From Prosthecobacter sp. (GTDB lineage Bacteria > Verrucomicrobiota > Verrucomicrobiia > Verrucomicrobiales > Verrucomicrobiaceae), in the NCBI GenBank assembly GCA_030827515.1, contig JAUREI010000012.1:1-43074 (forward strand): 43,074 nt of DNA, given 5' to 3'. Both the position numbers and the translations under genes were made by a program. The notes under the pieces were generated by a model that saw only the letters and a list, made by a program, of their open reading frames with translations, did no database searches and had not been told where the DNA came from. Positions 1-43,074 of the stretch are shown here, piece after piece; within the stretch, counting starts at the first letter, position 1; each line of letters opens with the position of its first letter.

Positions 1-1920
1 ATGCAGGAATGGCTGGTCGGCCAGGTGCGTGCCGCCGAGGCGCGCGGCAATGCCCGCCGCGAGGCGCTGAAGACGAAGGCCGATGCCGAGGCCTACGTGC
101 GTTCCGTGCAGGAGCGCATCCGAACCAGTTTCGGACCGGAACCGGAACGCACGCCGCTCAACGCCCGCGTCACCCGCACCGTCGAGCGCGACACCTACCG
201 CATTGAGATGGTTGTGTTCGAGAGTCGCCCGGGTTTCCTTGTCACCGGCAACCTCTACGTGCCCAAGGGTCGCGAAGGCCGCCTGCCGGGCGTGGTCGGC
301 GTCTGCGGTCACTCGGCCAACGGCAAGGCGGCCGAAGCCTACCAGAGCTTCGCCCAGGGCCTCGCCCGCCTCGGTTACGTGGTCTTCCTGATCGATCCGG
401 CCGGTCAGGGCGAGCGCTTCCAGTATCTCGACGGCGCCAAGGCGCGCTACGGCCCGGGCGTCAGTGAGCACATTCAAGCCGGCAACCAGCAAACCCTCGT
501 CGGCGAGTTTCTCGGCGCCTGGTTCGCCTGGGACGGCGTGCGAGCGCTCGACTACCTGCTGACGCGTCCGGAGGTGGATCCCAAGCGCGTCGGCGTCACC
601 GGCAACTCCGGTGGCGGCACGCAGACGGCCTGGCTGTGCGGCGTCGAGCCGCGCTGGACCATGGCCGCGCCCTCCTGCTTCATTACGTCGTTTCGCCGCA
701 ACGCCGAAAACGAACTGCCGGCCGACACCGAGCAGTGTCCGCCGGGCGTGCTCGCCCTCGATCTCGATCACAGCGACTTCCTCGCCGCGCAGGCGCCCAA
801 GCCGGTGGTCATTCTCGCCCAGGAACGCGATTTCTTCGATGTGCGTGGCAGCACCGAGGCCCACCAGCGACTGAAGTCGCTCTACACCCTGCTCGGCAAA
901 CCCAACGCGCTCCGTCTCCACATCGGCGGCGATGCGCACGGCTACTCGCTTGTCAATCGCGAGGGCATGTATCGGTTTTTCAATGAGGCCACCGGCATCT
1001 CCGACGCCCAGACCGAACCGGAACTCGTCATCGAAAAGGATGAAACCCTCTGGTGCCTGCCCGGCGGCCAGGCGGGGCCTCTGTCCCGCACGATTTTCAG
1101 TTTCAGCCGTGACAAGGCCGAGCAGCTCACCGCCGCCCGCTCCAAGCTCGCCGGAGAAGCCCTGCAGACCGCCGTTCGCGCCGTCCTCAAAATCCCCGCT
1201 GCTCAGGGCGCGCCCGATTACCGCATCCTGCGCCCGCTCAGCGGTCGCCAGTACCCCAGCAAGGGCCACGCCTGCTACGCCGTCGAAACCGAGCCCGGCG
1301 TCCAGGCCCTCGTCACCCACCTGACCCCGGAATCCCACGTCTCGCGCCCCGCGCTCGGCCGCAAGCGCGCCGTGCTCTACCTCTCCCACCGCTCCGCCGA
1401 TGCCGAACTGCGCGGCGAACCGCTGGTGAAGCAACTCCTCGAGGAGGAAAAAGGCGCCGCCTTCTACGCCTGCGACCTGCGCGGCATCGGCGACAGCCAG
1501 CCGGACATCTGCGGTGAGAACCAGTTCCTGCGGCCCTATGGCAGCGACTACTTCCTGAGCGCCCACGGCCTCATGCTCGACCGGCCCTACCTGGGGCAGC
1601 GCGTGTTCGACGCCCTGCGCGTCATCGACTGGCTGGCCGACCAGGGCCATGAGGAAATCCACCTTGCCGGTCGCGGCTGGGGCGCCCTCGCCGCCACCTT
1701 CGCCGTCGTGCTCGACGACCGCGTCCGGCAGGTCACCACCCAGAACGCCCTGGAATCCTACCAGGCCATCGCCACCACCGAGAACTACCAGTGGCCCCTG
1801 GCCGCCCTGCTGCCGAACGTGCTTGCCCAGTTCGACCTGCCCGACCTGCGCGCCGCCCTTCAGCACCGCAACCTACGCCACCTCGAGCCCTGGGGCGCTG
1901 CGGATGGCATGAAGCCGTGA
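1..1920 (+). CDS. Alpha/beta hydrolase (acetyl-xylan-esterase/dienelactone-hydrolase-like), possibly 5'-partial
   Basis: A 639-residue protein from an ATG at the first base of the window. The N-terminal half (about 60-330) is an alpha/beta hydrolase with nucleophile elbow GNSGG (Ser203), probable acid Asp277 or Asp280 in ERDFFD, and His313 in DAHGY. It probably cleaves an ester, for example on a plant or algal polysaccharide; the substrate cannot be read from sequence. The C-terminal half (about 440-600) is a second hydrolase-like fold whose elbow reads GRGWG (557-561), with Gly559 where the catalytic Ser should be, so it is probably inactive. Relatives in Planctomycetota and Verrucomicrobiota usually carry a signal peptide. 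None is seen here, so the true start may lie upstream of the window. The stop is TGA at 1918-1920. Confidence 0.8.
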   Translation: MQEWLVGQVRAAEARGNARREALKTKADAEAYVRSVQERIRTSFGPEPERTPLNARVTRTVERDTYRIEMVVFESRPGFLVTGNLYVPKGREGRLPGVVGVCGHSANGKAAEAYQSFAQGLARLGYVVFLIDPAGQGERFQYLDGAKARYGPGVSEHIQAGNQQTLVGEFLGAWFAWDGVRALDYLLTRPEVDPKRVGVTGNSGGGTQTAWLCGVEPRWTMAAPSCFITSFRRNAENELPADTEQCPPGVLALDLDHSDFLAAQAPKPVVILAQERDFFDVRGSTEAHQRLKSLYTLLGKPNALRLHIGGDAHGYSLVNREGMYRFFNEATGISDAQTEPELVIEKDETLWCLPGGQAGPLSRTIFSFSRDKAEQLTAARSKLAGEALQTAVRAVLKIPAAQGAPDYRILRPLSGRQYPSKGHACYAVETEPGVQALVTHLTPESHVSRPALGRKRAVLYLSHRSADAELRGEPLVKQLLEEEKGAAFYACDLRGIGDSQPDICGENQFLRPYGSDYFLSAHGLMLDRPYLGQRVFDALRVIDWLADQGHEEIHLAGRGWGALAATFAVVLDDRVRQVTTQNALESYQAIATTENYQWPLAALLPNVLAQFDLPDLRAALQHRNLRHLEPWGAADGMKP

Positions 1921-2027
1921 TGCCGAGCTGGGTTGTTGAAGAGGTCAGTCGTCCGACGTTTCACTGTCTGACTTGGCTTGTCTCGGGTCGATGCAGGAGA
2001 AGTGTGCAGGTGCTCCCTGGAATGCCA

Positions 2028-2057
2028 TTGCCAGACAGGCCGGGGTATCGCTATAAA
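2028..2057 (+). promoter_or_regulatory. Predicted promoter of the GYF/DUF898 gene
   Basis: TTGCCA at 2028-2033, an 18-nt spacer and TATAAA at 2052-2057. The -10 box ends 7 nt before the ATG at 2065, so transcription would begin almost on the start codon. This supports starting translation at 2065 and suggests a leaderless or very short-leader mRNA. Confidence 0.45.
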
Positions 2058-2064
2058 ACCTTTT

Positions 2065-3378
2065 ATGGAAAAATGGTTCTACACGAGCAACGGCGAGCAG
2101 GCCGGTCCGGTGACGGCCGAGGTCCTGCGTGATTTGGAAAGCCAGGGCCTCCTCAATAGCGCCTCGCTGGTCTGGTGTCAGGATCTGCCGGCCTGGACGC
2201 CGCTGGGCCTGGTCCCGGCGCACGTGCTGCCGGGTGGCGCGGTTGCCGTGCCGCCGAGCTTGCCGGTTGCCGGCGGACCGGAGCAGGCCCATGCCTTCGA
2301 GTTCCGCGGCCGGGCCGGCGAGTTCTTCCGCATCTGGATCGTCAACGTCGTGTTGACGGTGCTGACACTCGGCATCTACGCGGCCTGGGCCAAGGTGCGC
2401 ACGCGGCGGTACTTTTATGGCAACACCCTGCTCGACGGCAAACCCTTCGATTTCACGGCGAACCCGATCGCCATTCTCAAGGGCAACCTGATCTTTGGCG
2501 GCCTGTTCATTCTGTACACGATTGTCGGTGCCGTCTTCCCGCCGCTGGCGATCGCGGTGATGTTGTTCATCGGTGCGCTGGCGCCCTGGCTGATCCACAA
2601 GGCGATGCGCTTTCGCGCCCATCATACGATGCATCGCAACGTCCGCTTCGGTTTCCGCGGCACGACGGGCGAGGCCTACGCGGTCTTCCTCGGCTGGCCG
2701 ATCCTGGTGGGTCTGACAATTGGTATCCTCGGGCCCTACGTGCAGTTTCGGCAGCGGAAGTACTTCCTCGGCAACCTCGGTTGGGGCAAGGCGGAGGCGG
2801 CGATGCGCGGCACCGCCGGCTTCTTCTACAAGACCTTTTTCAAGGTGCTGGGCCTGATCCTGATTCTCGCCCTGTTGGCAAGCCTAGCGGCGCCCGCGCT
2901 CAGCGCCCTAGGGCGTCGACAACAGGAACCGGCCGCCATGGAACAGTCCACCGCACCTGACGCGGAGGAAAGTGGTGATGGAGAAGCGAACGGCAACTTG
3001 CCGTCCGGGATGGAGGGTTTGGTGATCCTTGGCGTGCTGGGTTTCTATGGTTTCATGTTCTTCATCTTCGTCTTTTACCAGGTGCGCACGCAGAACTACT
3101 GCATCAACAGCACGCAGTGGGGGGATCTGGGGCGCTTGGATTCCCGGGTGCGCGTGCGTGACCTGATTTGGCTGTATTTCAGCAATGGGATCGCCGTGTT
3201 GCTGACACTGGGTCTGCTCATCCCATGGGTGAAAGTGCGCATGGCACGCTACCGCGCGGAACGCACGGTCTTCCTCTGTTCCGGCAGCCTGGATGCCGTC
3301 ACCGCCGGCATTGCCACCGAGGATTCCGCCCTTGGGGACGCCGGGGCGGATGTCTTCGATTTCGACATCGGCTTTTAG
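2065..3378 (+). CDS. GYF_2-domain and DUF898 (YjgN-like) membrane protein
   Basis: 437 residues. The first 60 residues (MEKWFYTSNGEQAGPV...) form a GYF_2-type domain, seen at the N-terminus of many bacterial membrane proteins and thought to bind peptides. The rest matches DUF898/YjgN: a first unit beginning FEFRGRAGEFFRIW, hydrophobic segments with the IYAAWAKVRTRRYFYGNT signature, and a second related unit (PYVQFRQRKYFLGN) after a charged linker near residues 280-320. About six to eight transmembrane helices are likely in the inner membrane. The ATG at 2065 is preferred to upstream starts because the GYF domain begins there and a promoter abuts it. The M48 protease gene starts 12 nt downstream, a pairing also seen in other genomes. 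Biochemical function is unknown. Confidence 0.8.
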   Translation: MEKWFYTSNGEQAGPVTAEVLRDLESQGLLNSASLVWCQDLPAWTPLGLVPAHVLPGGAVAVPPSLPVAGGPEQAHAFEFRGRAGEFFRIWIVNVVLTVLTLGIYAAWAKVRTRRYFYGNTLLDGKPFDFTANPIAILKGNLIFGGLFILYTIVGAVFPPLAIAVMLFIGALAPWLIHKAMRFRAHHTMHRNVRFGFRGTTGEAYAVFLGWPILVGLTIGILGPYVQFRQRKYFLGNLGWGKAEAAMRGTAGFFYKTFFKVLGLILILALLASLAAPALSALGRRQQEPAAMEQSTAPDAEESGDGEANGNLPSGMEGLVILGVLGFYGFMFFIFVFYQVRTQNYCINSTQWGDLGRLDSRVRVRDLIWLYFSNGIAVLLTLGLLIPWVKVRMARYRAERTVFLCSGSLDAVTAGIATEDSALGDAGADVFDFDIGF

Positions 3379-3390
3379 TCTGCGCTCATC

Positions 3391-4422
3391 ATGCTGCTCG
3401 CCGGAACCTATTACCCGCCCGGCTCTTCCCAGGCCATCGAGGTCGCCCTGCACTTGGAAGCGGATGTCCTGCGGTTGAGCGGCGAGGGTGTGGAACTCGT
3501 CGAGCCGCTGGAGGCCTGTGTGCTGTCTGAACCGCTCGGTCGGATGGCGAGGCACTTCACCCTTTCGGATGGCGCCCGCATCGAGATCACCGATCTGGAG
3601 GCCTTGGCCGAATGGGAAACGCAGCAGCGGCGCAGTTCCGGCCTGCACTGGGTTCACGCGCTGGAGTCACGCTGGCGCTGGGTGGCGGTCTCGGTGCTGT
3701 TCCTGATCGCGCTGATGGCCGTGCTCTACCTTTGGGCGCTGCCGGCGGGTGCCCGTCAGCTCGCCCTGAAACTGCCGCCTGAGGTCGGGCGCGTGGCCAC
3801 CGAGCAGGCAATGCAGGCCTTTGAGACGCTCTTCGATTTCGAACCCAGCGAACTGCCGGAGGCGAGGCGCGATGCGATTGCCGCGCAGTTTGCGCTCATG
3901 GCCGCTGCCATGGACCCGGGCAACCAGCGCGACTACCGACTGAAGTTTTTTCATGCGCCCATGCCCAACGCCTTCGCCCTGCCGGACGGCCTGGTCTGCA
4001 TCACCGATGCCCTTGTGGAGAAGGCGGAGCACGACCGGGAAATCTTCGGCGTGCTGGCGCACGAGATCGTTCATGTGCGTGAACAGCACGGCCTGCGCAA
4101 TGTGCTGCAGAACTCGGCCGTCTTCCTGATCTGGACCCTGATGACAGGTGACATCTCGACCGTGGCAGGCATGGGATCGGCCCTGCCGGCGATGCTGGCG
4201 CAGACCGGATACTCGCGCGGCTTTGAACGAGAGGCCGACCAGGGGGCGGCGGATTACCTCATCGAACAGGGCTGGGGTGTGCAGCCGCTGAGCGACCTGC
4301 TCCGGCGGATCGATCCCGAAGGTTTCGATCTGGGCAAGACCGGCGAGGCCTTTTCAACCCACCCGCTCACCGCCGATCGCATCAAGGCCCTGGAGGACCG
4401 CGCCTCGGCGGCGGGAAAGTGA
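3391..4422 (+). CDS. M48-family membrane zinc metalloprotease
   Basis: 343 residues. Residues 1-85 form a small soluble domain (YYPPGSSQAIEVAL...), a transmembrane helix follows at about 95-117, and the C-terminal part is the M48 (Ste24/HtpX/Oma1-like) catalytic domain. The zinc motif HEIVH is at 224-228 and the third ligand is Glu281 in EREAD. The LPDG motif before the zinc site is also typical. Proteases of this family take part in envelope protein quality control; the substrate here is unknown. It lies 12 nt after the DUF898 gene, so the two are probably co-transcribed. It converges with pckG across only 18 nt, and no terminator is seen in that gap. Confidence 0.88.
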   Translation: MLLAGTYYPPGSSQAIEVALHLEADVLRLSGEGVELVEPLEACVLSEPLGRMARHFTLSDGARIEITDLEALAEWETQQRRSSGLHWVHALESRWRWVAVSVLFLIALMAVLYLWALPAGARQLALKLPPEVGRVATEQAMQAFETLFDFEPSELPEARRDAIAAQFALMAAAMDPGNQRDYRLKFFHAPMPNAFALPDGLVCITDALVEKAEHDREIFGVLAHEIVHVREQHGLRNVLQNSAVFLIWTLMTGDISTVAGMGSALPAMLAQTGYSRGFEREADQGAADYLIEQGWGVQPLSDLLRRIDPEGFDLGKTGEAFSTHPLTADRIKALEDRASAAGK

Positions 4423-4440
4423 AGGGCCTGCGCCGCCGGC

Positions 4441-6267
4441 TCACATGCGGCAGATGAGCAACTCGCGCTCGTAGATGAGTTCCTTGGGTAGGTGGGTCTT
4501 GAGGTCGATGAAGAGTTCCTCGTGTGAGAGGATTTCCTGGCGCCAGGCCTTGCGATCCACGCGCTGCAGTTCCTCGAAGGCCTGCTTGCTGAAGTTGAGG
4601 CCGGTCCAGTCCATGTCCTCGTAGTGGGGCATCCAGCCGGCCGGTGTCTCCTTGGCGAGGGCGCGGCCGGTGCAGCGTTCAACGATCCACTGCAGCACGC
4701 GCATGTTGTCGCCGAAGCCCGGCCACAGGAAGTTGCCGTCGGCATCCTTGCGGAACCAGTTCACGTTGAAGATGCGCGGCGTCTCGGTGAGACGGCGCTG
4801 CATCGACAGCCAGTGGCGGAAGTAATCGCCCATGTGGTAGCCGCAGAAGGGTAGCATGGCCATGGGGTCGCGGCGCACCTTGCCGATGGTGCCGGCGGCG
4901 GCGGCGGTCATTTCACTGCCCATGGTGGCGCCCATGTACACGCCGGAGCTCCAATTGAAGGCCTGGTAGACGAGCGGCATGGTCGTGGCGCGACGGCCGC
5001 CGAAGATGATGGCGGAGATCGGCACGCCCTCGGGCTTCTGCCAGTCGGGATCGATGGTCGGGCACTGGCCGGCCGGGGCGGTGAAGCGCGAGTTCGGATG
5101 CGCGGCCTTGACGCCCTTTTCGCGGGCAATCTCCGGCGTCCACTGGTTGCCCTGCCAGTCGATGCACTTGGCCGGCGGTTGCTCGGTCATGCCCTCCCAC
5201 CAGACGCCGCCGTCGGGGGTGAGGGCGACGTTGGTGAAGATGGTGTTGCGCGCCAGCGACTTCATCGCGTTGGGATTCGTGTGCTCGCTGGTGCCGGGGG
5301 CGACACCGAAGAAACCGGCCTCGGGGTTGATGGCGTAGAGGCGGCCGTCCGGGCCGGGCTTCAGCCAGGCGATGTCGTCGCCGACGGTCCACACCTTCCA
5401 GCCCTGTTTGAGGTGGTGCTCCGGCGGGATGAGCATGGCAAAGTTGGTCTTGCCGCAGGCGGAGGGGAAGGCGGCGGCGACGTAGGTTTTTTCGCCCTTC
5501 GGATTCTCAACGCCGAGGATGAGCATGTGCTCGGCCATCCAGCCCTCGTCGCGGGCCATGGCGGAGGCGATGCGCAGAGCGAAGCATTTTTTGCCGAGCA
5601 GGGCGTTGCCGCCGTAGCCGGAGCCGTAGCTCCAGATCTCACGGGTCTCGGGGAAGTGGACAATGTATTTCTCCTTGTTGCAGGGCCAGGGCACGTCCTT
5701 CCGGCCCTTCTTCAGCGGCGCGCCGACCGTGTGCATGCAGGGCACGACGCGCTTCTTCGAGGTGTCGATCAGGCGGAAGATCTTTTTGCCGATGCGCGCC
5801 ATGATGCGCATGCTGACGACGACGTAGGGGGAGTCGGTGAGCTGGACGCCGATTTGTGCCATTGGCGAGTCGGGCGGTCCCATGCTGAAGGCGAGCACAT
5901 ACATCGTGCGACCGCGCATGCAGCCGTTGAACAGGCCGCGCAGCTTCACCTTCATCTCGAAGGGGTTCATCCAGTTGTTGGTGGGGCCGGCGCCGTCCTC
6001 GGCCTGCGAGCAGATGAAGGTGCGCTCCTCGACGCGGGCGACATCGCTGACGTCGGACCGGGCGAGAAAGCAGCCGGGCCACTTCTTGGCGTTGAGGCGT
6101 GTCAAGGTGCCGGCCTCGACGAGTTCGTCGCAGAGGCGGTCGTATTCGGCCTTGGTGCCATCGACCCAGTGAATCCGGTCCGGTTTGCAGAGGGCGGCCA
6201 TCTTCTTCACCCAGCGCAGCAGGTGGACGTTCTGGCTCAACGGTTTCGAGGCATTCTTCGTGGGCAT
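4441..6267 (-). CDS. pckG: Phosphoenolpyruvate carboxykinase (GTP)
   Basis: 608 residues, the usual length for GTP-dependent PEPCK. It interconverts oxaloacetate plus GTP with phosphoenolpyruvate, CO2 and GDP in gluconeogenesis or anaplerosis. Visible motifs are the kinase-1a P-loop FPSACGKTN (267-275) with the reactive Cys271 typical of the GTP class, the metal-binding VGDDIAWL (Asp297, Asp298), and the PNSRFTAP segment near 391-398. It is transcribed divergently from korA across a 229-bp gap. A gluconeogenic enzyme beside a 2-oxoacid:ferredoxin oxidoreductase subunit suggests both work around the TCA cycle/PEP node. There is no Shine-Dalgarno before the ATG. Confidence 0.96.
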
Positions 6268-6292
6268 CGTCGTGAAGTGGGCTGTTCCCGGT

Positions 6293-6322
6293 CAGCTACG
6301 CGGCTTTCGTGCCAGTTGTCGA
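6293..6322 (-). promoter_or_regulatory. Candidate pckG promoter
   Basis: On the minus strand, TCGACA (6317-6322), an 18-nt spacer and TAGCTG (6293-6298), 25 nt before the pckG start. Both hexamers are imperfect, so this is tentative. It lies in the 229-bp divergent region 6268-6496, which otherwise shows only the korA promoter. Confidence 0.3.
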
Positions 6323-6416
6323 GCGCTCATGCGGTGCCGATTTTGACGGTCTGCCGTGCATGTTGTCCTTCCGGGCGGCGCGGCGGCAAATCCGCAGCTG
6401 GGCGTGAAGGATTGAC

Positions 6417-6444
6417 TTGACCACCGACACGGCGCGGCTACTTG
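6417..6444 (+). promoter_or_regulatory. Candidate korA promoter
   Basis: Two overlapping -35-like boxes, TTGACT (6412-6417) and TTGACC (6417-6422). The second is followed by a 16-nt spacer and TACTTG (6439-6444). A start near 6451 would give a leader of about 45 nt to the ATG at 6497. Confidence 0.35.
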
Positions 6445-6496
6445 CGAGAAACCGGAAACACAGCGGCCCGATCATCCGTTGGTTCGGCTTCCCTCC

Positions 6497-8278
6497 ATGT
6501 CCACCACCACCAGCCCCTCGGCGTCCCCCACCCAGACGCTTCGCAACGCGGTCATTCGTCTGGCCGGCAACTCCCAGGACGGCATCCAGTCCATCGGCGG
6601 CTTCCTCGCCCGCCTGGCCGGCCGCACCGCCAAGGACGTCATGACCTACATGACGATTCCCTCCACCATCTCCGGTGGACCTTCCATTTTCCAGCTCCAC
6701 CTCGGCTCCGGCGAAGTCCTGCATCCCGGTGACGAAAGTGACGTGCTGGTGGCCTTCTACCAGCACAGCTACAACGACCACCTCAGCGCCCTGCGCGACG
6801 GCGGCATCTGCATCTACGACTCCGGCGAGGTGGCCGAAGTGAAGCACGAGCGCAACATTCATCACATCGGCATCCCGATCAACAGCGCCACCATCGAGGC
6901 CATCGGCGGCAGTGCCCGCGACCGCGGCAAGAACATGTTCGTGCTCGGCCTGCTGACCGCCGTGTTCCAGCTCGACCGCGAGAAACTCGCCGGCATCATT
7001 GCCCGCCAGTTCGGCAAGAAGGATGAAAGCGTGCTGCGCAACGCCATGCTCGCCTTCGACGCCGGCTATGCCTATCCGATCGGTGACATTGGCAGCTTTC
7101 ATTTCGACGAGGGCGAGCACAAGGACGAGCACCGCCTGAGCACCGACGGCAACACGCTCATGACCATGGGCCTGATCTGCGCCGGTGTCCGCTTCGGCGC
7201 CGCCTACCCGATCACCCCCTGGTCGCCCATCATGGAGCAGCTCCGCAGCGAGCTGCCGAAGTATGGCGGCATTTATGTCCAGGCCGAGGACGAACTCGCC
7301 GCCGTTTCGATCACGGTGGGTGCCGCCTACGCCGGCCACCTCGCCGTCACCGGCAGCTCCGGTCCGGGCCTGAGCCTGAAGATGGAGGCCCTCAGCTACG
7401 CCAGCATGGCCGAACTGCCGATAATCGTCATCAACGTCCAGCGCGGCGGACCCTCGACCGGTCTGCCGACCAGCGTGGAGCAGTCCGATCTGCTGCAGGC
7501 CATCTACGGCAGCCACGGTGACTGCCCGCGCATCGTGCTGGCACCTCAGGACGTCGAGGACTGCTTCTACATCGCCCTCGAGGCCGGCAAGCTCGCCCGC
7601 GAGTACTCCTGCCCGGTCATCATCCTCAGCGACCAGGCCCTGAGCAGCCGCATCGAGGCCTTCACCGAGCCCGACCTCGACAAGCACTGGGTGGAGCCCC
7701 TGCTTGATCTGTCCGATCGTCCGGAAGACTTCAAGCCCTACCCGCTCGACCAGGTCACCCGTCACGCGCCTCCCGGATCGAAGATGCTTGGCGGTCGCTA
7801 CCCGCATGTCACCGGCCTTGAGCACGACGAGTGGGGTCACCCGAGTGGCAGCCCGAAGATGCACCAGCGCATGACCGACAAGCGCCGCAACAAGCTGGTC
7901 GCCCTGGCCGAGAAGCTGCCGCTGCCGGAGATTTACGGAGAGCAGGAGGGCGATGTCCTCCTTGTGGGCTGGGGCAGTAGCTACGGTCCGATCAAGGAGA
8001 GCGTCAACCGCCTGCGTTCGGAAGGTCACAAGGTTGGCTCGGTCAACCTGCGCCACCTGCACCCGATGCCGGCCAAGCTGGACGGAATCTTCGCCAAGTT
8101 CAAGAAGGTGGTGGTCGTCGAACTCAACGACAGCGGCGTCTATGGCTACGGCCAGTTGGCCATGCTGCTGCGTGCGAAGCTCGCCGATCCGAAGATCCAG
8201 TCGCTCTGCAAGACCGATGGCCTCGGGTTCCGCATCCGCGAGATTGTCACCGGTGTCGAAAAGGTGATGGCCGACTGA
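6497..8278 (+). CDS. korA: 2-oxoacid:acceptor oxidoreductase, alpha subunit with fused gamma domain (KorA type)
   Basis: 593 residues from the ATG at 6497; an in-frame TTG at 6479 is the alternative. Residues about 15-190 match the gamma (POR) domain (GNSQDGIQSIGG...). The rest is the alpha pyrimidine-binding and transketolase-like region (GVRFGAAYPITPWSP, ITGSSGPGLSLKMEA-like), ending in the C-terminal domain II with VGWGSSYGP. This architecture is typical of 2-oxoglutarate:ferredoxin oxidoreductase KorA, which with a TPP and Fe-S beta subunit converts 2-oxoglutarate and CoA to succinyl-CoA and reduced ferredoxin. The usual neighbour korB is absent: a terminator follows 23 nt after the stop. 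The exact substrate is inferred from the family. Confidence 0.88.
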   Translation: MSTTTSPSASPTQTLRNAVIRLAGNSQDGIQSIGGFLARLAGRTAKDVMTYMTIPSTISGGPSIFQLHLGSGEVLHPGDESDVLVAFYQHSYNDHLSALRDGGICIYDSGEVAEVKHERNIHHIGIPINSATIEAIGGSARDRGKNMFVLGLLTAVFQLDREKLAGIIARQFGKKDESVLRNAMLAFDAGYAYPIGDIGSFHFDEGEHKDEHRLSTDGNTLMTMGLICAGVRFGAAYPITPWSPIMEQLRSELPKYGGIYVQAEDELAAVSITVGAAYAGHLAVTGSSGPGLSLKMEALSYASMAELPIIVINVQRGGPSTGLPTSVEQSDLLQAIYGSHGDCPRIVLAPQDVEDCFYIALEAGKLAREYSCPVIILSDQALSSRIEAFTEPDLDKHWVEPLLDLSDRPEDFKPYPLDQVTRHAPPGSKMLGGRYPHVTGLEHDEWGHPSGSPKMHQRMTDKRRNKLVALAEKLPLPEIYGEQEGDVLLVGWGSSYGPIKESVNRLRSEGHKVGSVNLRHLHPMPAKLDGIFAKFKKVVVVELNDSGVYGYGQLAMLLRAKLADPKIQSLCKTDGLGFRIREIVTGVEKVMAD

Positions 8279-8301
8279 ACCTGACTCTTGAGGTTTTCCC
8301 C

Positions 8302-8333
8302 CGGAGCCGACCTCGTGTCGGCTCCGTTTTTTT
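8302..8333 (+). terminator. Rho-independent terminator of korA
   Basis: CGGAGCCGAC (8302-8311), loop CTCGT, GTCGGCTCCG (8317-8326), then seven T (8327-8333). It is a 10-bp perfect stem. The T-tract runs into the stop codon of the convergent MFS gene (TAA, read from 8334 to 8332). Confidence 0.9.
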
Positions 8334-9540
8334 AGCTTTGGGTCGCGCCGCGGCCGCGGTAGGCGAACAGGAAGAACAGGCAGACCGCGGCGGTGAGGGC
8401 GGTTTCACCCAGCCAGAAGCGTGACCAGTCGGTCTGGCCGTCGACCTGGCAGGCCCGATGCCACCAGCCGCCGCCGAGGTAGCCGGTCAGGTTGCCGAAA
8501 CCGCTCATCAGCAGGACCAGCAGGGCCTGCGCACGCGTGCGCCACTTTGGATCAATGCGTTCCTCCAGGTAGATCTGGGTGGTGATGAAGTAGAGGGTGA
8601 AGGCGAAGCCGTGCAGGGTGGTGCCGGTCATGATCCAGCCCGGGGTGTGCAGCGCGTTCATGGCATAGCGAACCGTGCAGATGGCGATGCCGGAAAAAAA
8701 CACCCACTTGAGGCGGAAACGCGCCAGGACGCCCGCCAGCACCAGCATGGTGAGGATTTCCGTGGTCTGCGCCAGCGAGATGACGGCCGAGATGCCCTTG
8801 ACGTCGAGGTCGTGCAGTTGGCGTGCCGTGTAGGGGTAAAAGGCCGCCAGGGGCACGCTGTAGAGGGCGGCGGTGATGAAGACCACGCGGTGATCGCGGT
8901 TGCGCAGCAGTTCGAGGGCATCGAGACCGAGCACCTGGCGCCAGTTGCGTTTCTCGCGTGCATCCCCCGGCGGCTGGACCGGCAGGGTCCAGGTCAGGCC
9001 CATCACACCGAGCCAGAGACCGGTGGCCGTCCAGCCGGCGGTGAGGGAGTCATCGGCGTGCAGGATGAAGCTGACGATCCAGCAGCCGGCCATCCAGCCG
9101 AAGGTGGCAAAGGCGCGCAGGGGGCCAAACTGGCGTTTGGGATCGCGGATCTGCGAGAGCACGATGCTGGTGGCCACGCTCCACACCGGCGTGCTCACCA
9201 GGGCAAGAGCCTGCGCACAGAGCAGGATCATGCCGTCGTTCAGGCCTTGGCCGAGGGCGGTGCAGAGCAGGGCCAGTCCGGCGGCGGTGGCCAGGCTGAG
9301 CCAGCGCAGCAGCACGGTGGGGGCAATGCGCTGGTCAGCCAGCGCACCGACAAAGAGCGGCGAGATGAAGGCGGCCACCGCCGACGTGGCCAGCACCCAG
9401 GGCACCAGATGAGCGCGTCCTTGGGCGGCGAAGACGTTGGCCAGCGGCACGTTCCACATCCCCATCGGCAGGGCGGTGCAGAAGAACAGGGTGGCCAGCG
9501 GCAGCCTGCCGGCCCCGCCGGGCGCTGGGTTGGGGGTCAT
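8332..9540 (-). CDS. MFS transporter of the nucleoside:H+ symporter/LacY-like type
   Basis: 402 residues from the ATG at 9538-9540. A longer reading exists but adds a charged, non-conserved tail. About twelve hydrophobic helices are visible, with a central charged loop near REKRNWRQV and the cytoplasmic loop DPKRQFGPLRAFATFGW. That loop resembles the NupG/XapB-type nucleoside symporter branch of MFS proteins that is common in Bacteroidota and the PVC group. The substrate (nucleoside or sugar) is not determinable. It is convergent with korA and divergent from trxB. No metabolic gene for a nucleoside or sugar is next to it to indicate its cargo. Confidence 0.8.
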   Translation of the reverse strand: MTPNPAPGGAGRLPLATLFFCTALPMGMWNVPLANVFAAQGRAHLVPWVLATSAVAAFISPLFVGALADQRIAPTVLLRWLSLATAAGLALLCTALGQGLNDGMILLCAQALALVSTPVWSVATSIVLSQIRDPKRQFGPLRAFATFGWMAGCWIVSFILHADDSLTAGWTATGLWLGVMGLTWTLPVQPPGDAREKRNWRQVLGLDALELLRNRDHRVVFITAALYSVPLAAFYPYTARQLHDLDVKGISAVISLAQTTEILTMLVLAGVLARFRLKWVFFSGIAICTVRYAMNALHTPGWIMTGTTLHGFAFTLYFITTQIYLEERIDPKWRTRAQALLVLLMSGFGNLTGYLGGGWWHRACQVDGQTDWSRFWLGETALTAAVCLFFLFAYRGRGATQS

Positions 9541-9552
9541 GGTGTGGTGCGG

Positions 9553-9580
9553 AATAAACGCAGGCCGGACAAACTCCCAA
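9553..9580 (-). promoter_or_regulatory. Candidate promoter of the MFS gene
   Basis: On the minus strand, TTGGGA (9575-9580), a 16-nt spacer and TTTATT (9553-9558). The -10 box ends 12 nt before the ATG at 9540, giving a predicted leader of about 5 nt. Confidence 0.35.
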
Positions 9581-9654
9581 CAAACAACTTCGCAAAAGCG
9601 CGTCTTGCGTCTCCGGCGACCCTCCCCATCTTCTGACACTCCTTTCGCTCACCC

Positions 9655-10587
9655 ATGGAAAACGTCATCATCATCGGCACCGGCTGCGCCGGCTTCACCG
9701 CGGCCATCTACACGGGTCGCGCCAACCTCGCCCCGCTCATCCTTTCCGGCGGCCAGCCTGGCGGCCAGCTCACCACCACGACCGAGGTCGAGAACTTTCC
9801 CGGCTTTCCGAACGGCATCATGGGGCCCGAGCTGATGATGAACATGCAGACCCAGGCCGAGAAGTTTGGCGCGCGCATCGAATACGCCACGGTCGAAAGC
9901 GTTGCCAAGACCGCCGCCGGCCATTTTGAAGTCCGGACCGAGGACGGCGTGGTGCGCGAGGCGCATGCCGTCATCATCGCCACCGGTGCCTCCCCGAAGC
10001 ATCTCGGCCTGCCAAATGAGAAGGGCCTGATCGGCCACGGCCTGACCAGTTGCGCCACCTGCGACGGCGCCTTCTACCGCAACGTGCCTGTCTGCGTGAT
10101 CGGCGGCGGCGACAGCGCCTGCGAGGAGGCGATGTTCCTCACCAAGTTCGCCAGCAAGGTCTATCTCATCCATCGCCGAGACACCCTGCGTGCCTCGAAG
10201 ATCATGGCCGACCGCACGCTCGCCAATCCGAAAATCGAGCCGGTCTGGAACAGCACGGTGTCGGAATACCTCACCGATGACAAGGGTGAGATGCGCGCCG
10301 TCACCGTGCAGAACCTCGTCACCGGCGAGAGCTCACAGCTGGAACTGAAGTGCGTCTTCGTTGCCATCGGTCACGTGCCCAATGCCGCCTTCCTCGGCGA
10401 TCTCGTCGATCGCGATGAGGGGGGCTACATCCTGCAGACCCAGGGCACGCGCACAAAGACCGAGGGTCTTTTTGCCGCCGGCGACGTCGCTGACCACGTC
10501 TATCGCCAGGCCATCACCGCCGCGGGCCAAGGCTGCGCCGCCGCTCTGGAGGCCGAGCGTCATCTGGCCGCCCTCGGTGTTCACTGA
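9655..10587 (+). CDS. trxB: Thioredoxin-disulfide reductase
   Basis: 310 residues. This flavoenzyme passes electrons from NADPH to thioredoxin. It shows the FAD-binding motif near residues 6-13 (IIGTGCAG), the redox pair Cys133-Ala-Thr-Cys136, and the NADPH-binding GGGDSACEEA followed by HRRDTLRAS. The C-terminal FAD motif GLFAAGDVAD is also present. The usual Pro of the GxGPAG loop is Cys here. The ATG at 9655 lacks a Shine-Dalgarno; the C-rich run CTCACCC precedes it. It is transcribed away from the MFS gene, with aroD 92 nt downstream. Confidence 0.96.
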   Translation: MENVIIIGTGCAGFTAAIYTGRANLAPLILSGGQPGGQLTTTTEVENFPGFPNGIMGPELMMNMQTQAEKFGARIEYATVESVAKTAAGHFEVRTEDGVVREAHAVIIATGASPKHLGLPNEKGLIGHGLTSCATCDGAFYRNVPVCVIGGGDSACEEAMFLTKFASKVYLIHRRDTLRASKIMADRTLANPKIEPVWNSTVSEYLTDDKGEMRAVTVQNLVTGESSQLELKCVFVAIGHVPNAAFLGDLVDRDEGGYILQTQGTRTKTEGLFAAGDVADHVYRQAITAAGQGCAAALEAERHLAALGVH

Positions 10588-10679
10588 GCCGACCCGCCGC
10601 CACCCGGCGCGTGATCCGTGCCGGCGTGGCCGTTTTCCAACCTGAGATGGCCCAGCTCCTCACCTCATCGAACCTCCTG

Positions 10680-11357
10680 ATGTCCGCGCGACCCCTCGCC
10701 GTCGGAGTCATTCCGGATGTCGCCACCCTGGGGCTCTGGAGCCGGATGAGCGCCGCCGAGCGTGACACCGCCTGCGATGTCATCGAGCTGCGCCTCGATA
10801 CCATCAAGCTACCCGAGGCCGACGTGCGGGCGGCCCTGGCCGACAACACGACACCGGTGCTGCTGACCGCCCGACATCCCGCCGAGGGGGGGCAGGGCTC
10901 CGAGGACGCCGCCGGTCGCATGGCCCTGTTGGAACCGCTGCTCGACCTCGCCTCGCTGGTGGATGTCGAGCTGCGCAGCGCCATGGAGATGCGGCTGCTC
11001 GTGCAGAAGGCGCAGGGCAGGGGAGTGCGCGTCATCGGCTCCTTCCACGACTTTCAGGCCACCCCTGGAGATGAAGTCTTGCAGGGCGCGATCAGCTTCG
11101 CCCAGCCGGCCGGGCTGGATGCGGTCAAAATCGCCACCTTCCTGAACACCACCGAGGATCTGGTGCGCCTGATCCGCCTTGCATCGGCACCGCAGCGGCT
11201 GCGCTTGTCCTGCATGGGCATGGGGCCGCTCGGTCGTGTTTCGCGCTTGGTGCTTGCAAAATGCGGCAGCCTGCTGAACTACGGATTCCTTGGTGAAGCC
11301 AACGCCCCCGGGCAGTGGCCTGCCGCCCGCCTGAAAGCCATCCTGGCCGACCTCTGA
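10680..11357 (+). CDS. aroD: Type I 3-dehydroquinate dehydratase
   Basis: 225 residues from the ATG at 10680. In-frame alternatives are ATG 10647 and GTG 10611, and the start is uncertain. It dehydrates 3-dehydroquinate to 3-dehydroshikimate in the shikimate pathway through a Schiff base. The signature residues are in order: Glu36 and Arg38 in VIELRLD, His123 in GSFHDF, and the Schiff-base Lys150 in AVKIATF. The C-terminal MGxxGRVSR motif also fits. The D,D-carboxypeptidase gene follows after 2 nt, so the two are almost certainly co-transcribed. No other shikimate gene is nearby. Confidence 0.9.
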   Translation: MSARPLAVGVIPDVATLGLWSRMSAAERDTACDVIELRLDTIKLPEADVRAALADNTTPVLLTARHPAEGGQGSEDAAGRMALLEPLLDLASLVDVELRSAMEMRLLVQKAQGRGVRVIGSFHDFQATPGDEVLQGAISFAQPAGLDAVKIATFLNTTEDLVRLIRLASAPQRLRLSCMGMGPLGRVSRLVLAKCGSLLNYGFLGEANAPGQWPAARLKAILADL

Positions 11358-11359
11358 CC

Positions 11360-12409
11360 ATGATCCACCCCGCTGCCGCCTTCGCCCGACCGGTCCTGCT
11401 CCTGGCCGTGCTGTCGCTGGTGGCCTGCTTCGAGGACCCGCAGCGCGAGGAAAAGCTCAAGTGGCGCGAGGAGGAGGTCAATGCCAAGGAGGCCGGGCTG
11501 GTGCAGCGCGAGATGGCGCTGGCCCGCGACAAGCAGTCGCTCGAAAGCCTGCGGCTCGACCTGATCGCCCGCGACAAGAGCGTGGAACTGCTGCAGAAGC
11601 AGCTTGCCGAGGAACTGGAGAAAACCCGCCGGGTGCGCCGCGAGATCGAGTTGCGCGAGCTGCGTGGCCCCATTCCGCAGATCACCGCCGACCGGGTTCT
11701 GGTCATCGACGCCGCTGACGACGAAGTTCTGTTCGAAAAAAACGCCGACAAGCGTGGCGCCATTGCCAGCACCACCAAGCTGCTCACTGCCCTGCTCGTC
11801 ATCGAGTCGGGTGACCTCGACAAGGAACTCATCGTTGAGACCAGCGACACCCAGTGCGCGCCGGTGCGTCTTGGCATCAAGGCGGGCGAGAAATACACGC
11901 GCCGCCAGTTGCTCACGGCCGTCCTGGTGAAGAGTTCGAACGACATCGCCCAGGCGCTCGCCCGCGACAACGCCGGCAGCGTTGAGGCCTTTGTCGCCAA
12001 GATGAACGCCAAGTGCCGCGAGCTCGGCCTGGAGAACAGCCACTACGTCAACCCGCACGGCCTGCCCTCGACGAACGATGATGAGCCCTACAGCACCGCG
12101 CGCGATCTGGCGGTGATTGCCAGGCTCTGTGACAAGCAGCCGGAGATTCGCAAGATCGTCAAGATGACCAGCTACCAGTTCAAGTGGCCGAGCGGCCGCG
12201 TCACCGAACTGGCCAACACGAATCGTGTGCTGCGCAATGTTTCCTACTGCGACGGCATGAAGACCGGTTACACCAATGCCGCCGGGTATTGCCTCGTCGC
12301 CAGCGGCGAACGCAATGGCCGCCGCCGCATTGTCATTGTCCTGAACGCCACCGAAGCCGGCGTCTGGCGCGACGCCCAGGCCCTGCTCGACTGGGCCCTC
12401 AAAGCTTGA
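11360..12409 (+). CDS. Lipoprotein D-alanyl-D-alanine carboxypeptidase (S11) with coiled-coil stalk
   Basis: 349 residues from the ATG at 11360. The N-terminus is a lipoprotein signal (hydrophobic residues 11-22, lipobox LVAC with Cys23). A highly charged predicted coiled coil (about 27-105, heptad-like EEEVNAKEAG...) follows. The rest is an S11 transpeptidase-like catalytic domain with Ser137-Thr-Thr-Lys140 (SxxK), Ser192-Ser-Asn194 (SxN) and Lys301-Thr-Gly303 (KTG). S11 enzymes trim the terminal D-Ala from peptidoglycan. There is no PBP5-type C-terminal beta domain or amphipathic anchor; the lipid and stalk replace it. The gene begins 2 nt after aroD and the next gene starts within 15 nt of its stop. 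Confidence 0.88.
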   Translation: MIHPAAAFARPVLLLAVLSLVACFEDPQREEKLKWREEEVNAKEAGLVQREMALARDKQSLESLRLDLIARDKSVELLQKQLAEELEKTRRVRREIELRELRGPIPQITADRVLVIDAADDEVLFEKNADKRGAIASTTKLLTALLVIESGDLDKELIVETSDTQCAPVRLGIKAGEKYTRRQLLTAVLVKSSNDIAQALARDNAGSVEAFVAKMNAKCRELGLENSHYVNPHGLPSTNDDEPYSTARDLAVIARLCDKQPEIRKIVKMTSYQFKWPSGRVTELANTNRVLRNVSYCDGMKTGYTNAAGYCLVASGERNGRRRIVIVLNATEAGVWRDAQALLDWALKA

Positions 12410-12423
12410 CCCCATCCGCCCGC

Positions 12424-13722
12424 TTGACCACCGCTCCCACCCTCGGCATCGTCGGTCTCGGCTATGTCGGCCTGCCGCTCAGTCTGCGTTTCGCCCAGAA
12501 CGGCGCCCGGGTGCTCGGGTTTGACGTCGATCCCGCCAAGGTCGAGAGCCTCAATGCCGGTCGCAGTTACATCCTGCACATTCCCGCGGAGGAAATCGCC
12601 GAGACGGTTGACCGTGGCGCCTTTGCGGCCACCACCGACTTTAGCCGCGCGGCCGAGTGCGACGCCATTCTCATCTGCGTGCCGACCCCGCTCGTCAACG
12701 GTCGCGACCCCGACCTCAGCTACGTGCTCAACACGGGTCGCGCCATCGCCCCGCACCTGCGTCGCGGACAGCTGATCTGCCTGGAATCGACGACTTATCC
12801 GGGCACCACCGACACCGACCTTCGCGCCGTGCTTGAGGAGGGATCGGGCCTGCGTGCCGGCGAGGACTTTCATCTCGCCTTCTCGCCCGAGCGCGAGGAT
12901 CCGGGCAACCCGAACAGCGACGTCTCGCGCATCCCCAAGGTCATAGGCGGCCTGACACCCGCCTGCCGGCAGCGCGCGATGGAAATCTACGGGATCGCCG
13001 TGCAGACTCTGGTGCCCGTCGAGTCCTGCCGGGTTGCGGAGGCGGTCAAGCTCACGGAGAACATCTTCCGCGCCGTCAACATTGCCATGGTCAACGAGCT
13101 CAAGGTCGTTTACGAGGCCATGGGCATCGACATCTGGGCGGTCATCGAGGCGGCCAAGACCAAGCCCTTCGGCTTCATGCCCTTTTATCCCGGTCCCGGC
13201 CTCGGCGGGCATTGCATCCCGATCGATCCCTTTTACCTCACCTGGAAGGCACGCGAGTACGGCCAGGAGACCCGCTTCATCGAGCTCGCCGGCGAGATCA
13301 ACACGGCCATGCCGGCCCACGTCGTCCGCCGCTGCGGGGAGGCGCTCGCGAGCCAGGGCCGCGCGCTGGCCGGTGCCCGGGTTCTGCTGCTCGGCATCGC
13401 CTACAAGGCCGATGTCGATGACGATCGCGAAAGTCCCGGCTACGTGCTCTGGGAACTGCTCGAGAAGGCGGGTGCCAGCGTCGCCTACCATGACCCGCAC
13501 GTGCCCGTCATCCGGCCCTCGCGCGAACACGCCCGCTTCGCCGGCATTCGCAACACCGAGCTCGACGCGGCCACCGTTGCCGGCTTCGATCTTGTCCTCG
13601 TCGCCACCCGTCACCAGGCGGTCGATTACGCGCTGCTCGCGGAGCACGCCCGACTCGTTGTCGACACCCGCAACGCCCTTGCCGAACGCCTGCAGGGCCG
13701 CCCGCACTATTTCAAAGCCTGA
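12424..13722 (+). CDS. Nucleotide-sugar 6-dehydrogenase (UDP-HexNAc dehydrogenase, WbpA/TviB-like)
   Basis: About 432 residues. No ATG lies between the previous stop and the NAD-binding GIVGLGYVG, so translation must start at a TTG: 12424 is chosen, and 12406, which overlaps the preceding TGA, is the alternative. The protein has the N-terminal Rossmann NAD domain, the central dimerisation segment (KLTENIFRAVNIAMVNE) and the catalytic Cys264 in GLGGHCIPIDP. The C-terminal domain carries GIAYKADVDDDRESP. The family oxidises C6 of a UDP-sugar to the uronic acid in two NAD+ steps. The sequence is closer to the WbpA/TviB group than to Ugd, and with the epimerase 18 nt downstream it probably makes UDP-HexNAcA for a surface polysaccharide. 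Confidence 0.85.
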   Translation: MTTAPTLGIVGLGYVGLPLSLRFAQNGARVLGFDVDPAKVESLNAGRSYILHIPAEEIAETVDRGAFAATTDFSRAAECDAILICVPTPLVNGRDPDLSYVLNTGRAIAPHLRRGQLICLESTTYPGTTDTDLRAVLEEGSGLRAGEDFHLAFSPEREDPGNPNSDVSRIPKVIGGLTPACRQRAMEIYGIAVQTLVPVESCRVAEAVKLTENIFRAVNIAMVNELKVVYEAMGIDIWAVIEAAKTKPFGFMPFYPGPGLGGHCIPIDPFYLTWKAREYGQETRFIELAGEINTAMPAHVVRRCGEALASQGRALAGARVLLLGIAYKADVDDDRESPGYVLWELLEKAGASVAYHDPHVPVIRPSREHARFAGIRNTELDAATVAGFDLVLVATRHQAVDYALLAEHARLVVDTRNALAERLQGRPHYFKA

Positions 13723-13740
13723 TCCCCCTTCCTGTTCCTC

Positions 13741-14679
13741 ATGAAGTCCCTCATCACCGGCGGTGCCGGTTTCATCGGTTCCCACATCGCCGAAGCCCTG
13801 TGTCGCAAGGGCGGTTCGGTGGTCATCCTCGACGATCTCAGTCTCGGCAATCTTGACAACCTCGCCTGGAAGAAGCCCGGCGATGACTTGGAGTTCGTCC
13901 GCGGCGACATTGCCGACGAGGCCCTGCTCGCCAAGCTCATGCCCGGCTGCGACTGGGTCTTCCACGAGGGCGCGCTGCCGTCCGTGCCGCGCTCGGTGGC
14001 CCAGCCGCTGGAAAGCAACCGCCACAACCTCGACGGCACGCTCAAGGTCCTCGTCGCCGCGCGCGACGCTGGGGTCAAACGCCTGATGTTCGCCAGTTCG
14101 TCGTCGATCTACGGTGATTCCGACGCGCCCTCCAAGCACGAGAGCCTGCCGCCGAATCCGCTGTCGCCCTACGCGCTGCAGAAGTATGCCGGCGAGAAAT
14201 ACTGCCAGCTCTTTCACCGCCTCTACGGCTTTGAAACCGTCGCCCTGCGCTACTTCAACGTGTTTGGTCCGCGCCAGGCCTATGACTCGCCCTACTCGGG
14301 CGTCATCGCCAAGTATTGCACCGCCATGCTGCGCGGCGACCGACCGCTGGTCTTTGGCGACGGCCTGCAGGCGCGCGACTTCACCTTCGTCGACAACGCG
14401 GTCTCGGCCAACCTGCTCGCAGCCGAGGCTCCGGCGGACCAGGCCGCCGGCCACTACTTCAACGTCGCCGCCGGCCAGTCCATCTCCCTGCTCGACCTGA
14501 TCGCCGAGTTGAATCGCCTGACCGGCCAGTCGCTCGAGCCCGAGTTCCATCCGCCGCGCGTTGGCGACGTTCGCAACTCGCTGGCCGACATCTCCGCGGC
14601 GCGCGCGGCGCTGGGTTACGACGTGCTGGTGGACTGGCGCGACGGTCTTGCGCGCACGCTTGATTTTTACCGGCCCTGA
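13741..14679 (+). CDS. NAD-dependent nucleotide-sugar 4-epimerase (WbpP/GalE-like SDR)
   Basis: 312 residues. This extended SDR protein has the NAD motif GGAGFIGSH at residues 7-15, the active-site SSSSIYG serine cluster, and Tyr144-xxx-Lys148 in YALQK. The AxxDARDFTFVDN-like segment and NVAAGQSISLLDL are typical of UDP-GlcNAc/UDP-Glc 4-epimerases such as WbpP and GalE. It sits 18 nt after the UDP-sugar dehydrogenase. This is the same pair of activities that makes UDP-GalNAcA in Vi-antigen-type pathways, so that product is a reasonable inference. The specificity (N-acetylated or not) cannot be settled by eye. There is no Shine-Dalgarno. Confidence 0.85.
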   Translation: MKSLITGGAGFIGSHIAEALCRKGGSVVILDDLSLGNLDNLAWKKPGDDLEFVRGDIADEALLAKLMPGCDWVFHEGALPSVPRSVAQPLESNRHNLDGTLKVLVAARDAGVKRLMFASSSSIYGDSDAPSKHESLPPNPLSPYALQKYAGEKYCQLFHRLYGFETVALRYFNVFGPRQAYDSPYSGVIAKYCTAMLRGDRPLVFGDGLQARDFTFVDNAVSANLLAAEAPADQAAGHYFNVAAGQSISLLDLIAELNRLTGQSLEPEFHPPRVGDVRNSLADISAARAALGYDVLVDWRDGLARTLDFYRP

Positions 14680-14751
14680 GGCGGGCAGGGGATTCCCATC
14701 TTCGATCTTGCCACGGGAGCCGCTTTCGGTTGGGATGGTGACACCCCCACC

Positions 14752-16152
14752 ATGAAAATCACCTTCTGCGGCGCGGCCGGCACGACCACGGGATCCAAGC
14801 ACCTGATCGAAGTCAACGGAGCACGCCTGCTGCTCGACTGCGGGCTGTATCAGGGGCGGCGCTCGGAGGCCCTGGAACGCAACCGGCATTTTCCCTTTGA
14901 TCCGGCGAAGATTGACGCCGTCATCCTCTCGCACGCCCACATCGACCACAGTGGCAACCTGCCGCACCTGTGCCGGCGTGGTTTCACCGGCAACATCCAT
15001 GCAACCCCGGCGACGCGCGACCTGTGCAGCATCATGCTGCCGGACGCGGCGAAGATACACGAATACGACATCGGCTGGCTGAATCGCCACCGTAAGCGCG
15101 ACGACCTTCCGTTGCTGGATCCCAGCTACACCGTGCGCGACGCCGAGGAATGCATGCGCCAGTTCGTTTCGGTGAGTTACAACCGGCCCCTGCCGGTGGC
15201 CGACGGCGTGCGCATGACCTTCATCGATGCGGGTCACGTGCTCGGCTCGGCCCAGGTGCTGCTCGACATCGAGGATCGCGAGACTGGCAAAAAAACGCGA
15301 CTGCTGTTCAGCGGCGATGTCGGGCGGCCGCAGAACGACCTGCTCGACAGCGCGGCGCCAAGCGACGGTGTCGATGTCGTCATCATGGAAAGCACCTACG
15401 GCGGGCGCAGGCACGAGCATTCGGCCGAGACTTCCGACCACATCTGCCGGCTCATTCGCGAAATCCAGCAACGGCGTTCGCGCCTCATCATTCCCGCCTT
15501 CGCCCTCGAGCGCACCCAGCAGCTGCTGTTCACCCTCGACAAGCTGCGTTCCGAGCACTGCTTCGCGCCGGTGCCGACGTTCGTGGACAGCCCGCTCGCC
15601 GTGCGCGCCACGGAGATCTTCCGGCTGCATCTGGAGGACCTCAAGGAGGAGGTGCGCGACGCGGTGTTCATGCGCCAGGATCCCTTCGGCTTTGAGGGGT
15701 TGCACCTCGTGCGCAGCGTCGACGAGTCCAAGGCGCTCAACAAGGTCAAGGGACCGTCGATCATCATCTCCGCCTCGGGCATGGCCGAAAGCGGCCGCAT
15801 CCTGCACCACCTGCGCAACCATGTCGGCAATCCCGAGAACATCATTCTCTTTGTGGGCTATTGCGCGGAGAACACCCTGGGCTGGAAGCTGCGCAGCGGT
15901 CACAAGAAGGTGAACATTCTGGGCGACGAATTCGAGGTGCGCGCCCAGATCGAGACGCTGGATGCCTTTTCCGGTCACGCCGACCACGATGAACTGCTGG
16001 CCTATTTCGACCGGATTGAAGGGCCGAAGCGTCGGGTCTTTCTGGTGCACGGCGAGAAGGACCGCTCCGAAGCCCTGCGCGCCGCCCTGGCCGAACGTCA
16101 CCCCGAGGGCCGGATCGAGGTCGCCGAGCTGCTCGGCACGGCCGAACTGTAG
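14752..16152 (+). CDS. MBL-fold/beta-CASP ribonuclease
   Basis: 466 residues. The metallo-beta-lactamase core carries the dinuclear zinc motif His61-Ala-His63-Ile-Asp65-His66, with further ligands in GHVLGSA and SGDVGR. The inserted beta-CASP domain contains IPAFALERTQQ and SASGMAESGRILHH. The C-terminal RMMBL part has DAFSGHADHDEL and FLVHGEKD. Proteins of this class are RNA exo- or endonucleases related to CPSF73 and the TTHA0252 ribonuclease. It is separated from the epimerase by 72 nt and probably has its own promoter there, though none is clear. A terminator-like hairpin follows at 16266. Confidence 0.92.
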   Translation: MKITFCGAAGTTTGSKHLIEVNGARLLLDCGLYQGRRSEALERNRHFPFDPAKIDAVILSHAHIDHSGNLPHLCRRGFTGNIHATPATRDLCSIMLPDAAKIHEYDIGWLNRHRKRDDLPLLDPSYTVRDAEECMRQFVSVSYNRPLPVADGVRMTFIDAGHVLGSAQVLLDIEDRETGKKTRLLFSGDVGRPQNDLLDSAAPSDGVDVVIMESTYGGRRHEHSAETSDHICRLIREIQQRRSRLIIPAFALERTQQLLFTLDKLRSEHCFAPVPTFVDSPLAVRATEIFRLHLEDLKEEVRDAVFMRQDPFGFEGLHLVRSVDESKALNKVKGPSIIISASGMAESGRILHHLRNHVGNPENIILFVGYCAENTLGWKLRSGHKKVNILGDEFEVRAQIETLDAFSGHADHDELLAYFDRIEGPKRRVFLVHGEKDRSEALRAALAERHPEGRIEVAELLGTAEL

Positions 16153-16265
16153 CCGCGGGCATCGACCGCGGTGGCAGCGCTGCGACCCGCTGAAGAGCGC
16201 GCAGGACCGTCGCCAACACGGCAGGGCAGGGGGCTTGGAGACCTGAAATTCGAGATTCGAGATCG

Positions 16266-16291
16266 CCGCCGGCTGCGACGCCGCGGTTTTT
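16266..16291 (+). terminator. Probable terminator after the beta-CASP nuclease gene
   Basis: CCGCCGGC (16266-16273), a 6-nt loop, GCCGCGG (16280-16286) with one bulged C, then TTTTT (16287-16291). It lies between the stop at 16152 and the argB promoter. The rest of the 200-bp gap holds a CCGCGG-N7-CCGCGG hairpin just after the stop and a tandem ATTCGAG repeat near 16250; nothing coding is seen. Confidence 0.55.
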
Positions 16292-16303
16292 CGACGCTTT
16301 GGC

Positions 16304-16330
16304 TTGACGCTGCGGCTGCGTGCTTATCCT
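16304..16330 (+). promoter_or_regulatory. Predicted argB promoter
   Basis: TTGACG (16304-16309), a 15-nt spacer and TATCCT (16325-16330), immediately downstream of the preceding terminator and 22 nt before the argB ATG. The predicted leader is about 15 nt, C/T-rich, without a Shine-Dalgarno. No ARG-box-like operator is evident. Confidence 0.5.
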
Positions 16331-16352
16331 TCCCACCTTTTCCCCCTTTGCC

Positions 16353-17198
16353 ATGAACGCCGCCGAAAAAGCCTCCGTCCTGCTCGAAGCCCTGCCCTAC
16401 ATGCAGGGCTTCCGCGGCCACACTTTCCTGATCAAGGTCGGTGGCAGCGCCATGGAGGATCCGGCCCAGGTCGACCTGTTTCTGCGCGACGTTGTCTTCC
16501 TTGAGGCTGTCGGCATCAATCCGGTCATCGTGCATGGCGGCGGCAAGGCGATTTCCAAGGCCATGCAGGAGAGCGGCCTGGAGGCGCGCTTCATCAACGG
16601 CATGCGCGTCACTGACGAGGATGCCATCAAGATCGTCGAACAGACCCTGGCCCGGGTGATCAATCCGGAGATCGTCGCCAAGATCAACGCCTTTGGTGGC
16701 AAGGCGGTCGGCCTGCCCGGCACGGAGGTCTTCGTCGGCGAAAAGATGAAGGGCGACCTCGGCTGGGTTGGCGAGGTGACCGACTGTCGAACCGGCCTGA
16801 TCCAGGCGGCGGTGGCGGGCGAGTTCGTGCCGGTGGTGTCGCCGGTGGCGCGTGAGACGGCCAGCGGCAAGACGCTCAACGTCAACGCCGACCTTGCCGC
16901 CTGTGCGCTTGCGACGCAGCTGAAGGCGACCAAGCTGATCTTCCTCAGCGACGTGCGCGGCGTGCTGCGAGACCCCAAGGATGAGTTGACCCTCATCCCG
17001 ACGCTCGACCCGGATTCGATCGCCCGGCTGAAGGCGGAGGGCGTCATTGGCGGCGGCATGATTCCCAAGGTGGACTCCTCGCTTGCCTCACTGCGCGGCG
17101 GGGTCGGCAAGGTGCACCTCATCGATGGCCGCATTCCCCATGCCCTGATCCTGGAGATTTTCACGGATGTCGGCATTGGCACCGAAATTCATTTGTAA
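16353..17198 (+). CDS. argB: Acetylglutamate kinase
   Basis: 281 residues. It phosphorylates N-acetyl-L-glutamate in the second step of arginine synthesis. Family motifs are Lys28 in IKVGGSAM, the HGGGKAIS loop at 61-68, the substrate segment LNVNADLAA, DVRGVL, and GGMIPKVDSSL near the C-terminus. The length suits the amino acid kinase family. The ATG at 16353 is preferred to a GTG at 16320 because it directly precedes the conserved N-terminus. It is first in an argB-argD-argF cluster on one strand with gaps of 48 and 31 nt. The other arginine genes (argC, argJ, argG, argH) are not in this window. Confidence 0.95.
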   Translation: MNAAEKASVLLEALPYMQGFRGHTFLIKVGGSAMEDPAQVDLFLRDVVFLEAVGINPVIVHGGGKAISKAMQESGLEARFINGMRVTDEDAIKIVEQTLARVINPEIVAKINAFGGKAVGLPGTEVFVGEKMKGDLGWVGEVTDCRTGLIQAAVAGEFVPVVSPVARETASGKTLNVNADLAACALATQLKATKLIFLSDVRGVLRDPKDELTLIPTLDPDSIARLKAEGVIGGGMIPKVDSSLASLRGGVGKVHLIDGRIPHALILEIFTDVGIGTEIHL

Positions 17199-17246
17199 GA
17201 CCGGAGGCGTTCGGCAGACGAAACTCTTTTTTTGAGGAACACAAGG

Positions 17247-18548
17247 ATGGCAGACTTGAACGAATTCGACTCGGCCTGGCTGGACAAGTACGTGGTGCCC
17301 AACTACGGGCGCTTTCCGATCTGGCCCGAGCGCGGCGAGGGTCCCTATCTGTGGGATCGTGACGGCAGGAAGTATCTCGACTTCGCCGGTGGCGTCGCCG
17401 TTTGTCCGCTCGGCCACGCCCATCCGGAGGTGGCCGAGGCGCTCGCGCAACAGGCCCGCACCCTGGTCCACGTGTCGAACTGGTATTGCATCCGCCAGCA
17501 GGCCCAGCTGGCCCGTTTGATCGTCGAGGAATTCGTCAAGTCACCCGGTCGCTGCTTCTTCTGCAACAGCGGTGCCGAGGCGAACGAGGGCATGATCAAG
17601 CTGGCGCGCAAGTATGGCGTTGCCCGGCCCCTGGCCGACGGCACGCCGCGCCACGAAATCATCACCTTCACCGGCAGCTTCCACGGCCGCACCTTCGCCG
17701 CGATGAGCGCGACGGCGCAGGAGAAGATCCACGGCGGTTTTGGACCGATTGTGCCGGGTTTTGTGTATGCGCCCTTCAATGACATCGAGGCGCTTCGCGA
17801 GGCTGTCACGGAGCGGACGGTTGCGATTCTGCTTGAGCCCGTGCAGGGCGAGAGCGGCGTCAATCCCGCGACGGCGGCCTTTCTGCGCGAGGCGCGCGCT
17901 CTTTGCGACTCGCATGACCTGCTGCTGTTGTTCGACGAGGTGCAGTGCGGTTTTGGCCGCACCGGTGACACCTGCGGCTGGCGCAGCATCGTGCCTGGCG
18001 ACGAGATCACGCCCGACGCCATCAGTTGGGCGAAATCGATTGGCAGCGGCTACCCGCTCGGTGCCTTCTGGATTCGCGAGCGCGCCATCGAAACCGGTGG
18101 CGGCGGTCCGCGCCAGCTTCCCGAGTTGCTTGGACCGGGTTCGCACGGCACGACCTACGGCGGCAGTCCGCTGGCCTGCGCGGCTGGACTCACCACGCTT
18201 GGCGTTGTCCTGCGCGACGGCCTGCCGGCCCATGCCGCCCAGCTCGGTCGGCGCATTGCCGGCGAGGTGGCGTCCTGGCGGCAGCCACTGCTCACCGATA
18301 TTCGCGCGTTCGGCATGATGATCGGCTTTGAAATCGATGACGCCCGCATCGCCGCCATGCCCGCCGCCCAAGCCTCTGGCAAGCTGCCCTCCATTTACCT
18401 GGCCTGGGAGCTGTTGCAGGCTGGACTGCTGGTCGTGCCCGCCGGCCCGAAGGTCGTGCGCTGGCTGCCGCCGATGAATCTTACCGAGGATCAGGCCGAC
18501 GAGGGGCTGCGACTGTTCCGGTCGGTGCTCGACCGCCTCGCCGCCTAG
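17247..18548 (+). CDS. argD: Acetylornithine/succinylornithine-type aminotransferase
   Basis: 433 residues. This fold-type I PLP enzyme converts N-acetylglutamate semialdehyde to N-acetylornithine with glutamate as donor. It shows the FAGGVAVCPLGHAHP substrate segment, NSGAEANEG for cofactor phosphate binding, FHGRTFAAM, FDEVQCGFGRTG and the PLP lysine Lys263 in SWAKSIGSGYPLG. Position between argB and argF supports the arginine role over other class III aminotransferases. It is the one gene in the window with a clear Shine-Dalgarno: GAGG at 17234-17237, 9 nt before the ATG. A run of seven T precedes this. Confidence 0.93.
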   Translation: MADLNEFDSAWLDKYVVPNYGRFPIWPERGEGPYLWDRDGRKYLDFAGGVAVCPLGHAHPEVAEALAQQARTLVHVSNWYCIRQQAQLARLIVEEFVKSPGRCFFCNSGAEANEGMIKLARKYGVARPLADGTPRHEIITFTGSFHGRTFAAMSATAQEKIHGGFGPIVPGFVYAPFNDIEALREAVTERTVAILLEPVQGESGVNPATAAFLREARALCDSHDLLLLFDEVQCGFGRTGDTCGWRSIVPGDEITPDAISWAKSIGSGYPLGAFWIRERAIETGGGGPRQLPELLGPGSHGTTYGGSPLACAAGLTTLGVVLRDGLPAHAAQLGRRIAGEVASWRQPLLTDIRAFGMMIGFEIDDARIAAMPAAQASGKLPSIYLAWELLQAGLLVVPAGPKVVRWLPPMNLTEDQADEGLRLFRSVLDRLAA

Positions 18549-18579
18549 GCCTCCCATCACCCCCAACTTTTGAATCGCG

Positions 18580-19485
18580 ATGCAACATCTCCTTTCCCTT
18601 GAACAGCTCAACGCCGCCGAGATCGAAGGCCTGCTTGAACTCGCCGCCCAGCTTAAACAGGATCGCCGCGCCTCGCCACAGGTGCTGGCCGGCCAGCAGT
18701 GGGCCCTCATTTTCAGCAAGTCTTCCACCCGCACCCGCGTCAGCTTTGAGGTTGGCGTGCGCGAGCTCGGCGGTCAGTCGATGTTCCTGTCCTCGGCCGA
18801 CATCCAGTTGGGTCGCGGGGAGCCGATCAAGGACACCGCGCGCGTGCTCGGCCGCATGGTCCATGGCGCCATCATCCGCACCTATGCCCAGCAGGATGTG
18901 GTCGATTTTGCCGAGTTCAGCGGTCTGCCGACCGTGAACGCCCTGACCGACGATGAGCATCCCTGCCAGATTCTTGCCGACCTGCAGACCATCAACGAGC
19001 GGTTCGGGAGCTGGAAGGGCAGGAGGGTCTGCTTCCTCGGGGATGGTGACTGCAACGTCGCCCGCTCCTGGATCTGGGCCAGCGCCCGGCTCGGGTTTGA
19101 GCTGGTCATCGGGGCGCCCAAGGAATTTCAGCCCGCCGCCGAGTTCATGGCGCGCGTGCCCGGAGGCACGGTCACCGTGACCGACGACCCCGCGGCGGCC
19201 GTCGAGGGCATGGATGTACTGTATACCGACGTCTGGGTGAGCATGGGCAAGGAGGACGAGGCGGCCGGTCGCATCGAGACCCTGCGCCCCTGGCAGGTCA
19301 ATGCCGGCCTCCTGGCCCGCGCCAAGCCCGGCGCCGTGGTCATGCACTGCCTGCCCGCCTACCGGGGCAAGGAGATCACTGCGGAGGTTCTGGAGGCCCA
19401 GGCCGGGGTCATTTTCGACCAGGCGGAAAATCGCCTGCATGCCCAGAAGGCCGTGCTGGTGGAACTGGCCCGTGCCCACGGCTGA
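18580..19485 (+). CDS. argF: Ornithine carbamoyltransferase
   Basis: 301 residues. It forms citrulline from ornithine and carbamoyl phosphate. Motifs are Ser49-Thr-Arg-Thr-Arg53 (carbamoyl phosphate), His127-Pro-Cys-Gln130, DVWVSMG near 217-223 for the ornithine region, and His256-Cys-Leu-Pro259. A branch using N-acetyl- or N-succinyl-ornithine exists in Bacteroidota and relatives; the DVWVSMG and HCLPAYRG sequences look like ordinary ornithine transcarbamylases, but this is not decisive by eye. It is last of the arg cluster. A GC-rich hairpin without a T-tract follows. Confidence 0.92.
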   Translation: MQHLLSLEQLNAAEIEGLLELAAQLKQDRRASPQVLAGQQWALIFSKSSTRTRVSFEVGVRELGGQSMFLSSADIQLGRGEPIKDTARVLGRMVHGAIIRTYAQQDVVDFAEFSGLPTVNALTDDEHPCQILADLQTINERFGSWKGRRVCFLGDGDCNVARSWIWASARLGFELVIGAPKEFQPAAEFMARVPGGTVTVTDDPAAAVEGMDVLYTDVWVSMGKEDEAAGRIETLRPWQVNAGLLARAKPGAVVMHCLPAYRGKEITAEVLEAQAGVIFDQAENRLHAQKAVLVELARAHG

Positions 19486-19488
19486 AAG

Positions 19489-19534
19489 CCGGTCCGTGGG
19501 GCAGCTCCGTCCCGCAGCCACGGAGGGGCACCGG
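19489..19534 (+). other. GC-rich inverted repeat after argF
   Basis: CCGGT (19489-19493) pairs with ACCGG (19530-19534), and inside it TCCGTGG (19493-19499) pairs with CCACGGA (19518-19524). No T-run follows, so it is only a possible Rho-assisted terminator or RNA 3'-end protection element. Confidence 0.3.
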
Positions 19535-19571
19535 AGCGGTCAAATTCCCCTCACAAAAAACGATTTCGTTC

Positions 19572-19599
19572 TTGCATTGTCACGGGCCGTTTCTAATCT
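19572..19599 (+). promoter_or_regulatory. Candidate promoter of the respiratory operon
   Basis: TTGCAT (19572-19577), a 16-nt spacer and TAATCT (19594-19599), in an AT-rich patch between argF and actE. Transcription from it would start near 19606, exactly where the CRP/FNR-type palindrome begins. Confidence 0.45.
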
Positions 19600-19605
19600 T
19601 GGGTC

Positions 19606-19625
19606 CTTGTGAAATTTTTCACAAG
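19606..19625. promoter_or_regulatory. CRP/FNR-type palindromic operator upstream of actE
   Basis: CTTGTGAAA (19606-19614), TT, TTTCACAAG (19617-19625) is a perfect 9-bp inverted repeat. It contains TGTGA-N6-TCACA, the classical CRP-family core. The same TTGTGAAA-N2-TTTCACAA sequence recurs upstream of nuoG at 41161-41178. The factor that binds is not in the window. Its centre lies 42 bp before the actE ATG. Confidence 0.75.
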
Positions 19626-19630
19626 CTCAA

Positions 19631-19651
19631 GACGGGCACCCCCCGTCTTTT
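19631..19651 (+). other. Small hairpin with T-run just before actE
   Basis: GACGGG (19631-19636), loop CACCC, CCCGTC (19642-19647), then TTTT (19648-19651), ending 6 nt before the actE start codon. It resembles a miniature intrinsic terminator or attenuator, or an RNA structure that limits access to the start. Confidence 0.4.
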
Positions 19652-19657
19652 ACATCC

Positions 19658-20317
19658 ATGAAATATTTCTTCCTCAGCTACCTGTTCGTCGCCGCAATCG
19701 TGGCGGCCGCCTTTGGCACGCGCGGCAGCAAGTCGGAACTTCCTCCCCTGGAAATCTTTCAGGACATGGACCACCAGGCGAAGGTCAAGTATCAGGCAAA
19801 AAGCGATTTCTTCGCCGACGGCCTGGGTGCCCGACGCCCGGTGAAAGGCACGGTGCCAATGGGATTTGAAGTGCCCGCGGCGGCGGCCTCTTCCGGCAAA
19901 TACCAGCCCCCCGCCTTCGGTTTTAGCCACGGCGTCGGCTACTATGGCACCGGCAAGATCGGCGACTACTACGGCGACGGCCTGCCGACAGAAATCCAGC
20001 CCTCGAAGAGCCTGCTCGAGCGCGGAGAGCGCCAGTACAACATCTACTGCTCCGTCTGCCACGCTGCTTTCGGCAACGGCAAGGGCGTCACCTCGAAGTA
20101 TGGAATCCTGACCGCCTTCAACTTCCTCCAACCCGGCGCCCTCGATCCGGCGAATGCGGCAGCCTATCGCGCCGACGGCGCGATCTTCGACGTCATCTCC
20201 AACGGCAAGGGCCTCATGGGTCCCTATGGCGGCTCCATCTCCGTTCAGGACCGCTGGGCCATCGTGGCCTACATCCGCGCCCTGCAACTCGCGGCCAAGG
20301 AGAACAACGTCCAGTAA
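19658..20317 (+). CDS. actE: Mono-heme cytochrome c, ActE-like subunit of Alternative Complex III
   Basis: 219 residues. An N-terminal hydrophobic signal or anchor (about 4-20) leads to a periplasmic domain. The segment DFFADGLGARRPVKGTVPMG (about 50-69) is the family signature of ActE. One heme c site is present, Cys131-Ser-Val-Cys134-His135, with probable axial Met187 in GLMGPYGG. In Alternative Complex III, ActE is a membrane-attached cytochrome c that helps pass electrons from quinol toward the oxidase. The gene opens the respiratory operon. It is followed after 18 nt by actF, but actA-actD, which normally precede it, are not here: argF lies directly upstream. Confidence 0.85.
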   Translation: MKYFFLSYLFVAAIVAAAFGTRGSKSELPPLEIFQDMDHQAKVKYQAKSDFFADGLGARRPVKGTVPMGFEVPAAAASSGKYQPPAFGFSHGVGYYGTGKIGDYYGDGLPTEIQPSKSLLERGERQYNIYCSVCHAAFGNGKGVTSKYGILTAFNFLQPGALDPANAAAYRADGAIFDVISNGKGLMGPYGGSISVQDRWAIVAYIRALQLAAKENNVQ

Positions 20318-20335
20318 TTCGAGGCATTTCCCGGC

Positions 20336-21640
20336 ATGAGTCACCACGTCACCTTCAACGATCTGCCCAAGGGCGGTGAAAAATTCGAGCGGGCCAAGGG
20401 CGCCAAGCTGATCAACGCCTTTGGCACCGCCGCCGGCCTCGGCCTGGCGGGTTCGCTGTACTTCTTCATCGCGAAGACCGACACCTTTGCCTACAGCTGG
20501 CTGTTCGCCTTCTTCTTCGCCTTCACCTTCGTCGCCGGCGGCTGCTTCTGGATTCTCCTGCACAGCGCTTCGAACTCGGGCTGGGGCGTCGCCCTGCGCC
20601 GCCTCTGGGAGCAGCTCGCCAACCTGGTGCTGCCGCTTGCGCTTCTCGGTCTGCCGCTGCTGCTGGTTCCCAAGGTTCAGGACTCGCTCTATGAATGGAT
20701 GGGTCACCACCGTGAGGCGGCCCATCACGCCCACGAATCCGGCGGCACTGTCGAGGAGGCGCTGCACCACATGGCCGAGGGCAACAGCCACCTGCACATC
20801 CTTGTCGACAAGTTCGGTTACCTGAACCTCAACTTCTGGAGCTTCCGCTTCGTCTTCTACTTTTTCGTCCTCTGGCACATCGCCCGCACCTTGCGGCGCA
20901 AGTCGGTCCTGCAGGACCAGGACGGCGACATCAAGCACACGATCAAGTCTCGCACCTTCTCCTGCCGCTGGCTGCTTTTCTATGCGCTGACGGTCACCTT
21001 TGCCGCAGTCGACTGGCTGATGACTCTCGACTACTCCTGGTTCTCGACAATGTGGGGTGTCTACATCTTCGCAGGCTGCGCCTGGGCCTCGATGGCCGCG
21101 ACCATCCTGCTGGTGACCTGGCTGAAGAGCCTGGGCTACCTGAACAAGGTCGTCACCGAGGAACACTACCACCTCATGGGCAAGCTGCTCTTCGCCTTCA
21201 CGGTGTTCTGGGCCTACATCGCCTTCAGCCAGTATTTCCTCATTTGGTATGCCAACATCACCGAGGAGACCCGCTTCTACCTGACCCGCAACACCGAGGG
21301 CTGGCGCTGGGTGTCGATCTTCATTGTCATCGGCCACTTCATTGCGCCCTTCGTCCTGCTGCTCTCGCAGCCTCGCAAGAAGAACCCCGCCGTCATCGGC
21401 CTCGTCTGCCTGTGGATCCTGTTCATGCACCTGGTCGACATCTACTGGAATGTCATCCCCGAGCGCGGCCCGTCCCTCGGCGTCGGCGTCTGGGTGCCCG
21501 GTGCCTGGATTGGCGATGTCTTCGCCCTGCTCGCGATCGTCGGCACGCTCGGTTTCCTGTTCCTGCGCAGCCTCGCCAACCAGAGCCTCTACCCCTGCCG
21601 CGATCCGCGTCTGCTTGAGTCCGCCAACGTTGTCAACTGA
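20336..21640 (+). CDS. actF: ActF-like integral membrane subunit of Alternative Complex III
   Basis: 434 residues with about ten hydrophobic helices. The motifs DWLMTLDYSWFSTMWGVYIFAG and SQYFLIWYANI-EE are characteristic of ActF (annotated as quinol:cytochrome c oxidoreductase subunit 2, an NrfD-like fold). A His-rich loop (MGHHREAAHHAHES, then HLHILVD) lies between helices. In characterised complexes ActF is a structural paralogue of the quinone-binding ActC and anchors the periplasmic subunits. No ActC is present in this window, so whether this ActF binds quinone itself is open. It is followed after 5 nt by a small membrane protein gene. Confidence 0.85.
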   Translation: MSHHVTFNDLPKGGEKFERAKGAKLINAFGTAAGLGLAGSLYFFIAKTDTFAYSWLFAFFFAFTFVAGGCFWILLHSASNSGWGVALRRLWEQLANLVLPLALLGLPLLLVPKVQDSLYEWMGHHREAAHHAHESGGTVEEALHHMAEGNSHLHILVDKFGYLNLNFWSFRFVFYFFVLWHIARTLRRKSVLQDQDGDIKHTIKSRTFSCRWLLFYALTVTFAAVDWLMTLDYSWFSTMWGVYIFAGCAWASMAATILLVTWLKSLGYLNKVVTEEHYHLMGKLLFAFTVFWAYIAFSQYFLIWYANITEETRFYLTRNTEGWRWVSIFIVIGHFIAPFVLLLSQPRKKNPAVIGLVCLWILFMHLVDIYWNVIPERGPSLGVGVWVPGAWIGDVFALLAIVGTLGFLFLRSLANQSLYPCRDPRLLESANVVN

Positions 21641-21645
21641 TCCCC

Positions 21646-22026
21646 ATGTCCACGACTGACTCCTCCTCGAAAGCCGGCGCCACCTTCACCTGGGTGCTGG
21701 GTGCCTTCGCCAGCTTCGCTGTGCTGTTCTGGCTGATCCAGACGGTCATCGCCACCCCCGGTGCCAGCGATCCGCGCGCCCCCGAGCGTCTGGCCAACCG
21801 CGCTGAAATCGTCAGCCAGCAGGCCGAACTCGCGACGAAACTAGGTCTCGATGATCCCGCCCGCAAGGCCGCCCTGTTCGGCAAGACCCTGGAAGCCCTA
21901 AAGGCGCGCCCGCAGGCCGCCAGCCAGCAGGTGGTGCCCGGCTCGCCGACCCAGCTCAAGCAGGCCGCCGCCGAGGCGCCGCCCGCTACCCCCGCCGCTG
22001 CCCCCGCGCCGGCTCCCAAGAACTGA
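21646..22026 (+). CDS. Small single-pass membrane protein of the respiratory operon
   Basis: 126 residues of unknown family. One transmembrane helix (about 13-36, TFTWVLGAFASFAVLFWLIQT) is followed by a charged helical region with repeated Arg/Glu/Leu and an Ala/Pro-rich tail from about residue 100 (APPATPAAAPAPAP). Its position between actF and the ccoN-like gene, 5 nt and 17 nt from its neighbours, suggests an accessory or assembly subunit of the respiratory complex. Such low-complexity proteins are poorly conserved and cannot be assigned by sequence. Confidence 0.75.
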   Translation: MSTTDSSSKAGATFTWVLGAFASFAVLFWLIQTVIATPGASDPRAPERLANRAEIVSQQAELATKLGLDDPARKAALFGKTLEALKARPQAASQQVVPGSPTQLKQAAAEAPPATPAAAPAPAPKN

Positions 22027-22043
22027 ATTTGATCCCGGAACCT

Positions 22044-23525
22044 ATGCAGACCTCACCAGCGACCCCGGACACCCAGGCCGATGACCTCCGTCGTGCGGCC
22101 ATTGACAAGTCCGTCAAGGGCCCCGTGCTTTTCCTCTTTCTCAACGGCGCCTTCTGGCTGATGGCCTCGACCATCCTCGGTGTGCTTGCAGCCGTTAAGC
22201 AGTTCGCCCCCGACTTCCTCGGCCCATGCAGCGTGCTGCAATACGGCCGTCTGCAGCCGACCCACGTCAACGCCCTCGTCTACGGCTGGGGCGTTCAGGC
22301 CGGTCTTGGCGCGATGCTCTGGATCATGGCCCGTCGCACTGGTCAGGAACTCAAGTCGGGCAAATCTGTCCTCATGGTGGCCGCGGTGTTCTGGAACATT
22401 GCCCTGACCCTCGGTCTGCTAGGCATTCTCGGTGGTCGCAGCACCTCGATGGAGTGGCTGGAAATGCCGACCTTCGTTTGGCCGGTGATGCTGGCCAGCT
22501 TCCTGGCCTTTGCCTGGCCGATGGCCAGTATGTTCGGTCGCGCCTTCCGCCCCGAGGGATTCATGGTCAGCACCTGGTATGTGTTGGGTGCCTGCTTCTG
22601 GTTCCCGTGGGTCTTCCTCTCCGCCAACGTCGCACTGCACTGCCTGCCTGGCCTCGGTGCGCTCGGTGCCGGAATCAATGCCTGGTATGTTCACGCGCTG
22701 ATCCTGCTTTTCTTCGCCCCGGTCGCTTTGGGCGCCTCCTACTACTTCATTCCAAAGGTCACCGGTCAGCCCATCGCCAGCGCCCAGCTTGCCAAGCTCG
22801 GCTTCTGGATGCTTGCCTTCCTCGGCGGCTGGACCGGCATGCAACATTACATGGGCGGCCCGCTGCCCGCCTGGATGCCCGCCGTCGGCGCTGCCTCAGC
22901 CGTGTTGCTGCTCATCCCGGTCGGCGTCGTCGGTCTCAACCACCATCTCACCACCCTCGGCAAGCACAGCCTCGTGGCCACGAGCCCGACCCTGCGTTTC
23001 GTGTTCTTCGGATCGCTCTTCTACCCGGTCAGTGGCGCACTGCTCGCCCTCATCTCGAATTTCAGCACCGGTGCCAACCTGCAGTTCACCCAGGCCTGGT
23101 ATGGTTTCCAGATCGTCGCTGTCTACGGCTTCTTCAGCATGACCCTGTTTGGCGCCATCTACTACATTGTGCCGCGCCTGTCCGGCTGCGAGTGGCTGTC
23201 GGTGCGCCTGATCCGCAACCACTTCTGGTTCTCGGTCTACGGCATCGCTGCGATCGTTGTCACCAGCCTGGTCGCCGGGGTCCAGCAGGGCGCCGACCTC
23301 AATCATCCGGAGATGTGGGACCAGAACTTCAGCCAGCTCGCGCTGAACCTGCGCCCCTACCTCATCGCCCGCGCCATCGCCTGGACCCTCATCACCTGGT
23401 CCAACTTCTGGTTCCTTGTCCATCTCATGCTCATGGTGGCCGGTCTCGGCCGCCGCAGCTCGGCTCCGACCCTGCTTGCGCATGACCACGAAGACGAAGC
23501 CCTTCCCAACGCCGCCCACGCATGA
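22044..23525 (+). CDS. CcoN-like heme-copper oxidase subunit I homologue with lost active-site residues
   Basis: 493 residues, about twelve helices, plainly homologous to cbb3 CcoN (GRLQPTHVNALVYGWG, WYVHALILLFFAP, GAIYYIVPRL). Two ligand-type histidines remain: His74, equivalent to a low-spin heme b ligand, and His217, equivalent to a CuB ligand. Against Pseudomonas stutzeri CcoN (numbering from memory), the pair His347/His349 in GHVH is Phe355/Ile357, CuB ligand His257 is Gln267, and the cross-linked Tyr251 is Gly261. Only His268 of the HH pair survives. Heme b3, CuB and oxygen reduction are therefore unlikely. The C-terminus is acidic and His-containing. It overlaps the ccoO start by 4 nt (ATGA). 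The ATG at 22044 is chosen over a TTG at 22029. Confidence 0.85.
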   Translation: MQTSPATPDTQADDLRRAAIDKSVKGPVLFLFLNGAFWLMASTILGVLAAVKQFAPDFLGPCSVLQYGRLQPTHVNALVYGWGVQAGLGAMLWIMARRTGQELKSGKSVLMVAAVFWNIALTLGLLGILGGRSTSMEWLEMPTFVWPVMLASFLAFAWPMASMFGRAFRPEGFMVSTWYVLGACFWFPWVFLSANVALHCLPGLGALGAGINAWYVHALILLFFAPVALGASYYFIPKVTGQPIASAQLAKLGFWMLAFLGGWTGMQHYMGGPLPAWMPAVGAASAVLLLIPVGVVGLNHHLTTLGKHSLVATSPTLRFVFFGSLFYPVSGALLALISNFSTGANLQFTQAWYGFQIVAVYGFFSMTLFGAIYYIVPRLSGCEWLSVRLIRNHFWFSVYGIAAIVVTSLVAGVQQGADLNHPEMWDQNFSQLALNLRPYLIARAIAWTLITWSNFWFLVHLMLMVAGLGRRSSAPTLLAHDHEDEALPNAAHA

Positions 23526-24196
23526 CTCAGTTCCGCACGTTCATTCTCGCTCTGATCGCCAGCTTCGGCCTGCCTTGGCTCTGCCTGGTCGTCGTGCCAG
23601 CCGTCAAGTATCAGGCGCTGTCGCCGCTGCCTTATGACAAGGAGGCCGACGGCATGGATGGCTACTACCCGCCGGTTCCGATCAACCGCCAAGGCCAGCT
23701 CGTTTACGCCCGCGAAGGTTGCGTGCAGTGCCACACCCAGATGATCCGCCCGACCCAGCTCGCCCTCGACGGCTGGCGCAAGGGCTGGGGTCAGGACCAG
23801 GAGGCCCGGCCGGCCGCCCCGGTGCGCTCGAATGAACTGCGCGACTACCTTGGCGAACCCTATGCCTTCCTCGGTGTCCAGCGCAGCGGTCCGGACCTCG
23901 CCAACTACGGCTGGCGCGCCCCGGAACGCGCGGTCGTCCACCAGATGCTCTATGCGCCGAAGTCGCAGCACGACTGGTCGAACATGCCGGCCTTCCAGCA
24001 TCTTTATGTCGAGCGCCTCGCTCAGGGGCCGGTCTCATCCAAGGCCCTCAAGCTGACCGGCAAGTTCGCCCCCAAGGCCGGCTACGAAGTGGTGCCGACC
24101 GCCGAGGCCGAAGCCCTGGTCGACTACCTACTGTCCCTCAAGAAAGACTACCCGGTCCCCGCAAAGGCCGCCGTGGCGGCGACACCCGCCCCCTGA
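23522..24196 (+). CDS. ccoO: CcoO-like cytochrome c subunit (cbb3 oxidase subunit II type)
   Basis: 224 residues. An N-terminal transmembrane anchor (about 6-28) is followed by a periplasmic cytochrome c domain. The heme motif Cys67-Val-Gln-Cys70-His71 lies in the CcoO-typical stretch GQLVYAREGCVQCHTQMIRP. FLGVQRSGPDLANYG and the axial Met of NMPAF also match the family. In cbb3 oxidases CcoO feeds electrons to CcoN. Here CcoN is degenerate while CcoO looks intact, so CcoO may serve only as an electron carrier toward the aa3 oxidase encoded next. Translationally coupled to the CcoN-like gene by an ATGA overlap. Confidence 0.88.
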   Translation: MTQFRTFILALIASFGLPWLCLVVVPAVKYQALSPLPYDKEADGMDGYYPPVPINRQGQLVYAREGCVQCHTQMIRPTQLALDGWRKGWGQDQEARPAAPVRSNELRDYLGEPYAFLGVQRSGPDLANYGWRAPERAVVHQMLYAPKSQHDWSNMPAFQHLYVERLAQGPVSSKALKLTGKFAPKAGYEVVPTAEAEALVDYLLSLKKDYPVPAKAAVAATPAP

Positions 24197-24227
24197 GTCT
24201 GCAACTTCCCGCGATCCGCCAACGCTC

Positions 24228-24962
24228 ATGAGCGCCCCCCATTCCCCGATGAACACCGACAGCACCGACCTCGACCGCCTGCACGCCGCCGTGCGCCGTG
24301 AAAAGGCCGACCTCGAGCCGGGGCGCGAGCCCGCGCCCCTGTGGGTCATGTTCCTGTTCATGATCATTGCCATCGTCGCCGGCGGACAGCTGGGCCCAAT
24401 GACCGGCGGCTGGAGCTTTTCCGTCAGCAATCCGTTCTCGCTCGCCCGGCACGGGGATCCCCGCCCGGGCGGCGGTGCCGGTGCCGGCGCGACCGATCCC
24501 TTCCAGACGGCAATGAAGAAGGGCTCCAGCGGTTATGCTGTCTGCGGCGGCTGTCACCAGGGCAGCGGCACGGGCATTCCCGGACAGTATCCGCCGCTCG
24601 CCGGCTCGGAATGGGTCAATGGCGGTACCGAGCGCCTGATCCGCGTCGTCCAGCACGGTCTTGTCGGTCAGGTGACGGTTGCCGGCCAAAACTACAATTT
24701 CCCGGGCGGCATGCAGCCCTTCGGTGCCGCGATGTCCGCCGGCGACCTCGCCAACGTGCTCACCTACATCCGCAACACCTGGGGCAACGAGGGCACGATG
24801 ATCACCAAGGAAATGGTCGAGAAGGTCCGCAAGGACGAGTCCGCGCGCGCCAAGCAGTGGACCCAGGCCGAGCTTGAGTCCTTCGCCTCCGCCAACGTCC
24901 CCGGCGAAATCCCCGCTGGTCCCGGCGCCACCGTCGCCGCTGAAGCCGCACCGGCCAAGTAA
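24228..24962 (+). CDS. Membrane-anchored mono-heme cytochrome c
   Basis: 244 residues. A short cytoplasmic N-terminus is followed by one transmembrane helix (about 38-53), a Gly-rich linker (GGGAGAGA) and a class I cytochrome c domain with Cys106-Gly-Gly-Cys109-His110. A probable Met ligand lies in GGMQPFGAAM. The tail is charged and Ala-rich. It occupies the place of CcoP in a ccoNO-type cluster but has one heme, where CcoP has two. It may donate electrons to the CuA site of the aa3 oxidase. The start could also be the in-frame ATG at 24249. The next gene, ctaD, starts 25 nt downstream. Confidence 0.82.
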   Translation: MSAPHSPMNTDSTDLDRLHAAVRREKADLEPGREPAPLWVMFLFMIIAIVAGGQLGPMTGGWSFSVSNPFSLARHGDPRPGGGAGAGATDPFQTAMKKGSSGYAVCGGCHQGSGTGIPGQYPPLAGSEWVNGGTERLIRVVQHGLVGQVTVAGQNYNFPGGMQPFGAAMSAGDLANVLTYIRNTWGNEGTMITKEMVEKVRKDESARAKQWTQAELESFASANVPGEIPAGPGATVAAEAAPAK

Positions 24963-24986
24963 CCCCGTTCCGTCCCCCTTTTTCAC

Positions 24987-26936
24987 ATGAGCGCCACCAC
25001 CCACGATTCCAAGCAAGGAGCCGACCACGGGCACGATCACCACGAGCCGGGTTTCATCGGCAAGTACGTCTTTTCGACCGACCACAAGATCATCGGCGTG
25101 CAGTATGCAGTCTCCGGCCTGCTGTTCCTGCTGCTGGGTTTCTTCCTGATGCTGCTCATGCGCTGGAGCATTGCCTTCCCGGGCCAGGAGGTTCCTGGAC
25201 TGGCGTTCGTGGAAAAGCTGCCGCTGCTCGGCCCCATCTTCCACGAAATGATCGGTCGCTGGGCCCCCGGCGGCGTCGTCAACGGTGAGCTCTACAACAT
25301 GCTGGGCGCCATGCACGGCACCATCATGGTCTTCCTCGGCATCGTGCCCCTCGGGTTCGCCGGTTTCGTCAATTTCGTCATGCCGCTCCAGATCGGCACG
25401 ATCGACATGGCCTTCCCGCGCCTGAACATGTGGAGCTACTGGCTGTTCCTGGTCAGTGGCATCATGATGCTCGCCAGCTTCTTCGTCGGCACGGGCTCGG
25501 TGCAGACCGGCTGGACCATGTATTCGCCGCTTGCCTCGACGACCACCCTGGCGGTCACCAACATCTGGATGCACGGCCACACCTGGTGGCTGCTGGCGAT
25601 GGTGTTCAACATCTCCGCCTCGCTGCTCGGCTCGGTGAACGTCATCACCACCGTCATCAACCTGCGCGCCAAGGGCATGTCCTGGATGCGCATGCCGTTC
25701 TTCTGCTGGGCGATGTTCGTCACCAGCTTCCTGCTCCTGCTGGCCTTCCCGCCGCTTGAAGTGGCCGCCCTGCTGCAGCTCGTCGACCGCGTTTTCGGCG
25801 CCAGCTTCTTCCTGCCGACCGGCCTCATGGAAGGCGGCCAGCACCTCGACATCGCCGGTGGCGGCAGCCCACTGCTCTACCAGCACCTGTTCTGGTTCCT
25901 CGCCCACCCGGAGGTGTACGTGCTCATTCTTCCGGCCTTCGCCATCCTGGCCGAGGTCATCCCGGCCAACACCCGTCGCCCTCTCTGGGGCTACAAGTCG
26001 ATGGTCTACGCCACGCTCACCCTCGGCTTCCTGAGCTTCCTCGTCTGGGCTCACCACATGTACCTCACCGGCATGGGGACGATGATGTCGACCTACTTCC
26101 AGATCACCACGGTGCTGATCTCGGTCCCCTCCGTCATCCTGCTCACCGGCCTGATGATTTCGCTCTGGGGCGGTTCCATCCGCTTCACCCCGCAGATGCT
26201 GTTCGCTTCCGCCTTCCTGCCGATGTTCGGCATCGGCGGTCTGACCGGCCTGCCGCTGGCCTTCACCTTCATCGACCTGGCCTTGCACGACACCTACTAC
26301 GTGATCGGCCACTTCCACTACGTCGTCGCCCCGGGCACGATCTTCGCCCTGTTTGCCGGTGTCTATCACTGGTATCCGAAGATCACCGGCCGCTACATGA
26401 GCGACAAGCTTGGCAAGCTGCACTTCTGGCCCTCGCTGCTGGGCATGAACCTGGTCTTCGCGCCGATGTTCATCCAGGGCATGGGCGGTTTCCACCGCCG
26501 CTGGTATGACGGCGGCAAGTATTTCGAGCAGACCTCCGGTGTCTCGAACTTCTGGACCGAACTCAACTCCTCGATCTTCGGCCTGTTTGGCATGGAAGTG
26601 CCCAACAACCTGCTTGGCCTCAACGTGCTGATGTCGGTCGGCGCCTTCATCCTCGCCCTCGGCCAGGTACCCTTCATCCTGAATGTCTTCCTCAGCATCA
26701 AGGGCGGTCGCAAGACGAACAGCGACAATCCCTGGCACTGCACCACCCTTGACTGGGCGACGCCGACTCCGCCGCCGCACGGCAACTTCGACTTCGAGCC
26801 CGTCGTCGTCCGCGGTCCCTACGAGTACAGCGTGCCGGGCATTGACCAGGACTACTTCCCGCAGTGGGAGATCGAGCCGGGCAAGGCGGCGCCCGTGCCG
26901 GCCGGCGCCCCGGCCTCCGCGCCCGCCCATCATTGA
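24987..26936 (+). CDS. ctaD: Cytochrome c oxidase subunit I (aa3 type)
   Basis: 649 residues, twelve core helices. All catalytic ligands are present: His110 and His444 for low-spin heme a, His442 for heme a3, and His307, His356 and His357 for CuB. The cross-linking Tyr311 in HPEVY, with Glu309, marks an A1-type enzyme. Asp140 in TIDMAFPRLN fits the entrance of the D proton channel. It reduces O2 to water and pumps protons in the cytoplasmic membrane. The N-terminus is His-rich (DHGHDHHE, about 13-20) and the C-terminus carries a Pro/Ala tail. This is the only catalytically complete oxidase subunit I in the window. Confidence 0.97.
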   Translation: MSATTHDSKQGADHGHDHHEPGFIGKYVFSTDHKIIGVQYAVSGLLFLLLGFFLMLLMRWSIAFPGQEVPGLAFVEKLPLLGPIFHEMIGRWAPGGVVNGELYNMLGAMHGTIMVFLGIVPLGFAGFVNFVMPLQIGTIDMAFPRLNMWSYWLFLVSGIMMLASFFVGTGSVQTGWTMYSPLASTTTLAVTNIWMHGHTWWLLAMVFNISASLLGSVNVITTVINLRAKGMSWMRMPFFCWAMFVTSFLLLLAFPPLEVAALLQLVDRVFGASFFLPTGLMEGGQHLDIAGGGSPLLYQHLFWFLAHPEVYVLILPAFAILAEVIPANTRRPLWGYKSMVYATLTLGFLSFLVWAHHMYLTGMGTMMSTYFQITTVLISVPSVILLTGLMISLWGGSIRFTPQMLFASAFLPMFGIGGLTGLPLAFTFIDLALHDTYYVIGHFHYVVAPGTIFALFAGVYHWYPKITGRYMSDKLGKLHFWPSLLGMNLVFAPMFIQGMGGFHRRWYDGGKYFEQTSGVSNFWTELNSSIFGLFGMEVPNNLLGLNVLMSVGAFILALGQVPFILNVFLSIKGGRKTNSDNPWHCTTLDWATPTPPPHGNFDFEPVVVRGPYEYSVPGIDQDYFPQWEIEPGKAAPVPAGAPASAPAHH

Positions 26937-26975
26937 CGCCCACCGAGAACCGAGTCCCTCCGCCTCCCTTCACTC

Positions 26976-28328
26976 ATGGACATCCCTTACACCGTTTCCG
27001 CCCGTCCTGACACGGGCCTGTACAACGCCAAGATCGGCATCTGGCTCTTCCTTGCCTCGGAAGTCATGCTGTTCGGCGGTCTGTTCTCCTCCTACATTTT
27101 CCTGCGCGTCGGGGCCGACTACCACTGGCCGGTGCACGAGCTGAACGTCACCCTCGGTTTCATCAACACCCTGGTGCTGATCGCCTCCTCGGTCACCGTG
27201 GTCATGGCCTGGGCCTCGCTGAAGCTGCGTCGCATCGGCCAGTTCAAGCTCTACATGCTCATCACCGTGCTCTGCGCGGGCGTGTTCATGGTCAACAAGA
27301 CCTTTGAATACAAGGCCAAGTTCGAGCACTACGCGGTGAAGCTTACCGACGGCACCTACCTGACCGGTCACCTGCCGGAAGGCTATGAAATCAAGTTTGG
27401 CGAGGTCGGTGACCTGACACTCACGGTCCAGGCCAGGACCAGCGCCATCGACGCCGATCCGGTCGATTACGTGCTGCCCTTCCTGGCCGGCGGCGAAGCC
27501 CGCTTCAAGACCGAGGACGGTTCCGAGATCGAGTTGAACGAAACGACCTTCGCCGACCTGCGCGAGAAGGCCCTCGCCAAGGCCGCCACCGAAGGCAAGA
27601 ACAACGCCGCCATCAAGCTGGTTCCCACCTCCCCGCTCGCCTTCAAGGCCAAGCCCGGCAAGATCCTCGGTTACAACGCCACGACGATGACCTTCCGCGA
27701 CGGCAGCATTGCCACCGGCAAGCTCACCGACGACAGCATGGTCCTCGAGGTTGACGGCGTCGACACCCGCTCGGTGCCGGATGCCGAGAAATCGCTCGCC
27801 TGGAATGCTGGTTACCTCGGTGACGCCTGGAAGAAGGCCTTCGTCGAAAACCGCGACCACCACCTCAAGGCCTTCGAGGAAAAATACGGCGACCGCCGCG
27901 ATCCGAAGAAGAGCGCCACCCTGCAGAAGGAAGCCTTCTTCATGCACCTGCACTCCGCCACGCCGGAGGCCGGTCACGGCGATGACCACGGCGAGAAAAA
28001 GGCCGCCGCCGGTGCTCCTGCCGAGCATGGCGACGCCCATCACGCGCATCATCCTGTCGTCAAGATCGACAAGAAGGACATCGCCTTCTACTCGAACTTC
28101 ACGCCCAAGCTGAACACCTACTACGCGATTTACTTCACGCTGACCGGCCTGCACGGACTGCACGTCGTCGCCGGCGCCCTGGTGCTGGCCTACTTCCTCT
28201 TCATGGATGGCCGCCGTCTGCGCGAGAACCCCGAGCACCTCGCCAACCGCGTCGAGGTTGGCGGTCTGTTCTGGCACTTCGTTGACCTCGTGTGGATCTT
28301 CCTGTTCCCGCTGCTCTATCTCCTGTAA
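26976..28328 (+). CDS. ctaE: Cytochrome c oxidase subunit III with a large soluble insertion
   Basis: 450 residues, against roughly 200-270 for most bacterial subunit III. Residues 1-112 hold the first helices ([22 protein letters not shown]) and residues about 370-450 hold the last ones ([33 protein letters not shown]). Between them lies a hydrophilic insertion of about 250 residues. It contains two similar short units, [11 protein letters not shown] (123-133) and [11 protein letters not shown] (230-240), and a His/Asp-rich stretch (about 333-360). The membrane core looks normal for a stabilising subunit III. The insertion's role is unknown; it should face one side of the membrane next to the complex. 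Start 39 nt after ctaD. Confidence 0.9.
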
Positions 28329-28346
28329 TCCCCGCTTCCGACCGCC

Positions 28347-28658
28347 ATGGCTGATTCGCCCGAAGAAATCCAGAAGTCGATCCGCAAGTATCTGTGGATT
28401 GGCGCCCTTCTCATCCTGTTCACCATCATCACGGTGGCGCTCTCCTACGTTGAGTTGCCCACCCACAGCCTGAACATCCTGGTCGGCATGATCGTTGCGA
28501 CCTTCAAGGCGGCGCTGGTGGCCCTCATCTTCATGCACTTGAACCATGAGCGCCCGCTCATCTACAAGGTGCTCGCCTTCACCACGGTGTTTGCGCTGGC
28601 TTTGTTCATGCTCTTCATCTTCACCTCCGGCGACCCCCTCGTCTTCGAGGGTTTCTGA
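28347..28658 (+). CDS. ctaF: Cytochrome c oxidase subunit IV (prokaryotic type)
   Basis: 103 residues with three hydrophobic helices. The pattern LNILVGMIVATFKAALVALIFMHL with a conserved Lys and the MHL motif is typical of the small bacterial subunit IV (COX4_pro family) found next to subunit III. It is thought to stabilise the CuB region during assembly. It lies 18 nt after ctaE and 19 nt before the next small gene, inside the operon, without a Shine-Dalgarno. Confidence 0.88.
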   Translation: MADSPEEIQKSIRKYLWIGALLILFTIITVALSYVELPTHSLNILVGMIVATFKAALVALIFMHLNHERPLIYKVLAFTTVFALALFMLFIFTSGDPLVFEGF

Positions 28659-28677
28659 GCCCGGTCCGTCTGACGCC

Positions 28678-28884
28678 ATGTCCCTCAAGCACTTCCATAT
28701 CGTCTTTCTTTTCTTCGCCATCCTGTGCGATCTCGGGTTCTTCCTGTGGACGCGCCTGCTGCCGGAGAAGGCCGAGGCGATGGGCGTTGCCGGTCTGGGC
28801 ATGCTCGCCGGCTGGCTGAGCCTGGTTCTCACCGCCTACGGCGTGTGGTATGTCGTAAAAAAAAGCCGCCGCATCATCGTCTGA
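28678..28884 (+). CDS. 68-residue two-helix membrane protein
   Basis: A short protein with two hydrophobic helices (about 7-24 and 36-60) ending in a basic cluster (KKSRR) that should face the cytoplasm. No family is recognised. Codon use (G/C third positions) and spacing (19 nt after ctaF, 3 nt before the next gene) match the operon and support a real gene. It probably encodes an accessory subunit or assembly factor of the oxidase. Confidence 0.65.
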   Translation: MSLKHFHIVFLFFAILCDLGFFLWTRLLPEKAEAMGVAGLGMLAGWLSLVLTAYGVWYVVKKSRRIIV

Positions 28885-28887
28885 CCC

Positions 28888-29067
28888 ATGAACCTGCTCG
28901 CCTGCGCCACCTGCCGACCCGATCCTGGAAGCCTCATGGCCCAGGCTCAGGACATGGCCGTTCTGGTCATGCTGGGCTTCCTCATGCTTGGCATGGGCGC
29001 CATCGGTCTCATTGTCATGCACTTCGCCCGCAAGCAGCGCCAGGCCGCCGCTCCGCTGGACGCCTGA
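28888..29067 (+). CDS. 59-residue CxxC membrane micro-protein
   Basis: Starts MNLLACATCRPDPG and ends KQRQAAAPLDA. The N-terminus has a Cys6-xx-Cys9 pair, followed by one Met-rich transmembrane helix (about 22-44, with several Met) and a basic cytoplasmic end. It starts 3 nt after the preceding stop, and its stop is 31 nt before ctaC. The CxxC and the Met-rich helix could suit copper or redox handling during CuA assembly, but that is speculation. It is easily missed because of its size. Reading frame and third-position GC fit the operon. Confidence 0.6.
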   Translation: MNLLACATCRPDPGSLMAQAQDMAVLVMLGFLMLGMGAIGLIVMHFARKQRQAAAPLDA

Positions 29068-29098
29068 ACCCCATTCCCCTGATTTTTCCCCCATCCCC

Positions 29099-29878
29099 AT
29101 GAGCGTCTCCGACATCAACCACTGGTTTGGCATCACCCAGAACGCCTCCGAGCACGGCGGTCTGGTGGACCACATGCTCGGCTTCGTGCACTGGTTCATG
29201 CTCTTCCTGTTCATTGGCTGGTCGATCTTCCTGATCATCGCCTTCACGAAGTTCCGCCAGTCAAAGAGCCCGAAGGCCGACTACCACGGCGTTCGCGGCC
29301 ATGCCTCGACCCACATCGAAATCGGTGTTGTCATCGTTGAGGCGATCCTGCTGCTCGGTTTCGCCTTCCCGCTCTGGTCGCGCCAGGCCGATGACTACCC
29401 GACCTCGCCCGACACGATCAAGATGCGCGCCCTCGGCGAGAAGTTTCTCTGGAACTTCCAGTATCCGGGCGATGACCTCATGCTTTCCAGCTGGGATCCG
29501 CGCCAGGTGTCAGCCGCCAACCAGGTGGGCCGCGACCTGCAGGATCCGAACGGCAAGGATGACTTCGTCAACCCCGGCACGATGAAGCTGCCGGTCAACC
29601 GTCCGGTCATCGTCGATGTCGCCAGCAAGGACGTCATTCACAACCTCGCCATCGTGCCGATGCGCGCCGCCCAGGACGCCTGCCCGGGCGTCAAGGCGCA
29701 CATGTGGTTCAAGCCGGTGCGCACCGGCACCTGGGACATCATCTGCGGCCAGCTCTGCGGCCCGGGTCACGCCCAGATGAAGGCCGTGCTCGAAGTCGTC
29801 GAGGGCCCCGAATTCGACGAGTGGGCCAAGGAAATGTCCACCGCCGCCGCCGCCAAGAGCGCCGAGCCGGCCAAGTGA
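29099..29878 (+). CDS. ctaC: Cytochrome c oxidase subunit II (CuA)
   Basis: 259 residues. Two transmembrane helices (about 29-50 and 74-93) precede a periplasmic cupredoxin domain. The CuA ligands are complete: His181, Cys216, Cys220, His224 and Met227, in DVIHN and CGQLCGPGHAQM. Gln stands where many enzymes have the Glu that contributes only its backbone carbonyl. No cytochrome c domain is fused, so this is not a caa3-type subunit II; the separate cytochromes earlier in the operon must deliver electrons. Unusually, it comes last, after subunits I, III and IV. A strong terminator follows 27 nt after the stop. Confidence 0.95.
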   Translation: MSVSDINHWFGITQNASEHGGLVDHMLGFVHWFMLFLFIGWSIFLIIAFTKFRQSKSPKADYHGVRGHASTHIEIGVVIVEAILLLGFAFPLWSRQADDYPTSPDTIKMRALGEKFLWNFQYPGDDLMLSSWDPRQVSAANQVGRDLQDPNGKDDFVNPGTMKLPVNRPVIVDVASKDVIHNLAIVPMRAAQDACPGVKAHMWFKPVRTGTWDIICGQLCGPGHAQMKAVLEVVEGPEFDEWAKEMSTAAAAKSAEPAK

Positions 29879-29905
29879 GGCCGTCCGTCAGTTTTCTTTC
29901 GGAAT

Positions 29906-29940
29906 GTCCCGCTTCCCCCCGGAGGCGGGACGTTTTGTTC
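29906..29940 (+). terminator. Intrinsic terminator ending the respiratory operon
   Basis: GTCCCGCTTCC (29906-29916), loop CCCC, GGAGGCGGGAC (29921-29931), an 11-bp stem with one G-U pair, then GTTTTGTT. It sits between ctaC and ctaA and ends about 6 nt before the ctaA start codon. Confidence 0.8.
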
Positions 29941-29945
29941 CTGTC

Positions 29946-30956
29946 ATGACCCGTTTTCAACGCATCGCCCTGACCGCCTTCCTCGCGGTGGAGTTGCTCA
30001 TCTTCGTCGGTGCGGTCGTGCGCGCGACTGGATCGGGCCTCGGCTGCCCGGACTGGCCCTTCTGCTATGGCTGCCTGGTGCCGCCGACGCGGGCGGAGGA
30101 CATCGATTTCGAGCGGCTCGACCTGGAAAAGTTCCGTGCCAAGGCCGAGCGCCACGGACGCGATCCGGCGACCATCACCCCGGAGACCCTGCGCGCCGAG
30201 TTCGATCCGGTGGCGACCTGGGTCGAGTATCTCAACCGCCTGACGAGCCTGCCGGTCGGGCTGTCGGTCGTTGTTCTGCTCGGGGCGGGTTTTGGCGAAA
30301 TCTATCGCGGCCGCGCTCGTGTCTTCTTCGCCGCCCTCGCCGCCTTCCTGCTCGTCGGCATCAATGCCTGGCTGGGGGCGCGCGTCGTTTTCAGCGGCCT
30401 TCAGCCCGGCATCATCACCCTGCACATGGCCCTCGCCATCCTGCTTCAGTGCGTGCTGGTCTACACCGTCTGGCGCGGGTGTGACCGCCCCTGGCGACTC
30501 GACTGGAAGCAGGGCGTGCCGGCCCCCGGCCTGCGCCGCCTCGCCTGGGCGCTGTTCCTGCTGGTCGCCGTCGAGGGGGTCATGGGCTCGCAGGTGCGGG
30601 AGTTGACCGATGAACTGGCGCGCAGCCATGCCGGCGAACCTCGCGCGCAGTGGGTGGTCGAACTGGAGTCGAGCACCGTTTATCTCGTTCACCGCAGCTT
30701 TTCCTGGCTGCTCGTCGGTGCGGGCATCGCTTTCTGGCTGGGTTCGGGTCGGCACCTGCGCCGCGCCGGCCGGCTCGAGAAGGCGGTGCTTGGGCTGATC
30801 CTCGCCCAGATGGCGCTCGGCATCGTCCTCGCCCACATCGGCATCCTGCCGGTGGCCCAGGTCCTGCACATTGGCCTGTCCTCGCTTCTGGTCAGCGCCC
30901 TCTTCCTCTGGCTGCTTGGCGCAAACGCCCCTGGCGAAAGCGCCTCACGCGCGTAA
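29946..30956 (+). CDS. ctaA: Heme A synthase (CtaA/COX15 family)
   Basis: 336 residues, about eight helices. It oxidises the C8 methyl of heme O to give heme A for the aa3 oxidase. Conserved features are the Cys-containing first periplasmic loop (GLGCPDWPFCYGC), His160 (ITLHMALA), His249 (VYLVHRSF) and His308 (QVLHIGL). Where Bacillus CtaA has an E-xx-H motif, this protein has Glu94-Tyr-Leu-Asn97-Arg, so one of the four expected histidines is Asn. The start at 29946 is preferred to an ATG at 29904 that lies in the terminator stem region. It is followed after 12 nt by ctaB. Confidence 0.92.
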   Translation: MTRFQRIALTAFLAVELLIFVGAVVRATGSGLGCPDWPFCYGCLVPPTRAEDIDFERLDLEKFRAKAERHGRDPATITPETLRAEFDPVATWVEYLNRLTSLPVGLSVVVLLGAGFGEIYRGRARVFFAALAAFLLVGINAWLGARVVFSGLQPGIITLHMALAILLQCVLVYTVWRGCDRPWRLDWKQGVPAPGLRRLAWALFLLVAVEGVMGSQVRELTDELARSHAGEPRAQWVVELESSTVYLVHRSFSWLLVGAGIAFWLGSGRHLRRAGRLEKAVLGLILAQMALGIVLAHIGILPVAQVLHIGLSSLLVSALFLWLLGANAPGESASRA

Positions 30957-30968
30957 GCTTCACCCCTG

Positions 30969-31904
30969 ATGGCCGACCGATCCGATCCCGAGTCCCCTGC
31001 ACGCAGTTCGACGCTCAACGACCTGCTCGTGCTGACCAAGTTCCGTCTCAGTGCCCTGGTCATTGTCACCACCTTCGTCGGCTTCTGGCTGCGCCGCGGG
31101 CCGGACTGGAGTGGCTGGCTCCTCTTCCACACCCTGCTTGGCAGCAGTCTTGCCGCCTTCGGTGCCGCGGTCTTCAACCAACTCATGGAGATCGAGCCCG
31201 ATTCGCGCATGACGCGCACGGCCGACCGACCTCTGCCCTCGGGCCGGGTCAGCCCCGGGTCGGCCTTCGCCATCGGCTGGCTGCTCAGCGCCTTTGCCCT
31301 CATCCACCTCGGCGCCAAGGTCAATGTCGAGGCCGCCGCGCTCACCGCACTCACCCTGGCGGTCTATCTGTTCCTGTATACCCCGCTGAAAAAGCAGTCG
31401 CCGGTCAACACCCTGGTTGGCGCGGTCTCCGGCGCGTTGCCGCCGCTCATCGGCTGGGCCGGCGCCGCCGGTCCGACGCCCGCGGGAGAAAAATACTTCC
31501 GCTGGGAACTGCTCATCGAACCGGGAGCGATCTACCTCTTCGCCCTGCTGTTCCTCTGGCAGTTGCCGCACTTCCTTGCCATCAACTGGATGTATCGCGA
31601 CGAGTACCGCCGTGGTGGTTTTGTCATGCTGGCCAACGAGGACGAGCATGGTGTGCGCACCTCGCGCCACGCGCTCGCCTACTCGGTCGCCACCCTTCTG
31701 CTGATGTTTTATCCCGTGCAGAGTGGTTTGGTCAGTGCTGCAGGGTTTCTGCCGCCGGCCCTGCTGCTGGCCGGCTGGCTTTGCCGGCTCGCCCTTGCCT
31801 TCCAGAAACAGCCGGAGCGCGCCACCGCCCGCAAGCTCTTCTTCAGCACGCTGGCCTACCTGCCGGGAGCCCTGATTCTCACCTGCCTGGCCTGGAAACG
31901 CTGA
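30969..31904 (+). CDS. ctaB: Protoheme IX farnesyltransferase (heme O synthase)
   Basis: 311 residues and about nine helices of the UbiA prenyltransferase superfamily. It adds a farnesyl group to heme B to make heme O, the substrate of the preceding ctaA product. The first motif is NQLMEIEPDSRMTRTADRP (about 74-92), where the first acidic residue is Glu rather than the usual Asp. The second is the YTPLKKQSPVNTLVGAVSGALPP stretch, with a third conserved loop at NWMYRDEYRRGGF. The N-terminus (about 1-17) is polar. The ctaA-ctaB pair next to the oxidase operon supplies its heme A. Confidence 0.95.
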   Translation: MADRSDPESPARSSTLNDLLVLTKFRLSALVIVTTFVGFWLRRGPDWSGWLLFHTLLGSSLAAFGAAVFNQLMEIEPDSRMTRTADRPLPSGRVSPGSAFAIGWLLSAFALIHLGAKVNVEAAALTALTLAVYLFLYTPLKKQSPVNTLVGAVSGALPPLIGWAGAAGPTPAGEKYFRWELLIEPGAIYLFALLFLWQLPHFLAINWMYRDEYRRGGFVMLANEDEHGVRTSRHALAYSVATLLLMFYPVQSGLVSAAGFLPPALLLAGWLCRLALAFQKQPERATARKLFFSTLAYLPGALILTCLAWKR

Positions 31905-31948
31905 GCCTTCGCCGCGAGACGGCGACGCTTGGCAGCGTTATCAAACGG

Positions 31949-33415
31949 ATGTCCCCCGAAGAACGGCATACTCTGGCCCGGCGCGATTTCCTCGCCACCG
32001 GCGCCTGCGGCCTGGGTACGCTCGCCCTCGCTTCGCTGCTCGGGCGCGACGGCCTGCTGGGGGCGGAGTCGGGACCTCTCGCCGCCCGGCTGGCGCAGTT
32101 CGCGCCACGCGCGGAGCGCTGCATCTTCCTCTTCCTCGAGGGCGGCCCGAGCCAGATGGACCTGTTCGACCCCAAGCCGCTGCTCAACACCTACGACGGC
32201 AAGCCGCTGCCCGACTCGCTGGTGGGCGACCAGAAGTTCGCCTTCCTGCAGAAGGAGACGGCGACCGTCATGGGCACCAAGCGCGTGTTTGCCAGGCACG
32301 GGCAGTGCGGCATGGAGTTCTCCGACCTGCTGCCGCACCTCGCCACCTGTGCCGATGACCTGTGCATGATCCGCTCGATGCACACCACGCAGTTCAACCA
32401 TCTGCCTGGCCAGCTCATGCTCAACTGCGGTGCGCCCCTGCTGGGCCGGCCCAGCGTCGGTTCCTGGCTCACCTACGGCCTTGGCAGCCCCTCGGAGGAT
32501 CTGCCCGCCTACGTGGTCATGGTCAGCAAGGGGCGCGGCCTGCCCGGCGGCAGTTCGACCTGGTCGAGCGGCTTCCTGCCCTCCAGCTACGGCGGCGTCA
32601 TGTTCCGCAACGGCGCCTCGCCCGTGCTCAATCTCGCCAACCCCGAGGGCATCAGCCCGGCGATGCAGCAGGCCAGTCTCGGCGCCCTCAACGACCTCAA
32701 CCGCCTGCGCCACCGTCATGTCGGCGATCCCGAGATCGCCAGCCGCATCAACAGCTACGAGCTGGCCTTCCGCATGCAGAGCGCCGCGCCGGAACTGACC
32801 GATCTCTCCGGCGAATCGCAGGCCACCCTCGACGCCTACGGCATCGATCGCGACGAGCCGCCCATCAAGAGCAACCTCGGCGGCATTGGCAACTACCGCG
32901 TCTTCTCGCGCCATTGCCTGCAGGCCCGGCGCATGGTCGAGCGCGGGGTGCGTTTCGTGAACATCATTCACGCCTCCTGGGACCACCACAGCAACCTCGA
33001 CCCCCAGCTCGCCCACAACTGCGGCATGGTCGACCAGCCGGTCGCCGCGCTGATCAAGGACCTCAAGCAGCGCGGACTGCTCGACACCACCCTGGTGGTC
33101 TGGGGCAGTGAGTTCGGTCGCACCGCCCTCGGCGAGAACCGGCCGGGCTTCAAGACCGTCACCGGCCGCGATCATCACCCCGGCGCCTTCACCCTCTGGA
33201 TGGCTGGCGGTGGGGTCAAGGCCGGACACACCCACGGCGAGACCGATGATTTTGCCTGGCATGTCGCCCGTGACCCGGTGTCGATGCATGACTTCCATGC
33301 CACCATCCTCCACCTGTTCGGGCTCGATCACACCCGCCTGACCTACCGCTTCCAGGGGCGCGACTTCCGCCTGACTGACGTCCATGGCGAGGTCGTCCGC
33401 GGCTTGCTGGCCTGA
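31949..33415 (+). CDS. DUF1501 family protein, Tat-exported
   Basis: 488 residues. The N-terminus has a twin-arginine signal (Arg11-Arg12-Asp-Phe-Leu, then a hydrophobic stretch ACGLGTLALASLLG). The body is a DUF1501 protein, related to sulfatase/alkaline-phosphatase-like folds. Family stretches include LFLEGGPSQMDLFDPK, IRSMHTTQFNHLPGQ, ASWDHHSNL, VVWGSEFGRT and GRDHHPGAFTLW. These proteins are abundant in Planctomycetota and Verrucomicrobiota and usually sit beside a DUF1549/DUF1553 (PSD1-type) cytochrome gene. Here that partner is absent. No activity is established. The start at 31949 is fixed by the Tat signal. Gap to ctaB is 44 nt. Confidence 0.9.
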   Translation: MSPEERHTLARRDFLATGACGLGTLALASLLGRDGLLGAESGPLAARLAQFAPRAERCIFLFLEGGPSQMDLFDPKPLLNTYDGKPLPDSLVGDQKFAFLQKETATVMGTKRVFARHGQCGMEFSDLLPHLATCADDLCMIRSMHTTQFNHLPGQLMLNCGAPLLGRPSVGSWLTYGLGSPSEDLPAYVVMVSKGRGLPGGSSTWSSGFLPSSYGGVMFRNGASPVLNLANPEGISPAMQQASLGALNDLNRLRHRHVGDPEIASRINSYELAFRMQSAAPELTDLSGESQATLDAYGIDRDEPPIKSNLGGIGNYRVFSRHCLQARRMVERGVRFVNIIHASWDHHSNLDPQLAHNCGMVDQPVAALIKDLKQRGLLDTTLVVWGSEFGRTALGENRPGFKTVTGRDHHPGAFTLWMAGGGVKAGHTHGETDDFAWHVARDPVSMHDFHATILHLFGLDHTRLTYRFQGRDFRLTDVHGEVVRGLLA

Positions 33416-33440
33416 ACCGACCCGGCTTGACGGCGCTGGG

Positions 33441-33950
33441 ATGCGCGCCATCGTAACCTTGATCATGGGACTCACGCTCGCCCTCCTTGTGGTCTTCGGG
33501 ATTTTGCTGATGATCCTGGAGACCTTCGTTCCCGGCATGATCGTCGGTGCCATCGGCGCCGTTTGCACCCTCGCCGCGGTCGGCCTGCTTCTTTTTGCCA
33601 AGGAATTCGCCCACTGGAGTGACGCCACCCGTGCCGCCGCGGCCGCCGGTGTCATCCTGCTCACCGTCGCCGTCCTGCTGATCTGGCTGCGCTTTTTTGC
33701 CGTGAAGTTCTGGCGCCACGGATTCACCCTCACCGCTGAAAGCCCGGCCGCGCCCGTCACTGACGACCCGGCCACCGGCGCGCAGGGCATCGCCCTCACC
33801 GACCTGCGCCCGCTGGGTCGCGCCGACTTCGCCGGCCAGCGCCGCGAGGTGCGCTGCGAGGACGGCTTTGCTCCCGCCGGCGCCGCAGTCCGCATCACCG
33901 GCCGTGAACCCGGCAATCTCATCGTTCGACTCAACCCCAGCCCCACCTGA
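33441..33950 (+). CDS. NfeD-like membrane protein
   Basis: 169 residues. Three hydrophobic segments (about 3-24, 30-48 and 63-85) are followed by a short C-terminal OB-fold-type domain ([18 protein letters not shown]...[17 protein letters not shown]), the short form of NfeD. Its stop is 2 nt before floA, and NfeD/flotillin gene pairs are widespread. NfeD proteins are thought to work with flotillins in organising membrane microdomains. The start is taken as the ATG at 33441; the in-frame ATG at 33465 is an alternative and would still keep the first helix. Confidence 0.85.
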
Positions 33951-33952
33951 CC

Positions 33953-34969
33953 ATGAACATCAACTTCCAATTTCTCCTTGTCGGAGGCGCGCTCGTTGTC
34001 GCCCTCGTCCTCTTCCTCGTCATCGCCAAATTCTTCAACCTCTGGCTGCGCGCTCTCATCTCCAACGCACCGGTGAGCATCATCAACCTGCTCGCCATGT
34101 ACCTGCGCGGCATCCCCAACGCGATGATCGTCGACTCGCGCATCACCGCGGTGAAGGCCGGGCTGCCCCTTGAAAGCGACCCCCTTGAGGCGCACTTCCT
34201 CGCCGGTGGCGACGTCCAGCACGTCGTGCTTGCCCTGGTCGCCGCCGACAAGGCCGGCATCCCGCTGACCTTTGACCGCGCCTGCGCCATCGACCTCGCC
34301 TGCAAGGGCACCAGCAAGACCGTGCTCGACGCCGTGCGCACCAGCATCAATCCCAGGGTCATCGACTGTCCGAACCAGGAGATGGGCCGAGGCGGCAAGA
34401 TCGACGCCGTCGCCAAGGACGGCATCTCCCTGCGCGTGCGCGCCCGCGTCACCGTGCGCACCAACCTCGAGCGCTTCGTCGGCGGCGCCACCGAGGAAAC
34501 CGTCATCGCCCGCGTCGGCGAGGGCATCGTCTCCTCGATCGGCTCGGCCAACTCCTACAAGGAGGTCATGGAGAACCCCGACAGCATTTCCAAGCTCGTG
34601 CTCGCCAAGGGCGTCGACGCTGGCACCGCCTTCGAGATCCTGTCGATCGACATCGCCGACATCGACGTCGGCGAGAACGTCGGCGCCAAGCTGCAGACCG
34701 AACAGGCCGAGGCCGACAAGAAGATCGCCCAGGCCAACGCCGAAATGCGCCGCGCCGCCGCCGTCGCCCTCGAGCAGGAAATGTCCGCCCGCACCCAGGA
34801 GATGCGCGCCCGCGTCGTCGAGGCCGAAGCCCAGGTCCCCTTGGCCATGGCCGAGGCCTTCCGCAGCGGCAACCTCGGCATCATGGACTACGCCCGCTTC
34901 CGCAACCTCAGTGCCGACACCGAGATGCGCAGCAAGATCGCCGGCGGCACCGACGCGCAGGCGGAGTGA
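33953..34969 (+). CDS. floA: Flotillin-like protein FloA
   Basis: 338 residues. A membrane-embedded N-terminal hydrophobic hairpin (about 8-35) is followed by the SPFH/flotillin domain. Family stretches include [47 protein letters not shown] and [31 protein letters not shown]. The C-terminal coiled coil (about 240-310) is rich in Glu/Ala/Gln ([18 protein letters not shown]). It matches the UPF0365/YqfA group of bacterial flotillins at full length. These proteins scaffold membrane microdomains and influence fluidity and protein complexes. Directly preceded by its usual partner nfeD. Confidence 0.95.
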
Positions 34970-35024
34970 GGGCAGGGGAGACACGACCTCCTGGACTGAA
35001 GGCATGTGAGCACCCTGCACTCCC

Positions 35025-35405
35025 ATGATTGAGATTCCTTAATTCAGCGCCGACGAACTGAAGGACATCATCCAACGGTTTGGCCGGGAGGGTGTTCCCC
35101 TGGATTTCACGGGGGTGACGACCAGCGTCAACGGTCATCGCGGTGTCACGCAGTATCTGCTACAGGTCGAGGAGGAGGATCTGGTGCGGAGCCTGAGCCT
35201 GCTGATCGAGCTTTATGGCATCGCCCCGGAATTGACCGAGCCCTACGAGGGGCCCTGTCCCGCCTGCGAGACGGACGTCAAGGGCGCGGTGGAGTGTCCG
35301 GATTGCGGACTTTCCCTGTCGGTGGGCACGCCCGAGGCAAGCAGGCAGCATCCCTTCTACGCCTTCCTGGAAAGCAAGGGGCTGCTGCCGAATGCAGCGC
35401 CATGA
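35025..35405 (+). pseudogene. Zinc-ribbon protein gene with an in-frame stop at codon 6
   Basis: From the ATG at 35025 the frame reads MIEIP, a TAA stop (35040-35042), then FSADELKDIIQRFGREGVPL and continues open to TGA at 35405. The downstream part has a DUF2007-like region (YLLQVEEEDLVRSLSLLIELYGI) and a zinc ribbon, CPAC-x12-CPDC. One base change (CAA to TAA, for example) would explain the break. A shorter protein could start at GTG 35115 (96 residues) and would keep the zinc ribbon. Either the gene was recently inactivated, it uses the later start, or the base is a sequencing error. The TGA overlaps the ATG of the next gene (ATGA). Confidence 0.55.
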
Positions 35406-35794
35406 TGAAAGCACGCTACTGGTGCACAGGCATTGGTTTGGTCATCCTCGCGTGGCTATTTCTCATCTCTCCGCGTCGTGACGCTGAGTTTGCACTGGGA
35501 TTGAAATGGCTGCCTTGGTCAGCCCGAAATGTGCTCGTAAGCGTGGATGCATGGACGGATTATGGGGTCAAAGGCTACATCGAGCTTTCGCCCACGGATT
35601 GTGAGCGAATCTTGAGTTTGCGGCAGTATGAGCGTGAAGATCATCCTGGAAGGCCAATTGACATTCCTGAGCTGCTTGACGGCAGTAGGCGTTTTTCAAC
35701 AACCACCTTTCGATGGAGCGACGGAACTGCACAGGCGACGCTCGAAGTCGACTCCAGCCGATCCTGGATTCACTTTAGCTACGCGACCGATTGA
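35402..35794 (+). CDS. Hypothetical membrane-anchored protein, lower GC than its surroundings
   Basis: 130 residues, no recognised family. One N-terminal hydrophobic helix (about 7-22) could be a signal anchor, followed by a soluble domain with WTDYGVKGYIELSPTDCERIL and a C-terminal beta-rich part (STTTFRWSDGTAQATLEVDSS). Base composition is visibly lower in GC (near 50 percent by eye) than the flanking genes, and codons ending in A or T are common. This suggests recent acquisition or relaxed selection. It starts within the stop codon of the broken zinc-ribbon gene; ATG 35405 is the alternative start. Confidence 0.6.
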   Translation: MMKARYWCTGIGLVILAWLFLISPRRDAEFALGLKWLPWSARNVLVSVDAWTDYGVKGYIELSPTDCERILSLRQYEREDHPGRPIDIPELLDGSRRFSTTTFRWSDGTAQATLEVDSSRSWIHFSYATD

Positions 35795-35866
35795 GTTGGA
35801 AGGTTTGCTGTTCCGACAGTTTTGAGTTCAGGGCATCCAAAGCACGCTCGGATGGGTGCCCCATAT

Positions 35867-35891
35867 CCTTCTTCCTTATCCCTTCTTCCTT
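35867..35891. repeat. Short pyrimidine direct repeat
   Basis: CCTTCTTCCTT occurs at 35867-35877 and again at 35881-35891, in a C/T-rich stretch upstream of the isomerase gene. The intergenic region 35795-35945 also has an imperfect GGGCATCC/GGATGGGTGCCC hairpin (35831-35862). Nothing else is seen there. Confidence 0.5.
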
Positions 35892-35945
35892 CCCACCCCA
35901 ACTCCCCCTTGACGGCCAGCCTCTGAACGCGTTGCGGTACAGCCG

Positions 35946-36785
35946 ATGAACGACCTGCGCCGCCTCTGCCTGCACACGATCACGACCAAGCCCTGGGACA
36001 CGGAGACTTGCATCGCCAAGTATGCGGCGGCGGGCCTCGGCGGCATCACGTTCTGGCGCTACAATCTCGAGGGGCGCGACCCGGCGACCGTCGGCCGACA
36101 GGCCCGCGAGGCGGGCTTGGACATTGTCAGCCTGTGCCGTGGTGGCTTTTTTCCCTCGGCCACGGCGGCCGGCCGGCAGGCGGCGATTGACGACAACCGA
36201 CGCTGCATCGCCGAGGCGCAGGCCTTGGGCGCGCCGCTGATCGTGCTGGTCTGTGGAGCGGTGCCGGGACAGTCGCTGGCGGAGTCGCGCAGGCAGATTG
36301 CCGATGGCATCGCCGCCGTGCTGCCCGAGGCCGAGGCGGCCGGGGTCAGGCTGGCCATCGAGCCGCTGCACCCGATGTATGCCGACGACCGCAGCGCGGT
36401 GAACACGATGCGCCAGGCCAATGAGATCTGCGACGTGCTGGGCTCGCCGCGCATGCTTGGCATCGCCGCCGACGTCTACCACATCTGGTGGGATCCGGAA
36501 CTTGAGGCGCAGATCGCGCTGTCGGCCGAGAAGGACCGGTTGTTTGCCTACCATCTCTGCGACTGGAAAACGCCGACGACCGACCTGCTCAACGACCGCG
36601 GACTGATGGGCGAGGGCTGCATCCCGATCCGGGAGATCAGCCGCTGGGTGGAATCGGCGGGATTCGCCGGTCTGCATGAGGTTGAAATCTTCTCGACCCG
36701 CTACTGGGCGATGGATCAGGACGATTGGCTGGGCCGCGTCGTGCAGGCGTATCGGGAACTGGGCGACATTCCTGCTGGCGCATGA
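35946..36785 (+). CDS. Sugar phosphate isomerase/epimerase-like TIM-barrel protein
   Basis: 279 residues of the xylose-isomerase-like (AP_endonuc_2) TIM-barrel family. The expected divalent-metal quartet is visible: Glu139 (AIEPLHP), Asp176 (AADVYHIWWDP), His203 (AYHLCDW) and Glu247 (HEVEIFS). Such proteins isomerise or epimerise sugars or inositols; the substrate is not evident. The gene is 27 nt before the Agl23-like gene. TTGACG at 35909-35914 may be a -35 box, but no matching -10 at standard spacing was found. Confidence 0.85.
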   Translation: MNDLRRLCLHTITTKPWDTETCIAKYAAAGLGGITFWRYNLEGRDPATVGRQAREAGLDIVSLCRGGFFPSATAAGRQAAIDDNRRCIAEAQALGAPLIVLVCGAVPGQSLAESRRQIADGIAAVLPEAEAAGVRLAIEPLHPMYADDRSAVNTMRQANEICDVLGSPRMLGIAADVYHIWWDPELEAQIALSAEKDRLFAYHLCDWKTPTTDLLNDRGLMGEGCIPIREISRWVESAGFAGLHEVEIFSTRYWAMDQDDWLGRVVQAYRELGDIPAGA

Positions 36786-36803
36786 GGCGGGGTTCGCCAT
36801 GGT

Positions 36804-38519
36804 ATGGCCCCCATGTCCCCGCGCAAAGAAGCCGTCTTTCCGCTGCTGCCCTGCCTCGTGCTGGCGGTGCTGGCGCTGATGCTGGGCGGGTTCTACCGGC
36901 TGCCGGGTCTGGAGCGGCGCATCATGCACACCGACGAGGCGGTGCTGGGCGTCAAGCTGGCCGACTACGTCAACAGCGGCCACTTTGAGTATGATCGCAC
37001 GGATTACCACGGACCGGGCCTGCACCAGGTTGCGCGCTTCTGGGGCGGGCTGACCGGATGGGGCGATTCCAATTCCTGGACCGAGGCCGATCTGCGCCGG
37101 GTGACCGTGGTCTGCGGCCTGCTGGTCCTGTTTCTGACCCTTGGCTTTGCCGATGTGCTGGGGCGCCTGGGCACGGCGCTGGCGCTGCTGCTGACGGCGG
37201 TGTCCCCAATGATGGTGTATTTCAGTCGCTACTTCATCATGGAGATGCTGCTGGTTCTGCTGGTCGGCGTCATGCTGCTGGCCTTCTGGCGTTATTCCCA
37301 GGGAGGCTCGCGGTTCTGGCTGCTCGTGGGTGGTGCTGCGCTCGGCTTCCAACACGCGACCAAGGAGACCTTCATCCTCAACTTGGGGGCCGCGTTTTGC
37401 GGCTGGCTCGCGGTGCAGCTCTTGTTCGGCGGATTTGCCCCGCGCAAAGGAACCGGCCTGAGTCTTGCCGGTGCGCGCCCCCGAAACCGGCCGCGCCGTC
37501 CCTGGCTGTGGGCGTTGGTGCCGGCCGTGCTCGTGTCGGTGGCTTCCTACTCCGGGGGCTTTCGCGACTGGGGTGCGGTCTGGGACAGCCTGATGACCTA
37601 TGTCGACTACTTCCAGCGCGGGCAGGGCAGCGGACATGAAAAGCCCTGGCACTACTACCTGACCCTGATTTTCTGGCGGCGCGACACCCTGGTGTGGAGC
37701 GAGGCGATGATCGGAGGCTTGGCCCTGCTCGGCATGGCGCATGCCTTCTTCGGTCAGCACCGCCGGCCGGAACGGCAGGTCTTCCTGGTTTTCCTGACCG
37801 TTTATGCGGTCGCCCTGTTCGGGGTCTATTCGCTGATCCGCTACAAGACCCCGTGGTCGATCCTCAGCGGTCAGCATGCCCTGATCCTGCTGGCCGGTGC
37901 CGGTGGCGCGGCGCTTTGGTCCTGGTTGCCCGGCCTGCTCACCCGCGGGGTGTTCCATGTCCTCATCGCGCTCGGTGCCTACCATCTCTGCGGGCAGACG
38001 ATGCGTCTGACCGGCACCCATGCGAATCCGCAGTTCGAGTATTCGGCCGACCCGCGCAATCCCTACGTTTATTCGCACACCTCGAAGAGCCTGCGTCGCC
38101 TGCTCGACGAGGTGCAGGCCTATGTGGGCGATCGCGCGGCCACGACGCGGATCCAGGTCGTGCAGGCGGATGCCGGCTGGCCGCTGCCCTGGTATTGGCG
38201 GGCCTGGCCGAAGGTGGGGTATCCGACCACCGTGCCGGACAGGATGAATGCCGATGTCATTGTCACCGACGGCGAATTTCATCAGGCTGTGGCCGACAAG
38301 CTGCACCTCGAGGATTACGACGTGCGCTCGCCCTACGGCTTGCGGCCCGGGGTGATGCTGTCGCTCTTCCTGCGCAAGCAGACCCCGGCCACTGCGGCTC
38401 CGGTGGCGCCGACCCCGATGCCGGCCTTGTCCGCGCCGGTCGAGCCGGGTGGGACGCTGAACGTGCCGCCGGCGTTTTCGCCGACCCTGCCGCCGCTGCC
38501 GGGCGTGCCGCCGCCATGA
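36804..38519 (+). CDS. Agl23-like (TIGR03663) polytopic membrane protein, glycosyltransferase-39-like
   Basis: 571 residues. About ten or more transmembrane helices follow an N-terminal acidic motif, MHTDEAVLG (Asp44-Glu45), typical of lipid-linked-sugar-using GT-C glycosyltransferases. YDRTDYHGPGLH, SRYFIMEMLL, HATKETF and YKTPWS are characteristic of TIGR03663, called flippase activity-associated protein Agl23. A soluble C-terminal domain ends in a Pro-rich tail (about 535-571). It likely transfers or helps export a sugar at the membrane. Alternative start ATG 36813. Its TGA overlaps the apbE start (ATGA). Confidence 0.8.
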   Translation: MAPMSPRKEAVFPLLPCLVLAVLALMLGGFYRLPGLERRIMHTDEAVLGVKLADYVNSGHFEYDRTDYHGPGLHQVARFWGGLTGWGDSNSWTEADLRRVTVVCGLLVLFLTLGFADVLGRLGTALALLLTAVSPMMVYFSRYFIMEMLLVLLVGVMLLAFWRYSQGGSRFWLLVGGAALGFQHATKETFILNLGAAFCGWLAVQLLFGGFAPRKGTGLSLAGARPRNRPRRPWLWALVPAVLVSVASYSGGFRDWGAVWDSLMTYVDYFQRGQGSGHEKPWHYYLTLIFWRRDTLVWSEAMIGGLALLGMAHAFFGQHRRPERQVFLVFLTVYAVALFGVYSLIRYKTPWSILSGQHALILLAGAGGAALWSWLPGLLTRGVFHVLIALGAYHLCGQTMRLTGTHANPQFEYSADPRNPYVYSHTSKSLRRLLDEVQAYVGDRAATTRIQVVQADAGWPLPWYWRAWPKVGYPTTVPDRMNADVIVTDGEFHQAVADKLHLEDYDVRSPYGLRPGVMLSLFLRKQTPATAAPVAPTPMPALSAPVEPGGTLNVPPAFSPTLPPLPGVPPP

Positions 38520-39352
38520 TCCACCGCTTTGAGCAGCACGCCATGGCGACCGCCTTCGAGGTGATTCTCGCGGGCGACGATCCCCTCTACGCCGCGCAGG
38601 CCGCCGAGGCGGTGTTCAGCGAGATTCAGCGGTTGGAGGACGAATTGAGCCGGTTTCGGCCGACCAGCGACATCTGGCGGCTGTCGCAGTTGCGTGCGGG
38701 GGAGAGTCTGAATGTCTCGCTGGCCGTCTGGGACTGCCTCTGCCTGGCCAAGGCCATGCATGCCGAGACCGGGGGCGCATTCGACATCACCGTGGGGCCG
38801 CTCATGCACCTGTGGCGCGCCGAGGACGGCAGCCTGCGCGAGCCGGCTCCCGAGTTTCTGGAAAAAGCGCGCGGAGCGGTGGGCTCCCATCTCTTCGAGC
38901 TTGATGAGGATGGCTTCAAGGTCACGGTTCGTGCCGACCACATGGTTTTTGACCTCGGGGGTTTGGGCAAGGGCTACGCGCTCGATCAGGCGGCGGTCCT
39001 GCTCGGCGAATGGAGCGTGGCCGACGCCCTGCTCAATGCCGGTGACAGCACGCTCCTGGCCATGGGCAACGCCCCCGGCGAGCAGGGGTGGACCATCACC
39101 CTGGCTGAGGGGGCGCAGGCGCTGACCCTGCAGGACAGCGCCGTCAGTGGCAGCGGTTTTCAGGTCAAGGGCGCCCATTTGATGGATCCACGCACCCTGC
39201 GGCCCCTGCAGGTGCGTCCCCAGCGCAGCTTTGCGCAGGCGCCTGCGGCGGCGTTGTCGGATGCCCTGTCGACGGCGTTTGCCGTGCTGGAGCCGGAAGC
39301 GATTCACGCCCTGTGCGCACGTCACCCGGGCGTGGTCTGGTTGGAGGTGTGA
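38516..39352 (+). CDS. apbE: FAD:protein FMN transferase
   Basis: 278 residues. ApbE proteins attach FMN covalently to a Thr or Ser of target proteins, such as NqrB/NqrC, RnfG/RnfD or other FMN-binding domain proteins. Motifs include ATAFEV (about 11-16), DELSRFRPTSDI (42-53), FDITVGPL (89-96), FDLGGLGKGYALD, LNAGDSTL and the C-terminal HLMDPRTLRPL with LSDALSTAFAVL. No signal peptide is apparent, so it may act in the cytoplasm or need another route. No NQR, RNF or FMN-binding-domain target is encoded nearby. It is coupled to the preceding gene through an ATGA overlap and converges with nuoG after 24 nt. Confidence 0.9.
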   Translation: MIHRFEQHAMATAFEVILAGDDPLYAAQAAEAVFSEIQRLEDELSRFRPTSDIWRLSQLRAGESLNVSLAVWDCLCLAKAMHAETGGAFDITVGPLMHLWRAEDGSLREPAPEFLEKARGAVGSHLFELDEDGFKVTVRADHMVFDLGGLGKGYALDQAAVLLGEWSVADALLNAGDSTLLAMGNAPGEQGWTITLAEGAQALTLQDSAVSGSGFQVKGAHLMDPRTLRPLQVRPQRSFAQAPAAALSDALSTAFAVLEPEAIHALCARHPGVVWLEV

Positions 39353-39376
39353 CGGGGTTGCGCGACAGGCCGGCCG

Positions 39377-41101
39377 TCAGCCGACGATGAGACCCTTGGC
39401 GCGGCGCTCCTTCTCGCGTTCGAGCAGCGGCACCTTTTCCTCGGTCTCGACCACCGGCACGCCGAGGCCGCCAATGCCGTCAAAGGTCAGGCCCTTCAGG
39501 CAGGCGATCTCGCTGGCGAGGCGGGTGAAGACGTCGGCGGCGCTGTCCGGACCCGACTCACCGCCGCAGGCGGCGACGAGGTCGCGCAGGATGGCAAGGG
39601 TGTCGCGGGCGTTGCCGGGGCTCTGGATGGCCTTGTTGAGGCGCTGCAGGCGGCCGGTGACGTTGATCATGCTGCCGTCCTTTTCCGCGTAGGAGTTGCC
39701 GGGAAGAACCGCGTGGGCGTAATCGGCGGCGGCGTGGGCGAGGATGTGCAGGGAGACGAAGTAGCCGGCCTTTTCGAGTTCGCGCGCCTCGAAGCCGGCC
39801 TTGAGCAGGTCCTCGCCAAGGGCGATGACCAGCTTGAGACGACCGCGGCCGAGCAGTTCACGGATGCCTTCAAGCATCGCGCCGGGCTTCTGGATGCCGA
39901 GGATGTGGCGGACACCGAGGCTGTTCGGGTTGAGGTCGTCGGCACGCAGGTAGCCGTCGGCCCCGCCGGTGCGCGGCACGACGTCGAGGTTGTCGGTGCC
40001 GAGGGTGTCGGCCAGCTTGCGAACGTAGTGCAGTTCCTCGTTGGTGGAACGGGCGCTGGCGACGATGGCGATCTCCTCGCCCTTGAGGCCGCGCGCGGCC
40101 TCGGCGATGGCCTGCAGGGTTTCGGTCCACTTGGCGGTCTCGTGACGGCCGGCCTTCTTCAGCAGGGGATCGGTGAGGCGGAACTCGCTGTTGACGAAGT
40201 GGAAGTCGAGACGGCCCTGGTCGCACATCCAGTTCGAGTTGACGTCGTTGTTCTCGCGAGGGGTCTGGCGGAACAGCGTGTTGCCACGCGCGCCGATGAC
40301 CGTGTTGCAGCCGCGACCGCACTTCGTGCAGAGGCTGTCAGTTTCACTGAGGAACCAGACGCGCTGCTGGAAGCGGAAGTCGGTGCTGGTGAGGGCGCCA
40401 ACCGGGCAGATGTCGACCGTGTTGAGGGAGTAATTGTTCTCCAGACGCTTGCCGGGATGCACCGCCAGGGTTGTGTAGCTGCCGCGCTCGGTGAAGCCGA
40501 GCACCGGGTCGTCGGCGATCTCGGCGGTGAAGCGGATGCAGCGGCTGCACATGATGCAGCGCTCGTCGTCAAGGCGGACACGCGGCCCGATGTCGACGTT
40601 CTTCGGTTTCTTGACCTTGTTTTCGCGGAAGCGGCTCTCGCCCTTGCCGTGCTCGACGCTGAATTCCTGCAGGCGGCATTCGCCGGCCTGGTCGCAGATC
40701 GGGCAGTCGAGCGGGTGATTGATGAGCAGGAACTCCATCACGCCCTTGCGGCATTCCTGGGTGAGGATGGAGTCGGTGCGGATGCCCATGCCCTCGGCGA
40801 CCGTGTTGGCGCAGGCGATGACCGGGCGCGGCATCCAGCCGATCTTCGGCATGCCGTGCTCGTCCTTCTCCGGCTCCTGGCCCGGTTGCGGGCGCGGCGG
40901 CATGCCCATTTCCACCAGACACATGCGGCAGTTGCCGGGGCTGGTCAGCTTCGGGTGATAGCAGTAATGCGGCACCTCCTTCCTGGCCTGCTTGCAGGCC
41001 TCAATCATGCGCGTGCCCTTGGGGAACTTGTGCCAGACGCCATCGATCTGCACGTTCACCAGGTCGACAGGCGGGGGCGCGGCGGGGGCGGGGGTGGACA
41101 T
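39377..41101 (-). CDS. nuoG: NADH-quinone oxidoreductase subunit G, compact form
   Basis: 574 residues, shorter than the roughly 900 of Escherichia coli NuoG. Fe-S ligands are visible in order: [2Fe-2S] Cys47, Cys58, Cys61 and Cys97; His129-x3-Cys133, Cys136, Cys142 (His/Cys-type 4Fe-4S); Cys182, Cys185, Cys188 and Cys232; and an extra N7-type site Cys258, Cys261, Cys265, Cys293. The spacing from Cys61 to Cys97 is widened by a Pro/Glu-rich insert. The remainder is a truncated molybdopterin-oxidoreductase-like domain. It carries electrons from NuoF toward quinone in complex I. No other nuo gene is adjacent. A CRP/FNR-type site and promoter precede it. Confidence 0.93.
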   Translation of the reverse strand: MSTPAPAAPPPVDLVNVQIDGVWHKFPKGTRMIEACKQARKEVPHYCYHPKLTSPGNCRMCLVEMGMPPRPQPGQEPEKDEHGMPKIGWMPRPVIACANTVAEGMGIRTDSILTQECRKGVMEFLLINHPLDCPICDQAGECRLQEFSVEHGKGESRFRENKVKKPKNVDIGPRVRLDDERCIMCSRCIRFTAEIADDPVLGFTERGSYTTLAVHPGKRLENNYSLNTVDICPVGALTSTDFRFQQRVWFLSETDSLCTKCGRGCNTVIGARGNTLFRQTPRENNDVNSNWMCDQGRLDFHFVNSEFRLTDPLLKKAGRHETAKWTETLQAIAEAARGLKGEEIAIVASARSTNEELHYVRKLADTLGTDNLDVVPRTGGADGYLRADDLNPNSLGVRHILGIQKPGAMLEGIRELLGRGRLKLVIALGEDLLKAGFEARELEKAGYFVSLHILAHAAADYAHAVLPGNSYAEKDGSMINVTGRLQRLNKAIQSPGNARDTLAILRDLVAACGGESGPDSAADVFTRLASEIACLKGLTFDGIGGLGVPVVETEEKVPLLEREKERRAKGLIVG

Positions 41102-41125
41102 GGGTCAAAAAAAGAGGGTTCGCCG

Positions 41126-41153
41126 ATTATCGGAGCCGTGGCAGGTGCGGCAA
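41126..41153 (-). promoter_or_regulatory. Predicted nuoG promoter
   Basis: On the minus strand, TTGCCG (41148-41153), a 16-nt spacer and GATAAT (41126-41131). Transcription would start near 41119, giving a leader of about 18 nt that contains CTCTTTTTTTGA just before the ATG. Confidence 0.55.
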
Positions 41154-41160
41154 CCCGAAT

Positions 41161-41178
41161 TTGTGAAAAATTTCACAA
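41161..41178. promoter_or_regulatory. CRP/FNR-type palindromic operator upstream of nuoG
   Basis: TTGTGAAA (41161-41168), AA, TTTCACAA (41171-41178): a perfect 8-bp inverted repeat with TGTGA-N6-TCACA. It matches the site upstream of actE except for the central two bases. It lies about 7 bp upstream of the predicted nuoG -35 box, centred near -50 from the predicted start. The gap 41179-41296 otherwise holds only a GCCCGG/CCGGGC hairpin. Confidence 0.75.
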
Positions 41179-41296
41179 GCCGGACGGCAACGCCCGGCAG
41201 GCGGTCCCGGGCACACCGGCCGGAAGTCGTGCTGACAGGAGACAGACCCTCCCCCCCAGCGCGACCTGCAGCAGGGCGGGGCGATCAGGCGGCGGG

Positions 41297-41677
41297 TCAC
41301 TTCTTGACCGGTTTGCCGGCGGCCTCCCATTCGCCGAAGCCTTCGTTCATGTGGTAGATCTGCGGGAAACCGACCTGTTCAAGCACGGGCAGGGAGCGAC
41401 CGCTGCGACCGCCGCCCTGGCAGTGGACAAGTACCGGCTTGGCGGTGTCGAGCTTCTTCACCTGGGCGGCGAAGTTGTCGCCGTTGAAGTCGATGTTCAA
41501 CGCGCCCTCGATGTGCCCCTCCTGGAATTCCTCCGCGGTGCGCACGTCGAGCACGAGGACCTTGCCCTCCTGAATGAGCTTTTGCGCCTCGTTCACCGAG
41601 ACATCCTTGGGTTTGTCCGCGGCGGGCAGGGCGGTGGCGAGGGAGACGAGGGCGAGCAGGAAGGCGAGGCGGTTCAT
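41297..41677 (-). CDS. Periplasmic rhodanese-like protein
   Basis: 126 residues. A Sec signal peptide (hydrophobic about 4-19, probable cleavage after ALPAA) precedes a single rhodanese domain with LVLDVRTAEEFQEGHIEGALNI (about 41-62) and the active-site loop Cys86-Gln-Gly-Gly-Gly-Arg-Ser. The domain binds sulfane sulfur on Cys86; the physiological donor and acceptor are unknown. It lies 195 bp upstream of nuoG on the same strand, with the nuoG promoter between them. TTGACA (41709-41714, minus strand) is a likely -35 box, but its -10 is weak. Confidence 0.88.
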   Translation of the reverse strand: MNRLAFLLALVSLATALPAADKPKDVSVNEAQKLIQEGKVLVLDVRTAEEFQEGHIEGALNIDFNGDNFAAQVKKLDTAKPVLVHCQGGGRSGRSLPVLEQVGFPQIYHMNEGFGEWEAAGKPVKK

Positions 41678-41740
41678 GGGGAATCCAACGAAGAATCGCG
41701 GCGACTCCTGTCAAGGCGGCGGATTGCGCCGAAAATGCCT

Positions 41741-41769
41741 TTGGCAGGCCGCGCATCCGCCACTACCTT
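41741..41769 (+). promoter_or_regulatory. Predicted serS promoter
   Basis: TTGGCA (41741-41746), a 17-nt spacer and TACCTT (41764-41769). The -10 ends 9 nt before the serS ATG, so the transcript should be leaderless or have only two or three leader nucleotides. Confidence 0.45.
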
Positions 41770-41778
41770 GCCGGCTCT

Positions 41779-43053
41779 ATGCTCGACATCCGCCTCATCC
41801 GCGAAAACCCCGACCTCGTCAAAAGCCGTCTCGCCGCCCGCAGTCCGGATTGGGCGCCGGTCGTGGATGAACTGCTCGAGCTCGACACCGCGCGGCGCGC
41901 GGCGGAAACCGAGCGCCAGCACCTGCAGGCCGAACGCAACCGCCTGAGCAAGGAGATCGGCATGGGCCGCAAGAACGGCCAGGACACCAGCGCCCAGGAG
42001 GCGGAGGTGCGCGGCATCGGCGACCGCATCGACCAGATCGGCCGGGACGCCGACGCCGCCGACAGCCGCCAGCGCGACCTGCTGCTGGGCATTCCCAATC
42101 TTCCCCACGAGGCCTGTCCGGCCGGGGCCACGGCCGAGGACAATCCGGAACGCCGGGTCTGGGGCGAAAAGCCCGTGTTCGCCTTCGCCCCCAAGGATCA
42201 CACCGTGATCGGTCAGGCATTGGGCCTGTTCGATTTCGAGGCGGGCGCCAAGATCAGCGGCAGCGCCTTCACCGTTTACCGCGGTGCCGGCGCCCGGCTG
42301 GAGCGCGCCCTCATCAACTTCCTGCTCGACCTGCACACGACGCGCCACGGCTACGAGGAGATCAGCCCGCCGCTGCTGGTTCATGCCGCCTGCCTGGTCG
42401 GCACGGGCCAGTTGCCGAAGTTCGGCGACCAGGTTTACCACAGCGCCGCCGATGATCTCTACCTTATCCCCACGGCCGAGGTGCCGGTGACCAACCTGCA
42501 CCGCGAGGAGATCCTCAAGCCCGGCCAGTTGCCGGTGCGCTACGCCGCGTATACACCCTGCTTCCGTCGCGAGGCGGGCAGCGCCGGTCTCGGCACCCGC
42601 GGCCTGATCCGCATGCACCAGTTCGACAAGGTGGAGCTCGTCAAGATCACCACCCCGGAGTCCAGCATGGACGAACTGGAGAGCCTGACCGCCGATGCCG
42701 AGACCGTGCTGCAGCAGCTCGGCCTGCACTACCGTGTCATCGAATTGTGCAGCGGCGATCTCGGTTTCGGCTCGGCCAAAACCTACGACATCGAAGTCTG
42801 GGCGCCCGGCCAGGGCGGCTATCTGGAGGTGTCGTCCTGCTCGAACTTTGGCGATTACCAGGCCCGGCGCATGAACCTGCGCTACAAGGACGAGGACGGC
42901 AAAAATCGCTTCTGCCACACCCTCAACGGCTCCGGCACCGCGCTCGCGCGCCTCTTTGTCGCCCTTGTGGAAACCTACCAGCAGGAGGATGGCAGCATCC
43001 TCATTCCCGAGGCCCTGCGCCCGCACTTTGGAGCGGATCGCATCGGCGCCTGA
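41779..43053 (+). CDS. serS: Serine--tRNA ligase
   Basis: 424 residues, full length for bacterial SerRS. The N-terminal long coiled-coil arm that contacts the tRNA(Ser) extra arm is at about 27-105 (LDTARRAAETERQHLQAERN...). The catalytic class II domain shows motif 2 in YTPCFRREAGSAG and motif 3 near the C-terminus (HTLNGSGTALARLFVALVE). The serine pocket segment PTAEVPVTN is present. It charges tRNA(Ser) and tRNA(Sec) with serine. GGCGCC-TGA-GGCGCC forms an inverted repeat across the stop codon. Confidence 0.97.
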   Translation: MLDIRLIRENPDLVKSRLAARSPDWAPVVDELLELDTARRAAETERQHLQAERNRLSKEIGMGRKNGQDTSAQEAEVRGIGDRIDQIGRDADAADSRQRDLLLGIPNLPHEACPAGATAEDNPERRVWGEKPVFAFAPKDHTVIGQALGLFDFEAGAKISGSAFTVYRGAGARLERALINFLLDLHTTRHGYEEISPPLLVHAACLVGTGQLPKFGDQVYHSAADDLYLIPTAEVPVTNLHREEILKPGQLPVRYAAYTPCFRREAGSAGLGTRGLIRMHQFDKVELVKITTPESSMDELESLTADAETVLQQLGLHYRVIELCSGDLGFGSAKTYDIEVWAPGQGGYLEVSSCSNFGDYQARRMNLRYKDEDGKNRFCHTLNGSGTALARLFVALVETYQQEDGSILIPEALRPHFGADRIGA

Positions 43054-43074
43054 GGCGCCCCGAGGAAAGTGTCC

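Follow-up and report, generated by a model that had tools for sequence, protein, structure and literature searches.

The locus raises two questions: which regulator recognizes the perfect palindromes that precede respiratory genes at two places in this DNA, and how much of the respiratory chain does that regulator control? The window, meaning the whole 43,074-nucleotide stretch that we analyzed, corresponds to contig C313 in a Prosthecobacter draft genome of 4.05 Mb that is 96% complete. The original prediction had described two perfect palindromes, and both are exact: TTGTGAAA-N2-TTTCACAA occurs at 19607-19624, with a TT core on the plus strand, and at 41161-41178, with an AA core on the plus strand, the two being one identical 18-mer in opposite orientations. 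TGTGA-N6-TCACA is part of both 18-mers, also as predicted. No further match was found in the window with up to 3 mismatches, and 100 dinucleotide shuffles of the window gave a mean of 0.03 such matches and at most 1. Base composition predicts ~4e-5 perfect copies in 4 Mb. We therefore rejected a chance origin, which the prediction had likewise considered very unlikely. The AT-rich surroundings that it described hold for the first site, where the GC content of positions 19540-19657 is 46% compared to 65% for the window, and only in part for the second, where the GC content is 58% on the nuoG side and 77% on the opposite side.

The first palindrome (TTGTGAAATTTTTCACAA on the plus strand, 19607-19624; predicted Rex operator 1, for the reasons given below) is located 33 nt ahead of actE, the first gene of a cytochrome/oxidase operon. 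A promoter predicted by eye and by alignment (TTGCAT-16-TAATCT, 19572-19599, plus strand) lies upstream of the palindrome, which directly follows the -10 box and would cover approximately the first 18 nt (~+1 to +18) of the transcript predicted from it; a stricter promoter scan called no promoter at the actE head. The plus-strand genes past the palindrome start with a mono-heme cytochrome gene (19658-20317) and a membrane subunit gene (20336-21640) whose product has no Pfam or NCBIfam match; from their position, we take these to be actE-like and actF-like. They are followed by genes for a COX1-family protein, a FixO-like protein, and a cytochrome c (22044-24962), for cytochrome oxidase subunits I, III, IV-like, and II (24987-29878; NCBIfam matches under the equivalog cut-offs), and for ctaA-like and ctaB-like heme A functions (29904-31904), the last two named from their sequence by eye. 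Family models matched the 450 aa oxidase subunit III homologue (26976-28328) separately at ~18-131 and 373-450, as if the protein were split by a long insert. The second palindrome (TTGTGAAATTTTTCACAA on the minus strand, 41161-41178; predicted Rex operator 2) lies 59 nt ahead of the complex I subunit gene nuoG (39377-41101, minus strand) and 7 bp upstream of the -35 box of TTGCCG-16-GATAAT (41126-41153, minus strand), the sole promoter-like site called there. The nuoG product scored 448.5 bits against TIGR01973 (cut-off 470.05), and the closest NuoG in the genome collection, at 82% identity, was found in MAGs with the labels Prosthecobacter and Verrucomicrobiaceae.

A CRP/FNR-family protein had been proposed to occupy these sites. 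CRP/FNR regulons are characterized by a TGTGA-N6-TCACA core and an activator-like placement upstream of the -35 box; the core is shared here, and the placement at the nuo and atp heads (described below) is activator-like as well. The 18-mer also fits TTGTGAA-N4-TTCACAA, which in the available excerpts of two papers corresponds to the published Rex operator TTGTGAAW4TTCACAA (PMC2883068) and to a similar Rex operator sequence from Streptomyces avermitilis (PMC5355995). Since this Rex consensus includes TGTGA-N6-TCACA, the core is common to CRP and Rex operators and does not discriminate between them. Unlike CRP/FNR operators, the sites have a constant outer T/A and inner AA/TT, and profile searches of the 96% complete genome found no CRP/FNR protein: the sole protein to pass the HTH_Crp_2 cut-off (L227) is of the GntR/FCD type, one more weak match is below the cut-off (C264, E 5e-4), and the four cyclic-nucleotide-domain proteins gave no HTH match. 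The CRP/FNR family does exist in the order, given that HTH_Crp_2 matches, often weak, were present in 25 of 28 relatives (above the cut-off in 13) and that one relative, G020, encodes a genuine CRP/FNR-type protein. Two genomes with 8 sites each (G008 and G027) nevertheless yielded no HTH_Crp_2 match at E<=1e-3.

The genome contains a single rex gene (C214). Its product carries both PF06971 (the DNA-binding N domain) and PF02629 (the Rossmann domain) and exceeds the cut-offs of six NCBIfam Rex models, and its nearest solved Rex is 2vt2 (E 2.2e-43). An RK pair and a TRG wing touch bases in solved Rex complexes, according to the excerpt available (PMC8836258), and in an alignment of LRKDLTYFGQFGTRGLGY with solved Rex, these base-contact residues (Arg, Lys, and the wing Arg-Gly) are conserved. 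Because no CRP/FNR protein was found in the genome and the sites follow rex across genomes of the order and class (see below), we rejected the CRP/FNR assignment as very improbable.

The original prediction had proposed a genome-wide motif search as a check. We found 7 copies in the genome, every one perfect, and 0 with 1-2 mismatches; a reversed-pattern control in the same genome gave 0 matches. All seven precede respiratory operons, namely, nuoDE, nuoF, nuoG, nuoH-I-J-K-L with a nuoM-like gene, atpB-E-F-H-A-G, actA-B-C-D, and the actE-actF-oxidase genes, with start codons following at distances of 19-67 nt. The act, atpG, and nuoM genes were recognized by eye or by position, and for the act proteins tested, family models gave no more than general cytochrome and Fe-S matches. 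Many copies inside coding sequence, which were to have counted against a regulon, were not seen: six of the seven sites are intergenic, flanked by called genes, and at the seventh (C98), a spurious antisense ORF from the gene caller overlays both nuoD and the site. Complex I genes occur at at least 6 places in the genome, and the operator is present at 4 of them. It is absent from nuoB (L229), which keeps a promoter resembling the operator-adjoining one of relatives, and from nuoA (C92, L194), where the best match has 6 mismatches. These findings strongly support the proposal that complex I and the terminal oxidase share one regulon, and alternative complex III and ATP synthase belong to it as well. 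In this group of bacteria, most parts of the respiratory chain have the operator ahead of them, and the entire energy system could therefore be adjusted by one sensor. We conclude that both palindromes in the window are very probably operators of Rex, a winged-helix NADH/NAD+ sensor, within a seven-site respiratory regulon. This predicted Rex regulon is unusually coherent.

The available excerpt on S. avermitilis describes a similar arrangement, in which nuo, atp, cyd, and ndh2 are preceded by Rex operators and NADH relieves the repression (PMC5355995). The best genome matches there have 1-3 mismatches, whereas the sites in our genome are perfect; moreover, complex I is scattered here, four of its parts have an operator, and the targets include alternative complex III. 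Staphylococcus aureus Rex has the identical 18-bp consensus, but its targets are mainly fermentation and nitrate genes in the text available (PMC2883068), in contrast to the aerobic chain here. A literature search found no described Rex regulon in the Verrucomicrobiales among the matches listed. Our data suggest that in this order, complex I, alternative complex III, the oxidase, and ATP synthase are all under one redox switch, and they offer a route by which complex I genes spread over several loci may be co-regulated.

The motif was also expected upstream of orthologous genes in relatives, and at nuoG, this footprint was evident. A nuoG survey of the named collection yielded 80 loci, 77 of them usable after 3 near contig ends were dropped; a perfect site was present at 49 of the 77 and a single-mismatch site at 1, so that 50 of 77 carry the operator, and the remaining 27 had four or more mismatches. 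The best matches in shuffled sequences had 5-9 mismatches, and several of the 27 operator-less nuoG loci appear by eye to be inside a longer nuo operon. For a wider view, we fetched 137 sites with at most 1 mismatch (121 perfect, 16 with one) from 29 genomes, taking every reported site except in G009 (3/6), G021 (4/5), G158 (1/7), G273 (1/5), and G198 (7/8). Target genes were assigned for 127 sites (119 by blastx and 8 from inspection of the adjacent gene, with Pfam confirming some). The other 10 stayed without an assignment (L081, L100, L101, L120, L153, L154, L159, L160, L161, and L181); one of these, L120, which is beside a rhodanese gene at a contig end, probably belongs to nuoG. Among the assigned sites, 126 of 127 were before respiratory or quinone-synthesis genes and 1 was before pgk. 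The head genes were atpB (25), nuoD (20), actA (19), nuoG (13), nuoB (12), polyprenyl diphosphate synthase (9), nuoF (6), nuoH (5), nuoE (4), actE (4), nuoM (2), mqnE-like (2), ndh2 (2), and nuoJ, pgk, cydA, and coxB (one each). Perfect operators in relatives precede genes for polyprenyl diphosphate synthase, pgk-tpi, cydA, an mqnE-like protein, and type II NADH dehydrogenase (loci L088, L097, L116, L145, L146, L155, L180, and L192); through these extra targets, the regulon there includes quinone supply and other dehydrogenases. In more distant relatives, we noticed by eye operators near cupredoxin-like genes (L153, L160) and aminotransferase genes (L154, L161), which might be lineage-specific targets.

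We then compared the occurrence of rex and of operators in 285 genomes of the phylum with at least 95% completeness, counting sites with at most 1 mismatch. Genomes that were not listed were counted as site-free (only 20 of the 161 genomes without a match were named), and rex matches with E >1e-8 in the order and class, all of them sub-cut-off, were counted as rex-less. On this basis, every one of the 45 rex-containing genomes of the order carried sites, 2-11 in each, compared to 0 sites in 29 of the 31 genomes without rex and one site in the other 2. The rest of the class behaved alike: at least one site was present in 10 of 10 genomes with rex (two or more in 9), and among 126 without rex, 123 had 0 sites and 3 had one. 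In the other classes of the phylum, only 7 of 59 Rex genomes had a site, a single one-mismatch site in each, near the reversed-pattern background. The pairing of Rex and site thus applies within this class but not phylum-wide, and Rex alone is no predictor of the operator in the other classes.

Complex I is retained without rex: nuoD was kept in all 29 rex-less genomes of the order that were tested, and nuoA was present in the rex-less G018 and G025. Three of the genomes lacking rex, all in family f2 but not in genus g2, have altered operators before nuoD, with 1 mismatch in G169, 2 in G269, and 5 in G238; the 5 mismatches of G238 are within chance reach, and the position beside the promoter is unchanged. 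The operator had also been lost at two nuoG loci: L308 has 7 mismatches and retains the promoter, and L256 has 4 mismatches and retains the right arm. We predicted beforehand that the genomes containing them would have no rex, and a rex match was absent from both (2/2), compared to the presence of rex in 17 of 18 genomes with an intact or one-mismatch nuoG operator. Genomes of this kind, without rex and with an altered operator, amount to natural knock-outs. There was no rex match despite the presence of sites in G009 (90% complete, 6 sites), G021 (83% complete, 5 sites), and the L303 genome, for which assembly gaps are the likely explanation.

Unexpectedly, two promoter geometries were apparent among the operator-bearing heads. 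Of 87 nuo and atp heads, 81 had a TTG 5-8 bp past the operator, with a spacer of mostly 16-18 bp and an AT-rich -10 box after it; shuffles averaged 4.0 such heads and never exceeded 12. Among 50 nuoG loci, the gap was 7 bp in 46 and 6 bp in the other 4, and the nuoG operator in the window extends from ~-59 to -42 by standard numbering. At actE (4/4) and polyprenyl synthase (7/9) heads, the TTG box instead preceded the operator by 32-38 bp, and the operator lies over the predicted start point. The actA heads were mixed: 4 of 19 were of the upstream type, 5 had a TTG box 37-38 bp upstream, and the remainder were neither. The upstream arrangement was also seen at one cydA head. The base directly after the operator was A in 82 of 89 upstream-type heads, and GC directly followed it in 20 of 30 downstream-type heads. 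The promoter boxes at nuo and atp were weak, with mean matches of 3.8/6 (-35) and 3.6/6 (-10); among 29 downstream-type heads, a -35 was recognizable in 18, where it was slightly better at 4.3/6, and in 11 there was none.

Recurrence of the 18-mer together with a similar -35 flank at several heads could suggest a mobile repeat or a promoter cassette copied without any binding protein. The likeness, however, stops at the operator and promoter boxes, the core dinucleotide varies, and there are no copies where rex is missing; we rejected this explanation, whose probability appears negligible.

As established for Rex in general, the protein holding NAD+ binds its operator when NADH is low and releases it when NADH rises. 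Our data show the operator sequence, the rex gene, the membership of the regulon, the geometry, and the joint loss; binding, the response to NADH, and the sign of regulation are what we infer for this organism. Rex-NAD+ would occupy the operators under scarce NADH and depart as NADH builds up, so that the respiratory chain would follow electron supply. Where the operator is on the predicted start point, as at the oxidase operon, it is positioned to block RNA polymerase, and occupancy should block transcription. At nuo and atp, the operator beside the -35 box at near-fixed spacing could serve either repression or polymerase contact. In the excerpts available, published Rex sites overlap promoters or are only a few bp away from them, and they are interpreted as sites of repression (PMC5355995, PMC2883068); we consider repression slightly more likely at nuo and atp too, with activation as a real alternative.

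Under that alternative, Rex would have two opposite effects, activating nuo and atp from upstream of the -35 box via RNA polymerase and repressing the actE/oxidase and quinone genes from the start point. The near-fixed spacing, which is exact to within 1 bp at all 50 nuoG loci, and the weak nuo and atp promoter boxes favour this reading, and an activating role has been suggested for Rex in Streptococcus mutans, with the site left unresolved in the excerpt available (PMC3441419); the near-fixed upstream placement is a concrete candidate for that proposal. The phrase 'activated by Rex' also occurs in PMC8389512. The nuoD promoters of rex-less genomes also scored higher (8.66, n=29, versus 7.84, n=19), a comparison confounded by 26 of the 29 coming from one genus, by spans of ~170 versus 42 bp, and by a possible difference in base composition. 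After recent rex loss, however, the nuoD promoter is still weak (6.7 in G169 and 6.2 in G238), and the -35 boxes of downstream-type heads are only slightly better than those at nuo and atp. The cydA head that shares the upstream geometry also argues against activation from this position, given that cyd is expected to need derepression at high NADH. S. avermitilis Rex represses both nuo and atp, and its footprints overlap the -35 or the start (atpI, -50 to -22; nuoA1, -42 to -16; cydA1, -3 to +25) in the text available (PMC5355995), whereas the nuo and atp operators here end upstream of -35. In S. aureus, some operators lie a few bp outside the promoter, and such upstream sites are read as repressing; a shared fixed spacing is not reported in the available excerpt (PMC2883068). 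We likewise found no description of the fixed upstream geometry of nuo and atp in the excerpts of the Rex literature searched. Weighing these points, we regard two opposite effects as a serious possibility, if a somewhat improbable one. That Verrucomicrobiales Rex is a dual regulator of all oxidative phosphorylation, activating complex I and ATP synthase and repressing alternative complex III, oxidase, and quinone genes, seems to us somewhat less likely than not; if true, a single NADH signal would shift the balance of electron entry versus exit.

Autoregulation through a canonical operator at rex is common in Rex regulons, though not universal. Nine of 34 rex loci passed our motif filter, the other 25 being dropped rather than counted as negative, and a canonical N4 operator was present at 0 of these 9 readable loci. 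Seven of the 9 have a palindrome that is 2 bp shorter, GTGAA-N2-TTCAC. In the Prosthecobacter genome itself (L050, ~4970-4988), the GTG start of rex (C214) directly follows the compressed palindrome, which overlaps the likely -10 box, and the same arrangement was observed in L014, L015, L017, L314, L326, and L327. The pattern looks as if rex were transcribed as a leaderless, self-regulated mRNA.
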